Translations under genes and position numbers: made by a program
Notes under the pieces: generated by a model
What the model was told of the DNA's origin: nothing
The model's input: the letters and a program-made list of their open reading frames with translations, nothing else
Database searches by the model: none
In this document: positions 1 to 64,000 of the stretch, in pieces
How positions within the stretch are numbered: position 1 is the stretch's first letter
Layout: the number at the start of each line of letters is the position of its first letter
Assembly: GCA_002189035.1 (NCBI GenBank)
Contig: CM007989.1
Coordinates: forward strand, 1,302,001 to 1,366,000
DNA length: 64,000 nucleotides
Reading direction: 5' to 3'
Origin: Utricularia gibba
Taxonomy: Eukaryota > Streptophyta > Magnoliopsida > Lamiales > Lentibulariaceae

Positions 1-1181
1 TCTGTTAAGGATGCATATTTTTGCCTGGATATTTGGCTTCATTTATACATTCTAGATTGTTGGAACCAGGAGGCTACAACCCCCCCGGTGCAAAGTTGCT
101 GGAATGTTCTAGAGGCTTTTACCAGAAAGCGGTCACGTTTGTGGAAGAAAGCATCATGCTGGCCTTCTTGACAAGTGCCAAGCATCTTATCATTCTGACA
201 AGATAGTGAGAAAGTCAAACCCCTCCTTAAGTCTCTGTAGATGCTTGAGAAGATCACATGAAAAGGGCCGGAATGGAGCTAACTGTTAGATCGGTTCATT
301 GCAAAGGTCAAGTACACGTTCTTGTGTTCTTTGTTGGTAGGTGTGGAGGAATTCATTCTGGATCCCTACCATTTGAAGGTATATGCATCCTTATCAAACG
401 GGCTAAAGCTGCTGGCTTCGAAGGCCCTTGTTGGTTGGTTTCTCCAAGAAATGAAGGTAAATTGGGGGGGACACTGCACCGAAAACGAAACTGACTGGAG
501 GATGGGCAACCCACTTCTGTAAGGAAGTTACTCTGTAAAAGCAGCTCATGTCTCCCTTGCTTTCAAGTGGTGGGCACGGACACAGACTTGAGAGAAGAAA
601 AGTAGCAGTGAGAAGTGGGGCACGCCCAACTCCTCCCTCCCTCCTTCGTCTGTGTATCAGATTGGCAACACACGACGGGAGTCTCGTGTTCTTGGGAATG
701 GGTCGGCGCTCTTCCTGATCACGTGTTTCTTTCTATTCTCGCCGTTGCCGGCTCTAAATGTTTTTCCGATTTAATACCGGAGCAGCGTTGTGCTTTCAAA
801 ATCTCCATCGCTTTCTTTCTTCAATCAATACAAACCCCAACACAACACATGAAAAAAATGACCGTACAATCCAATCCATGTCACTCTCAACCCCACAAGA
901 AATAAAGAAATATATATATAAAAAAACACCCACAACAAACATTGAAAGAAAAAGGAAAGGAGAGGGGGCATTGCTTCTTCTTCCATTGGATTTGTACAAG
1001 ACGTTCAAGGCGCGCCCGGCGAAAAAATCTGGGAAGAGAAGTGGAACGAACGTCGTCCATAAAACTCAGTGTTGGTGTAAATGGGGGGGGGGGGGGAGGA
1101 GGGAAGGAAAAAATATATATATTTATATATTTTTTTAGCTGGAAAGCTTCATGGAAGAGTTCAGCATTCGCTTGGTCTTCT
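1..1181. other. Left flank and 3' side of the KRP gene; no gene seen
   Basis: I see no convincing reading frame here. The open frames are short, mutually overlapping and unlike any family I know. The stretch probably contains the 3' UTR of the minus-strand KRP gene near 1181. It holds a run of 14 G at 1083-1096 followed by an AT-rich tract, which is a difficult place for base calling. Confidence 0.5.
1083..1096. repeat. G(14) homopolymer
   Basis: This is an uninterrupted run of 14 G, about 85 bp beyond the KRP stop codon. Its true length cannot be trusted from one consensus sequence. Confidence 0.8.
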
Positions 1182-2030
1182 TCATGGATGTAGTGGGAGT
1201 TTGAACCACTGAAAACGACCCTCTGACGGCAATGGTTGATCCTTCAATATGTCGTAGTTATACCTAAGGAATTCATTCATTTTGGAATTGTAAGGTGGTG
1301 GGATATCCATGTTGAGAGAATGGGAGGAAGTTAGGATGTGTGAGTTACTTGGTGATGAATTCTTGCCGGAGATTGGCTTCCAGGGCGCCGAAGAATTCCT
1401 CGAGTTCATCTTCGGTAGGCGGGGCTTTTGCACTGCCGTGGGTGCCGGAATCAGTCACAATCACCGCCGACACAGACTCCGATGTCCTGCAAAAGTAGAA
1501 AGGTTTCTATTTAAAAACTCTTTGTTGTAAAGGACGAGGTACTTCGGCATTCATGGCATGAAAGTGAGGGAGAGAGAAAATGCCGCACAGAACCAGGAAG
1601 TTGGAGAAGAAGAGAGTAAAACCACAGAATCCAGAACTGGAGTTTCTCAAGTCGTATGTCTCTCTACCTTTCGCTAACATCCTCGACGTCCGCTGCCACC
1701 TCGCCGTCTTCATGCTGCGACTTCATTAACGAAAAAACGGTCGATCAATTCAGCGCCCTAGAATTTCAATTTGCATCACTACCGAAATCAATGAGAATCA
1801 CGAAATACCTCCAGATCTACGAATTCGAAACCGTTCCCCTCCGATCTCCTCTCCGCAAACGAATCTAAATCGCGAGTCCGACCATAAGTCTCACATGTCG
1901 AGTCCCCCGTGGTCTCCGGCAACGCCGTGTTCGATTTCGACAAACGCCTCACCTTCACGCCACCGCGATCTCCGATTTCGCTTTTCCTCTTCCTTCCCCC
2001 AGCCTCCTCCGCCTCCCACCTACTCCTCAT
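1182..2030 (-). CDS. KRP: KRP/ICK-type cyclin-dependent kinase inhibitor
   Basis: This encodes a plant Kip-related protein, which binds and inhibits CDK-cyclin complexes in the nucleus. Four exons give 162 aa: 1809-2030, 1668-1714, 1349-1486 and 1182-1263, all with GT-AG introns. The C-terminal CDK-inhibitor domain is clear: DELEEFF at residues 116-122, then YNYDILKD from residue 137, and GRFQW shortly before the end. In this family the domain spans a splice junction, as it does here between exons 3 and 4. The N-terminus is variable and has a basic GGRKRK patch at residues 11-16, a possible nuclear signal. The ATG at 2030 is the first in frame after an upstream stop. The length fits the short KRP6/KRP7-like members. 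I cannot assign which KRP it is. Confidence 0.88.
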
Positions 2031-2152
2031 TTCGCAATCCACAGACGTCGCAGAAACCACTGCTCCAAACGCGAAACGCACCAGAATTTACCTGCCACCT
2101 CCTCCTTTTTCCCAATACGAAAGCCTTTGTGACAGTGAGATGGCGTACCGCT

Positions 2153-2207
2153 AACGGCACTCGGCTATAAATAAGCATATCCGTTAACGGTGACGGCCGG
2201 CGCCGTT
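2153..2207. promoter_or_regulatory. Cluster of AACGG (MSA/MYB3R-like) cores upstream of KRP
   Basis: AACGG occurs at 2153-2157 and 2186-2190, and its complement CCGTT at 2181-2185 and 2203-2207. The middle pair forms a 10-bp palindrome, 2181-2190. The cluster lies 120-180 bp upstream of the KRP start codon. AACGG is the core of the mitosis-specific activator element bound by three-repeat MYB proteins. A role in cell-cycle control of this gene is an inference. Confidence 0.4.
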
Positions 2208-3986
2208 AAGTTAGATCTGACACAACAAGTTCCACTCCTAGTCACTCCTAGTCATTGAGTAATTATTACCTATTTTTTTGAAAGTATTTTCCCAAAATAA
2301 AAGGCAATGAAACAGTGATTATAAATAATAAAATAATTATTTTAAACGACTAGGGAGATTTGAATAATGATCAGCCCCTATTTTAATAATCTCATTTTTT
2401 TTATTCACCAATTATTAAACAAAAATATAAAATACCAACATTAAATAATTACAGGATCGTGTTGTTAGTTGTTACCTCTCTAGAGGATAAATGTTTCAAA
2501 ATCCACATATTTACTTATTATTTTATCTAAAAAATGTGACAGAACTCAGAAGACAAATTTACAGTTGCAGGAGGCAGGAGGGGGGGCTCCCATTTTGCGA
2601 AGAAAATGGTCCAAAATCTGCTTTTGTTTTTTTCTGGATAAAAGCAAAGAGGGAAACACTAGAACTTCGAGGGCTGCGCTGCGCGGTCTCCCTCATCTAT
2701 CTGCATCATTTCAAGGTTCAAACCAGAGCATCATCTATCTGCATCATTCGGAAAACCGGAAACCGGCGGCATGGTGCTGCTGCTCAGGCAGTGGCTTAGG
2801 AAACTAGAAGAAGCTCCGGGGGATGAACACGGCGAGTGGAAAGTGGGCTTCGGTGAACATGGGAAATCTACTGATGGGTGAAAGCGAGATCACCTTCATG
2901 AAAGGTACTGCTGTCGGGCATGGAAAGCAAAATAGTACTTGCATTTATTGATCAATGGGGGAGTTTTTTTATATATGTATACAAAAAAGTAAGGTACAAT
3001 TGGGTTAAAAACAACACAGAAAACTGTAATGGGGAGGGTGGAGTAAAAAACCCTGGTGGCTGGCTGGGTTTTTCTCTGTATTGAGGACATACATGTAATG
3101 CAATGTGATCTATGCTGCTGCTGTTTAGCCTTCCTACCTTTGTGGTAAAAGTGTACCTTTTTCACCGGCTTATGTGTAGGCAAATTCATTATTCAAGTCC
3201 TCTTGAGATCAGTTAAACATCTAGTCATTCATATATTCTTTCTTATACAATAAATTAAAAAATTCTAACACATGATTAAATTTCTAATTCATCCCTCAGA
3301 AGACTAGGATTCTGATATGAATGGAGGAGTGAGAGGGAGATTACAAGGAGTTCACCTCATTATTTGCTTCAAATTGCAGATTCTCTGGGTGCTGAGTGTG
3401 CACTGATTGAGGGGGAGGGGGTGCAGGGAATCTTTGTACTAGGGGGGAAAGGCAATTATTACCAAATTATACTGAAGATAGATGTGTTTTAAAAAGGGTG
3501 TCACATGTTGGGGGAATATGATGAATAATGCATGCACCTAGGGGGAGGGGAGGTGCATGATTCAAGTGGTCCAACAAAGTGCGCCACAATAAGCCATCAA
3601 TTTTCTTTTCAAGCACATACACATAGGCACACCCATGCCATGCCATGCCCTGGTGTCGTCCACACTATTTCAGGTTAGTGGGGATCTCTATAGTCTATTT
3701 CAAAGCTTCAAAGCTTCAAAGCAGGGATGAGTCAGTCGGGGAGTGTTCAGTGAGTAGCAGAAGGCATTCATGCACTATCTTGATTTGAATTTGAGGTGGA
3801 AAAATGGGGTTGATAGATAGATGATGGGAAATGATCAACTTGAAAATGATACATACCAGAACAAGTAGTCCTGCTAAAAGATGATGGAGACGAACTCACC
3901 ACCATTCACAGCTTTGACTGAGCTCTGAAGCCAAGGGAAGTGCAGAGGGATCGACCTGATCCGCCTTTTGCGATCATAACAGCCTT
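2208..3986. other. Intergenic DNA between the KRP promoter and the THADA 3' end
   Basis: No protein or RNA gene is recognisable. The stretch includes AT-rich DNA at 2270-2460 and an 8-bp unit (TTCAAAGC) repeated three times at 3699-3722. The right end probably holds the 3' UTR of the minus-strand THADA-like gene. Confidence 0.5.
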
Positions 3987-6900
3987 TCATCCTAGCAGAA
4001 AATAAGGATTGAATTCTTCCAAAGCAGAGGCTTTGAGTTCGAAATGCTGAGCCAAAGACTCTGCACCTGTCTCCAAATGCTTCTCATGGGACTTGAGAAG
4101 CAGTAAATACAGGTTCGAGATCAATGAATTGCTGAAGAAGCACCTAATGGTCTCCCCGAGTGCAGAAACTTCGGAAAGCATACGGTGCACATTGCCTGTT
4201 TCCACTTTCAAGATGGAGTTAGACAAGGCATAAATGGCTACAAGGTTGGCAAAAACTGGTAAGAATGCGTCTTTGTGATTGCCAATTCCACCGAACCAAC
4301 TGATGCTTATCCTTTTTTCTGTAAAGTCATTGGTGAATACCGTCAACTGTTCAAAGAACTTCTCTCTCCAAGTGTGAAGAAGCTCGATGAACTTGCTCTG
4401 AGATTCCCCTGAACTGGGATTGTGGAAGATGATATCTTCCAAGTGGGAGCAACAAATCTGGCAAATGAGTAGCTTTTCTTCATGATAATTATCAATTTCT
4501 TTGTCAAAGACACGTCTCACAAGATCTCCTTCTGATATAGTGTATATGGCATTGTTTGCAGCATTCATGATCCAACAACAAAGATAGTTCACATAACATG
4601 GCCAGCTGCGAAATGCGACTGAAAGATGCTGGAAACATGATTCTATTACCTTCTCAACTTGTGTAGAAACCATTTCCCCTGGAATCAAATCTTTGGGTTT
4701 TCTGGCTGTAAAACACTTTTGGACATCCAAAGCAAGTGTTTTCCTGAGCCCAGCATCTTCATCCTCTAAAAGTTTTATGGATGTTGACCACAAGTCTAGT
4801 ACTCTTTGAGCATAGAGTACGATGGCCTCATCAGGTTTGAAATCAGCAGGTAGATTTGTATAAGAGATTGGCTTGATGGTCACGAGAGAACCAATAACTT
4901 CTGTTTGTGTTAGCAAACCAGAAGCTACTATTGATTCTGCAGCAGCCTTCCGAATATTTACAGATTCTGATGCATCACTTGTTTGTTCAATCACATCAAC
5001 AAAATAACATAATGGCTCATATAAATCAGAAAACATATTACTTGGATGCGCTTCAATCACCTCAGGTATCCCTATGCATTCCGCTGAAAGGAAGCTCAAA
5101 CATAGGCTTGAGATTCGTCTAGTGCATACACCCATGCAGCATATCAGTGCCTGCCTGGTCTTTGCATGTCTGGTAATTTTGAAGATGGAAACTAACATGT
5201 TCCACAACTTGAGAACTGAGCGATAGTCCAAATCAACAACACATCTAGACTTTTCAAGTGATTCATTGGCTTCTACAAAGTCTAATGAATTCCATGTGTA
5301 AAAGATCTTCAGAATGTACTGTAGGCATTTGGGATGCTTCTCTGAAAGAAGGAGCTCCATGATTATATCTTGCAAATTGATATCAGTTAAACAAGCTTTT
5401 CTCGCTGCAGAATAACACTCATTAAGACTAGGAACTGGATTAGAGCCCCACATCCTCAGCGACAAAAGAAGCCACTTAAATGTTGCAATCCGTGCTTCGT
5501 AATATTTATGTGACATACACCGTAACAAGACATCCTTGAATTGTGTAAAATTAACATTCTCACATACTGCCCCCGCTGGACATCTTCTCACATGATCTTT
5601 TTCTACAATATCCGTAGAGGTCTGCATGACACAGTTAAAGTATGAAGTCGCAGCTTGTTTTTGAAGCTCTTGAGCAGTTGGATCGAAACATGAATGACCA
5701 TCAGAATTTCGTAGATCTAAGCAGTCTGAAGACAAATCCCAGAGAAGGTTCCAAATAAGAGATGCACTCTGGCTTGACTCACAGGTTCTTGCGATAGTGA
5801 GCATGGTATCCAGAAGCTTTACCATGCAACTATTTAGCATGGGACATGGACATAGTTGTGGTCTCCCAATCCATGATCTTTTTGAAATGATATTAATCAT
5901 CTCAAGTAGAATATTATCCTTCTTGCAGGAATCCGTTAGGTTCCTACAGTTGATATCGACGAGTGAATTCAACTGCAACAGAACTCCATGAATAAAGTTG
6001 AAGGAACAAAATGCCCCACTAACTGACAAAGAGTTACTGGAAGAAGGCTTTACAGTCAGGTCCTTGTTCAAAGGTAACTTTGAAGCCATATTGAACATGA
6101 CAGCTTCTAGTTCTCTGTAAGCAACAAGACTTACTAAGGCTCTTGAAGCAAGGACGCGGATCCTAAAGTTGCTTTGGACAGAGCAGCTCCTGATGAAAGG
6201 CATCAATAGAGAAGGATCAAGAGGATCTCCAGCTTCACTTGAGATAGGTGAAGGTTTGAGACGTGACAGAAGTATCAGCAAAGGGCACAAGCTTGGATGC
6301 ACAACAGTTTTCAGTACAGATTTTAAATCATCTGATGGTCCACCAATGAGCAACTTAGTCGCCATTTTGAGTTCATCAAGAAAAAATGAATGCAATGACG
6401 GGTACCTTCAGCCAGAGAAATACATATTAGAGTTTCAAGAAAGAAAGGAATTAATCCTTAACCATGCATATACGGTTTTTAAACATATATTTTCAAGAAA
6501 AAAAAAGAATCTCTCCATGTATCTGATTAACTACTCTAAACACTAAAATTATTAAAAAGCTCAAATTCCACAGTTACTAAACTTACCTGTGGAAGAATTC
6601 AAGCACAGTCAAAGCTCGCCTTGCATTGTCTTTTCTATGTACATTAAGAAATCCAATCATCCGACGAACCAAAGCTGTATATGCAAGACAAGCACTGTTT
6701 CGAATCTCCCAATATGAAGAAGAGAAAGAGCGTATAGAGAGCATCAGTGCCTCAGCACAGAAACCCGAAGTATCGGTAGCGAGATTCGTATCATTGAAAG
6801 ATGCCCGTAGGACATTGAAAGCATGCACAGTTGGGACAACACCTTCATCCCGAAACTTACTCGTTTCTTTGTTATCATTCATGTTAGGAATGGAAGAACA

Positions 6901-9900
6901 GCTAGTTTCTTCCTTGTTTGAGCTAAGTACCATGTCTCTTGTGTTAATTCTAGAACCGTTTGCTTTAGGGGAACCAGTCAAAAACTTCTTAATCACATCT
7001 AGGAGCCAGCACAATGCCCTTGGGAGAAGCACCTTAGGTGTTCCCTGAGGCTCAGCAAGAAAAAATGCCACATATGCAGCAGGTATACCAGCACTTCTTC
7101 GAAGAAGATCATCCACAGTCTGTCCCTCTGCCACAGTTCTTTCCATTAGTAGATCCATCCAGGACTCCGTTAACTGGCAAAGCCTGTAGATAAATCAATC
7201 ACATTAGAATTCTTAAAATTTCACTATCACGTGGTGCCACAAAAAAATATGTTCAGTTTTCATAGAGATACGTAATCACATAATATGCTCACAGTATCAA
7301 AGCATTTACCACTTGTTTGACTAGAAATCCCAGTGTCATTGGGTAAAGGAGTTTCAATTAAAAAAAAAACCTTGGGTTATTGGAGCATAGCAACCGGTTG
7401 CACAGTGCTGTGAACCCAGCTCTTGTCTTGTCGACTGCACCATTATGCTTCATTTTCAAAAGGACTTCAAGAAAATGATTCCCAATAGTCTCAAGTTGCT
7501 TTAGACTTAGCATATCCTCAGAATCTAAGGCAAACATTGCAATGCTACTGAGATCTGTTCCCACCATTTCAACAGAATTTGGTAAGGGGGCTTTTCTGAT
7601 TATAGTTCCCAAAAGAAGGCTCACCTATAGAGGAAGTAGTTTATTTTATAAAAATAGCAAGATGAATTAGTAAATGGGTTTCACGATAAAACCATGAATG
7701 AAATAACCAGAAAAAACATATGCTAACCTCTTTCATCGCAAGCCAACAACCAACCATCACGATCTGTTCAGAATGCCTCATTTCTTCATCAAGTCCTGTA
7801 ACTCCACAATCAATCTCTGATGCCCCGCCATACAACTCAGCATCATCTTGAACATCAATAACAAATCCATCACCATCAACCTCATCGACCATTTCATCAG
7901 ACAAGGAAAATGCTCCAGAGGAGACCACACCAAGGGCCAAGGAGGTTATTCGCAAAACCAAGTCCAAGAGCCTTTCTAGTTCACGTTTCATCTCAGAGGG
8001 AGAATTCAAAATGGCATTAGAGTCCCAATTCAGCTCCTCAAATGCATAGCGAATTGTCAGTAATATACCATGAACAAAGCTGTTCTTGCATGCCTCGGCA
8101 AGATTCTTCTCAGCATCCCCTACAGCAGCTGACAACCAGTCAACAAGTGATGCTAAATATACCATGACAGCAGAACTAGATGCATTAGGTTCATTGGCAT
8201 TCTTTTGCCGCTCAAATGCTGAACAAACATTGACAGTGTCTGAAAGAGGTTTTATTACCCAGCTCAGATCCAGCACGTACTTCCTAAAGATAAGCCGCAT
8301 GGTGAGAGCTCCAGCATCACTTTCACGTACACGTGGGCTACATATCAACTTTTTCGCCCATAAAACTGCCTCATGCACATCGTCTGGGAAGAAAATTCCA
8401 GGAAGTGGGGTGGGGAAATGCAGTAAAATACGGAAGGAACTCTCTCTAAGTCGATCCCAACTATCAACAATTGATCCAACCAGAAGCAAAGTTGAGTCAT
8501 ATGGATTAAAATTTCTGCTGTAAGGATGTTGTAAATTTTTCGAACCAAGAGAATCAAAATGCTCTTGTAACACAGAAGAAACAGGCCATATATCTATCAT
8601 GGTCAGTATAAGCTCCATTGCCATTATCTTTCTCTCATATGGCGCTGAAGGGTAGCATGAAAAAAACAAAAAGCAACTCAACCATTTCAAAAACTCCACA
8701 AGATTCCCTGCCTTGCACCTCGGCATTTTGTCAGCTCCAGAGTTTTGAGAAACTGAACTTGTATCTCCAGAATCCATAGCTTTGTTTGTTTCCAGCTTGA
8801 ATTGTCTTTCGAGTGCAGTATGTGCCCGAGAAAAGAACCTTCTAAACAAGCTCTTCCACTTCATCTGAAACGAAGTAGAACAGCATCTCATGTTCAAAGG
8901 TACAGCTTTTCTCATGAGACTAAGCTCAAAAGAAGATGGTAAACTGGCTGTTTTGGGATTTAAAAATATAGATTCTGCTGCATCCATGCGAAGTGATTCA
9001 TCTATACTACTTAAAGCTAATGTGAGCCATTTCACTGGGATTTCAACCTTAATGCCTCGAATCACAATAGAAACATACAAGTTACTTTCTTCCAACTCAA
9101 AAGCTTCTCCCTCATGAGCTGATGGTCTAGAGCACCAATCCATGTCTCCCTCTAAAAATGCAAGTACACGTGAAACTTTTAGCAGTGATATCAAGGCAGC
9201 AACTTGCTGTTTAAGTCCCAGGGCAATTCCTGGAGAACCGATTACCTTAGAAGAAAATGAAGCACCCTCCTCACACCCAATCCCAATTAATGAGAGCATA
9301 TAAAATATGCTATCCATGTCCAGATCAAGTAGAACAGGCAGCACGTAAGTTGTAAGGTTTGAGCGCAACTTTGCAGGTCCAAATGCAAGTTCTTGTAAAA
9401 ATGGTAGCAAGCACTTACCTCTATATTTGTTAAATCCTTCAACAACACCATCACTATTCCAGTATTCATCTCTTAAACACTCAAGGAGGCACTTGAGAAA
9501 TGTTGTAGCAGCGCAACACAAATCATCATCAATGTATGCCTGGATAGTTTCAGAAAGCAAGTTCTCACTCATGCCCAAAATAGTTTTGGCACCCAACCTC
9601 CTCGTTAGGGAAGCCAAAGGGACATATCTTCCCTTGCAACGCGGCCCTAGACTGAGAAAATTAGAGGCAATATTCCTCAGAAACAACTTTAAGCTATCAC
9701 CACCACCAACCCGTTTAAGGCTATGCTGGATGTCTAAATAGAGATCAAATATCAAATGAGCTTGCTTTACTGTTTGATTCAAAGGATCATCCAAATTAAT
9801 CCACACAATTTTTAGTATCCTTGACTCCATCTCCACGGAAATTGGATTATAGTCATCGGCAAGACCATCAGTTCTACTGTGTATTAATGTCTTTATCTGC

Positions 9901-11084
9901 TGCAGACATATTTGCATCACAGTTAAAGCATGAAAATTTGAATGGCTATCAGTGGGGTTTTCAGCATAGATACATATTTCAGGTAAAATGGCATCATACA
10001 GTATTGTCTTTCCAGAAGATCTAAAACCATTAAGACAAGTACACTCATTCAAACATTGACAGAGGGGTTCGCAATGAATGTCTAGTACCGCCCGTGGAAC
10101 AGCTGTGAGAATTCCCCTTATCAAGCAAAGTCTACTTAGAGGTGAAAATTTGCGAATTTCCCCAAGAAAATTACCTCTATAACGAATTTTGCTTAATACA
10201 GCGCTTAAATTATCGCTGGTTTCAGACTGATGAAAAACTCCTTGCATGATGAATATAGCAACCTCGTCATTGCTCAAGCACACAAGCAAGGCAGCTATGA
10301 GACTCACACCAGCAGCCACTAAACAGTCTCTCGTAAAAAAATTAGACCTCAAAATTCCCAGGATGCTCAGAAAAGTCATCTCCAAGATTCTCAGACTGCT
10401 GATCCCTGTATCATGGATTTTCTCAGATTCTAAATTAGAGAACTTACCGGGGTAGCGCTGAAGTAAGTAGTACATGCAAGAAAGCGCCTCTTGACATTGT
10501 TCCATGACAATTGGGGAAGGTCTGAACGAGTTATTTGTCTCATCAAGAACACTCTGCAGCCCCAAAACCACATCCAACGCCACCAAAGGCGCATTCTGAT
10601 CTACAACGTCAACCATGTAACCTAGCTTTGGGGTGCTCATAATCGACAAGGCAGCTCGCGAAACGCAGAACCTTTTCCCATTTATTGCACTCACCCTACC
10701 GCCGTACTCCTCACATAGCTGACGGAAACAGTCTTCAATCAGGCTCCGAAAGTTTTTGCATTTGGCCAACGGAGAAGCCAACGTCCGGTGCAACGGCAAC
10801 GAATTCTCCAAAAAAAAGATTTCTAGATACGACTTCGCCGCCACAGACACCATATTCGTATCCGACAATGGATCCGAAAGAAGACTGGAGAAAGCGGAAG
10901 CAACCTTCTTAACATGCTCAAGCTGGGAATAAGTGGAGTTCAGCGACGCAAGGTGCATCACTTCGGCGAAGAAAACAGAGTCGTAAGACGTTCTATCCAA
11001 TCCATCAGTGAAATATGGCGGGAAGACAATAGCACCGTAAGTATACCGGTGACGATGCTGCAAAGCACGCCATTTCGCCGACAT
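3987..11084 (-). CDS. THADA: THADA-like protein (DUF2428), large HEAT/ARM-type helical-repeat protein
   Basis: This is the plant homologue of thyroid adenoma-associated protein. In yeast the relative Trm732 partners Trm7 in 2'-O-methylation of tRNA position 32, so a tRNA-modification scaffold role is inferred. Four exons give 2208 aa: 7728-11084, 7371-7624, 6587-7183 and 3987-6405. Phases are consistent and there is no internal stop. The length matches plant members of about 2100-2200 aa. The sequence is almost wholly alpha-helical with no catalytic motif, as expected for a solenoid. The segment around the exon 2/3 junction (RLCQLTESWMDLLMERT) is typical of the conserved DUF2428 region. The start at 11084 is a true ATG. 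The gene runs head-away from ATAD3, whose stop is 406 bp upstream. Confidence 0.87.
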
Positions 11085-11489
11085 AGTTCCCCTGCCGCCG
11101 TTACTTTAGAATACCAACCTCCGCCGCCGGCGGTGGAACTTCGGGAGGCGATTCAACGTCGATCACTACTCCAAAATCTTATTGGGCCCATTATTCGTTT
11201 CACTGAAACGAGTGTCCAATCAAAGCCCATTACCCGTCCGAAATCCCCTCCAAAAATTCAGTGACGTCACCAAACTTTTGAATTCATTTATACTTCTCTT
11301 CAAAACGTTTTTAAATTTAATATATTTCCAATATTTTAATTTTCATGTATATGTCATTTATTAATATTTTTTAAATCATTTTCCGGTTTTCAAACAACAC
11401 ATCTAATATTTTCGAAAAAAAGAAAAAAAATAAATTCAAAATTGGTCAAAAAGCTAACCAATAGAAATATCAGGAAAATAGGATGTGAT
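11085..11489. other. THADA promoter and ATAD3 3' flank
   Basis: This gap separates two minus-strand genes. The part next to THADA carries site II-type motifs. The remainder, 11270-11470, is AT-rich and likely contains the ATAD3 3' UTR. No ORF of interest is present. Confidence 0.5.
11183..11229. promoter_or_regulatory. TGGGCY (site II) motifs upstream of THADA
   Basis: TGGGCC at 11183-11188 overlaps GGCCCA at 11185-11190, and AGCCCA follows at 11224-11229. They lie 100-145 bp upstream of the THADA start codon. Site II motifs bind TCP factors and are common in promoters of growth-related and organelle-related nuclear genes. Confidence 0.45.
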
Positions 11490-14409
11490 TTATTCACCTT
11501 TTTTTTCCGGGGTTTCGCCTGCAAGTTTAATCCTCTGGTGATGCTCTGCAACTTTGTAGTCGACAACCTCGTTGAATAAACCAGAGTCCAGGACACAGTC
11601 TGGGCGACCGTACACGGTTGCTTGGACACTTGCCATCAGTTTTGCAATCTCACGCCCAGAGAAGCCTTCGGTTCTTCGTGCTGCTGCTCGTATCACCTCG
11701 TCAGAGAGGTCTTTAATGGTGGTTACCTGCTGCGGTTTTCTTCGGAACAAGCGGCCCCATATCGACCTTCGGTCATCAGCTTCACCGGAGAGGTACTTCT
11801 TCAAGTAGAGCTTCATGAGCTTGAACCGCTCCTCTTCTTGAGGAAGTGGGAACTCGATAACTTCATCGATGCGATCGGTGACAGCAGAGTCGAGATCGCC
11901 CGGCCGGTTTGTAGCTAGAACAATGGCAACATCTCTCGACTGGTCTCCGGTGCGGAAGAGTAAGGCGTTCAAGGAACTTCGCTGGGCTTCACTCATGTGA
12001 ATGCTGTTACGCCTGCAGGCAAGAATTCAGGAAAATTGCAGATCAGAAGGAAAACTCCAATCTTCATTTAGGTAGTTATTTTCACTTGCTTTCAAGTGCA
12101 TGAATGCGAGTGTGTCTGTGGAGCTTCATGTGAAATGATACTTACTCACAGAGAAAAGCATCAGCCTCATCGATGAACAAAAGTAAACCCTTCTTCGACT
12201 TTTTGGCCCAATCAAATATCTCATGTATTTTGGTAACAGCTTGGGCACCCAGAGGTGCCACATCTCCTCCAGTCATCATTGCATAATCCAACCCCTGCTC
12301 CAACAAATTTGGAAGTACCCTGTGTTAGAAAAAACTTCCTATTGCCAGAAGCCACCAATGATAAAAAGTTGGCAAAAAATGATGGATGACCAGTGTTAGG
12401 TGAATGGAGCAAGAAACAATACCGATTTTCTAGCTATCTCCCGTGCAACCATGGTTTTTCCAGTACCAGGTGGCCCATAAAAAAGCATGTTTCTAAATGG
12501 TGCCTCATTAGTTTTGGTGTTAGCAGTAGCACGAGCAAGATGTTCTACTCTTTTTTGCAGTGACGGATGCAGGATGGCATCTCCAAGAGCAGATTTACTT
12601 TGCATGCTTGCCAGCGGCCCGGCTGCTGTGGTCGAACTTAGTAGCTTACTAGCTGCTTGAGTAACTACTCCGATCCCTGGGAATTTTGTCATTGATGATT
12701 CTCGAATCAGAGATGGTTGGCCTAAAATCCGGTTGACATATCCCCACATAACTCGCGCACCTTCCCTACAGACACAAAGCCATTACTATTTTCATTCTCT
12801 GAGACTACAGTGTAAAAAGCGGCCAGAAAAAAATATTCACAGGTGCAGAATTGCATGGAACTGAAATCTAAAACTCTTGGTCAAAATCACACAAAAATAG
12901 TCATCGTTTCTTTAGAATGAAAACCAGAGAACACAACCTAGTAGCAAAAATCCCAGCAGCCAATGCAGTCGATGCTCCTACGACCATAACCATCTTACTC
13001 TTGTCGGTCATCAGAATCTGAAAGCCCCCTGAATATCATGTGCATTTGATTAGAGGACGCAGGGGGTGGGTGAGGGGATTTTACTCCAAAGACTATTCTG
13101 AAAGTTTACTGTGAAATAAGAAATCAAATCATATGGACAACAAGATACCAACCACTAATATGATTAAATGTCGTATTAATTGCAGCAAGCCACTTCTCCT
13201 GTTCACTGCGTATCTGCTCAAGAAGTATCCTCCTATTCTGTTCTTCAGTGAGTCTTGCTTCATGAGCTCGTGCCTCAGCCTTTGCCATTTCCTCCACCCT
13301 TGTTGTTTCCCGCTGAATCTCAGCTCTCTCTTTTTCAGTCAGCCTTTGCTGCGCCTGTATTTGCTCTTCAGTAGCTCTTCTTGCGTGCTCTGTTCTATTT
13401 GATGATTCCTCTTGCATTTGAACCAACTCTATATTATGACGCCTCTGAGCTTCATGGTCTGTCTGAGTTCAGCAAGGTTTGAATAAATGCTAATGAGATA
13501 AAAATTCCAGAGAGCACTCAATTCAAAGATGGAAATGCTTCGAAAACGCAAATTTCATGTTGCCGTTGGCTGCAAAAAATAAATGGTAAACAAAAGAGAT
13601 GAACTCTCATGACCTGCATTCTTTTACGAGCAAGCTCATCTTCATATCTAAGGAGTTGCGCTTTGGCTTGAGATTGCTGCTGATATAGGTTCCTCTGATC
13701 TTCTGCAAACTTTCGTTGTTTCTCCTGCATTCAAGCCTCAATCTTTAAAACAGGAACACAAAGAAAGTGATTGATTGACAGGAATCCCTGACCAAACAGA
13801 CAGAAGAGTTAATAAAATAAACAAGGGTTTCGATGAATGAACTGAATAAAAACGTGAAATATCAACATCAGAATGCAATTCCGATTCATAGGACATACAG
13901 TATCTAATCGCACATAACACCACTAACACCACTCACAATATCAGCATGGGCTTGAATTGCTGCAAAATGAGCCTTTTCCGCATCCAGTTCAGCCAGCCGT
14001 GTATGCTCCTGCTTCCTCATCACTTCAAAAACCTTCATAAAAGAAATGCATTCATGTCAAAAGGAAACCCACCAATCAATCACAAACAAGAAAAAGAAAT
14101 ACATCAAAATAGACGCACCTGCTTCGCCATAGGCGAGTTATTGATTTCTCTAAGAGCCTTGGCCCCCCTCTCCAACGCTTCTGGATCAAAGCCACGCTTG
14201 GAAACCTCGACAGTTGGTTGAGAATAGGAACCCGATCCCTCTGCCTCAACCGCCTCGGGCGTCGCGGGGGTGGCGTTTGAGGAACCCGAGAACGGAGAAA
14301 ACCTTGACGGACCATCAGCATACGCTACCGTTGATCCAGAAATCGCCATGGCCACCGCCACAGCAGCCTTCGCTGGGAATCTCAACCTCGAAGCCGACAT
14401 ATGACGCAT
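11490..14409 (-). CDS. ATAD3: ATAD3-type mitochondrial AAA+ ATPase
   Basis: ATAD3 is an inner-membrane mitochondrial AAA+ ATPase linked to nucleoid organisation and cristae structure in animals. Eight exons give 636 aa: 14119-14409, 13937-14032, 13614-13724, 13156-13462, 12938-13028, 12423-12765, 12146-12294 and 11490-12012. All phases agree. The N-terminal half is a long charged coiled coil (about residues 75-265). A hydrophobic segment near residues 275-295 fits the known membrane anchor. The AAA module has Walker A GPPGTGKT near residue 396, Walker [12 protein letters not shown], and an arginine-rich sensor region (VTDRIDE). A second ATG lies three codons in (14400); neither start has a strong context. 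It shares mitochondrial function with the NDUFAF6-like and ATP12 genes nearby. Confidence 0.92.
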
Positions 14410-14458
14410 TCAATGGAAAATCAGCAGTGGCTTGGGGGTGAGGAAAGGGTTTAAGCAC

Positions 14459-14718
14459 TAGGGTTTATGTATGCCACAGAAGAGATAGACAGAGACTGGG
14501 GAAAGACGATTCCCAAGTTTAAAATAATAAAACCTAATTTTATTATTATTATTATTCTCCAGTTTTGCCAATCACTTCTTCTACGGTTCTACCTCCCGCT
14601 TTCTTGTTACATTTGGGCCACCCGTAGCACGGCCCATTAAAATCACGGGCCATAGATGGGCTACAGATCAAGGCCCTTTTATTTTTCTATTCCAACTATG
14701 AGTCACTATTAATGGGCC
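14459..14718. promoter_or_regulatory. ATAD3 promoter: telo-box and site II cluster
   Basis: A telo-box-like TAGGGTTTA lies at 14459-14467. Site II motifs follow at 14614-14619 (TGGGCC), 14631-14636 (GGCCCA), 14657-14662 (TGGGCT) and 14713-14718 (TGGGCC). Telo-box plus site II is a known pairing in promoters of nuclear genes for ribosomal and mitochondrial proteins. This fits the mitochondrial role of ATAD3. Confidence 0.5.
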
Positions 14719-15703
14719 ATATCAAATGGGTCCCAGTCGAATCCTAAACGACCTCGAACTCAACTAAAAAAACAAAAACTCCAACTTTGAATATTTTATA
14801 AGATCCTATGCATATGATCGCACCAAATGGTATCGTACAAACACATGTCACATAAACCATGGTGTTAAATTCTAATGCAACATCTTCTAATCCATGTTGA
14901 ACCAGATCAATCTCTTCCAATCTTGCGATAACTCATTGATTATTGACAACTCTCTCGTTTCATATTTTGATGGAATCCAATACATTAGTGCGCATGCTCG
15001 TTTGCTTATTATTATGAGTTCATATGGTTTGGAACTTAGGTGGTTTGGTTATAATAATATTATAGGAGGAGAGTTGTGTGGAGGGAGTGAGGAATAAATT
15101 ATTTATTATGTGGGAATAAATAAATGTGGATAGATGTACATTAAATAAGTGTGTTTCCAGGGGGCCTGGGCATAGCCCTACAGGAGGAGTGAATAACTGA
15201 TTTAACTGTCCATGTGAAAAGCTGCCTCCTCCTCTGCCACGTGCACCAACTGTCTCCTCCCATTCCCAATAACCAACATGGCCAGCCCTCCCATTACTCT
15301 CCCCCTTTAATTTTATTTTATTTCTTTTCTTACAGATGCAGATGGAGACCGTCTGTCACGTGTTTCTTTGTGCTCCACTTTTTGGAATATGTGTTCATCG
15401 AATACTTGTTAATTCATCGCCTCCCAACTCTCTCTGTGCGTGCAAACTGCAAACTTACTCACAGTAGCTTCTCAGTCCTCGTTGCCTCACACAAAAACTA
15501 ATGAAAATGGCTGGAATGATGATGATGATGATAGCAGAAGCCATTCATACATAGGGTTTCGTTGTGGTTGAGAGGGGAATCCACCAGTTTCAACTTCCGA
15601 TCTCGCGGTGATGATGATGCGGAGGAGGTTTGAGGGAAGGATAATGGGGGAGATTTGTGGGTTCTGGCGAAGGCATTGAATGATGGGTGATATCCAATCC
15701 CAT

Positions 15704-15727
15704 CCCCTTCCCCTTCCCCTTCCCCTT
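15704..15727. repeat. (CCCCTT)4 microsatellite
   Basis: Four perfect copies of a 6-bp pyrimidine unit lie about 530 bp upstream of the ROXY start. Confidence 0.8.
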
Positions 15728-16206
15728 TATGTGGTACAGTCCAGAAGAGGGGATTCAGAGCAGACAGAGAGCCCTTTAAATGTGTAGGAAGGCAAAACTA
15801 GACAGGGAAATGTGTAATTGGTCCATGCGCACCAACATCATTTATTTGCCGACACCAAAAGCTTCTTGTTTCAGCTCCTGCTGCTGTTTTGTTTGTAAAA
15901 TTCAATTCCATCCGGTTGGGCACAGCAGACGACTCAGTGCTCTCCTGCACCGCCATTCAACGCGCACTTCCCCGGCCCTCCTTCCTCCGCTTGCCCGCCG
16001 ACAATCACCATCTGTGCATAAATGCCCCCTCTCTGATACACTACGCATACTTCAAACATCTTATTGAAGGGAGATTAGCAGCTGATGGATTAGGGTTAAA
16101 TTGTGATGAAGTGTGAAGCTGAATTTGATTCTTTCTTAGAAGTAAATCTATCAACTGCCCCACACACACATGAAGCTCACAAGAAGGTGATGGATGCCAC
16201 CCCTTC

Positions 16207-16214
16207 TATAAATA
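16207..16214 (+). promoter_or_regulatory. TATA box of the ROXY gene
   Basis: TATAAATA begins 52 bp upstream of the glutaredoxin ATG. This implies a very short 5' UTR of roughly 20 nt. Confidence 0.6.
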
Positions 16215-16258
16215 GCGGGTGTCATCTACCAGTTGTAGCACGCAGGCTTCTCCTTTGA

Positions 16259-16635
16259 ATGGAAATGCAGTGTTGGAGTTCATGCTACCAGGCAGAAGGG
16301 AGCCAGGGCTTCCTCTTCGATCCACTTGAAAGCATCGAGCGGATGGCGTCGGCCAGCGCGGTGGTGATCTTCAGCGTGAGCACTTGCTGCATGTGCCACG
16401 CCGTGAAGCGCCTCTTCTCCAACATGGGAGTCAGCCCCGTAGTGTACGAGATCGATGAGAATGCTCTAGGGAAGGAGTTGGCGAGAGGGCTGGCGACCAT
16501 GCTCGGGGGACGTCCGTCGTCCCTGCGGTGTTCATCGGAGGGAAGCTCATCGGCACCATGGACCGCGTCATGGCGGCGCATATCAACGGGAAGCTGGTGC
16601 CGCTTCTGAAGGAGGCCGGCGCCCTTTGGCTGTGA
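16259..16635 (+). CDS. ROXY: CC-type glutaredoxin (ROXY1/2-like), frameshifted
   Basis: This is a plant-specific CC-type glutaredoxin, a class that binds TGA bZIP factors and acts in floral development and stress transcription. The active site CCMC follows VVIFSVST, as in ROXY1. The C-terminus carries an LxxLL-type LVPLL and ends in ALWL, the motif needed for TGA and TOPLESS contacts. The two halves are in different frames. The first frame is good up to a GG pair encoded at 16505-16509. The conserved [12 protein letters not shown] to ALWL part is read in the next frame and stops at 16635. One extra G in the run of five at 16505-16509 would give a normal 125-aa protein. As written, the first frame ends at 16609 with an unrelated tail. 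The gene is intronless, like its relatives. Confidence 0.85.
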
Positions 16636-17874
16636 CACTGGAGAGTTTGCTTGTGGTTTGCAGTGGTCCTCTCCTCTTTGTTCTTAATGAAGAATGAAAA
16701 CCAAGTCCGTCCTTGTGTGTTCGTTTACGAAATTCCATGAAATGACCTCTTTTTGTCAGTAGAGTTTCCAAGAACGAACAAACATGGGATTTAGTAAATC
16801 CAGATGAGTAAAAAGCTCATGGTAAAAAGTGAAAAGGTTTCACTGAGGGGGAAAAGTTCAAATACCATCGTCATTGAAACTCAAGGATTTTAGAGCTGCA
16901 AAGCAAGAGAATGAAAGGTACTTCACGAAGGACCACTTCCAAAAAACGCAGATGAACAACGAAAAAAACACACAGCTGAACTGGGAATTCCCTTTTTCCC
17001 ACCCACCCCTGAGACCTTGGCTGGAGGTTCTTGAAATGCTGATTCACAGCACATCATCAACAACTTCCTGGAGAAGAAGTGAAGGTAGTGTCTCTGTAAA
17101 CAAAGGGATGGGGAGCACCAGAAGAACAAGGCAGCAGACACATGTTCAAACCTGTGGATGGAGAAGTTTGATATTGAACAGAGGTGGAGGAGAATCCATT
17201 GTTGGTGCACTGAAGAACATCAGTTTGTTTTACATGTAACTTCTATCGTCTGATCATCGTCCCCGAAATTGCAAGACCTCACTTCTGCAGTTTCTTTTGC
17301 ATGGCATTTATCCCATTGTCAGGCTTGGTCATGAATTTGAATTAAATTATTTTTTTTAATGACGAATGAATTTAATAACATTTAATTATACATTAAAATA
17401 TTTAAATCCAGTCTCTAATTTATTCATTTATTTAGACTACTCGGATTCGAACCTATTATTTTAAAACACTGTTTTTATCTACTTCTCATATGGTTTCATC
17501 ATTACTTTTTTATTTTTTATCTTCTACGATAATTTGACTTTTTTAATAGAGATTTCTAGACATAAATGAAAACTTACGATTTTGGGCCAAGAAAAAGAGG
17601 CTTGAAAATATGAAAAATATCTTATTGAACTTCTCCATACAGAAATCCATCATCTTGTTCAAAAGATATTATTGCTCACATGCAAATTCATTGCATATGT
17701 TATTGTTTTATATGTTTTTTCAAAGCATTTAATTCAATTTCTCAGATTGAATCAAAATACTTGATAGAAAAATCATCAATTGAAAATACTTTAGATGGTT
17801 GTGTGCACATAATTTCAGGTGGTCCAGAACTATAGAATCAAAATCTACACCTGAGTCATACATGGAGGAAGCCT
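16636..17874. other. Intergenic DNA between ROXY and the NDUFAF6-like gene
   Basis: No gene is recognised. The left part holds the ROXY 3' end; 17340-17760 is AT-rich. A B-box-like GGATTCGAACC at about 17450-17460 has no matching A box or cloverleaf. Both flanking genes point into this gap, so it should contain two 3' ends. Confidence 0.5.
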
Positions 17875-18786
17875 TCAGTATTTCCCTCTCCAGGAGTACA
17901 ACTTGAGTTTCAACTGGAACCACAAAGGAGATATCCCCAATATACCACGGGCTAGCTTTGGGTCAAAGATGTCAAAGTGCACCTTGTGCAATGTATCCAA
18001 CACAACCTGTGCAGGGATTGCCGGCAGGAGTATTGGACGAGCTTCACTGGGAATGGCTCCGGCCAAATCACGAGCCTTCTGAAGATGCAAATGGGCAACA
18101 GACGCCATTTCAAAGACAGCATTGCATAGCGCTTCATGAGAAGCTAGACTAATCTCAGATTGTCCACTCTTTGTGACAAGCAGACCATGTTTTGCTGCCA
18201 CTGAATAAGGTATATACCGAAAATGTTGATTCCGGTTCGCATGGTGTGGGAGGGACTTGAGAAGCAATGCAAGTCCGCTTGCTTTGCCAACATGGGAAGC
18301 TGCATGATCTGCAGGGGTGGACTTGATACCACCGGCTTGAAGAGTTGAGTACAGAATGGTTGACACAGTGTCCTCAGCATACTTCTCCAGCTCTTCCATT
18401 GTTTCGGGGATGTCCACAGGCTCCCTGTTGGCATCCTTAATCCGGGCCTCAATGGACCGCTTTAACCAGCTCTTGCTGATATTAGTATCCGATATTACAG
18501 AAGAAAGGGCCTGAGCGACTGGATGCTCGATCAACTTCTTTGAAAAAATCTTGTCAATGGTCTCTTGCCACCATAGCAGGCGCATGAGACCAATTCTGGG
18601 ATCAGAAGCTACATCCATGGCTCTTGCCGTTTCCACATTGAAGGCCCGCAATGCGAATGCAGGCTTTCGCATATTTGGAGGAAGCTCGAGAAGGCAAAGG
18701 TAATGATGATAATCGTATGTACATACTTGCTGGACACAGTAGGAGAAAGCAGCTCTCAGACTGCTGGATGAAAAAGCAGGACTCAT
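17875..18786 (-). CDS. NDUFAF6: NDUFAF6-like complex I assembly factor (squalene/phytoene synthase fold)
   Basis: The protein of 303 aa is encoded by one exon and matches the plant homologue of NDUFAF6, a mitochondrial assembly factor for NADH dehydrogenase. It has the squalene/phytoene synthase fold but is not known to make isoprenoids. Family stretches include AAFSYCVQQV near the N-terminus, RAFNVETA, LMRLLWWQE, YAEDTVST, and DHAASHVGKASG in the middle. The protein ends in YSWRGKY, as its relatives do. I chose the ATG at 18786. The frame is open upstream to a TTG at 18795, but the MS start fits the family. The 5' UTR may contain an intron. Confidence 0.85.
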   Translation of the reverse strand: MSPAFSSSSLRAAFSYCVQQVCTYDYHHYLCLLELPPNMRKPAFALRAFNVETARAMDVASDPRIGLMRLLWWQETIDKIFSKKLIEHPVAQALSSVISDTNISKSWLKRSIEARIKDANREPVDIPETMEELEKYAEDTVSTILYSTLQAGGIKSTPADHAASHVGKASGLALLLKSLPHHANRNQHFRYIPYSVAAKHGLLVTKSGQSEISLASHEALCNAVFEMASVAHLHLQKARDLAGAIPSEARPILLPAIPAQVVLDTLHKVHFDIFDPKLARGILGISPLWFQLKLKLYSWRGKY

Positions 18787-20551
18787 GTGTCTCAAGTACC
18801 AACCTGCTCATTCACAACAGATGAAACCCATATATCTCATCCCGAACACCCACTCACGCAAAGCTACAAAGAATCCCAACAGCCTCTTTTGATCTCCCAT
18901 ATCAAAGCTCAAAACTGCATAGAATACGACTGCCGATTCCTCTCATTGTCGTCAGTTTACAGAAACTGAAATCAGAACGATGGAGGGACAAATGAACGCA
19001 ATTAAATCAATTCAGTCACAACAACAACAACAACATAATCAGCAAACCTAAGAACCCAAAACGGCGACTGAGGCAATCGGAATTGCCTTCTTGAGGGTTA
19101 AGATTCGCCCTTCAAAACCCTAAACAAACTAGAGATGCGGATGGAGGAGGGAGATAACCATGTATTGAACTGGCCCAATGTACAATTCTGAGCAAGATAA
19201 CAGGCTTCCCTAGGCCCAATTGTAGACGCCCCTTTTTTTAAACGAGAAAGAAATTAAAAAACGTAAATTCTTCTAAAAGAATTAAATAAAAAATTATAAT
19301 TTAAGCTTGTTTAAATTTGAATTTATTTTTATTAAATCAGGATTTACGACAAACAAAAACAGTATCCAATTCCCTCCTTTTTGCAGGGGATTTCTACAGA
19401 GCACCATGTGCTTAAAGATCTTGAGTCACATCCTTCCTGTTCCGCCATCAACCTGCACCAGTCCGTATCTTAAGTTTTTGAACCCATGGGTTTAACCCGA
19501 ATTAGAACGAGTTCAATTCGAATTTATATTATTATATTCAAATAATTATTTTTATTATACTAATACTTTTTAGTAAATATAACTAAAAATTGTGAATAAT
19601 ATTTTAATTAAAAAGGGCGAGGAAACCACAAGAATCGATTCAACCTTTTCCACAACTCTTTGGTGGGCAAGCGTAGCAAAAGTCTGGAACATTCTCCGAG
19701 GTTGTCCTCCGAGTTTTGTCGTCTGGGCGCCGCGGCCCCTCACACCAAAAAAGAAAAGAAAAGTTGAATTAATAAAAATAATATAAAATTATAATAAAAA
19801 CAACTTAAATTTATATGAGTATAAATATTTTAACCATTAAGTTTTAAATTACAAAAAGGACAGTTCATGTTCTTAAAACCATGCAATGAATTTTCAGTAT
19901 CATGAACCATCTCTAATTTTGTAGTAGGAATTTTCACATTTGTATATATAATTCAATGAATTGAAATATCTTATTAGGAGTAAATTGCATTTGCATCTTG
20001 TGATTTTTTGAGTTCAATGAGGGTAAAAGAATCATATGAAGAGAAATGAAACTTATGGATATTGTTTACAATGAAAATTATGAATACTGTTAAACGAGAG
20101 TTAGAATTAAAATTGATTAGTTTGGATAACATAAAAAGTTAAATATATATTTTTATAAGTTTAAGTACAAATTGTTTACAAAAAAAGTTAAAATAACTAT
20201 GACGTAATTTTAAAATTCAAGGATTAAATTTTTTAAAGTGATTTGGAATGACTGTGTCAAACTCTACCCATAAAAATAATTACTATTATAAGTTATATTT
20301 TTTAATAGGTCAATTTGTATTTTTCTAATGAATAAAGCATTAAATAATAAAATTGTTTGTATGTCTAATCTATGATAATAAATATTAATTTTTAAAAGAA
20401 AGTAAATTTTAATATACTACCAAACCAATCATTAATTGGTAATTGAAAAAAAAAATCAGAAATGAGAATAAAAATCTTGGAAAATTTGTGAATAGCTGCG
20501 TCCATCCGCCGCGTCTGAGCGAAATACAGCAGCACTGATTATAATATTAAT
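18787..20551. other. NDUFAF6 promoter and AT-rich intergenic DNA
   Basis: The first 430 bp look like promoter and 5' UTR of the NDUFAF6-like gene. From 19240 to 20520 the DNA is strongly AT-rich, with only short meaningless ORFs. No transposon ends were found by eye. Confidence 0.5.
19115..19218. promoter_or_regulatory. Telo-box and site II motifs upstream of the NDUFAF6-like gene
   Basis: AAACCCTAA lies at 19115-19123, and GGCCCA (reverse site II) at 19172-19177 and 19213-19218. The arrangement resembles the ATAD3 promoter and fits a nuclear gene for a mitochondrial protein. Confidence 0.5.
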
Positions 20552-20847
20552 TTAATTTTCCCCCATTGGAACTGAATCAGAAGGCGGTGGAGGAGGAGGA
20601 GGAATAGGAACGGCGAGGCGCGAGGGGTTGATATCTCCGGCCATGATGACGACGATTTTTGGGTGCCAGGAAGCAGAGTAATGGGAACCACGGGGGCGCT
20701 TGTGGATTGAGCACAGGAGGAACATCAAGGCGGAGGAGATCAGCACAACCATGAGCCCTAGACCGGAAAACAGGTACGGCAGCGGCGATTTCCAGTTCCA
20801 AAAAGGCGGCGACGCGAAAGCCGCTACCGGCGCCGGCGACGGCCCAT
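20552..20847 (-). CDS. GDU: GLUTAMINE DUMPER (GDU)-like membrane protein, frameshifted right after its ATG
   Basis: GDU proteins are small single-pass plant membrane proteins that affect amino acid export. The reading frame has the family hallmarks. A WNWKSPLPYLFSGLGL stretch leads into one membrane segment (LMVVLISSALMFLLC). The cytosolic VIMAGD motif follows, and then a proline-rich tail (seven P in a row). The frame contains no ATG upstream of the membrane segment. The only suitable ATG, at 20845-20847, is in another frame and would stop after seven codons. One extra G in the ATGGG stretch (20843-20845) joins this ATG to the GDU frame and gives a 98-aa protein of normal size. The TATA box sits about 50 bp upstream. 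The call as a GDU gene is firm; whether it works is open. Confidence 0.78.
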
Positions 20848-20894
20848 TTGCTTCTTCGATCTGTGATTGCTTTGCGCGGCAGGTGGGTGGCGTG

Positions 20895-20901
20895 ATTTAT
20901 A
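20895..20901 (-). promoter_or_regulatory. TATA box of the GDU-like gene
   Basis: TATAAAT on the minus strand lies about 50 bp upstream of the ATG at 20847, a normal spacing for a short 5' UTR. This supports that ATG as the intended start. Confidence 0.55.
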
Positions 20902-23900
20902 GACCAATGATGCGGAAAACTGTTTTATGTTTTTTTTTTTTTCACATTCGGATTCTGACAGTCGCTCTTGGTTATTTGAAATTATTTTTAAGAAGAATTT
21001 TGCTCAAATTATGGCATTTGTATCTTTTATAAAAATGAAGATTAAAATAGAAATATACAATATGATAATAACAAATATCAATAACTACTAAGTTGCGATG
21101 TACTAATATGTCGTATATGAAGACTAAGAAATACATTTTTTTTTACAAATATTGTTTCTCACAATAAAATCGTGTTTATTAAATATTATTCTTTTAAATG
21201 TCGTGAACGGTGAATCAAACACACCTTTCTTTGTTTGTGTTTAACACGTGACTCAGTTACAGTAGTTAATGTAACAGAAAATGGGCAGGCAGGCAGGCCA
21301 TTTGGACACGTGATCTAAACCGTGGCGTGTGAGTATGGGCCTTGCTTATGTTCAGTACAAAATGCGATTTGGATCATGGTTTCCAACTATTCTAAAGTCT
21401 TCTCGCATAATATTAAATATCATAATTCATATTTCGTTTTCAATATCCAATAATTCCATATGCTGTTTTATATTTTTTGTCAAAAAAAATATTTGTAGGA
21501 TGATCTTTCTATTTAAACATATTCATTTCCAAAAAAGATAGTGTGTTTTATGAGTAGCCATGTGGGGGAGTAGTTCAAGTGCGAGTGGAAAGGGATGGTG
21601 CATATTTTAGCTAATTACAACAAATAATAATAATGAGGATTTTTATTTAAAAAATATACAAATAAATAAGTGGAATTGGAAAAAGGGTTGGTTGCAGTGC
21701 AGCAGTTGAAGAAGTTGAACCCGACAGGCGGCAATGGCCAAGTGTTCCGCATCATCATCATCTTCTTCTTAGATTGGCCGATAAACAACAGTCGATAATG
21801 ACGTTGCTTTTTCGCCCTTCTTTTTCTCCGTGGGTCCCCCATGTTTGTTCTCGAAGCCGATATTCCAAGATGCACAAGCAACACTAATAATACTAACTGC
21901 TTGATTTATTTCCTATAAAACCCTCAATTGTTTGGTAACAAGAATATTTTAATTCCAGATTTGATATTCACCTGAGACTTTCAAGCTACATTGATTCGTT
22001 TGAAAAAAACCTTTTTTTTATCCATTCATATGCTCTGTGTCGGTTGCTGCTTCTTTCTTTGTTTCACACCTGGGCTGGGATTTGTAATAATGAAAAAGCA
22101 TTGTCCCACAACGCATATATTTATTGATATTGGGGAGAACAAATGCTTTTTCATGAAAATGAGTTGCATAAGAAACGCAACCCAACTACCGGAAACGGTT
22201 ATCTCCCAACCCAAGCCTCTGTTTTGTACTTTTCAAAAAGCACTTCTCAATAAGTATTTTTTCATTTTTTTTTTAAAAACAACAACCACACGTATTTAAT
22301 AATAAAATTATTTTCAAAACACTACTCTAAAAACAGAAAATAAAATATATAAAAAATGAAAAAAAGTTTAAATTCGATGTACTACACTACATCATGTGCG
22401 GAAACAAATAAATTTACCCCTTTTTGATAATCCGTAATATTTTTATTTAAACACTTGTAAATTATGAATGTAAAATCGCATTAATAAGATTCAATATTTG
22501 ATGACTTGTTTAATAAAGCATTTTAATTTGTTCGAAAATTAATATACATAATTTAATTTATTTTGTTCAATGTTCAATACTTTGTATTAAATAAATAATC
22601 ACTTATCATATTACATGCTACAAAACTTAGTTGATCATTTTCTTTTCATTTCTTTTATTAATATATGCATTAAGGAGAAGCACATATTTTGAAAAGCCTA
22701 TTTTTAGGGGATGTGCAATCCCAAAAGCCTATTCTTTATACTGTAGGAGGAAGGATTAAAAGAAGGGAGGGGGCGATTGACGTGAAATAAATCAAAGGAG
22801 CCCTTCCTCCACCACAAAGTGCTTTAAGAATTTTTTTAAAAAATATATACTGTTTTTAATAAATTTTATAAATAATTTTGTTATCAAATACGAAATAAAT
22901 TATACTTAAAAAATAGTTATGAATTCTAATAACTTAATATACCTTCAATAAAAATATTTTTTTTAAAAAAACATAATTGAAAAGGCTAACCAGTGATCAA
23001 TATTTTTTATTAGCCATTTAGTTAATTATGTCAATTTGATTGAATATTGAGGACCAATTATGTGATTTATTAGCACCAACGTTCCCTTTTTTTTTTAAAT
23101 GCAATTGATTGTATTATTATATTTGGATTTATGGGATCCACTTTTATGTCAAGTAGCCTATGCTTTTACAGTGAGATAGATATCAATCATTTTTTGTATA
23201 AAGTATCTTTTTTATTTCTTTGGATTTCATGAAAGCTATTGGTCCTCATAATGGAAAACATGATCAACTCTTTTTTTAAAAAAAGATTATCTACACTAAT
23301 AATGGTATTAAATAAATAATTTTCTTTTCTAAATACCTGTCGCAGTCAATGTTGGGACTATTTTTAGATACCTCTGTATTTTGTTTTTCTTTTTATTGAG
23401 GGAGAAATGCATCCTTTCTGGAAATGGAAAATCATTCTGGTTTCAAATGCTGCTTATTTTGGAAATGGATTCGATTTTTTTCCTCTTTTATTATTAACCC
23501 TTCTTTTAAAATGTTTAAATTCTATTCCGATGTCTTAAAAAAGTAATTCTGTTTATTTTCATTTACAGCATGTCAGCACCCTGAGGTCAGAACTCAGAAA
23601 ATTCAACCCCCAAAATCGTCTTCCCTAGAGAAAGAGGGTGATTTAAAAAAGTGGACACTGTCATCTCACTGTGTGAGAAAATAAGAATAATTTCTAGATT
23701 TTGAGTTTTTGAAAAAAAAAAAACGTTTATTTTTTTTTTCAATTCCGTTTTATGGAAAATAATTTTCAATTTGATAAATAATAATTGGATGAAATATTTG
23801 TATGTAAACAAAACGTGGCGCCTGAAACCTGCGTGTGGACGTCCCCACGTGTGTAGAATGCCGGTATTACCGAGGAGAGGAAATATATTATTTTTTATTT

Positions 23901-24329
23901 TTTTTATCAGTTGATGGTGTCTAAATAGTGAGTTGAAATTCGCGTAAATGCGGGGCAAATGCAGTGCATTTGAGTTTGCATCCATTAAAGAATGCATTTA
24001 GCCTGGAACTAGACAAGGTTCCAAAGTATATTTTAGTGAGGCCGTATTCAAAGGGTAGAGCGGAGATGGCATCATCCGAATGCGTATAAACAAACATCAA
24101 GGTCAAGGGAATGGTGGTGGGGGACATGCAAATAGATAAAGGAAAAGAGAAAGGTGAGGAATGCTAAAGGCCCAGAACAAAATCTCGAATATATATATAC
24201 CAAATTGTTCCTGTTCATCCAGCATTCGTTTCTATATATGCACACACGCACATACATGCTGGTGTTCCTCTTAGTTGGAGTTTAGATTGGACACTTCCCC
24301 ATCTTCCCTTTTCCTAAGTTTTTGGTTGT
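20902..24329. other. Long AT-rich intergenic region between GDU and ABCB
   Basis: No gene, tRNA or complete mobile element is visible in 3.4 kb. Two CACGTG-type boxes near 21246 and 21308 and a CAGG run near 21287-21300 may belong to the GDU promoter. A further ACGTG-bearing stretch lies near 23846. The last 200 bp, with an (AT)n TATA-like tract near 24190-24200, is probably the ABCB promoter. Confidence 0.5.
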
Positions 24330-27300
24330 ATGGGAGGAGGAAGCGGCGCGAAGATGAAGAGAAACCGGTGTTTTTCGGGGTTGATCTTCATGGAAGCAGA
24401 TGTTTGGGATGTTGTGCTTATGGTTCTGGGGTTTCTTGGCGCTTTCGGGGATGGGGTATCTATGCCTGTTATGTTGTTGATCACGAGTAGGATTTTCAAC
24501 ACTTTTGGAAACTCGCAGGTAGCTGCTGATGTGGATTTCACTCGCAAGATCAATAAGGTCTGTCCACATACTCGCATCTCTCTTGTTGTCTGATAGTGAG
24601 CTTGTTGAAATGAATATTGTTTGTGGTTTCAGAATGCTCTACATCTTTGCTACATGGCGTGTGTTCAGTGGGTGGCGTGCTTTCTTGGTGAGGGAACGTG
24701 GATCTTCTTCCTCTTAGTTCTTGTGGCTTTGGGGGGCACTCATCAACTTGATTGTGGAAAAATGTTTCTCTTGTTTCAGAGGGTTACTGTTGGGCAAGAA
24801 CAGCAGAAAGAAGAGCTTCCAGGCTTAGGACAAGGTACCTCAAAGCTGTAATGAGACAGGATGTGGGGTACTTCGATATGCATGTCACTTCCACAGCAGA
24901 GGTTATTGAAAGTGTCTCAAGCGACAGCCTTGTGTTTCAGGGAGCCATCAGTGAAAAGGTTTGTGGTCTTCCCCAGTCTCTTACATTCTGTCCCTTCTGA
25001 TACCAACTTCTGGTCTGGTCTGAATCATCATCAGGTTCCATACTTTCTGATGAACATATCCACATTTGTGGGAGCCTATGTCATTGGCTTCGTGCTCCTC
25101 TGGAGGCTGGCCATTGTCGGGTTTCCTTTTGTTGTCCTCCTTGTGATCCCAGGCTTGATCTACGGCAGAGTTCTGATGAGCATTGCTAGAAGAATAAGAG
25201 ACGAGTACAGCAAAGCAGGTGTCATAGTTGAACAAGCACTGTCTTCTATTCGAACCGTCTACTCCTTTGTGGGTGAAAACAGAACTGCACAAGCTTACAG
25301 CAATGCTCTCCAAGGAACTGTGAAGCTTGGACTGAAGCAGGGTTTAGCTAAAGGACTAGCGGTGGGAAGCAACGGCATCACCTTCGCGATCTGGTCGTTT
25401 ATGGCGTACTATGGGAGCAGAATGGTGATGTATGACCATGATGAAGGAGGCACTGTCTTTGCAGTTGGAGCTGCAATCGCCATAGGTGGACTGTAAGTAC
25501 TTGCAGTAATAAGAATTACCTTCTCTGGTTTCATTGACTGCCTTCTTGATGCATGGTTTTGCAAAGTTCAGATCTCTGGGTTCCGGTCTTTCGAATCTCA
25601 AGTACTTCTCCGAGGCGAATGCCAGCATAGAACGCATCAGGGAAGTGATCTACAGAGTGCCGAAGATTGATTCAGACAGCAAGGAAGGCCAAGTGCTAGA
25701 GAATGTCATAGGAGAAGTTGAGTTCAGTCATGTTGGGTTTGCTTACCCATCCCGGCCGCAGACGGTGATCCTGGAGGGATTCAGCCTCCGAGTTCCGGCG
25801 GGGAAGACGGTTGCTTTGGTCGGAGGAAGTGGATCCGGCAAGTCGACGGTTATTGCACTCCTGCAACGGTTCTATGATCCGCATGCTGGAGAGATTCTTC
25901 TTGATGGGGTGTCCATTGACAAGCTGCAGCTCAAATGGCTGAGGTCACAGATGGGATTAGTCAGTCAAGAGCCAGCACTGTTTGCCACCTCTATAAAGGA
26001 GAACATACTCTTTGGGAAGGAAGATGCCTCCATTGAAGAGGTGATCGAAGCTGCAAGAGCTTCAAATGCCCATAGCTTCATCAGTCATCTTCCTCATGGA
26101 TATGATACTCAGGTAACTCCATATCAATACATCATGGAGAGGAAGTTCATTAGATCCCAGAGCTTAGATTTCATGTCCCATAGGTTGGTGAGAGAGGTGT
26201 GCAGATATCTGGTGGACAAAAGCAAAGGATAGCCATAGCAAGAGCCATTATCAGAGCTCCAAAAATCCTCATGCTTGATGAGGCTACCAGTGCTCTGGAC
26301 TCGGAGTCGGAGCGAGCAGTTCAAGAAGCACTAGACAAGGTTGCTATCGGTCGAACCACCATTATCATTGCGCATCGGCTATCCACAATCCGGCATGCTG
26401 ATGTTATTGCCGTCATCGAAAATGGACGAGTGAGGGAGATGGGATCCCATGATGATCTCATTGCAAGGGAGGAAGGCCTGTATACTTCCCTCATTCGACT
26501 TCATCAAATGGAGAAGACACAAGAAAGCTCAGCTCTTGATGCTTCCAAGGGTAGATGCTGCTCATCATCTGTCTCGAACAAAGAGATTCTTAATTCAAGC
26601 ATGGAACATCTGGCTGTCAGTAGGAGATCAAGTTCAGCCAGCTCTGATCCTGCCCAAAGTCAAGCTATGCAAAAAGTTACAGCATCTGAGAAACAAGTAA
26701 TAGAGAAGCCATCATTCAAACGGTTGCTTGCCATGAACATTCCTGAATGGAAAGAAGCGGTAACAGGATGCATCGCTGCGATTCTATTCGGAGCCATTCA
26801 ACCCGTATATGCATTCGCTATGGGATCAATGGTTTCTGTCTACTTTGAACCCGACCATCATCTGATTGAGGAGAGGATCCGAGTATACTCCTTGTGTTTC
26901 GTTGGCTTGGCTATATTTTCACTGGGTGTCAATATCTGTCAACACTACAACTTCGCAGCAATGGGGGAAAGTCTAACTAAGAGAATCAGAGAAAGCATGC
27001 TGTCAAAAATTCTCACTTTTGAAGTTGGGTGGTTTGACAAAGATGAGAACAGTACAGGTGCCATTTGCTCAAGATTAGCCAAAGATGCCAATGTGGTAAG
27101 TACCATTTCCATTGACGCATAGATAGACAAATAAAGCTTTAAAAAATGTAAACTTTTTGGCTACCTCAATGCAGGTGAAATCTCTGGTTGGTGACCGGAT
27201 GTGTCTTCTCGTTCAAACCTTCTCATCTGTGGTATTTGCTTGCACAATGGGCCTGGTGATAGCATGGAAGCTTGCACTCGTCATGATAGCCGTACAGCCC

Positions 27301-28545
27301 TTGATCATAATCTGTTTCTATTGCAAGCGTGTGTTACTGAAAAACATGTCAGCAAAAGGCCTCAAAGCACAAGGAGAAAGCAGCAAGCTTGCAGCAGAGG
27401 CTGTATCGAACCTTAGGACGGTGACTGCCTTCTGTTCACAAGATCGGATCCTTAAGTTGTTTGAAAGAGCTCAACAGGGACCGAAGATGGAAAGCATTCG
27501 ACAATGCTGGTTCGCAGGTGTTGGCCTTGGGACAAGTCAGAGCCTCATGACTTGTACATGGGCCTTGGACTTCTGGTATGGAGGGAAGCTCATGACAGAT
27601 GGTTTTATAGGTGCAAAAGCTCTGTTTCAGACATTTATGATTCTTGTGAGCACTGGACGGGTGATTGCTGATGCTGGAACAATGACCAATGACCTGGTTA
27701 GAGGATCTGATGCCGTTGGATCAGTTTTTGCAATCTTGGACAGATTTTCTTTGATTGAACCAGAAGATCAGGATGGCCAAGAGCCAAAGAGATTAACAGG
27801 AGATATTGAGTTTTGTGACATTCACTTCTCATACCCTTCAAGGCCTGATGTTCTGATCTTCAAAGGGTTCTTTCTTCACCTTGTGGCTGGAGAATCAACT
27901 GCCATTGTAGGGCAAAGTGGATCAGGGAAGTCCACAATCATCAGCTTGATCCAAAGGTTCTATGATCCGATATCCGGGGTTGTGAGGATTGATGGTTATG
28001 ACATTAAGTCATACAATCTTCGATCTCTAAGAAAGCATATTGCCCTTGTAAGCCAAGAACCAACACTGTTCTCTGGAACCATAAGACAAAACATCACCTA
28101 TGGGGCAGAGTCTGATGTAGATGAGGCTGAGATCATCCAGGCTGCCAAGGCATCCAATGCACATGACTTCATCACTGGACTAAAAGATGGTTATGGCACA
28201 TTCTGCGGTGACCGAGGCGTGCAGCTCTCCGGAGGACAAAAGCAGAGAATTGCCATTGCTCGTGCCATCCTTAAGAATCCAGCAATCTTGTTGCTCGATG
28301 AGGCGACTAGTGCATTAGACAGTCAATCAGAGAAACTTGTGCAAGATGCGCTGGAGAGAGTGATGGTTGGAAGAACAAGTGTGGTTGTGGCTCATCGGCT
28401 GAGTACAATACAGAGCTGTGACATCATTGCTGTGTTAGAAAAAGGGAAAGTTGTCGAAAAGGGAACACATACCTCTTTGTTGGCCAATGGAGCTGGTGGC
28501 GCATATTACTCTCTGGTTAATCATCAAAGATCATCCAGTGCTTGA
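24330..28545 (+). CDS. ABCB: ABC transporter B family, full-size MDR/P-glycoprotein type (ABCB15-like clade)
   Basis: This is a full ABCB exporter with two copies of membrane domain plus nucleotide-binding domain, for the plasma membrane or another membrane. Seven exons give 1247 aa: 24330-24557, 24633-24687, 24780-24958, 25035-25492, 25572-26112, 26184-27095 and 27175-28545. All phases agree. NBD1 has Walker [10 protein letters not shown], signature ISGGQKQR and Walker [16 protein letters not shown]2 has [17 protein letters not shown] and [12 protein letters not shown]. Both sites look catalytically intact. The N-terminus (IFMEADVWD) and the [12 protein letters not shown] stretch are typical of the ABCB15/ABCB9-like clade, in which some members move auxin or specialised metabolites. 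The substrate cannot be told from sequence. Confidence 0.93.
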
Positions 28546-28860
28546 ATTTCAATTTTCTCTATGTGCTGTAATGCATTTGTTCTTGAGAATCATAAATGTC
28601 AATGATATGATCTGCTTGGAAGCTTAAGAAGTAATATGAGAAGGCAGCCCTAGATCTGCTTGAAGAAGCACTGCTCATCATCTTCAAATATAAACCAGAA
28701 CTACAAACAATTCTATCATCAAATTTTCATCCCAAGTCATAATGGCCTTCAGGTTTTGAGACATCAGACGGCACAAAATTTCGCTGCATTTGTTGTGAAT
28801 GCGATCTTCTTTCTATAACGTTTTCAGTTAATAAAAGAAAAAAAAAATTCTTCGACATGT
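28546..28860. other. Short gap between the converging ABCB and DUF707 genes
   Basis: Both flanking genes end here, so it should hold two 3' UTRs. Nothing else is seen. Confidence 0.6.
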
Positions 28861-31062
28861 CTAAAGGCTGAGGTACAGAAGGTTTTCCATACCCTCCAGG
28901 TCACTCGTCCAGCCATAATGTAGTGTTAGGAGGGGGTCAATTCCTAAAGCCTGATAATAGGCTTTCTCTGCTGTCGCCATGCGATCCTGGAACACACTCC
29001 ATTCAAGGTGGCATCTCTCTCTCACCTGCAAAAACTCAGGTTTGTATCCAAATCTATTTTCTCAAAAGCATGTAATATGCAGCTTGCTTGCTTACCCCTT
29101 CCCATGGCTCTCTGCCATTTTCTGCTTTACCCTGTTGAAGAAATGCTAGAATTCAGTAGGAGAAATGATTAAAGAGATGAGGGCAATGTCTCGTAACCAT
29201 GTTGTCTCGGCACTTTTCAGTGAGGTAATGAGATAGATGTATGATTGTGATAACCTGACTCCCTAGTGAAGGAACACTTTGGTGTACAATCCACTGCGAA
29301 TCAACAACTCCAATCTTTTGATGAGCAGGCTTCATTTGAAGAAGAATTAGAACTGATAAAGAGAGATAGTTGTTTAAAAATGAGGTGACGAACTGACTTC
29401 TACACATTTTTGAAGAGCAAAATCCAAACCCCATCCATGTACTAAATCATTCTGCATCACAACTTCGTTACGTGAGCAAAGTCATAGTGCATCAACTCAA
29501 AACAGAAAAATATAAGGATATGTATATGGTATACTTGAATCATATGCCATACACAGCGCCATGCTTTCTGAGAAAAAACAGGAGCCATGATCTCGACAAA
29601 GCTGTATGGAGAAGCGTTGAATGTGAAAAACTGGAGAAGCGATCCCTTTTTATGAACATGAAAGGCTTACGCTGCACAGGGGGGTAAGTGAGGGACTTCA
29701 CACCAACCGGGTCTTTCCTCTGTCTCCCTGGGTAAACAAGAATACGAAATCATGTTTGTCATTACAGATGGATTGATACAGGAAAGTTAGTTGGTGATCT
29801 CACATGTGAACTTCAGAGTCGTTTCTCCTTCGAGTCATTTGCCAAGTCATTCCACTGTCTTCAGATAATCCTGGCTGTGAAATATCTAAGGAATGCTCCT
29901 TTACCAACTGAATGTACCTGTCATGGACGAAAGCCAGTTTCAGATAAGAAACATCCTTCTCTTAAACAAGCATCCTTGTTAATGTGCTCACTTTTCTGGG
30001 CTGAAATTCTCTACTCCCAAATCTTCATCCCATATGAATATGTAGTCATATGGCGCAACAACGTCTGGGTGCAAGAAGCGCTTCACATACCACCTGGTTT
30101 AAGCTTACATCAACGTTTATCTGTGAAGTGCATCAGCTTCTATAGGCGCATCATGGACTCAAGAATCATACCATTTTGCCTGCTTCCTCACACTCACATG
30201 GATAGCTTCTTTTGACCACTCAAACTCGTCCCAATCGCTAGTCCGACCATCGTAGTGGAACAGCATAACTTGGAAATTTTCCGTCAGCTGTAAAAACCTT
30301 GTCAATCAACAAAGTAGGAAGCCTAAAAAATACGGATAAGAAAAATGCTAGCTACCTTTTCAACCATAGCATTAATGTTGCTTCTTTGCTCATAACCTAC
30401 AGTGAAGGTAATGAGATACCTTGGTTTAACAATCAAATCCTGCAAATCCCCACAAATCCATGACATAATCATTCAACATTTGATATTCACCACATTATGA
30501 GGATACATACCTCCTTAGGGATACCCCAAATTCGACGGGAGTAGAAGTCAGATTCAGAAACAATTATACCAGGAGGTAGTCTCTCAGCACCTCGGGGATT
30601 GGTAGCAACCCAAATCTAAAATTAGAAGCATGTGAACTCAAGAAAAAGTGAAAACAATTAAAAACAGGGAGAATTATTTTGAGCTTCTGATTTTCACATT
30701 GCTATCATTGAACTTCTTGGAAACAGCTCTACGGCCTCTAAGTGAAGACCAAACATTTAACAGTGCTTGTGTCGAGAGATCTGAATACTTGTCCTCAATG
30801 TAGGCTAGATCAAAGATGTTCGACGATAAACTGGCCTGAAACAATGAATAGATCACAACGATCATGGGTTTATAACGCTTACCCATAAATTTTTTTAAAA
30901 AAACTTTCTTCTTGCCTTCGAAGATGGTGAACGTGATTGAAAAGATGCACCCAGAAAAAAGCCTACTATGATCCCCACCAAAGTTATTATGAGCAGCCTT
31001 ATTTTGTCATTAGCTCCCTTGATACGCCAGCGACTGCATAGATCAAGAAAATTCTTATACAT
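28861..31062 (-). CDS. DUF707 family protein (type II membrane protein, glycosyltransferase-like)
   Basis: Thirteen exons give 419 aa: 30916-31062, 30698-30835, 30511-30615, 30356-30439, 30172-30287, 29992-30093, 29804-29917, 29671-29727, 29535-29601, 29398-29451, 29255-29329, 29096-29131 and 28861-29025. A single membrane segment near residues 23-43 suggests a Golgi-type type II protein. DUF707 landmarks are present: NPRGAERLPPG, RYLITFTVGYEQR, MLFHYDGR, WWYVKRFLHP, FIWDEDLGVE, EERPGWC, HGWGLDFAL and KIGVVDSQW. The DED in the middle could be a metal-binding acid cluster. The function is not established. The first intron starts with GC (AAG|GC), not GT. The start is uncertain: the ATG at 31060-31062 is used here, but a splice from an upstream ATG near 31126 to a site inside this exon would also give an open frame. 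Confidence 0.85.
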
Positions 31063-31874
31063 TGACGCAAATCAACAAAAACAATGAAGTGCATTAAAAA
31101 CGACAGACCTCCGCATCAGCCTGACCATGTAATCCAACGCCACAAGTTTCCGCTTCAAACCCAGCGGATTACATCAACACTTGACCCGAAAACTGGTATT
31201 ACGAAACAAGAAATACAAGAACACCATCATTTTCGGTCCTCGAACCCAACGCAACGATTCAAAAGAAACAGGGTCTGTTAGAAAAAAAAAAAAAAAAGAA
31301 ACAAGAAGCCGCACACTCTTCTTCAAGCATTCTTTTCAATTCAAACACGGATTAAATCCACTCCCGTTGCAACAAATTCTAATCCATCTAACGATAAACA
31401 TTGACCGCACCGTACGTGATTGAGAAATATGAGTTTCACAGCCGAAACAAATGCGTCGTTTCAAGAACAAAACGCGCTGGGGAGTGCAGAGACACGCAGA
31501 AAACTGCACGAATGAATACAAATGGAAGCCGCCATTAATGGCAACAGATGGATTCTGATGGATTCGTGTGCAGAGAAGAGAGCAGGGAGCTTGGGGTTTG
31601 AATTCTTCAGGCATGGCATTATTTTTAGTCTGTATTAATTATTCGTTAAAAATAAATGCTCTCGCCTTTGGGCCCATGATGTGACGTCAAATGGGCCGAG
31701 AAAAGACTTTTTTATCCTCCATTCATACTATTTTTAATCCACAGAACTGTTGTATGTGCCGCCAACAGAACCGTTACAGAGAGGCAGCAATAAAACGACA
31801 ATACCTGAAAACCGAATCTAACGGCAATGTGATAACCATAGGGTTTGCCTGCTTATTGCTTTCTTACAGATCAG
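31063..31874. other. DUF707 leader/promoter and ATP12 3' flank
   Basis: This probably holds the DUF707 5' UTR, perhaps with an intron, and then its promoter. There is a run of 15 A near 31280. An open minus-strand frame at 31336-31614 is not recognisable and is likely leader sequence. The right end should contain the 3' UTR of ATP12. Confidence 0.45.
31669..31697. promoter_or_regulatory. Site II pair flanking a TGACGTCA element
   Basis: TGGGCC at 31669-31674 and 31692-31697 flank TGACGTCA at 31682-31689, a palindromic bZIP site (TGA/CRE type). The group lies about 610 bp upstream of the DUF707 ATG and 180 bp past the ATP12 stop. It most likely belongs to the DUF707 promoter. Confidence 0.45.
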
Positions 31875-33061
31875 CTAATGCTTCTTACAAAGGCCAAGAA
31901 ACACAACTGCAGATGAGACTTGCACTCGAAGATCAGCAATATCAACGTCATGCCCACCTTCCACCAATCCCCATTTATCAATCTGCAAATCTTCCTCCAG
32001 CCTAATCAGTTCAATACCCTGTTCTATGCTTAGCCTGCCCCGAAAGATTGCTACTGCTATCATCAACGAGTGCGCCACTGAGGCGATGGCGTCGATTGCA
32101 GCTAGTTCACAATCATCGGTCTTCTTGAGGACATTCTCAATGGCCTTCGTCAGACCTTCCTCCTGTTTGCCCCCAAAGAAGCTGGTGTATACAGCAGGCC
32201 TGTACCTGAATTCTGATTCCACCCATTTGAGAAGGGGACTGAACTTCTCCACTTGAAGTTCTACATATGATCGGAAGGAAAAAAGCTCATGTGAATGGAT
32301 AGGGGGTGAAAATTCAAGACACTAGTTCATGTGCAAGCAGATAAAAAATGTCAAATATGTAACTCTTGCATTTGATACCTCGGAGATCACTTGTGAGGTC
32401 GCTGTCTCTCGGGGCACGAACAAAGACCAGATCTTGATTGAATTTTTTCATCAAATTCTCAATGATTTTGTTTCTAGTGAGTGGCACTCGTTCAAATGCA
32501 GTACAGGCGAGCTTCATCAGAGGCATTGTGAAAGGCCGGATTCCATCTGTTCGCTACTAGAACATTAAGATGCATCACAATTTTGCTCCAAAACGCGGAA
32601 ATCTAAAGGGCGTGGAATCAAAGAAAATAGGTTCAACGCACCTGATACTCCCATTCAGCTGCAATTGCTTTAGCAAGGGCTAAAGTTGGGCACCTGAGAT
32701 TCTTCTTCGATGGAGTTTTCAGTGTTCTGTAATCCAACATTACATACCATCCAACTCCATCTTCAGCTTCTCTAGTCGTCGCCTTCTTGTAAAATCGCTT
32801 CCCAACAATTGAACCCGTCATGAACGACATTGGCATCGTCACCGCAGAGGCTGATTTATCCGGCCCTTTTATGTGGATGGCTTCATCATGACCCGAAGCC
32901 GAGCCCCCCGAATCGACTGAAGAAAAGGTGAAAGATGAAGTTTCATGATGGGAGCCACCAGTTGCGGCGGCGGAGCTGAGGTTTAGACGGCCGAAACCGA
33001 ATGCCCTACCGACGTGTATCCTTTGATTTTTTAGGGTTTTTCTGCACAGGAGAGACGCCAT
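31875..33061 (-). CDS. ATP12: ATP12-like F1-ATPase assembly chaperone (ATPAF2)
   Basis: ATP12 binds the F1 alpha subunit in mitochondria and is needed to assemble ATP synthase. Three exons give 326 aa: 32642-33061, 32379-32553 and 31875-32260. The N-terminal 60 or so residues are rich in R, S and A, like a mitochondrial presequence. Family stretches include GKRFYKKATTRE, GWYVMLDYRTLKTPSKK, AIAAEWEYQ, DGIRPFTMPLM and a WGLVEGGHDVD segment near the end. I chose the ATG at 33061. An in-frame TTG two codons upstream is not a likely start. The gene diverges from a small plus-strand ORF 281 bp away and shares its promoter region. Confidence 0.9.
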
Positions 33062-33097
33062 TTCCAACGGATCGGAAGATGAAGACGACAGATTTAT

Positions 33098-33136
33098 TGG
33101 GCTTTTATATATATTGGGCCTTTGATTTGATGGGCT
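33098..33136. promoter_or_regulatory. Three site II motifs in the ATP12/dehydrin-like divergent promoter
   Basis: TGGGCT at 33098-33103, TGGGCC at 33115-33120 and TGGGCT at 33131-33136 lie 37-75 bp upstream of the ATP12 ATG. The whole gap to the plus-strand ORF at 33342 is only 280 bp, so it is likely a bidirectional promoter. Confidence 0.5.
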
Positions 33137-33341
33137 CCACCGTATGCCGTTGATTGGATAGACGCCATTCCAACTCTGTCAACTATACGACGCCGACGGC
33201 ATCCAGCGACGCGTAGATATTTGTATGTCGTCCCCCCGGTCGCCTTCCTCCACGCGATTCTAAATAGGTCGCCGCGGGATTCCGACCAATCCTCGATTAT
33301 TTTCCCCAAATCGTTTCCAATTTCCTCCAACAGTCTGAGAA

Positions 33342-33527
33342 ATGGCGGGCATCGTTCACGAGATCGAAGAAAAACTAGGATTCCACGATCACAAGCACCA
33401 CGAAGAGGAGAAGAATTATTGGAAGAATGATTCGTGGATAAGGTCAAGGACAAGAGACATTGCCGAGGGCGAGCATTCCAAGGACGGCGAGAAGAAGCAC
33501 GCCGACGGCGACGAGCATCCACCATGA
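33342..33527 (+). CDS. Small dehydrin-like ORF (KS-type remnant?)
   Basis: The 61-aa ORF starts MAGIVHEIEEKLGFHDHKHH and ends in a H/K/D/E-rich tail (GEHSKDGEKKHADGDEH). Both ends resemble small KS-type dehydrins, hydrophilic stress proteins that begin MAGxxxKI and have one lysine-rich K-segment. In this ORF the middle (WIRSRTRDIAE) is not dehydrin-like. The neighbouring frame of the same DNA, about 33433-33456, encodes FVDKVKDK, a good match to a K-segment core. Two compensating one-base changes, one on each side, would explain this. The protein as written may therefore lack its membrane-binding helix. It shares a short divergent promoter with ATP12. The family call is moderate. Confidence 0.55.
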   Translation: MAGIVHEIEEKLGFHDHKHHEEEKNYWKNDSWIRSRTRDIAEGEHSKDGEKKHADGDEHPP

Positions 33528-33959
33528 CCATAACAGCAGCGATCGCGATTAGGCGGCGGTCGTCACTCTTGATTCGACCGTCTACTGTTTTTATCTAATC
33601 AAGGCATGTCGTCTCTCCCGAAATTGTCATCTCATCGCCAGTATCAGTATTCTGTGATCTGCGAATGGATTACTTCCTGGTTGGTTTTCAAGTAGAAGAT
33701 CGGTCGGTATCTATACTATCGGGAGTAAAAATGGGAAGGCTATTGTGCCCTTTCTTTTCAGTGCTGCGCTTGCTGGCAGATTCACAAGAACTCTTTCCTT
33801 ACCTTGCACGATAACGGAATCCGATTCCGATCGACAGTTTTTTTGGATCGCGTTCAGTCTATTGCATAATTGGACAGGATATTATTTATTATATCGAGAT
33901 GGGATAAACATAAATAGCTTAATAATATATTTTCCACTTCTTTTTATTTTCCAAAAAAC
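33528..33959. other. Gap between the dehydrin-like ORF and CDC26
   Basis: This holds the 3' end of the small ORF and the promoter of CDC26-TTM3. It becomes AT-rich toward 33960. No other gene is seen. Confidence 0.5.
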
Positions 33960-33967
33960 TATAAATA
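33960..33967 (+). promoter_or_regulatory. TATA box of the CDC26-TTM3 unit
   Basis: TATAAATA lies 68 bp upstream of the CDC26 ATG. A start site about 30 bp downstream would give a leader of about 40 nt without any ATG. There is no second TATA-like element between CDC26 and TTM3. Confidence 0.55.
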
Positions 33968-34027
33968 TGGATCGTGTCTGCCGAAGCCCAAGGCCGTAGT
34001 AGGGTAAAGCTTAGGGCTGGAAGCGAA

Positions 34028-34222
34028 ATGCTGCGCAGGAAGCCGACAAAAATTGAGATCAGAATCGAAGACAAAGAAGAACTCGAAGAAGCCCGTAAAC
34101 GCGCCGCCGCTGCTGCCACCACCGTGTCTTCGTCCTCCACATCCACCGCTTCTTCGCTCCTCCACTACTTCGATCGCTCATCCGCAGATCCCTCTTCCAA
34201 ATCCCACCGGATCGGCCTCTGA
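34028..34222 (+). CDS. CDC26: CDC26, anaphase-promoting complex subunit (first cistron)
   Basis: CDC26 is a tiny subunit of the APC/C ubiquitin ligase; its N-terminus threads into the TPR superhelix of APC6. The 64-aa protein begins MLRRKPTKIE and continues with an acidic helix (EDKEELEEARKR) and alanines, as in plant CDC26, then a serine-rich tail. I chose the ATG at 34028 because the family starts MLRRKP; an in-frame ATG-free extension upstream is open but unlike the family. Its stop is only 43 nt before the TTM3 start codon, and the two frames differ. In Arabidopsis CDC26 and TTM3 are reported to be made from one bicistronic mRNA, and the same arrangement is seen here. Confidence 0.88.
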   Translation: MLRRKPTKIEIRIEDKEELEEARKRAAAAATTVSSSSTSTASSLLHYFDRSSADPSSKSHRIGL

Positions 34223-34265
34223 TCAGTCTCAGTCTCCAATCACCACCGGCCCTCGAGAACTGCCG

Positions 34266-34877
34266 ATGGAGATCGAGGTGAAGCTCCGTCTCGTCAGCAA
34301 ATCCGGACATCAGAAGCTCCTCTCCGCCCTATCTCCGTTCCTCGTTACTACTCACCATCAACGTAACGTCTTCTTTGACGGATCCAATTCCGAGCTCTCA
34401 TCGCGGCGAGCCGTTCTTCGTATTCGTTTTCACGAGGAACCCGAAAGCCCTAAATCCTTCCTCTGCCTCAAATCCAAGGCCGTGATCGCAAATGGTGTGA
34501 GCCGCGCTGAGGAAGATGAAGAAGAAGTAGATCCTGAAACCGCGATGGCGTGCGTGGAGGATCCGCAGAGGCTGCTCAGCGTGGATTGGAGGGTCTTGAG
34601 GAGAGTGAAGGAAGAATTCGGCGTGAAATCAGGGTTCGTTGGCTTGGGGGGATTCAGGAACCTGAGAAACGTGCACCAGTGGAAGGGACTGAAGCTGGAG
34701 GTGGATGAAGTGAAGTATGAATTCGGCGAAATGCACGAAGTCGAGTGCGAGAGCTTGGAACCGGAGAAGGCTAAGGGGATGATCGAAGAGCTTTTCAAGG
34801 AGAATGGGATCGACTATTTCGACTCTGTTATGTCTAAATTTGCAGTCTTTCGAGAAGGGAAGATCCCATTCCCATAG
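34266..34877 (+). CDS. TTM3: TTM3, triphosphate tunnel metalloenzyme (CYTH domain; second cistron)
   Basis: TTM3 is a CYTH-fold phosphohydrolase; the Arabidopsis enzyme cleaves tripolyphosphate with a metal cofactor. The 203-aa protein starts MEIEVKLRL, which contains the signature ExExK. Basic and acidic tunnel residues follow in RAVLRIRFHEE, CLKSKAV and GLKLEVDEVKYEFG, where the ELEVDE-type strand is typical. The size is normal for the family (about 200-210 aa) and there is no intron. No ATG exists between the CDC26 start and this start. Translation could therefore rely on leaky scanning past the CDC26 start or on reinitiation after CDC26. The gene converges on the sucrase/ferredoxin-like gene. 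Confidence 0.9.
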   Translation: MEIEVKLRLVSKSGHQKLLSALSPFLVTTHHQRNVFFDGSNSELSSRRAVLRIRFHEEPESPKSFLCLKSKAVIANGVSRAEEDEEEVDPETAMACVEDPQRLLSVDWRVLRRVKEEFGVKSGFVGLGGFRNLRNVHQWKGLKLEVDEVKYEFGEMHEVECESLEPEKAKGMIEELFKENGIDYFDSVMSKFAVFREGKIPFP

Positions 34878-35261
34878 TTACATCTGGTGTAACTTACACC
34901 AGACGAGGAAGTCTCCCTGTTTTGCATTTCAAGCACAGACTTTGAATTCCAATGTGCTCCTTTCAATTCATTTTCTAGACCAGGAGAGCATTCAGATGTA
35001 AGCAACAGAGAAGTACCAATGGAAACTAAAGAAACCAGTCACAAACGTAAGCAACAGAGAAGTACCCATTGAAACTAAAGAAGCCAGTCACAAATAAATG
35101 CAAGCAACAGAGAAAAGCACTCATACTCAATAAGTGTTGTGTGAATAAGCTAAGGTGTAGTTTGCTTCATGGTGACACAAGGATTATTTGTAGCGGACCA
35201 GGAGTACAAGGTCCATATGTCTAGTATAGAGACAAAACATGGGATCGTAAGCGGCAATGCC
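34878..35261. other. Gap between the converging TTM3 and sucrase/ferredoxin-like genes
   Basis: This holds two 3' ends and a 49-bp tandem repeat. No ORF of interest. Confidence 0.55.
34998..35095. repeat. 49-bp tandem duplication with a partial third copy
   Basis: Two adjacent 49-bp units (34998-35046 and 35047-35095) start GTAAGCAACAGAGAAGTACC and differ at a few bases. A third copy breaks off after about 15 bp near 35102-35116. It probably lies in the 3' UTR of one of the two flanking genes. Confidence 0.75.
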
Positions 35262-37058
35262 TTACCTCGTTCTGTGGAAGGAAGTGTGAGCCACCACTAG
35301 AACAGCCGCCACTACGCCAACTACGGCCAAAGATGTAAGAACATGGTGCTGCTCCCATTTTGTGAATAGTTTTGTCTTGATTGATTTCAGGTTTTCGGAT
35401 TTGCACCATGAGGAGCCGCCGCTAGCTGCTTGGCAACAACCCCGAGTCTTCTTTTCAGTGTCATTGGGTTTGTCGACCATGCAGCATGAGGAACCATTCG
35501 CCCCTTGGCAGCACCCGCCCTTCTGCTCGGTGTCAATGAGGGGAAGCTGCTTTTCTGTCCCGTTCGCGATGCTAGAAAGAGTCACCTCATCGACCTTCTC
35601 AGGTTCAGCCGTGGGTGCACCCATTTGGCCCCTACGATTACCACAATGCAACTCGTTTGAAAACAGTTAAAATATTTTGAAGGTTAGTAGAAAATGAAAA
35701 ATAAATGATCTTCAACCTCCAGAGGCGTCTAACCACTTCCCCCTGTATGATTTGCTTCTCAATTATCTCAAGCACATCATCGGGTGTCACGTATCCATAC
35801 CTGCACAAGTATATTATGTAAACATTTATGAAGTTCTGGACTGATAAAAAAAAATTGTGAAGTTCTAGATGCAACAAAGAACAGAAATTTGTAATGAAAC
35901 TTGGGCACCCACCAGTTTCCAACAGTATTTTTCTCGGCATTTGCAGAAAAAATAATGATGTTGCCTGCGTACTTATGTCCTCCTATATGTGAACAAGCAG
36001 TCACTTGTAACGACTGCTTCACGTCCTTGGCATAAGCCACCTCCTTAAATTTTTCAATGAGTAGAGGGCCGCAAACACCACATCTTCGATCTCTGTTATT
36101 GTGGCAACAAACAAACACATAGGCTCCAGTCAATACTTCTCCCTTTCCACCAGTCCATTCGTTGCCGCGTACAAGCACATCGTCAACAAAAGTTTCCACA
36201 TCTGAGTCCTTCAACCCCCTTTAATACGATTAATGAAGAAAGGTGATCACAGATGAAGTCAGCAAATAAACGGAACACAGCATAGAACAGAAAGAGACAG
36301 CGACTACCTGTAAAGAATGTTGTCTGGAAAAACTAGCACATCCCCATCAGCCAATCCCACATCATCTCCGCCCTCACATATGGTCAAGCGAGCCTATTCA
36401 GAATATAAGCACAATTTTTTGAAGAGGAAAAATCACTCTACACACAAGCATAATAAGAACCTAGAAGAGGGAAAGCAAGGAGTATACTACATCAAGCGAC
36501 CATAATGGGGCTTGACTCATTTCACATTACTCAGCAAGCAAGTAAAAAGTATTTCCAACTTTCAAATGCTAATAACCAGATAAAAAATTGAATATTTGGC
36601 ATCGAAATTCATTAGCAGGCTATACAACATTATTTAAGCAAAAAATCCTATTTTTTAAGCTAGAAACACTGCACACATAAGAATGAGAAATATGCCCAAC
36701 CAATACTAGCTTGTTCTTCCTACGGAGTCTAAAACCCATGATTGCGTTCAAACTCTAGGGTTCGTATTGAGTAATTTTCCGCAATTTCAGAACCACAAGC
36801 TCTATGAGACGGTACCTTGGGAGAGATTTCGTTCTTGCGAGATTTGAGAGCAGATGCAAACAGCTTCGGAAGTAGATCGGAATCCGAATCCTCGACGCGC
36901 GCAGGCCACGCCTCGTGAGACTTGTAGCAGAGGAACACGTGTCGGTCGTACGGGTCAACGGTTCCAGCCAAGGGGCTTTGATACATCTCCGGTCGTTTGA
37001 AGCCGTATTTGACCTTCTCGTCCTCGGTCCCGGGTAGGTTCTCGCCGTCTCCAGCCAT
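35262..37058 (-). CDS. Sucrase/ferredoxin-like protein (Apd1/Aim32-type [2Fe-2S] thioredoxin-like), tail-anchored
   Basis: Five exons give 362 aa: 36816-37058, 36308-36393, 35913-36218, 35717-35800 and 35262-35631. The family has a thioredoxin-like ferredoxin domain, and its yeast relatives Apd1 and Aim32 hold a [2Fe-2S] cluster with two Cys and two His. Matching motifs are CGVCGP (Cys156, Cys159) and HIGGHKYAGN (His187, His191). A final hydrophobic stretch near residues 337-354 looks like a tail anchor. Before it are two cysteine-rich patches (GGCCQG...SSCC and RGCCQA...SSWC). The start is the first ATG in frame, at 37058. The stop TAA overlaps a possible splice donor (AG|GTAAGG), so a further 3' exon cannot be excluded. 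The redox partner is unknown. Confidence 0.85.
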
Positions 37059-38190
37059 GGCGTGACGATAGCGACGCTTTGGAAAATCAGAGAAGATATC
37101 CCCGTTGAAAGGCAGCGGGGCGAAACTCGTGTGAATATGTTCTCTCACCCTACCCGAAAACTGTCTCCATTGGAAACGCAAACCAAAAAACGATTTTTAG
37201 ATTCCATTCGTTTTTCTCTTAAAAATTTAAAATTGAGATAGCGACTTTACACAAATTCAAACTCCAAATGAATATCAATTATCACCCGTTTACTGATTTT
37301 AAACTGTTTTTGGAACACCTGAAAAATCATTATAAAATGTAAACTATTTATATTGTAAAAAAAATAAAAATCTAAAAATATTTATTGTTCTTAAAAAATT
37401 GTAAACATGAAATTTCAATAATATTGTAAATATTCTCACAAAAATAATTTTTAAGAAGTAGAATCAAATACAATCATTTTTGGAAAATGCTTTAAATAAA
37501 ATAGAAATTAAAAAGTATTTAAGTTTCGTTTGAGACCAGGTTTTAATTTGTTCATATTAAATAAAATTAAATTTAATTTATATAAAAATGAATGATATAA
37601 AAAACATAAGTATATTTTGTATAAAGTGTTTTAAGTAATAATTATCTATGATGTGTTTAATATAAATTTTTATAATTACTTATATATATATATAATATTA
37701 TTAAAATATTCATAATAGATAATCGAAAATATTTTTTTAAAAAATAAAGATAATATTGTATTTTAGGTAAAGTTGCAGAGAGGGTGGGCCTGGGGCAAGC
37801 CCAGACTGAGCACAGCGGGCTTCTAAAGCAAAGGTCCACACGATAGACCCAGCACCAGACTAGGGCTCCTTAGGTAACAGAGCCACGGGCCAGGCACAGC
37901 CCAATTTCACGGACTGCATGGGGTCGAAATATTTTTTTTTTTTTACTTTTTCCAGATTATTTAATGTTTTTTTTATCACTTTACACGTTAAAAAACTAAA
38001 GCTATATGTAGTACATATTTTGAGAAATTAATAGTTTTTATGAACATAATTATTTCTTATTTTTGAGAATGTAAATTCTTATTTTAAAAATAATACATGA
38101 ATATAACACAAATTATTTCATGCATTTTAATTTTTCTAGAATTCAATTAGATTATTATTGTAAAATAAATTTTTTAATATAATATATTTC

Positions 38191-38222
<32 letters not shown>

Positions 38223-39785
38223 AAAGTTACATAATATTAGTTCATTTTACGTATTATTTTCATTTTTAAAAAATTCATTGTAAAAATGTGTGCATAATGA
38301 ATTTTGTCCAAAAGTTCTATTTAAAAATTGACCGGTAACAGAACCCCACATCCATTGTGACAGGCCGGGCTGGCAATTTCCATGTTGCCGCAAACAGTCC
38401 ACCGAAGGCCACGCAAAAGGGGGCGGGCGCGGGCCCTGGAGGTTTGCTGGCTCCCAAGTGGCGGGGCCTGGGCGGCGCACGACGGACGTGGATGAAGCGA
38501 TGGACCATGGATTATCCTTGGCATTTGGATCGACAATCATAAAAGGAAAGGAACATGGCGACTGCCTCGGGGTCCACATGCAGCCGCCCAATGCCCTCTC
38601 AATCTCCGATCCTTCCGAGACAAAACAAGCAACCACATCCTATTCGAATTGATTGCACCGGCGCAAGGATGATTCAACGCTCCAGTTTTTTTCAATGGAG
38701 GAGTGCGGCACGCATCTAACGTTTCGATGGCGACGCCTAGTTTTACGCAGGGCACTGGGTTACTGAAATATCTCATTTCATCGGTTTCTTGTACTAATAT
38801 GGCGGGTTGGCCGGCCGGAAATCGAAACTTGACGTTCACTCTTGTTTGCTATGTTTCTTTTTAGGCGCATAGAAGCCTAGAAACAATTGAAGTAAATGGC
38901 ATACTGAAGAGAACAGAACCTACAAAGTGCTGCAAGAAAAAGGGCTACAAGACAGTGATGAATAGTGGAGAAAGGGGATGGATCTAAAAGGGTATGGCTA
39001 GGAATCATCGATGATGCCGGATCCATCCCTCCACTTTAACCCCCGATGATTCAACCAGCCATTTGAGTATTCTTTAGTTCTACTCAAGTTACTCATAGTT
39101 TTCTGATGGCCAAGGCCTAAGGATCATTGCTCGGGGTGAGAATATTCCATCTATCCTTGTGTCATGGTTAGGTGAGATGTTGGAATCAGTTACAGAGAAT
39201 AAACATAGAGTGCCATCTACATCAACACAAGCAAGAGAGTCCATGACGATGATACTCTTTCTAAATGAATGCATGAATTACCTTAATCTTTCCCCAAGTA
39301 TTTCGAGCAGGAGCAGAACTAAACTAAAGATGCCTTTTTACCAATTGTTGGGATCTGAAAGAGCTTCGAGATTACATGTTGTGGGCCTATGGCTTCGAAT
39401 GTTTTTTCTTAATAAACATGCATATCCCATGCTTTGTTTGGACTATTGAGTTGATGTTTCTTTGTAGTTAGGGATGGGAAATAGAGGGGTGAGGAATTAT
39501 TCATTTCACAACTTCATACATGTGAAGGATGACTCAGTAGGGGGCCATGGTCCATCTCAAGCCAGCTCAGAAACAATCAAAGCATATCTCAAGTGTTCTT
39601 TTGTCAGCTTTTGGGCGTCTTTACCAAAGTGCCAATCACAAGCACTTACTTGCCGCTTCTGCTACACTAAGCCTCTCTATTTATACAGAGATTATAACTA
39701 CTCAGAATCTGTACGCTAGGCCTTCAAGGTTTCATGTGTTCACTAAGATCATAAGCCTGCTCCAACTGGTGATCAGCATCTAGAG
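37059..39785. other. Gene-poor region between the sucrase/ferredoxin-like gene and the acidic-repeat gene
   Basis: No gene is recognised. 37200-37760 and 37930-38330 are very AT-rich with AT and T runs. Between them, 37770-37930, is a short GC-richer piece with several GGGCC-like words. 38340-38840 is a second GC-rich island with open but unrecognisable frames. 39000-39785 probably includes the promoter and leader of the next gene. Confidence 0.5.
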
Positions 39786-42700
39786 ATGTCTAATCAAGAA
39801 GCACAGATTCCACAGCCAGCACCTGAACCTGTGAGTATATGCACTCTGGTCCTCTTCTCCATGGATCTTTAGTCTGTTATAGCTCCCTGCTTTCATGGAG
39901 AATCAGGATCAGCTATTCAGTAATCTGGTTTTGATTCATCTGATGCTGAGATTTGATTTGGTATGAACTAGCACTAGTATCAGGCTTTTAAAGTCGGAAG
40001 GGTTCTCATTTACAGGTTATCAAAGCTTATGACGATGAAAAGCTGAAGCCGGAAACAGAAAGCAAGGCTCACTTACTTGAGGGGGAGATTTTTTCAACGC
40101 CACCCTCAGCTGCTGGTCTGATTTCTGAAGTCTTGAAGATTCCAGCAGCAATCAGTCAGGTTTCTGTGAATCCAAAGCAAGATCAGATAGTGATAGATTA
40201 TCAGAATGAAACAAAAACTAAGTTGGAGGAGGAGGTCGAGGTTGAAAGAAGTCTTGGGGCATCAGCAGAGAAAGCAAGCCACGAAGATATTGTGGACATT
40301 GGAAGTGTAACCAGCGAAGTTGGCATCCATGACCTTACGGCAAAGAATGATTCTGAAACGGAAGCAGATAGTCTTGGGGCATCAGCAGAGAAAGCAAGCC
40401 ACGAAGATATTGTGGACATTGGAAGTGTAACCAGCGAAGTTGGCATCCACGACCTTACGGCAAAGAGTGATTCTGAAACGGAAGCAGATAGTCTTGGGGC
40501 ATCAGCAGAGAAAGCAAGCCACGAAGATATTGTGGACATTGGAAGTGTAACCAGCGAAGTTGGCATCCATGACCTTACGGCAAAGAATGATTCTGAAACG
40601 GAAGCAGATAGTCTTGGGGCATCAGCAGAGAAAGCAAGCCACGAAGATATTGTGGACATTGGAAGTGTAACCAGCGAAGTTGGCATCCATGACCTCACGG
40701 CAAAGAATGATTCTGAAACGGGAACAGAAAATAGCGAAGATCAGAGTCGAGTCATTGTAGAGAAGGAAACAATCCAGTTATCTGAGCTGGAAAACGCGAA
40801 AGAAAAAGCTGTACACTTACCAAACCAGAAGGTGAGTATTTTCTATGTTACTGTCGATGAGAATTTGCAGAGTACATATTGAGATCACAGGCTCAGAAAA
40901 TCATGTGTTCTTTCATGAACTACTATTTTTTACACAATGAAAGGCTTCATCTTCAAGCTGACAATGCTTTCAGGGCAAAGATAAAGAAGACGAGAATGCT
41001 GTGAATAGGACAATAGATGACCATCTAGTTAGTAATGAAGAAAGCATAATAACGAAGAGTGAACCTGAGAATGAGGTGAAGGAACAAGAAGAGACAAGCA
41101 TCCAAGATGCAGGTGATGAAGGCACGCATGAGTCTACGCATCAGGAGACCAAAGCAGGAACCGAAGTTCAAAGTCTTCCTGAAGCAGAAGAAATAAAGTT
41201 AAGGGATAAAGTGGCAGAAGAAACTGAAAATGCTTCCGCAGAGTCCACTGAAGCTATACATGACAAAGAAGTAGTGGAAGTTGTGCAACCAACCGAGGTC
41301 AAATATCACTTGGGGACTTCAGTCATTTGCATTTCAGTAGGAAAAAATGATGGGTTATACTTGTTAATTCACAGGAAAAACTACCGATAAAACAAGAAGA
41401 TCAAGACATTGAAGATAAAGATCGACATTCTCCAGTAGAAGAGGTGATCTCGGAGGACTACATTGAAGGCCACATACACAAAGAACAACACACAAGCAGA
41501 TATGAAGCTGCAAGAGAAGAAGAAACAGTTATTGATCAAATTGATGACGACTTAACAAGAGAAGAAGCAAAAATAGGAAACCCAGTTGAAGAAAAAAAGG
41601 TTGCAAAGTTACTTCTACACAATAACAATAATATAAAATTGCGATTTTATTATGAATTTCATTCATCACAAGTTGCTCAAAATCCAGCTTGTGGAGCAAA
41701 ACGAAGATGCGGAAGCTCAAACTGGTTCTCCAGCACATCAGCCCATTGAAGAGACTCCTGACAAGAAGGTCTTGAGTGAAGTGGTAGAAGAAAATGTGGA
41801 AACAAAGCAAGTAAGTGAAACAGGGTGACGAGCAATGGTTTAATTGTCATTTAAGAAATTTAATCATTCCAACATTATGTTTTGATATGATGTGAAAGGG
41901 AAATGATATGTAATTTAATACAGATTGAGGAGGATGACGAAGAATCAAAAGGTTACTCCGAAGTTATTGCTGCCGTAGCTAGCCATACAAATAGTGAACT
42001 GCAGAAAGAAGACACAGAGCAAGGGCATGGGGAGGATGAAAGTACATTTGAGTCCAAAAAAGAAGATTATGAGGTCGTTGACCAAGCTCAAATTTCCTCT
42101 GAGGTAGAAGAGACCAAACCAGAGCAGAAGGTTCAGGAAGCGGCAGAAGTGGAAACTGAAAAAAACATCGTGGACATTGTGACTCACCCTGAAAATGCAA
42201 ATGTCACAGAACCAGAGGAGTTTAAAGTGCTAAATGAGAAGGTATGTGATGCACTTAACTGAATGTAATTGATGCCGTAATATAACTGAAAGGAGGTGTT
42301 GTGGGACTGCAGCTCAAGGAGAAAGAAGATGTGCAAATTCAAGATGCAGATTCTTGTGTGGATGACGAAACTACAGAAAGCAGTGTAAAAGATGACCCAA
42401 AGCAGGAGCAGGGTGTAAGCACTGAAGAAAAATTTGAAGTAAAAAAGGATGACGTGACTGAAAAGGTGAGCAGCAAAATCATTTTATCTTCATGAGCATT
42501 TAACCTTCACAGTAAGAAGCAATTATCATGCATTTGCAGTTCAAGAAAGAAGATGATGGCAAATTTGACGATTACAGGAAGCAAGAACAAGAAAAGTGTG
42601 AAGAATTTGTTGATGATTCACAAGTAGCAGAACAGGTTGAAAAGGTCGGGTTAAAATGCAAAGACACTCTAATACCATTTCATTTTGATACTGTCATTCA

Positions 42701-45700
42701 CTTTAATCCTCATAAAAAGTAGGTTGCTGATCATGAGGATGAAGAAGTAAAGCAACTGGATTCTTCTAAGGAACCATCGATAAATGACAGGAACACAGTG
42801 TCAGATGCAGAAAACACTGAGATCATTGACAAACATGTAGAGCAGATACCTGAAGATATTCACGAACTTCATAAATTAGCCATTTCACACGCGGATGAAG
42901 AACCAGTGGTGAGTGGGAAATTTATTGAGAGTGTTGAAATTTCTATGTGGATGTTTTACATCTTCTGATTAATTTGCTCTTGATATATGGAAAAATAGCA
43001 TGTCTACGTACCAACGAAAATCATCACCATTACTGCTTCGGTCCATTTTTAATCATAACGTGGAGATATCATTCATCAACTACCAGATTGAGAAGGCAGC
43101 TGTAAGCAAAATCATCGAGAGTCAACCAGAGGAAGAGAAGAGCTTAGGAGAACAGACAAGCCATCAAGCGGAAGGAGAAATTGAAAGTACTAATTTTTCC
43201 AGTGTCCAAGCCCATGAAGAAGCAGAGGAGACTCAAGAAGAAGTCGGAGGAATAGAAGCTGAAACAGAAACTGACTCACTCAATGAGAAGGTATGTGATG
43301 CACTTGGAAATTGACTCTGCTTCTTTTTTTAAGGGAGATGCGACTAAACGAAGGGGTGGTGAGACTGCAGATCAAGGAGAAAGAAGAGGCACAAAATAAA
43401 GATGTAAGTTCTGTTGTAGAGCAGGCGACTGCGGAAAGGCCAAATCCAGACCAAGACACAACCATTGAAGAAAGATCTGTAGTGAAAAAGGAGGACGAGA
43501 ATCAAGAAGTCGGAGGAATAGAAACTGAAGAAGAAACTGAGGCACTGAATGAGAAGGTATGTGATGCACTAGGACATTGTCTCTGCTTCTTTTCTTGAAG
43601 GCAATGGAACCAAACGTTGGTGTGGTGAGACTGCAGCTCAATAAATTTGTGGAACAGGCAACTGCAGAAACTTGTGCAAACCCAAACCCGGACCAAGGGA
43701 CAACCATTGAAGAAAAATCTGAAATACATAAGGAGGACGAGACAGAAAAGGTGAGTGGTAAAACTTCTTTACCTTCGTGATCATCTAAAGTTCATTATAA
43801 TCAATTGTTATCATGCAATTGCAGCTTGAGAAAGAAAATGATGACATAAAGCAAGACGAAAAAAAACCTGAAGAAATAGTTGATCCTGAAGTAGCAGAAG
43901 AAGTTGAAAAGGTCAGGTCACCATGCAAAGACTGTCTAAAACCATTTAACTTTGATAGTATCACATTCGTTTTAAACTTCCTAAAAATTAGGTTCCTGAT
44001 CATGAGGATGATGGGGAAACACCATTTGATTCATCTAAGGAACAATCAAGCAATGAAAGGAACGTAGCACCAGAAGGAGAAGACACTGAGATCATTGACA
44101 AACATGAAATAGAGCAGATACCTGAAGATCTTCATGAGCTTCATGAATCAGTCATTTCACATGCGAATGCAGGACTTGAGGTGAGTGAAAAGTTACTGGG
44201 GAACTTAACAGCCATGTTTTTTTTCTTTGAGCGCTTCTTCCTTTTAGTTATGACATATAATATTCATCAACTACCAGATTGAGAGTGAAGCTGTAAATGA
44301 CATAATTGAGAGTCGACAAGAGGAAGAGGAGACAACTGGAGAAGAGACAATCCCGAAAAGAGAAGTAGAAGTTGAAAGTACTGAAGCGTCCATTGCACAT
44401 GTCTATGAACTTTCAAAATCCGAAGAAGTCGGAGGAGTAGAGACTGAAAAGGTTCAAGCCAAGGCTATTCCTCAAACAGATGAAGCTGTACTTGAAAAGG
44501 AGGCAGCGGATATTGGCATATCATATGAAAAGGTGAAATATCTCCTTCAGAAACGTTGCTGTCTATGCATACATTGAAAGATAGCAAGCCAATGCATGTT
44601 TCAGGTCAAGAAAGGAGAAGAAGTTTTAGAATATGAAGATCTGCATTCTTCAAAGGAAGAGGGCAGTGCAGGGAGCTTTCAAAAGGATGGCATAAAGCAA
44701 GAACAAGATACAAGTACAGAAGATAAGTACGAAACAACCAAGATAGTCGAACATCCAAGTTCCCTGGAAAGTGAACTAGTCGAAGGAAACACTCCTGCAG
44801 AAGAGAAAGAAAAGATCACAGAGGAAGCTGCTACCACACCATACAGTGAACAGCTTCATGGTTTTGATCATGCCTCTGTGCAAACAGAGAGTGAGGATAC
44901 ATTGGAAAAGGTATAATGCTAAAAGCTATCATTTTAGTGCTCTATATCATCTAATGCATTCATCTTAAGCTTAGCTCTTACTTTTTAATGTTCTATTTAA
45001 ATGGTGCTGAAAGTCATGCATTAACTTAATAGATTGAGACTGAAGAGGAAACAGGCAATAAAGCAGTTGAAGAATTTGAAAAAACACATGAGCCTGTGAT
45101 ACAGCAGTATGAATCTACTACCCACACTCAAAACCTTGAAAACGTGGAAGAAACAAAAGCAGAGGAGAACCCTGAAGCTGAGGCAGAAGCAAAAGCGGAG
45201 CAACTTGTGGAAGAATATAAATCTCCATCAGATGAAACTGCCCATGGAAAAGAAGCACTGGAGGTTGAGATACCGAGAAAAAAGGTGCAATACATTAACT
45301 AGAAGTCTGATTTTTCTGTACGTGAAGAAAATAAAGAGAATACCTTGAACGATAACATTTCAGATTTTGGAACAGGATGACGAGGTCACACATGAAGATG
45401 TACATTCACATGTGGACGAGGTAGTGAAAAAAAGGTCCATAGAGGATGCTGTAAAGCAAGAGGAAGAAACAGTCATTGGAAGAAAATTTGAAACAACAAA
45501 GACTGATGAGACAGAAAATGTAAGGGGAGAGAGAAGCACAAATATTTTCCTTTACAAGCATTTACAATTCAAAAACAGATTATGGTCATCATTTTCCTTA
45601 CATCAATGCAGATCAACAAAGAAGATGAATCTGTGTCTGAGGATGGGACTGAAAAGGTTCGGCAAAAATAGAGTGAAAAAGTTGAAATATAGGCCCTTCT

Positions 45701-48700
45701 GGATGTCCCTCCCTTTTTTTCAGGAAACGAAAACCATGACAGTTTCTTCACATAACAAGTCATCTAAGTTTTCAATTGTTTTTAGGCCCCTGCAAGTATA
45801 GTAGAAGTTGATGAAAGCACCATCAAAGAGAATTATGCAGAGGAGAGTGAAGACTCGGGACTCATCGAGAGTGAGAAAGTTGCTTCTGCATTGGGCTCTA
45901 AAGAGATCCTTGCTTTATCTCAAGAACCTACCCAGTTGGAGCATGAGGACTCATCTGAAAAGGTAATTCTTTAGCACACAAAAAATTGCTTGAATGAGTG
46001 AATTTGCCTTCCTCATATTGCTGAAATGGTAGCATGAGCAGACAGGGGAAAAAGTTGAAGATGAAAAATCTTATCACATCAGTGGTTTGGAGGAAGCTGT
46101 AACACCAGAGACTAGTCAACACGAGAATTTGATAGAGGAGGAAAACAAATCTGAAGAGAATTACAAAGTCACAGAAGAAGCAATTGAAATAGAAAAGGTT
46201 GCAAAGCAATGTGTTACTTTTTTTTTTTTTCCTAGTTTCTTCTCCCATTCAATCTATCACAAAGTTATGATATGCAGAACCCCAGAGACCTCACAGTGGC
46301 TGATGACAATCTAGCAGAGCCTATCAATGAGAGCAGCCACCAGAATGAGCATGAAAAAAGTGAAATAGTTGCAGCTGCAGAGTCTCAGGTGTTAGAGCAT
46401 GAACATTTGAAAACAGAAGGTGTTGATTTAAGAGAAGAGGTAGAAATTATGAAATCTACATTTTAAAATTCAACTTTTTGCTTCTTGCATACATCATGAT
46501 CGCCTCGAGTCATGATCCTGAAGATGTTTTCGCGTGAATCAGGTGGAGAACAAAGATGAAGATGAGAAAAATGCCAATAAAATCAGTGACGATACTGAGC
46601 TCAAATCTACTGAAGATGCAAGTGAAACGGAAAAGGCAGATAGAAAAAAAATTATTTCACATTATTTCTTTTAAATATCTCCCTGTCACAGTACTAAAAG
46701 CCAACCATTGTGCAGGTTGCGGAAAAAATTGAGGAGGCTTTGGAAACACTTACACCTGCAATAGCGAGTGAAGAAGCACGTGCCTCAGATGAAGCTACAT
46801 ACATAGGAAATGAGGATTCACTACAAAAGGTGGATAATTAATACTTAATCGTGAAAGTTTCAATTTACAGAGGTTACCGATTATGCTCATTTTGGCAAAG
46901 TGAAAATCCAAATCATACCAAATGTTTTCATTATTCTGCCGTCTCATTAACTGTGAAATAGATTGAGAAGGAAAATGAAGAAGAAAAAAATGGTGGGGAA
47001 ACAGTCACAGCTAGCAATCCAGTGGATACGATCAACAAAGACCAAGATGCAACTGCCGAAGAAAAACTCGAAGCTATTGTAGAAACGAGTGAGGTGGAAA
47101 AGGTAACGCGAAGATTCATTCACACTTTCTTTAAAATATCACTACTCCCTTTAACAATGCAGACAACGAATGGATATGCAGGTTTTAGAAAGTCCTGATA
47201 GTGCTCATGAACAGCTCACTGAACAGCCAAGAGAAATATTAGGGACGATTGAACAGAATGATGGAACAAAACATGAGGAAGCAACGAGAACTGAAACAGT
47301 TACAACTGAATTCGAAGAAGCTTATCTTCCAGATAATGCAGTTATTGACAGAGAAAAGGATCCAGTACAGAAGGTGAAAATTTAAAATCTTATCAAAATA
47401 CTCACTTCTACCTTGAAAATTACAGAAATGATTGTTCACGTATCCCATTTTTATCTTCATTCACTCTTGTGATGCATCACCGACCATGCAACAGAATGAC
47501 AAAGAAGGTGAAACAGAAAAAGAGAGTGAGGAAGTCTTGGTCAAAGAGGAAAATCCAGCAGAAAAATTAAGTGAGGAGCAAGACGAAGCTGCTGAAGAAA
47601 AGCATGAAGCCATTATTGAGGCAAGTGAAATTGAGAAGGTACCCAGAAAAAAATAATCCATATTATTTCCTACAATTATTACTCACGTCATATACTGAAA
47701 TAAATTCATATTGTAGGTTTTACAGAAGGTAGAAACGGTTGACCAAAAGGTCACTGAACAGTTGAAGGAAGAATTGGAAGAAACGAAGCCAATTGATGAA
47801 AACATATTCCAAAAGAAAGAAGAAGAGAAAGTTGAAACCGTTACACCTGTGTTTGACGGTGAAGAAGCTCAAGGTTCAGATCACACAGTTACGAATACTG
47901 AAATTGAGGACTCAAGAGAAAGGGTACATTCATGAATTACTTTTTTACATCAAATGCTCTTATAGCTTAATTCATGAATCAGGGAAAGAAACAGCATGTC
48001 GGTAAAATATAAACATGCCAAATGCTTAAGCAAATCAAGCAATTTAGTATCAGTTTTTTCAACTTACTAATGAATGAATATGCAGTTGTCCAAGGGTCTC
48101 GAATGGGCAGATCAGGCAACTACCATCCAACAGCCAACAGAACATTCGAGGGAAACAGAACCAATTGATAAAAGCATCGATCAAGTTTTTGAGCACAAAG
48201 ACATCCAACAGCTAAATGAGATACCGAGCTCGACAGAACTCACTGATGAAAGCATTGGACAGAAGGAGAAGGAAGAAAGCATTGAGAAAGCGGAACATGA
48301 ACTAGAAAACGTAGAGGCTCCTGGTTTTGATCAACCATACACAGTGGTGGAAAGTGTGGCCTCTACACAAGAGGTATGTTCATGAAATTTCCTGTTCTGA
48401 ACACACATTCACAAAAGCACAGGTCAACATTTAAAAAAATTACAGATTAAAATATGGCAATATATAGTCACTATTGCTTACTGCATGAAATGCCCTTGAA
48501 AATGAACAGATTGAGAACAAAAATGAAGATACAAAATCTAGTCATCTAGAGAGCAAGGTGAAGACAGGGCATGAGGAGATCGATTCTGAAAAGCTTTTAG
48601 ATGCTAAAGTAGACGCAAAGGAAGCTGAACTGGTTGAGCAAATATGCCCATACACTTTATTTGCTTCATGTCTCTCTTCCCTTTGACAATATTGAAGTCC

Positions 48701-50198
48701 ATCATGCAGAAGTCTGAAGATGCTGGAGGGATTGATCAGCTAGTTGCATCTGTGGTGTCTAGTGAAGGCACACAGGGCTCAGATCATTTATATACAAAGC
48801 CAGAAAGTGTTTCAGATGCAAAGGTGCCATAAATTACTTATATATAAAAAAATAATATATGCTTGGTAGTGGCTTTGACAGAAGGTACATAGAAGCAGAA
48901 AATGGAGGGCGACTGATATTTAGTTATTGCTTCTGTACTCCTCACATGACACTGAATGTCATCACCATGCAGATACAAGAAGTTGCCCAACAGAACGCTC
49001 ATGAGTTTATAGGACATCCAGGGGAAAATCCAGAACCAAATGAAACAACAGATAAAAGCATTATCCAAGAAGAAAATGAAGGCATTGCAGAGAAGATTAT
49101 AACTGTGGTAGACTATAAGGAGGCTCACGCATCAGATCAGGAATACTCAAAGCCGGAAAGTGAGGTACACAGCTTAAAGTTCGCTTTACCCGCATTTTAT
49201 CATTAAAAAGACAAATCCTACTAATGCAGTTATCATAGAATCGAAGTTTATGTTTCTGCATTCAATACAGTAATAGTGCAAGGCAACTAAAAACATACTA
49301 CCCTCAATAAAAATGGCTTCAAAAGCATAACTTTGTAGAGATGCCTGGGGTATAAGAGCACTTGTTATATGTGAATCAGCTTCTCCAAATTAGTATGATA
49401 TGCATCAATTTCTTATAACATATTTGACCTACAAAATTCTCTCGGACTGTGATTTCACCAACATGCTGCATTCTTCTCCTGTTTCCTCAGGTTAATAGCT
49501 CATCCACAGAAACTTCAGAAGATGAAGCCATTGTGGCAGGAGTTAATCCAATACAAAACGCTTCAGTTGAAGAGCTCAGCAGAGAAGCACGGGAACAGCA
49601 AGTGAGCCGTACACCTATTCAAGAGCAAGACGAGGATCACAAAGGCACTGAATTTACAGAAAAACCAGAAATCAACGATGAGCAGAAAGACGATTCGAAA
49701 GACACATCAGCAGTTTCTACTGAAAATCTGGAGTCCGGACCCCGAGAAGTAATTGCTGATCCCATCATCACAACCTTATCAAGAGACACTCAGGATAGTT
49801 TCGTCCCAAGCACATTGCAGGACGAATACGTCATCCTAGAAGCAGCGGACCATGCAAAGACGGAAGGCGCTCCTTCTGAAAAGGAAGAAGCAACACATGA
49901 GGAAACAGAGGAGACGCAAACCAAGCAATCACTGTCCCTGTCGAACCTCTTCCAAGCTTCCGTGAGGAGAACCAACCAAGAAGATCCGGTTACTGAAAAA
50001 ACTGACACAAAAGCTGAAGAAGGAGCAGAAGTAGAACAAGAGGAAGAACATGAGCACGTTGAAGATAGCGGAGATGGAGAGAGTAAAGCTCAACCCAAGA
50101 AACACCCCCACAACTTGCTCTCCGGCGTCGGATCGAAGGTTAAGCATTCGCTAGACAAGGTGAAGAAAGCCATCACCGGAAAATCCAAGCCCAAGTAA
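39786..50198 (+). CDS. Giant acidic repeat protein (neurofilament-/titin-like, plant), 33 exons
   Basis: The 2302-aa product is dominated by E, K, V, T and S and is probably disordered or coiled. The only clear end motif is C-terminal: SGVGSKVKHSLDKVKKAITG, a basic helix like that closing plant proteins labelled neurofilament-related. Function is unknown. Exons: 39786-39830, 40016-40831, 40974-41297, 41375-41599, 41688-41810, 41924-42241, 42313-42465, 42540-42644, 42723-42908, 43087-43290, 43371-43556, 43637-43750, 43825-43911, 43992-44180, 44278-44532, 44605-44910, 45033-45284, 45364-45519, 45612-45656, 45786-45962, 46033-46197, 46278-46439, 46543-46635, 46716-46829, 46962-47102, 47182-47373, 47495-47638, 47717-47923, 48086-48373, 48510-48632, 48710-48823, 48973-49164, 49491-50198. 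Every intron is phase 0, and many exons end in EK. Intron 23 starts with GC. Exon 21 could instead start at 46042. Confidence 0.75.
40250..40729 (+). repeat. Four tandem 120-bp (40-aa) repeats in exon 2
   Basis: Units at 40250-40369, 40370-40489, 40490-40609 and 40610-40729 encode 40 aa each, beginning SLGASAEKASHEDIVDIGSV. They differ by only a few bases, and the last unit diverges at its 3' end. Such identity indicates recent expansion or continuing homogenisation. Long reads are needed to be sure of the copy number. Confidence 0.93.
42235..44532 (+). repeat. Duplicated exon-intron block inside the acidic-repeat gene
   Basis: Exons 7-10 (42313-43290) correspond in order to exons 12-15 (43637-44532), and exon 11 is an extra copy of the exon 7/12 type. 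Exon ends and intron edges are conserved as well. AATGAGAAGGTATGTGATGC recurs at about 42234, 43283 and 43549. GATCATGAGGATGA recurs after the acceptors near 42722 and 43991. ATTCATCAACTACCAGATTG recurs near 43072 and 44261. Confidence 0.8.
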
Positions 50199-50516
50199 GT
50201 AGTCACCCGACCCGATCCGATCCGATCCTTGCTCCGCCGCCTTCAACATCACGTGTTTCTCCCCTGCAACATTTTTTTTTTAATTTTCAAGTATTTGCTT
50301 TCATTTACTCAAAAAAAATGTTTTTCGTTTTTTTTCTTTTTTCCTTGTTGTGGAGGTATATTTCTTTTCATGATTGAAAATTAGATTGAATTATAAGTAA
50401 TGAGATCAGAGTTGGGATTAAAAATACTTAAAAAGCAGTATATCGTAAAATAAATATAAATTTATTATGGTATGATATATCTTTATTATTAAATTGATTC
50501 TGCAAGAAAACCGAAG
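50199..50516. other. Gap between the acidic-repeat gene and RST1
   Basis: This holds the 3' UTR of the upstream gene, with T runs, and then AT-rich promoter DNA of RST1. No ORF is seen. Confidence 0.55.
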
Positions 50517-50526
50517 TATATATAAA
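50517..50526 (+). promoter_or_regulatory. TATA box of RST1
   Basis: TATATATAAA ends 49 bp upstream of the RST1 ATG, at normal spacing for a short leader. Confidence 0.45.
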
Positions 50527-50574
50527 CCATGTTTGATGTGTCGGTCTTCGCGCTACCGCCGGCGGGAAAGATCA

Positions 50575-53500
50575 ATGGGTTCGGCTTCCTACGCTGTTCT
50601 GTTAGAGAAAACCCGAACTCCCCAGCCTCAGCTCCAAAAATTAGCCGTTGTGGCCGTTTTCGAGAAGTACCGTTCGGAGCCACCGTCCGATGCCGGCAGA
50701 GATGCAATTTGTCGCTGCCTCCGCTCAAACTCCTCCGCCGTTGCCGACCAATCCGCCAGAGAATTCTGCCGCCTCGTCAGGGACTCTAAATTGGACATTC
50801 ATTCCGCGCTACTAGAACTTCAGTCGGCGCTCGATGACGCTCCTAACAATCAACTCGCTACTCTTTTCATCAAGGCGATTGGATTGCTTACCAGACTTGG
50901 TGTCCAGGAAAATCCGGATTCCTTTCGGTTTCATTCGTCAGAGAATCACCCTTTCGTTAAGGTGAGAACAGGGTGCACTTCTTTTCTTTTTTGAAAAAAT
51001 AGTTATTAGTCTTAGTGGTACCTAATATTGGGAGTCGGCGCTTCTTGATGACAGATACTGAGTTTCGGTGCGGGAGCACATGGGGAGCTTGTGAAGCAAG
51101 TAACTTTATGGATTCTCAAATGTAGTTATCTGGGAGTGGAGGCGGTTTCTGAGTTCTTGCGTCCTTTTCTGAATTATTCTGTCATAAAAGCTCCGGATTC
51201 CAGTTCCAATTCAACATTCTTAATGAGTTTAGTGAATGCGATTGCGGCTTACTGCTGTTCATTTCCTTTGAAGGCGATTTACTTGCTGAAGATTCTAACA
51301 TCTTCTCTTAAATGTATGCAGTGCACGAATGCTGAAGTAAGTTTGCATCCGCATCTCATCTATGGCATTTTTTTCTTTATTATTATTTTTCATATGCATC
51401 ATGGCAAAGCATGCATTTCATGTTGGCTTAATAAATTTTATTTTTATGAAATTGAAGACTTTTCTGTTTTTTTTTGTTTTCGTTTCATGTAGGAGGCTGC
51501 AAATGTTTGTTACGTGTTTGAATGTCTGGCAGATTCATACCTTGTTGTATTACGGCATTTGGCTGGGATGGGATTGGTAAAAACTTGCACTTTTATCTCA
51601 TCTTCTTATTTCTTAGGTGCTTCGTTTTTGAGCTATTCAAACAGAGTTTAACTCCTGTTTTCGTTTTCCAGCATCTTGTAGACGAAGCCCAGTTAGGTAG
51701 CTTGGCACTTCTACAGGTTGTTTTATCCCAGTATGGAGATTTTCAATGTGTTTCGGGTGCAGTTGAGAAAATTTTGTATGTGTCAAGGCACTTATTAGCT
51801 ATGCAGAAGTCCCTTGGGCTTAAGTATGTGAGTGAGCTTTCATCACTGATGATGTCCTTGTTCCATATCCTCATTCAAGCCGAACTTGAGCATGAACAGC
51901 ATTCTCTCTTGGATCTGGTGTTACTCATTGTAAGATGGAAAAGTGAATGTGGTATAATATTCTTTTCCAGTATTGTTTTGAAATTTCTCTTTTACTTCAA
52001 TGTTTTCCTTTTCGTATTGAGGTTGCACATGAGGTAAAAAATGATACCCTGTGTTTTGTTGCCTGTAGTCACCAAATTTGTTGTTTTCCTGTTTCTTCTT
52101 CTGGTTTTGTTTTCTAGTCTGACCGTAATGTTGTAGAGATAAGCTATATTTTGATGTGATAATATAATGGTTTATAGTTTCATGATCTGAAGGAAAATTT
52201 TTGTGGGTCAGGTGCATGTCCTTTGCTTTTTTATAAATTCGTGTTATTTTGTTGAAGATTCATATGTTTGGAGTTTTCCTGCTAACCCTAAATCCATATC
52301 CTTTGCAGAATGCCGCATTGAATCATCCATAAGTGACTTGAAAGAAGAACTTTTGTTCATTTTTCCCATGCTTGCCCTTATCTCGTCTCCTTCCAAATCC
52401 TTGAAACAAAGTGCCAGTGATCTACTTTCTGTTTTGGAAAGAAGTGCTACTAATATGCAGTTTGCACAATGGGAGAAGCAAGAACTAAAGTTGAAGCAAT
52501 TTTTAATAACTACTCCAGGGTGCTTAGTTTGCAGATTTTTGAGCAACCTATGGTTTCAGGTTAGTCCTTTTTTTCCTCAAATGCAAACGCTAGGCTGTTA
52601 CACTGTTTCATGTTACTTTAACATGTTGTTTGTGCCCTTTCAGGATCGATTGCCATCAAATAGCACATTTTATGTAGATTATTTTTCAGCTAGTGACGGT
52701 AATGGTGAGTTGAAGCAGTGGGCGTCCTCTGTACGAGACTATGTATCTGGTATTGTCAAGACAAGCCATTTCTCTACGTTCTTTTCTCGATCTGAAGGTA
52801 TCCTTCTAGGAGGTTACTCATTCAATTATCTTAATATTTGGAAAGTCGTTGCTGCTTTACCAATCCTTTTTAAATGATTTGAATTTTGAAGTTTATCTTT
52901 TTCTTTATGCTTGCAGAAATTTCCATGATTATTTGTTCGGTTGCTAGTGTGCTCCTCTTGCATCAGACAAAAAGCTCAGCCATAGATTTGCTGGCTATGT
53001 ATAATAGAATTGCTCCTAGTTTTGGCATTCCCATGCTGCTAATAATTCTGTACTACAATTACATATCCTCCAGTGAAGGAAACTATCAGTGGTCTTCTGA
53101 TTTCGGGGTAAGCTATGAACTTTTTGATGGAGATGAATTTGTGTAAAACTTTTTCTCATAATTTTGTAATGTCATGTAACCTGTATAGCTTACCCACATT
53201 TTGGGAAGATTTTAACTTGTAGTCGTCATGTATTTTTTACAAGAATATTTCTATGTTTTGTGTTTTCTCCAGATTGAACTTTTGAGTGTACTACCATCAA
53301 CTGCTTCGCATCATGCAATGCTGCCACTTTTACTTCAGATTCTCCGCCCAATGCTTCACAATGATGCAGATACGTATGTCATCCCCCTCCCATTTTATGT
53401 GCTGCGTTTAACAGAATAAGAAATATGCCTGCTGTCCTTGTTATGCAACACACTGGTTGTGAACATAAGACATTTGATTTTCTGTATGGTTGACCACCTG

Positions 53501-56500
53501 TGATTACTGCCTGACTAAGTTGGTTTCCGTATTTATCTCCTGATGTTTCAGGGTTATAAAATCAACTGGCATACGCCTGCTTTGTAAGACTTGGGAAATT
53601 AACGACCATGTCTTCGAGACTTTGCAGGCAAGAAAAAACCCAATTTCAAAAAGCTTTTAGTTCATAAAACCTGGCCTCAACTTTCTTCTGTTCTTTTTGT
53701 GTGAGGAGCTACTACATGTAATAAGGTTTTGTATGCGTTGTTTATGCTGATGGATTGCAGAGAATGCTAGAACCTGAGACGATAATGCATGCTGCTGAAA
53801 GAGACATTGCTGTCTGTATAGCATTTTCCATTCGAGATGTGTGCAAGAGAAATCCTGATAAGGGTGTGGATATAATTTTGTCAATATCGGTATGCTCTGT
53901 TTTTTCATTTGAAACAGGGTGTGCCTACCTACCTAACATGCACTCACTTATCAGGCGTGTATAGAGAATGATGATCCTTTGATTCAGTCTCTGGGTCTAC
54001 AAGGCCTTGCCCATCTTTGTGAAGCTGATGTGATTGGTTTGTATTTCATGTTTTTTCGTTTAATATTCATTTTTGTATGCAACTGAAAAGTTAAGCAGTG
54101 TTAGATTATCTTATTCATCAGACTTTTATACTGCATGGGATGTTATTGAAAAGTGCATGCAAAACTACTCGAAGAATGCAACTGTTGCCCATAGGTATGG
54201 CCAGTTGCTGATACCTGCTTTTCTTTTTTTTTTGGCTTGAAATGTTACTTAAGCTGCGAGTAGGCATTGCAATGGTAAGTTAGCGTATGCATATGATCTC
54301 AATGAAGTGATTTATGCAGTTGTTTGATCCTCAAAATGAATCATTTGAGATACATGATTTCGAATGATCATGTTTATCGTTTCTTTGTATTTTGATTTGA
54401 TCTTTTATTATGACTAGGATAACAAAGTGGCAATAGTTATATATTTCTTTTGTCACAATCAAGTGAGAAATGCTGTTGAGAGTCAGTGTATTTTCTATCT
54501 ATTGGTAGCTTCTGTCTTCTTTTGAGATGGGGGGCAATGGATGTTGATGCATATCCAGAAGCAGCTTCTAGGGTGTTGAACATATTGTGGGATGTTGGTA
54601 CCCATAGAGAATATAGTCAGAGCTCTTTATGGAAAAAATCAAGATCAGCTGCATTCACTGCCTTGCTGCAATATGAGGTAGTTTTCATCCACGATTTTGT
54701 ATTGTTAAATGATTTGTGCTCAGTTTTTTGTTTGTATTGCTCTTAGAAACTAGTCGAAATTCCCTCCTGATATTTTCACGTGTAGATTCCTTTAATAGAA
54801 ATAGAGTATGCCCAATCTGTGAAACTAGGAGCTTTGTTACTTGGCTTCGCATCTGTGCAACTCTTCACCCAAGTCTTTTTGAATGTCTTGCTTCCCACTA
54901 TTAATAATTTTGATCTTATTTCAGGTCCTCTCTCTTCAGAGAAGCATATCAAGTTTCAGCTCTCGGAACTTTGAATTTCTTATATCAGGACTTGATGCTG
55001 ATCCAATGGAGGTGATGGAAGAATTTCAAGCCAGAATCATAACTACAGAACATATGTAAAATTTTATGATTTAACATTCTTTGGGAACACTCATTCGTTA
55101 GGACTAATTCCAAGTTCTTATGTTCGGATATCAAATATTTAACTTTTAATCAGTGGGCGTTCATACTTGCAGTACAAGACGAAGATATGTTAAAGAAAAG
55201 GTGGCCTCTGGATTTAGAAGCAAGATTTATAAACTACTAGACGTTGTTCCTGGAGTTGTGTTTCGTTCAGGTATGCTATCATTGGTAATCGGTGAGAAAA
55301 GATGCAACATATCCCTCGCTTGTGAAGAAATTGGTTTGCATTCTTTCAAGCATATTTGTAATGGCTATTTTCCTGTCCAAAGAATCAAATGTGTTATTAT
55401 TATTATTTTTACCTAACTTTGGGATTATGCACGTTTTTTTGAGTTTAAACAGTGCAGGATATTCTAATTGTTGCTCAGCTCAAGTTAGCAAAGTGTATTA
55501 TAGCATTATATTGAGCTATGCTGATGCAAGTGTTTAACAGATAACATTTTTTGACATCTGATTTTTGTCAAGGATTGGCCTTTTTTTTTTTATCAAACCC
55601 ATATTTTATGAATTCTCAGTCGCAGGAAATATACACAAGACAAGAGAAATATCAAGTGCTGATTTTTTCTTTCCTCCTCATAAAGATGTGAATAAAAACC
55701 GCATACCACTCAAGGTGAGATAATTTGTGTAGTTGGTGTGCGAGTGATTATCCTTGCTTTGGGGTTTTAACACGAATGTGCAGGGTATAAATAGGGATTA
55801 TGAAGATACAATTGTAGAATTAGCTTCTTCCCTTCAGCTTTCAAGGAATATTATTCTGGCCCTTTTCTGTGTGCAATCTTGGGAGGTTTTAATGGAAGGA
55901 TGGATGAGGTCTTGCATCATCAAGTTTGAGGAAAGGGCCTCATCATTAGACAGAAGTCTGCAAGCTGCAAAGGATATTCTAAAGGTTTACTGTTCCCATT
56001 TTCTTTTTGGCATTTACTTAGGTCGCTTGAAATATTCTTAATGTCATGTAATGTTGCAGACTATCATGAGGTTAGCAGAAGAAGCAAACCCTCGTTCCGC
56101 AGAGAATATAGCACTTGCAATTGGGGCATTCTGCCTGGTAACAAAAAATATCACTTTGTATCTCCTGCTGGATAATTTTTTGCAGTGACTAATGATTTTG
56201 ATGTATTTGTTTAATTTGTTTTAAACGAATGGTCAAGTATAAATTCCAAATTAAAATTAATAGATTTTTTAATGTTATTGCTGTTGCTTTCGCTTGTAAT
56301 TCAGAACTTCAAACTGGTGAACTTCAACTCTTAATGTGGAACTTGGTTAAACAGTTTTTTTATTCCTAATCTGTTTGCCAGTGCTATATCCTTTAGATTA
56401 TTTTATGCTATAGGTACTGCCTACTTCAGCTCATGCAGTCAAGTCAATTGCTGCAAAGTTTTTATTGGGTTGGTTGTATCAGCATGAGCATGAACAGCGC

Positions 56501-59500
56501 CAGTGGCCAGCAGCAATTTCTCTTGGGCTGATCTCGAGTTGCCTACATGTGACTGATCATGAACTGAAGATGAGGATTATAAATGCCCTCATTGAGGTAT
56601 GTGCAGCGTATGTCAAGGTCCAATTACTGGATACCATACAGTTTATGGTTCTTTAGCACTATATTTCTGGGGATAAAAATGGCTTGTAGTGTTTTTTTAA
56701 CAATATGACTTTTGCAATGCCATAGTTGTTAAGCTTTATTATCTTTTAGGTCTCGATGAAAAGTAAAAGCGGTCTACTGGAGGGAGCTTGTGGAATTGGA
56801 CTGGGGTTCTCATGTCAGGATCTTCTGACTAGCATTGGTTCCACGACTCAATCATTATCTGAAAAGGATGTGTATCGATTGTTGGAAACTCAAGTATTGA
56901 GAAAAATCGTCTGGAACTTAGTTTATATGATATGTCGGTTTGGTAAAACAACATCTAGTATCCTGGAAAAACTAGAAACCCTTTTTCCAAAAGGTGACAT
57001 TGATTCCTCAGATGAAGCTTGTCTTCAAATGAAGAATATGGATCTCGTGGAGGATGGTTTTTGGGGTATTGCAGGACCTATCATAGGTTTAGGAAATTCT
57101 TTTGGGGCTTTGTACAGAGCAGGAGCTCATGATGTAGTTCTTTATCTTAAGAACCTGATAATTTCTTGGATTCCTACTAAAAATATTATTCTGTCAAATC
57201 CAACTGTTGAGGAATCATTTTTAGCAATGTCAGCTTTAGGAGCCTGCCTTGCTGTACCAACTATATTTTCTTTCTGCCGTAATGCAGAATTGCATGATGA
57301 TATCGAGCTTGATCCTGTCATGAAAGGATTGGTCTGGTTTATTTCTGAACTTTTATCTATTAAAGGTCTTGATGCTTTCCATCAGAGCTTGTTGATGGCA
57401 TCTTGTGCTGGTGCTGGGAGCATTTTTTTTGATTCTTTGAACCTAGGATTGCCTTTAGAAGCTGAATATGCTAAACATCTGTTGTCATTATTCAGAAGAA
57501 CTTACTCAAGTCCTCACCCTCTTATCGTCCTTGGCGGTATGTCTGGTGTTGTCAATGCTTTAGGAGCAGGTGCAGGGACTATGATACCTAGCTTCTCTTT
57601 ACACTCATTCCAGAAAACTCCTCAGCAGGTTGCTCAATCTAGAATAAAAATGTTTTTTTTCATCGAAAATAAAATGTTCGTTTAGGTGAAGATGCTTCCT
57701 TTGTATACCCTAGTAAATAGGCGTTCAGTGGATCACCATCTTTGAAATTGGGAAAATATGAATACATGAATATGTGTGATTTATCAAAATGACTTGCTTG
57801 GGAAGGCAAATTTATAGATTTGGTGAACCTTTCATCACTTTATCTGATAGTGCATGCCTCATGATAGGAACTGGCCAATTTCTTCGGACCTTTGCCACCA
57901 AATCATGCACTGGAGACTGATTTAACATCTCTAATCCAAGAGATGTTTCTGCTTGCTCAGAATTGTGTTGATTCTGAAGTACAAGATAAGGCAGCTTGGG
58001 CGATTTGCTTTCTCAGGCATTATCTGTTCTCCAGGATCCATAATGAGGAAACTGCAGAATCTAATCTCTCTGGTGGCAATCAACCTGCACCACAGGGAGT
58101 TGCTGCAGATAGTCTTGTCATGAAAATCTCATCGTGGATTATGAAGGTGATCTACTCTGAGGTATGGCTACTCAGAAACATCCACATTAAGCTGACTACT
58201 AATCTGTTTGCGTCTTTATTAGATTCTTTTCACTAAGAGAGATAAACCTCTGCCACCTTCATGGAAATGATGTCATGGCTTGGACTCCTGTTTATTCTTC
58301 CAAGTAACTTATACCAATGGGTTCCTTTATTGTCTTTGTTTTGCAGTCATGGGCAAACATAGATATCAGAACGCTTGACCTCTGTATACGATGCCTGTCA
58401 CATGCTCCAAGGTTGCCTCATATGGACTGGAGAACACTTATAAGTCAGTGCATGAAATATGGGGACAAGTCACTGAAATGCCTTCGCAGCATGGGCCTCT
58501 TAAAAGAACCCTCCGGGAAGATTGTTTTTTATTCTTACTGTCACATGCTAGCAAATTAGATCCACTGATGAGCTTTCTTGATGAATTATATGAATTTGCC
58601 AGGTTCAAGTCACTTGAATCTAATCTTCAATCGCTTATGCTGCTGCACTTAGCAGACCTTTTCGGCAAATTCTCCAATGCCAGACTTGTCAAGCTATTTG
58701 ATGATATGACTTATTTTTTGCACATACTTTCTTCTGATCAACAGAATTTGGTAGAACACTCTCTCCGAGTTTCCTTTTGGAAAGGCCTTGAACTCTGCAT
58801 AAGCAGAGATGAACTTGAAACAAGGGATTACCTCAATTATTTAGAACGATGCATGGAGATTCTGTTCACTACTTCACAATGGCCTCTCTACGCAGCTGTA
58901 GAATCTTATCAGAAGCACTCCAACTTGGAATGGTGTAAAGCAATAAAATGTCTTGGGAAGGCTCGTCTAGGCTGGCTCTTAGATCTTTTACTGGTAATTT
59001 TCTCATTCTCATGGCTTTAGATCGCATATACGATAATACTACCATTATTTTCAGTAGATTGGAACATCAATTCCAAAGGTTACCTCACAGTTTTGTGAGT
59101 TTTTAATGATGGATTTCCCTCCATTCTGCACAGTTACCCATTGCAGATCTCGTTGAGCAGAATAGCCAATCACATTTATTTTTGAAAAAGCTTTCTGCCA
59201 AGATAGAACTAGTTCGAGTAGGTGCCATCCCTGTACTGGAGCTTTCAAAATTCAAATCATATATTCTGAACATCAATTCTGAAGGTTGGCCTGGCTTTTT
59301 TTTTTTAGATTTTTTTGATTATGGAGACAATATTCTGAAGGCCAGGTATCATGGAATTGTTCACGTGCAGTTATATGGAGCATACTGGTGGAACTGTCTG
59401 TAACATTGCGAAAACTTGATGAGGGCGTCCGGAGACAGTGGATTGTCGACACAGCTGAAATCTTGTGTGTGACAAGTTACCCTTCAACGGTAAGAAGCAA

Positions 59501-59940
59501 CGCTGCAAACTTGATGTATGCTGGTGAGATGCATAACCCATCTTATAAGACATTGAAGTTTAAATTCATCTGTTCTGTAGGCCCTGCGTTTTCTTGGTCT
59601 TCTAAGTGGGCTCTGCTGCAAATATATGCCGATCTTGGTTGCTGATAAGTTATGTGTATTGGCTGATCTTCCTGTTACGCTTTCATCCCTATTGGAAACC
59701 AGTGGCTGGGGAACCATCAGAGAACCCGTAGCGTTACATGTTTGGAAATCAACTGAAAGAATCCACAACTGGGCCAAACATGTACAACATGATGCTAATT
59801 CGCCTGCGCCACAGGGTATCCATGAATCCGAGAGCACCGTTTCAGCTCTGCTGTGTCAAGTGCTGCATCAGACGTGTGTTTCTCTGAAAAGATACCTACC
59901 TGCTAGTGAGCTGCTGAAGCTTTCCAACATGGTGATATGA
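50575..59940 (+). CDS. RST1: RST1 (RESURRECTION1)-like ARM-repeat protein, one-base frameshift in exon 22
   Basis: RST1 is a large helical-repeat protein (focadhesin-like) that links the cytosolic RNA exosome to the Ski complex, with RIPR, in Arabidopsis; mutants have altered waxes and embryo defects. Exons: 50575-50961, 51055-51336, 51493-51576, 51672-51951, 52258-52559, 52644-52797, 52917-53107, 53273-53373, 53552-53627, 53761-53889, 53955-54036, 54122-54194, 54509-54677, 54925-55055, 55173-55270, 55620-55714, 55784-55984, 56060-56137, 56414-56596, 56750-57628, 57868-58161, 58347-58993, 59134-59284, 59371-59489, 59581-59940. All phases fit except in exon 22. There the frame changes at GGGG 58461-58464, between CMKY and the TLREDCFLF stretch. 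With one more G the protein is 1848 aa, close to the Arabidopsis 1841. As written, it stops at 58559. Intron 9 starts with GC. Confidence 0.88.
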
Positions 59941-60189
59941 GTATCCACAGGATAGTCAGTTGGAGAAATGTGCAATACTGTAAGTTTATGAACAATGTAT
60001 CACATTTTGGTAAATTGCGAGAATGCTGGACAACATAAAGGCTCAAGGAAAAGAGATCCAAACACACTCTGCTGCCTATACTCCTACAAGACAGAAGCAA
60101 AAACAAAAAGCTGCAAACAACAAAACAGAATGCGGGCTTTTAAAATATGCAACAGAACCCATGGAGAATTTCTACCACAAATGAGTAAC
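59941..60189. other. RST1 3' flank
   Basis: The RST1 3' UTR should lie here. No gene is recognised on either strand. Confidence 0.5.
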
Positions 60190-60540
60190 TTATACTTGTG
60201 GGGTGCTGGGCTCTCCATCTCCAGAAAGTGCATCCCATTTCTCTTCTTCCTCCAGGGAATTAATGAGAGGATGGGCATGTGCATCTGTATCAGCATCCAT
60301 TGCTCCAGCATTGAAAACTATCTTGTAATCCTCAAAGCCATTACCAAAAGCCACTATTGTCTCCCATCCCATATCAGCCACTATTGTCTCACCGTATCAG
60401 CTATGATACGGTGATGCATCTATAGAACCATGGATGGGATCATATCTAGCAGTATCACTCGGTGCACATGGCTGGTTTGGAGCCTCTTCAGGTTCACAAG
60501 CACCAGAGAGAAAGGTCGTTCCAAGTGATTTAATTAATGT
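60190..60540 (-). pseudogene. Coding-like remnant with an internal stop, family unknown
   Basis: One minus-strand frame is open from 60540 to 60400 (47 codons), broken by TGA at 60397-60399, and open again to a stop at 60190. The peptide looks like real protein in composition, for example PCAPSDTARYDPIHGSID, GNGFEDYKIVFNAGAMDAD and SLEEEEKWDALSGDGEP. It has no start and no clear splice sites. A 15-bp direct repeat (60349-60363 and 60376-60390) duplicates ETIVA in frame, and the TGA lies inside a hairpin. I do not recognise the family. It could be a decayed 3' exon or a gene fragment now in the mTERF 3' UTR. Confidence 0.4.
60390..60413. repeat. Perfect 10-bp inverted repeat with a 4-nt loop
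   Basis: CACCGTATCA and TGATACGGTG are perfect arms around GCTA. The hairpin lies between the RST1 stop on one strand and the mTERF stop on the other. On the minus strand it contains the TGA that breaks the coding-like remnant. There is no T run after it that would suggest a Pol III terminator. Confidence 0.75.
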
Positions 60541-60690
60541 TCAAAACGTTATGTGAAGGTACTTCTACTTCCAAGATCAATTTCGTGTCATAACCATCAA
60601 ATCATCCTTCCAAAATACAACATACTGGAGAATTCAAAGGAATGATTCCCATGATCTCAACATGAACAATATAGACAGCAAGTAGAAGTT
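60541..60690. other. mTERF 3' flank
   Basis: This 150-bp stretch directly follows the mTERF stop on the minus strand and is probably its 3' UTR. No ORF is seen. Confidence 0.5.
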
Positions 60691-62596
60691 CTACATGTTT
60701 CTCTGCATCTTTTTGTCCAAAAGTGCAAGGAAGTCATCTTTGGAGAGGGAGAGCATTTGGTTGAGCAGTAGCCTGACACCACTATTCTGCATAATCTGGT
60801 ACCTAGGCTTAATCCTATCTTCTAAGCTGTAACCAAAGTACTGTGGAAATTTGACCAACTCAGACCTGGGGTACACCATGGTCAGGAAGAAGTCCCATTT
60901 CACCATCAAGTTATCTGACAAGCTGAATGTGTACAATGCACCATACCTTGAAGTCATCGTTGCAATCTCCTTAGAGCTAAACCCCTTGTCAAGAAAGAAT
61001 TCAGTAACTGGCTTCAGGTTTTCCTCAATGCTTAGACCAAATGTTTGTGGTGATCTGTAGAGGATAATGGAAACATCAACGTCCAATGAACGGAAATATT
61101 CAGCAACAGGACGGAGCTTATTCTCCACGCTGTAACTTATGATATTGGGGCAACGAGTCAACACCTTGCTCACATTCTCGCCTGACAGCCCCATTTCATA
61201 TAGAAAATCTACAGTTGACGTGAGCTTCTGTCTGCTGTATGTGAGAAGTGGTGGAAACCGATATATGACTTTTGCCCATTGCTTCTTATCTACACCCAAC
61301 TCCTCAAGAAATGCCATTGTGGGTATTAGATTTTCAGTCAGACTGATTCCACAGAGCTGAGGCCTTTTACTGATGATGGTGGGAATGTCTGATTTTGAAA
61401 TACCAAGGCTCAGGAGATACTCCACAACAGGTTTGATCTTACCATCCAAACTGTAGTAGGCAAAAGATGGAAATTTTCGTATGACTTCCTTAACTGCTTG
61501 CAGATCCATACCAAGCTCTAGAAGGTAGGTGATATGCGGTGGAAGTTTTCCAGTTGTGGTAAACATGTTTACTCGTGCTAGAGCCTTTGATTTTTTAGAG
61601 TCTGCTGCAGAATCCAAAGAAGCCATGGGAGTCACATTTTCTACCAGAGGCTGTTTCGTAGCATTCTCCTCAGTGGTTTCCTTTAATGATGATACATCTG
61701 GAAAGTTCTCAAAAACATCCACTAGAATTGACCCATATTCGTCATGCAGAGTCTCAAGGTATGGAACCAGAGCATCTCGAATCTCCAGAGTTGTAAGTTC
61801 TCTACCTGAAAGGGGAAAAAAAAGGCCAAACTAAATTATGCTTAAAAGGTCGAGGTAACTGGTGATTCCTCTCTGCCTGAAATACAAACAATAGGAAGCC
61901 AAACCTACTAGGTATCTGGACTTATAAACCGAGTGAAGACGTGACACAAGATGATCAACAAATGCATCTGACTTGTTTATAGTTCTTGCAGCCACTGCAT
62001 TGCTTAAACCTCTCCTCTTCAGAAACAAGGTCAAAACTGCCTTGGCTTCTTCCTTTTCTGATGCCAGCAAGGTTGGCGAAACAAGCGGCAGGCTCAAGGA
62101 TCCATTTGTCTCTGCTTCAGCTTTGAGTCACAAGGAATGTAGCCATGTTACCTCAGGTGAGAACATACACAAAAAACAATCTAATTTCATACCATGTTTG
62201 GCCAGAGAAATGAAACTCTTCTGAGAAACTTTATACTTCGTCCTGCATATGGCATATGAAGATAAGATAAAAATAAATTTAAAAACAGTAAATGTTTAAG
62301 AATGCCTTTGATCCACAATCATTCATGCCACCGAGTACGCAACCTCAAAGTAGTGATTTTCTCTAACTTCTGGACTTTCCAGAAAACTACATGTTTATCC
62401 ACATCGAAGTTAAAGAACATATCGATTCGCGAAAAGTAGCTCAGAAAACCTCCGAAACAAGTTTGGTGCAAACAAAAACAGCAGCTTTAATAATGAACCA
62501 AGACACAAGAACTAACCTTGGCAGGATAAACGTTGCTTCTGTCCTCGGGGAAAAAGAAGGGATTTTGCAGGCGTGAAAACATGCGTAAGCTTTCAT
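60691..62596 (-). CDS. MTERF5: mTERF family protein, probably chloroplast (mTERF5/MDA1-like)
   Basis: Plant mTERF proteins are helical-repeat nucleic acid binders that act in organelle transcription and RNA processing. Four exons give 486 aa: 62517-62596, 62193-62242, 61905-62120 and 60691-61805. The start at 62596 opens a Ser/Lys/Ala-rich leader that resembles an organelle targeting peptide. From about residue 200 there are repeated mTERF units of 30-36 aa with spaced Pro and Leu, such as FPSFAYYSLDGKIKPVVEYL, RPQLCGISLTENLIP, FPPLLTYS, CPNIISYSVENKLRP and SPQTFGLSIEENLKP. The RYLVGRELTTLEIRDAL segment across an exon junction is characteristic of the mTERF5-like group as I recall it. The exact member is less certain than the family. 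Confidence 0.82.
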
Positions 62597-62702
62597 CTCT
62601 GAGCCTTATCCTGAGAAACGATTCCGAATTTGATATTGAGTTCAGACACTAGTGAGTAGCAGTATTGATCATATTAATAAATGTTTAACCCACATAACAC
62701 GC

Positions 62703-62774
62703 GGGCATTTGGTCTAGTGGTATGATTCTCGCTTTGGGTGCGAGAGGTCCCGAGTTCGATTCTCGGAATGCCCC
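62703..62774 (+). tRNA. trnP-UGG: tRNA-Pro (UGG)
   Basis: The 72-nt sequence folds as a standard cloverleaf. Acceptor arm GGGCATT pairs with AATGCCC, with C as discriminator base. The anticodon stem CTCGC/GCGAG encloses the loop TTTGGGT, giving anticodon TGG at 62735-62737, which reads CCA proline codons. The T arm holds GTTCGATTC. There is no intron. A T run directly after the gene fits a Pol III terminator. It lies 107 bp upstream of the mTERF start, on the opposite strand. Confidence 0.97.
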
Positions 62775-62775
62775 C

Positions 62776-62781
62776 TTTTTT
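62776..62781 (+). terminator. Pol III terminator of tRNA-Pro
   Basis: A run of six T begins two bases after the discriminator base. Confidence 0.8.
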
Positions 62782-63153
62782 GCACACTTCTTTTACCAAA
62801 CCGTTTTTTTTTTTAACATAAATAAAGTCGACGACAAAACACGATCCCTCCTCCACACTCGCAACTGACACTGGTAAACACGGAGGCTGGAGCCGTGTGA
62901 GCCCCAACATTATCTGGATTCCCGACGATTCTTCTGTTCACTTTGTCACCAAAATATCTCCATAAGCCTCTTCCTGCTGTAGCTCTATGCAGCCCCTCGT
63001 TTTCAGAACCTGTTACGTTGGAACTAACACCTGAGACCTACACATTACACGTATGAGCAGCAACAAAAGATGAACTTTAAGTACCAACCAGAACAGCATA
63101 CAACATGCGTGCGCATTCTGTCTGTGTTTTCCCAGCTACCAGTTCAGAAAATT
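62782..63153. other. Gap between tRNA-Pro and the partial gene at the right edge
   Basis: No gene is recognised; the right end should hold the 3' UTR of the minus-strand partial gene. Confidence 0.5.
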
Positions 63154-64000
63154 TCAACACTCGTTCCTTCTTCCTCCTAAACAGCATCCTGTCCTCAGTG
63201 CAGTCATGTCAGTTAACAAGGGACCGAAAATGAACTCCCCCCAAGAAAAGATTCTGACATGAGCCTTCCTGGCATATGCGTACCTGGTGATTGTTGTGAG
63301 TAAATCTGAAACATGCAAAAAAGTTTAGTGTCAAGGAAGGTAGTAACATTATTAGGAGTTTTTTGGCGATGAAAATACTGAATTTTCTAACAAGTCGACT
63401 TACCCTCTTCTTTGTGAGTTCCATTTTTTGAAGTTGAACCCATTTCCTACACAAGCAAGAATGCAGATGACCATATGTGTGCGTTTCTTTTTTTACAAAA
63501 AGGAGAAATGAGTGGGCAGAAAACCAACTTTGTGGGCAGGTGTTCCTGGAGCAGCTGGACTGCTTGAAACCTGTTCGTTAACCACATAATCAGTGGATGG
63601 GAGAGCATCTTCATGACAATATGATGATTCATCTGATGGCATACTTTTCTTGGGCTCAAGTGAATCCAGGTCTGCAACAGCCAGGGGTAGGAGATAGTGA
63701 TTAAGAGCTTCTAAAGAGAGCTAGTACCGGTAAACTTTGTCGTTACCCTGGTACATTGGTTCAAAGATGCTACTAGGTGTATGAAAGAGTCTAGCTTTCT
63801 TCTTTTGACGTTTTAAATTCCCTGTATCATCTAACCACTTCTTGTATACCCTACATACATGCGAGAAGAATAATATAAGGTTTAGCTTTGAAAGCAGAAC
63901 TGGCGAAGTTGTTTTATCATGAACCTGTTAGGCACACCAATAGTAGAATCCCATATCATCTTATGCCTCTGCCGAGTACTAGCATGGTCTTTTGTTGATG
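63154..64000 (-). CDS. Partial gene, 3' end only; possible RAD21/kleisin-like protein
   Basis: Seven consecutive exons with matching phases can be read: 63925-64000 (cut by the window edge), 63747-63850, 63529-63671, 63404-63446, 63284-63305, 63154-63253, with the frame closing at TGA 63154-63156; the count includes the cut exon and a possible further split near the 3' end. The peptide includes IGVPNRVYKKWLDDTGNL, then a basic KRQKKKA, then FEPMYQ and a Ser/Pro-rich linker (SSSPAAPGTPAHK). The order of a short conserved helix, basic KRRK-like patch and FEP resembles the middle part of plant RAD21/SCC1 cohesin subunits, but the match is weak. The C-terminal winged helix expected of kleisins is not seen, so the last exons may be wrong. 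Confidence 0.4.

Follow-up and report, generated by a model that had tools for sequence, protein, structure and literature searches.

A CDC26-TTM3 gene pair in Utricularia gibba, a likely orthologue of the dicistronic plant gene, and a second TTM3 without CDC26

Introduction

In Arabidopsis, the gene At2g11890 carries a short upstream ORF encoding CDC26, and a 2012 list places it among putative dicistronic transcripts, in CPuORF homology group 30 (HG30; PMC3426882). According to later papers that discuss Lorenzo-Orts 2019, one mRNA gives both proteins, of which CDC26 is essential; plants in general share the arrangement, and TTM3 aids the translation of CDC26 (PMC7943633, PMC6973038, PMC11062462, PMC9768141, PMC11892635). 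One of these papers describes the arrangement as conserved into green algae (PMC11892635). In those algae, changes to the start context of the first ORF alter output of the second ORF inversely, as leaky scanning predicts. CDC26_TTM3 is among the Chlamydomonas bicistronic loci in that paper and, in the parts we cite, is not among the mutated loci reported (PMC11892635).

The length of the first ORF bears on how a second ORF can be reached. A commentary states that in plant reporters reinitiation occurs mainly after uORFs shorter than 20-30 aa and that a uORF of 50 or 70 aa abolishes it; for uORFs longer than 60 codons, the loss is put elsewhere at 30-80%, not total (PMC9786829).

Here we describe a CDC26-TTM3 pair in Utricularia gibba. 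Throughout, "the window" is the whole 64-kb stretch of DNA that was analysed. A first-pass annotation of the window had reported the gene pair and proposed how its second protein is made; its observation is confirmed, and its interpretation is partly supported.

Results

CDC26 and TTM3 are encoded in tandem

The two ORFs lie on the same strand in different frames, CDC26 first, and the coordinates first given for them, including the 43-nt gap, proved exact to the base (Table 1). Their proposed identities also hold. The Pfam model ANAPC_CDC26 (PF10471) matches the first ORF with an E value of 4.3e-9 and 37.6 bits, above its cut-off of 24.5 bits, and the N terminus of the protein aligns with the human-type CDC26 of structure 3hym (E 7e-4). 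The second ORF matches the Pfam CYTH model (E 1.8e-20), and its residues 1-201 match the TTM3 structure 5a5y (E 6e-64). A protein search with CDC26 returned 48 relatives, and those with names are plants. For the window TTM3, the closest named relatives among the best 120 of 316 matches are Lamiales. As had been claimed, neither ORF requires an intron.

We searched the genome (100.09 Mb in 516 contigs) for both proteins. The sole CDC26 recovered, by protein query at E up to 10 and by Pfam model search, was the one in the window; both searches were six-frame and ignored introns, so a strongly split CDC26 gene could escape detection. Scanning viral contigs for the CDC26 pattern gave 426 matches, none of which was confirmed. 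With two real proteins and the sole CDC26 found in the genome, the gene pair is beyond chance.

Table 1. Coordinates of the CDC26-TTM3 locus in the window
Feature	Position	Strand	Basis
Presumed TATA box, TATAAATA	33960..33967	+	Only TATA[AT]A in 33401-34300
ATG and 10-codon ORF, stop TAG	33967..33999	+	Sequence; ATG at -61 from CDC26 start
Predicted leader, ~38 nt, 0 ATG	33990..34027	+	Position of the TATA box
ORF 1, CDC26 subunit of APC/C, 64 aa (+ stop)	34028..34222	+	ORF call, Pfam, structure match, relatives
Spacer, 43 nt, 0 ATG	34223..34265	+	Sequence
ORF 2, TTM3 (CYTH-domain triphosphate tunnel metalloenzyme), 203 aa (+ stop)	34266..34877	+	ORF call, Pfam, structure match, relatives
AATAAA, possible poly(A) signal 3' of TTM3	35093..35098	+	Only AATAAA in 33901-35300; function presumed

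The pair also occurs together elsewhere. In Rhododendron griersonianum and Cinchona calisaya the two proteins have consecutive locus tags, and in Thalictrum both rows lie on 67-kb contigs of equal size. In Malus domestica, one annotated protein (P0064) has CDC26 fused to TTM3, possibly through a predicted splice across the CDC26 stop.

Elements flanking the two ORFs

The first-pass annotation had assigned the locus one TATA box. It is indeed the sole TATA[AT]A in the upstream interval scanned, but the motif is common in the window, with 75 copies on the plus strand and 71 on the minus strand (about one per 850-900 nt per strand), which makes the box at 33960 a weak point of the layout and its function presumptive. 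Judged from the position of this box, the leader would be short. The 10-codon ORF begins on the final base of the box and would not be in the mRNA if transcription starts near 33990. A motif scan found neither TATA[AT]A nor AATAAA between the CDC26 and TTM3 ORFs. Leader and spacer RNA were folded once, as a 341-nt stretch at -88.9 kcal/mol without a shuffle control, and this fold carries no weight in what follows.

Near the presumed start site, between 33985 and 34020, AGCCCA and TTAGGGCT are present, which we take to resemble two elements known from promoters of growth-related plant genes, site II and the telo box. The upstream neighbour, on the minus strand, encodes an ATP12 chaperone, and its first part lies at 32633-33061 (Pfam ATP12, E 8.7e-15). 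A 61-aa ORF at 33342-33527 (MAGIVHEIEEKLG...) has no Pfam match; its product, in our estimation, resembles a short dehydrin. Convergent with TTM3 lies a Cys-rich ORF on the minus strand (35262-35624) with a hydrophobic stretch at its C-terminal side and no Pfam match, and the stop codons of the two are 384 nt apart.

The absence of ATGs largely reflects the CDC26 protein

Between the two start codons there is no ATG over 235 nt (34031-34265), as originally stated, where base composition predicts 2.03. This absence had been taken to favour leaky scanning or reinitiation, an argument to which we give little weight. No ATG was present in 11.6% of 20,000 dinucleotide shuffles of the 235 nt. When the CDC26 body was recoded synonymously (20,000 draws), none appeared in 88.6% of draws with uniform codons and 97.4% with local usage (P 0.89-0.97); recoding combined with a shuffled 43-nt spacer gave none in 70.7% and 77.5%, respectively. 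Permutation of CDC26's own codons never produced one. Among overlapping 235-nt segments on both strands of the 64 kb, the CDC26-TTM3 region itself included, 25 of 2,714 are ATG-free, as are 6 of the 87 whose G+C falls in the same band as that of the region (0.55).

These results indicate that the absence is due largely to the amino-acid composition of CDC26. After M1, the protein of the window lacks M, C and W altogether, as well as any dipeptide of N/D/H/Y followed by V/A/D/E/G, which could yield an ATG across codons. The 48 listed relatives (48/48) together have no Met in the 3,045 residues after the first residue of MLRRK, along with 3 Cys and no Trp, and 26 of them carry one or two dipeptides able to yield an out-of-frame ATG. 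As a control, we counted Met in the first 63 residues of TTM3 in two best-match lists, finding 2 in 103 proteins and 1 in 113 after omitting rows without a recognisable M-E-x-E-x-K start (17/120 and 2/115).

Two candidate proofs of leaky scanning were rejected. In-frame Met depletion across plant CDC26 was set aside with the TTM3 control nearly as Met-poor, and ATG depletion at this single locus was ruled out by the shuffles and synonymous recoding. The ratio of observed to expected ATGs is 0 before ORF 2, 0.87 within ORF 2 and 0.39 in the first 235 nt of ORF 2. Before versus within ORF 2, this difference has the same direction as the medians reported for green algal bicistrons (PMC11892635). 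The ATG and Met pattern is thus compatible with leaky scanning without proving it.

The +4 base of both starts follows from the second residue

The plant start consensus is given as a purine at -3 and G at +4. Of these two positions, the CDC26 start is favourable at -3 (G, followed by C at +4) and the window TTM3 start at +4 (G, preceded by C at -3), while the TTM3 copy without CDC26 in this genome shows the fuller consensus, with G at both (GCCATGG). When compared to the weak-ORF1/strong-ORF2 context of algae, the window pair agrees at +4 (C vs G) but is reversed at -3 (G vs C). The start contexts of the window therefore do not clearly show that pattern.

Position +4 follows from the proteins. 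Residue 2 of CDC26 is Leu in 48/48 listed plant proteins, and among the 219 listed TTM3 rows with a usable start, 218 have Glu as residue 2 of M-E-x-E-x-K; because of these residues, +4 is C or T in CDC26 and G in TTM3. This Glu is the first of the EXEXK motif of TTM3 and is presumably metal-binding. The TTM3 rows (235 in all) were taken from the best 120 of 316 and the best 120 of 360 matches. A strict M-E-x-E-x-K start is found in 216, with 37 of those carrying an annotated extension before it. The remaining 19 comprise P0039 and P0117, which still begin M-E, P0265, which begins M-K-V-E, and 16 rows that begin at a later K, as if a prokaryotic gene caller had picked a GTG. In P0079, P0095 and P0103, an in-frame ATG lies 8-9 codons 5' of the usual TTM3 start.

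A second TTM3 lacks CDC26

At E <= 0.001 the genome has two TTM3 copies, the one in the window and one at G000:C328:2225207-2225809 (L002:1501-2103), which is 52% identical to it and starts M-E-V-E-V-K. Genome searches found no CDC26 alongside this second copy (hereafter C328). The CYTH model detects four genome loci: both TTM3s and two shorter matches above the cut-off, at G000:C328:2002885-2003325 (one TAG and one TAA inside) and G000:C413:4434887-4435018, which we take to be parts of other CYTH genes. For Arabidopsis, a review counts three CYTH/TTM proteins, TTM1-3.

There are five ATGs in the 235 nt upstream of C328 TTM3. We rejected this stretch as a clean upstream-ATG control, given a possible leader intron (donor GTGAGT at L002:1282, acceptor-like sites ending at L002:1376 and 1456). 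It may contain such an intron or a 52-codon in-frame extension.

We built a 103-row TTM3 tree from 100 rows hand-picked from the 235 listed, both genome copies and Arabidopsis. C328 TTM3 falls in a 42-row clade (99/85) with many core eudicots, Magnolia, Asimina and Stephania, where it is sister to a Genlisea aurea protein (100/94). All ten rows with evidence of CDC26 linkage lie outside that clade (10/10), and all four with evidence against linkage lie inside it (4/4: C328, the other Bertholletia contig, Cinchona 008229 and Erythranthe chromosome 4), with the evidence varying in strength between rows and the bootstrap of this tree not settled. The linked rows are the window copy, Arabidopsis (literature), Rhododendron and Cinchona (consecutive locus tags), Malus (fused annotation), Thalictrum and a 1,063-nt contig (short contigs of equal size), Medicago and Bertholletia (chromosome-size contigs of equal size only) and Erythranthe chromosome 10 (CDC26 observed in a sister species).

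A 49-row tree gave a similar division, with 11/11 linked rows outside the corresponding 21-row clade (94/94; core-eudicot part 97/93); its deepest fork is weak (65/49). Among the short CDC26/TTM3 contig pairs, those of 975 nt and 1,265 nt were dropped, the nearest relatives of their two proteins being in different plant groups, and those of 1,083 nt and 1,063 nt fit by nearest relatives. Of these two, the 103-row tree labels the 1,063 pair alone as linked, and the 49-row tree labels both. Because linked rows fall outside and unlinked rows inside the CDC26-free clade, the two kinds of TTM3 probably go back to an old duplication, with one copy behind CDC26 and the other free of it. In these trees, the CDC26-free TTM3 is a separate, widespread angiosperm lineage. 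Among the papers listed by our literature searches, none concerned such a lineage, judged by title and abstract opening.

The second TTM3 best-match list has a higher share of proteins with annotated N-terminal extensions than the first (29/113 vs 8/103, Fisher p 5e-4), a lead rather than a result because these are search lists, not clades, and the rows are related. The extensions are ~20-98 aa long and belong mostly to TTM3s of the CDC26-free type (P0188, P0195, P0199, P0207, P0210, P0218, P0241, P0253, P0258 and others). Many are R/S/P-rich and acidic-poor, like mitochondrial or plastid targeting sequences. In P0109, whose nearest copies are from Tetracentron and Thalictrum, 75 extra residues are annotated; by eye, they resemble a reading of a CDC26 in the TTM3 frame.

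Discussion

The Utricularia locus has the same two proteins in the same order as Arabidopsis At2g11890, with the short CDC26 ORF upstream, and the link first drawn to the published Arabidopsis bicistron (HG30, PMC3426882) stands. In Arabidopsis, a transcript, its translation and a mutant phenotype have been reported, whereas the Utricularia gibba locus is known from its sequence. The layout had been presented as very rare. Nuclear plant genes are not usually arranged in this way, but the CDC26-TTM3 pair itself is reported as the rule in plants and was for that reason to be expected in this genome. The locus is already known in kind and adds one species, whose genome is small, to a deeply conserved plant gene for two unrelated proteins.

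We consider it probable (about 0.7) that this locus is orthologous to the CDC26-TTM3 dicistronic gene known from plants, with one mRNA from which TTM3 is made mainly by leaky scanning. As orthology and anatomy suggest, a single promoter would give a single mRNA carrying both ORFs. The majority of ribosomes would initiate at the first AUG, yielding the APC/C subunit CDC26; some would skip this AUG, meet no further AUG for 235 nt and initiate at TTM3. Bicistrons of Chlamydomonas and Auxenochlorella described as using leaky scanning have few or no AUGs before ORF 2, as in the window, where the leader is probably short too (PMC11892635).

Leaky scanning and reinitiation had been offered side by side, but the length of the first ORF makes them unequally likely. 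Were TTM3 translated mainly by reinitiation after the 43-nt spacer, perhaps aided by TOR/eIF3h, the same bicistronic mRNA would serve and the lack of ATGs between the two starts would suit it; regulated reinitiation machinery exists in plants, and since the loss reported for uORFs longer than 60 codons is partial, some reinitiation may still occur (PMC9786829). However, CDC26 at 64 codons matches the length of the 50- or 70-aa uORFs that abolish reinitiation in plant reporters (PMC9786829), the spacer is short and the algal mutants argued against this route (PMC11892635), which together make reinitiation an unlikely main source of TTM3. We prefer leaky scanning because of that match in length; by this and by analogy with the published algal experiments, it would be the main route.

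It is similarly improbable that the locus is two packed transcription units, with a TTM3 start site within or just after the CDC26 ORF and a CDC26 mRNA that ends early or continues. The lack of TATA[AT]A and AATAAA between the ORFs, the single mRNA of Arabidopsis and an order conserved from algae to plants (PMC11892635) count against this arrangement, even though promoters without a TATA box exist and intergenic space is shortened in compact genomes such as that of Utricularia gibba. Least probable by far is an additional, N-terminally extended TTM3 made from a non-AUG start and read out of frame through the CDC26 region. Ahead of TTM3, its frame stays open for 86 codons (34008-34265), across the entire CDC26 ORF, and includes a CTG at 34017 whose context, GGGCTGG, is strong; but given the residues of CDC26 and local codon usage, an open frame over the CDC26 body is expected (P 0.68; with uniform codons, 0.12).

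Returning to one mRNA read by leaky scanning, we tentatively suggest, with more doubt than belief, that the order of the two ORFs was pre-set by their proteins. A Met-free CDC26 with Leu2 followed by a TTM3 with Glu2, and the +4 bases that these residues set, may suit leaky scanning without selection for it, and the CDC26-free TTM3, which accompanies it in the same genomes, may represent the released state. If so, a CDC26 AUG would never have G at +4 and a TTM3 AUG always would. The CDC26-free TTM3 may then gain upstream ATGs or a leader intron, and N-terminal extensions resembling organelle-targeting sequences, additions that a TTM3 lying 43 nt behind CDC26 would hardly be able to acquire. 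With a TTM3 behind CDC26 and a TTM3 without it in the same genome, Utricularia gibba offers a contrast that makes the cost or gain of the bicistron testable.
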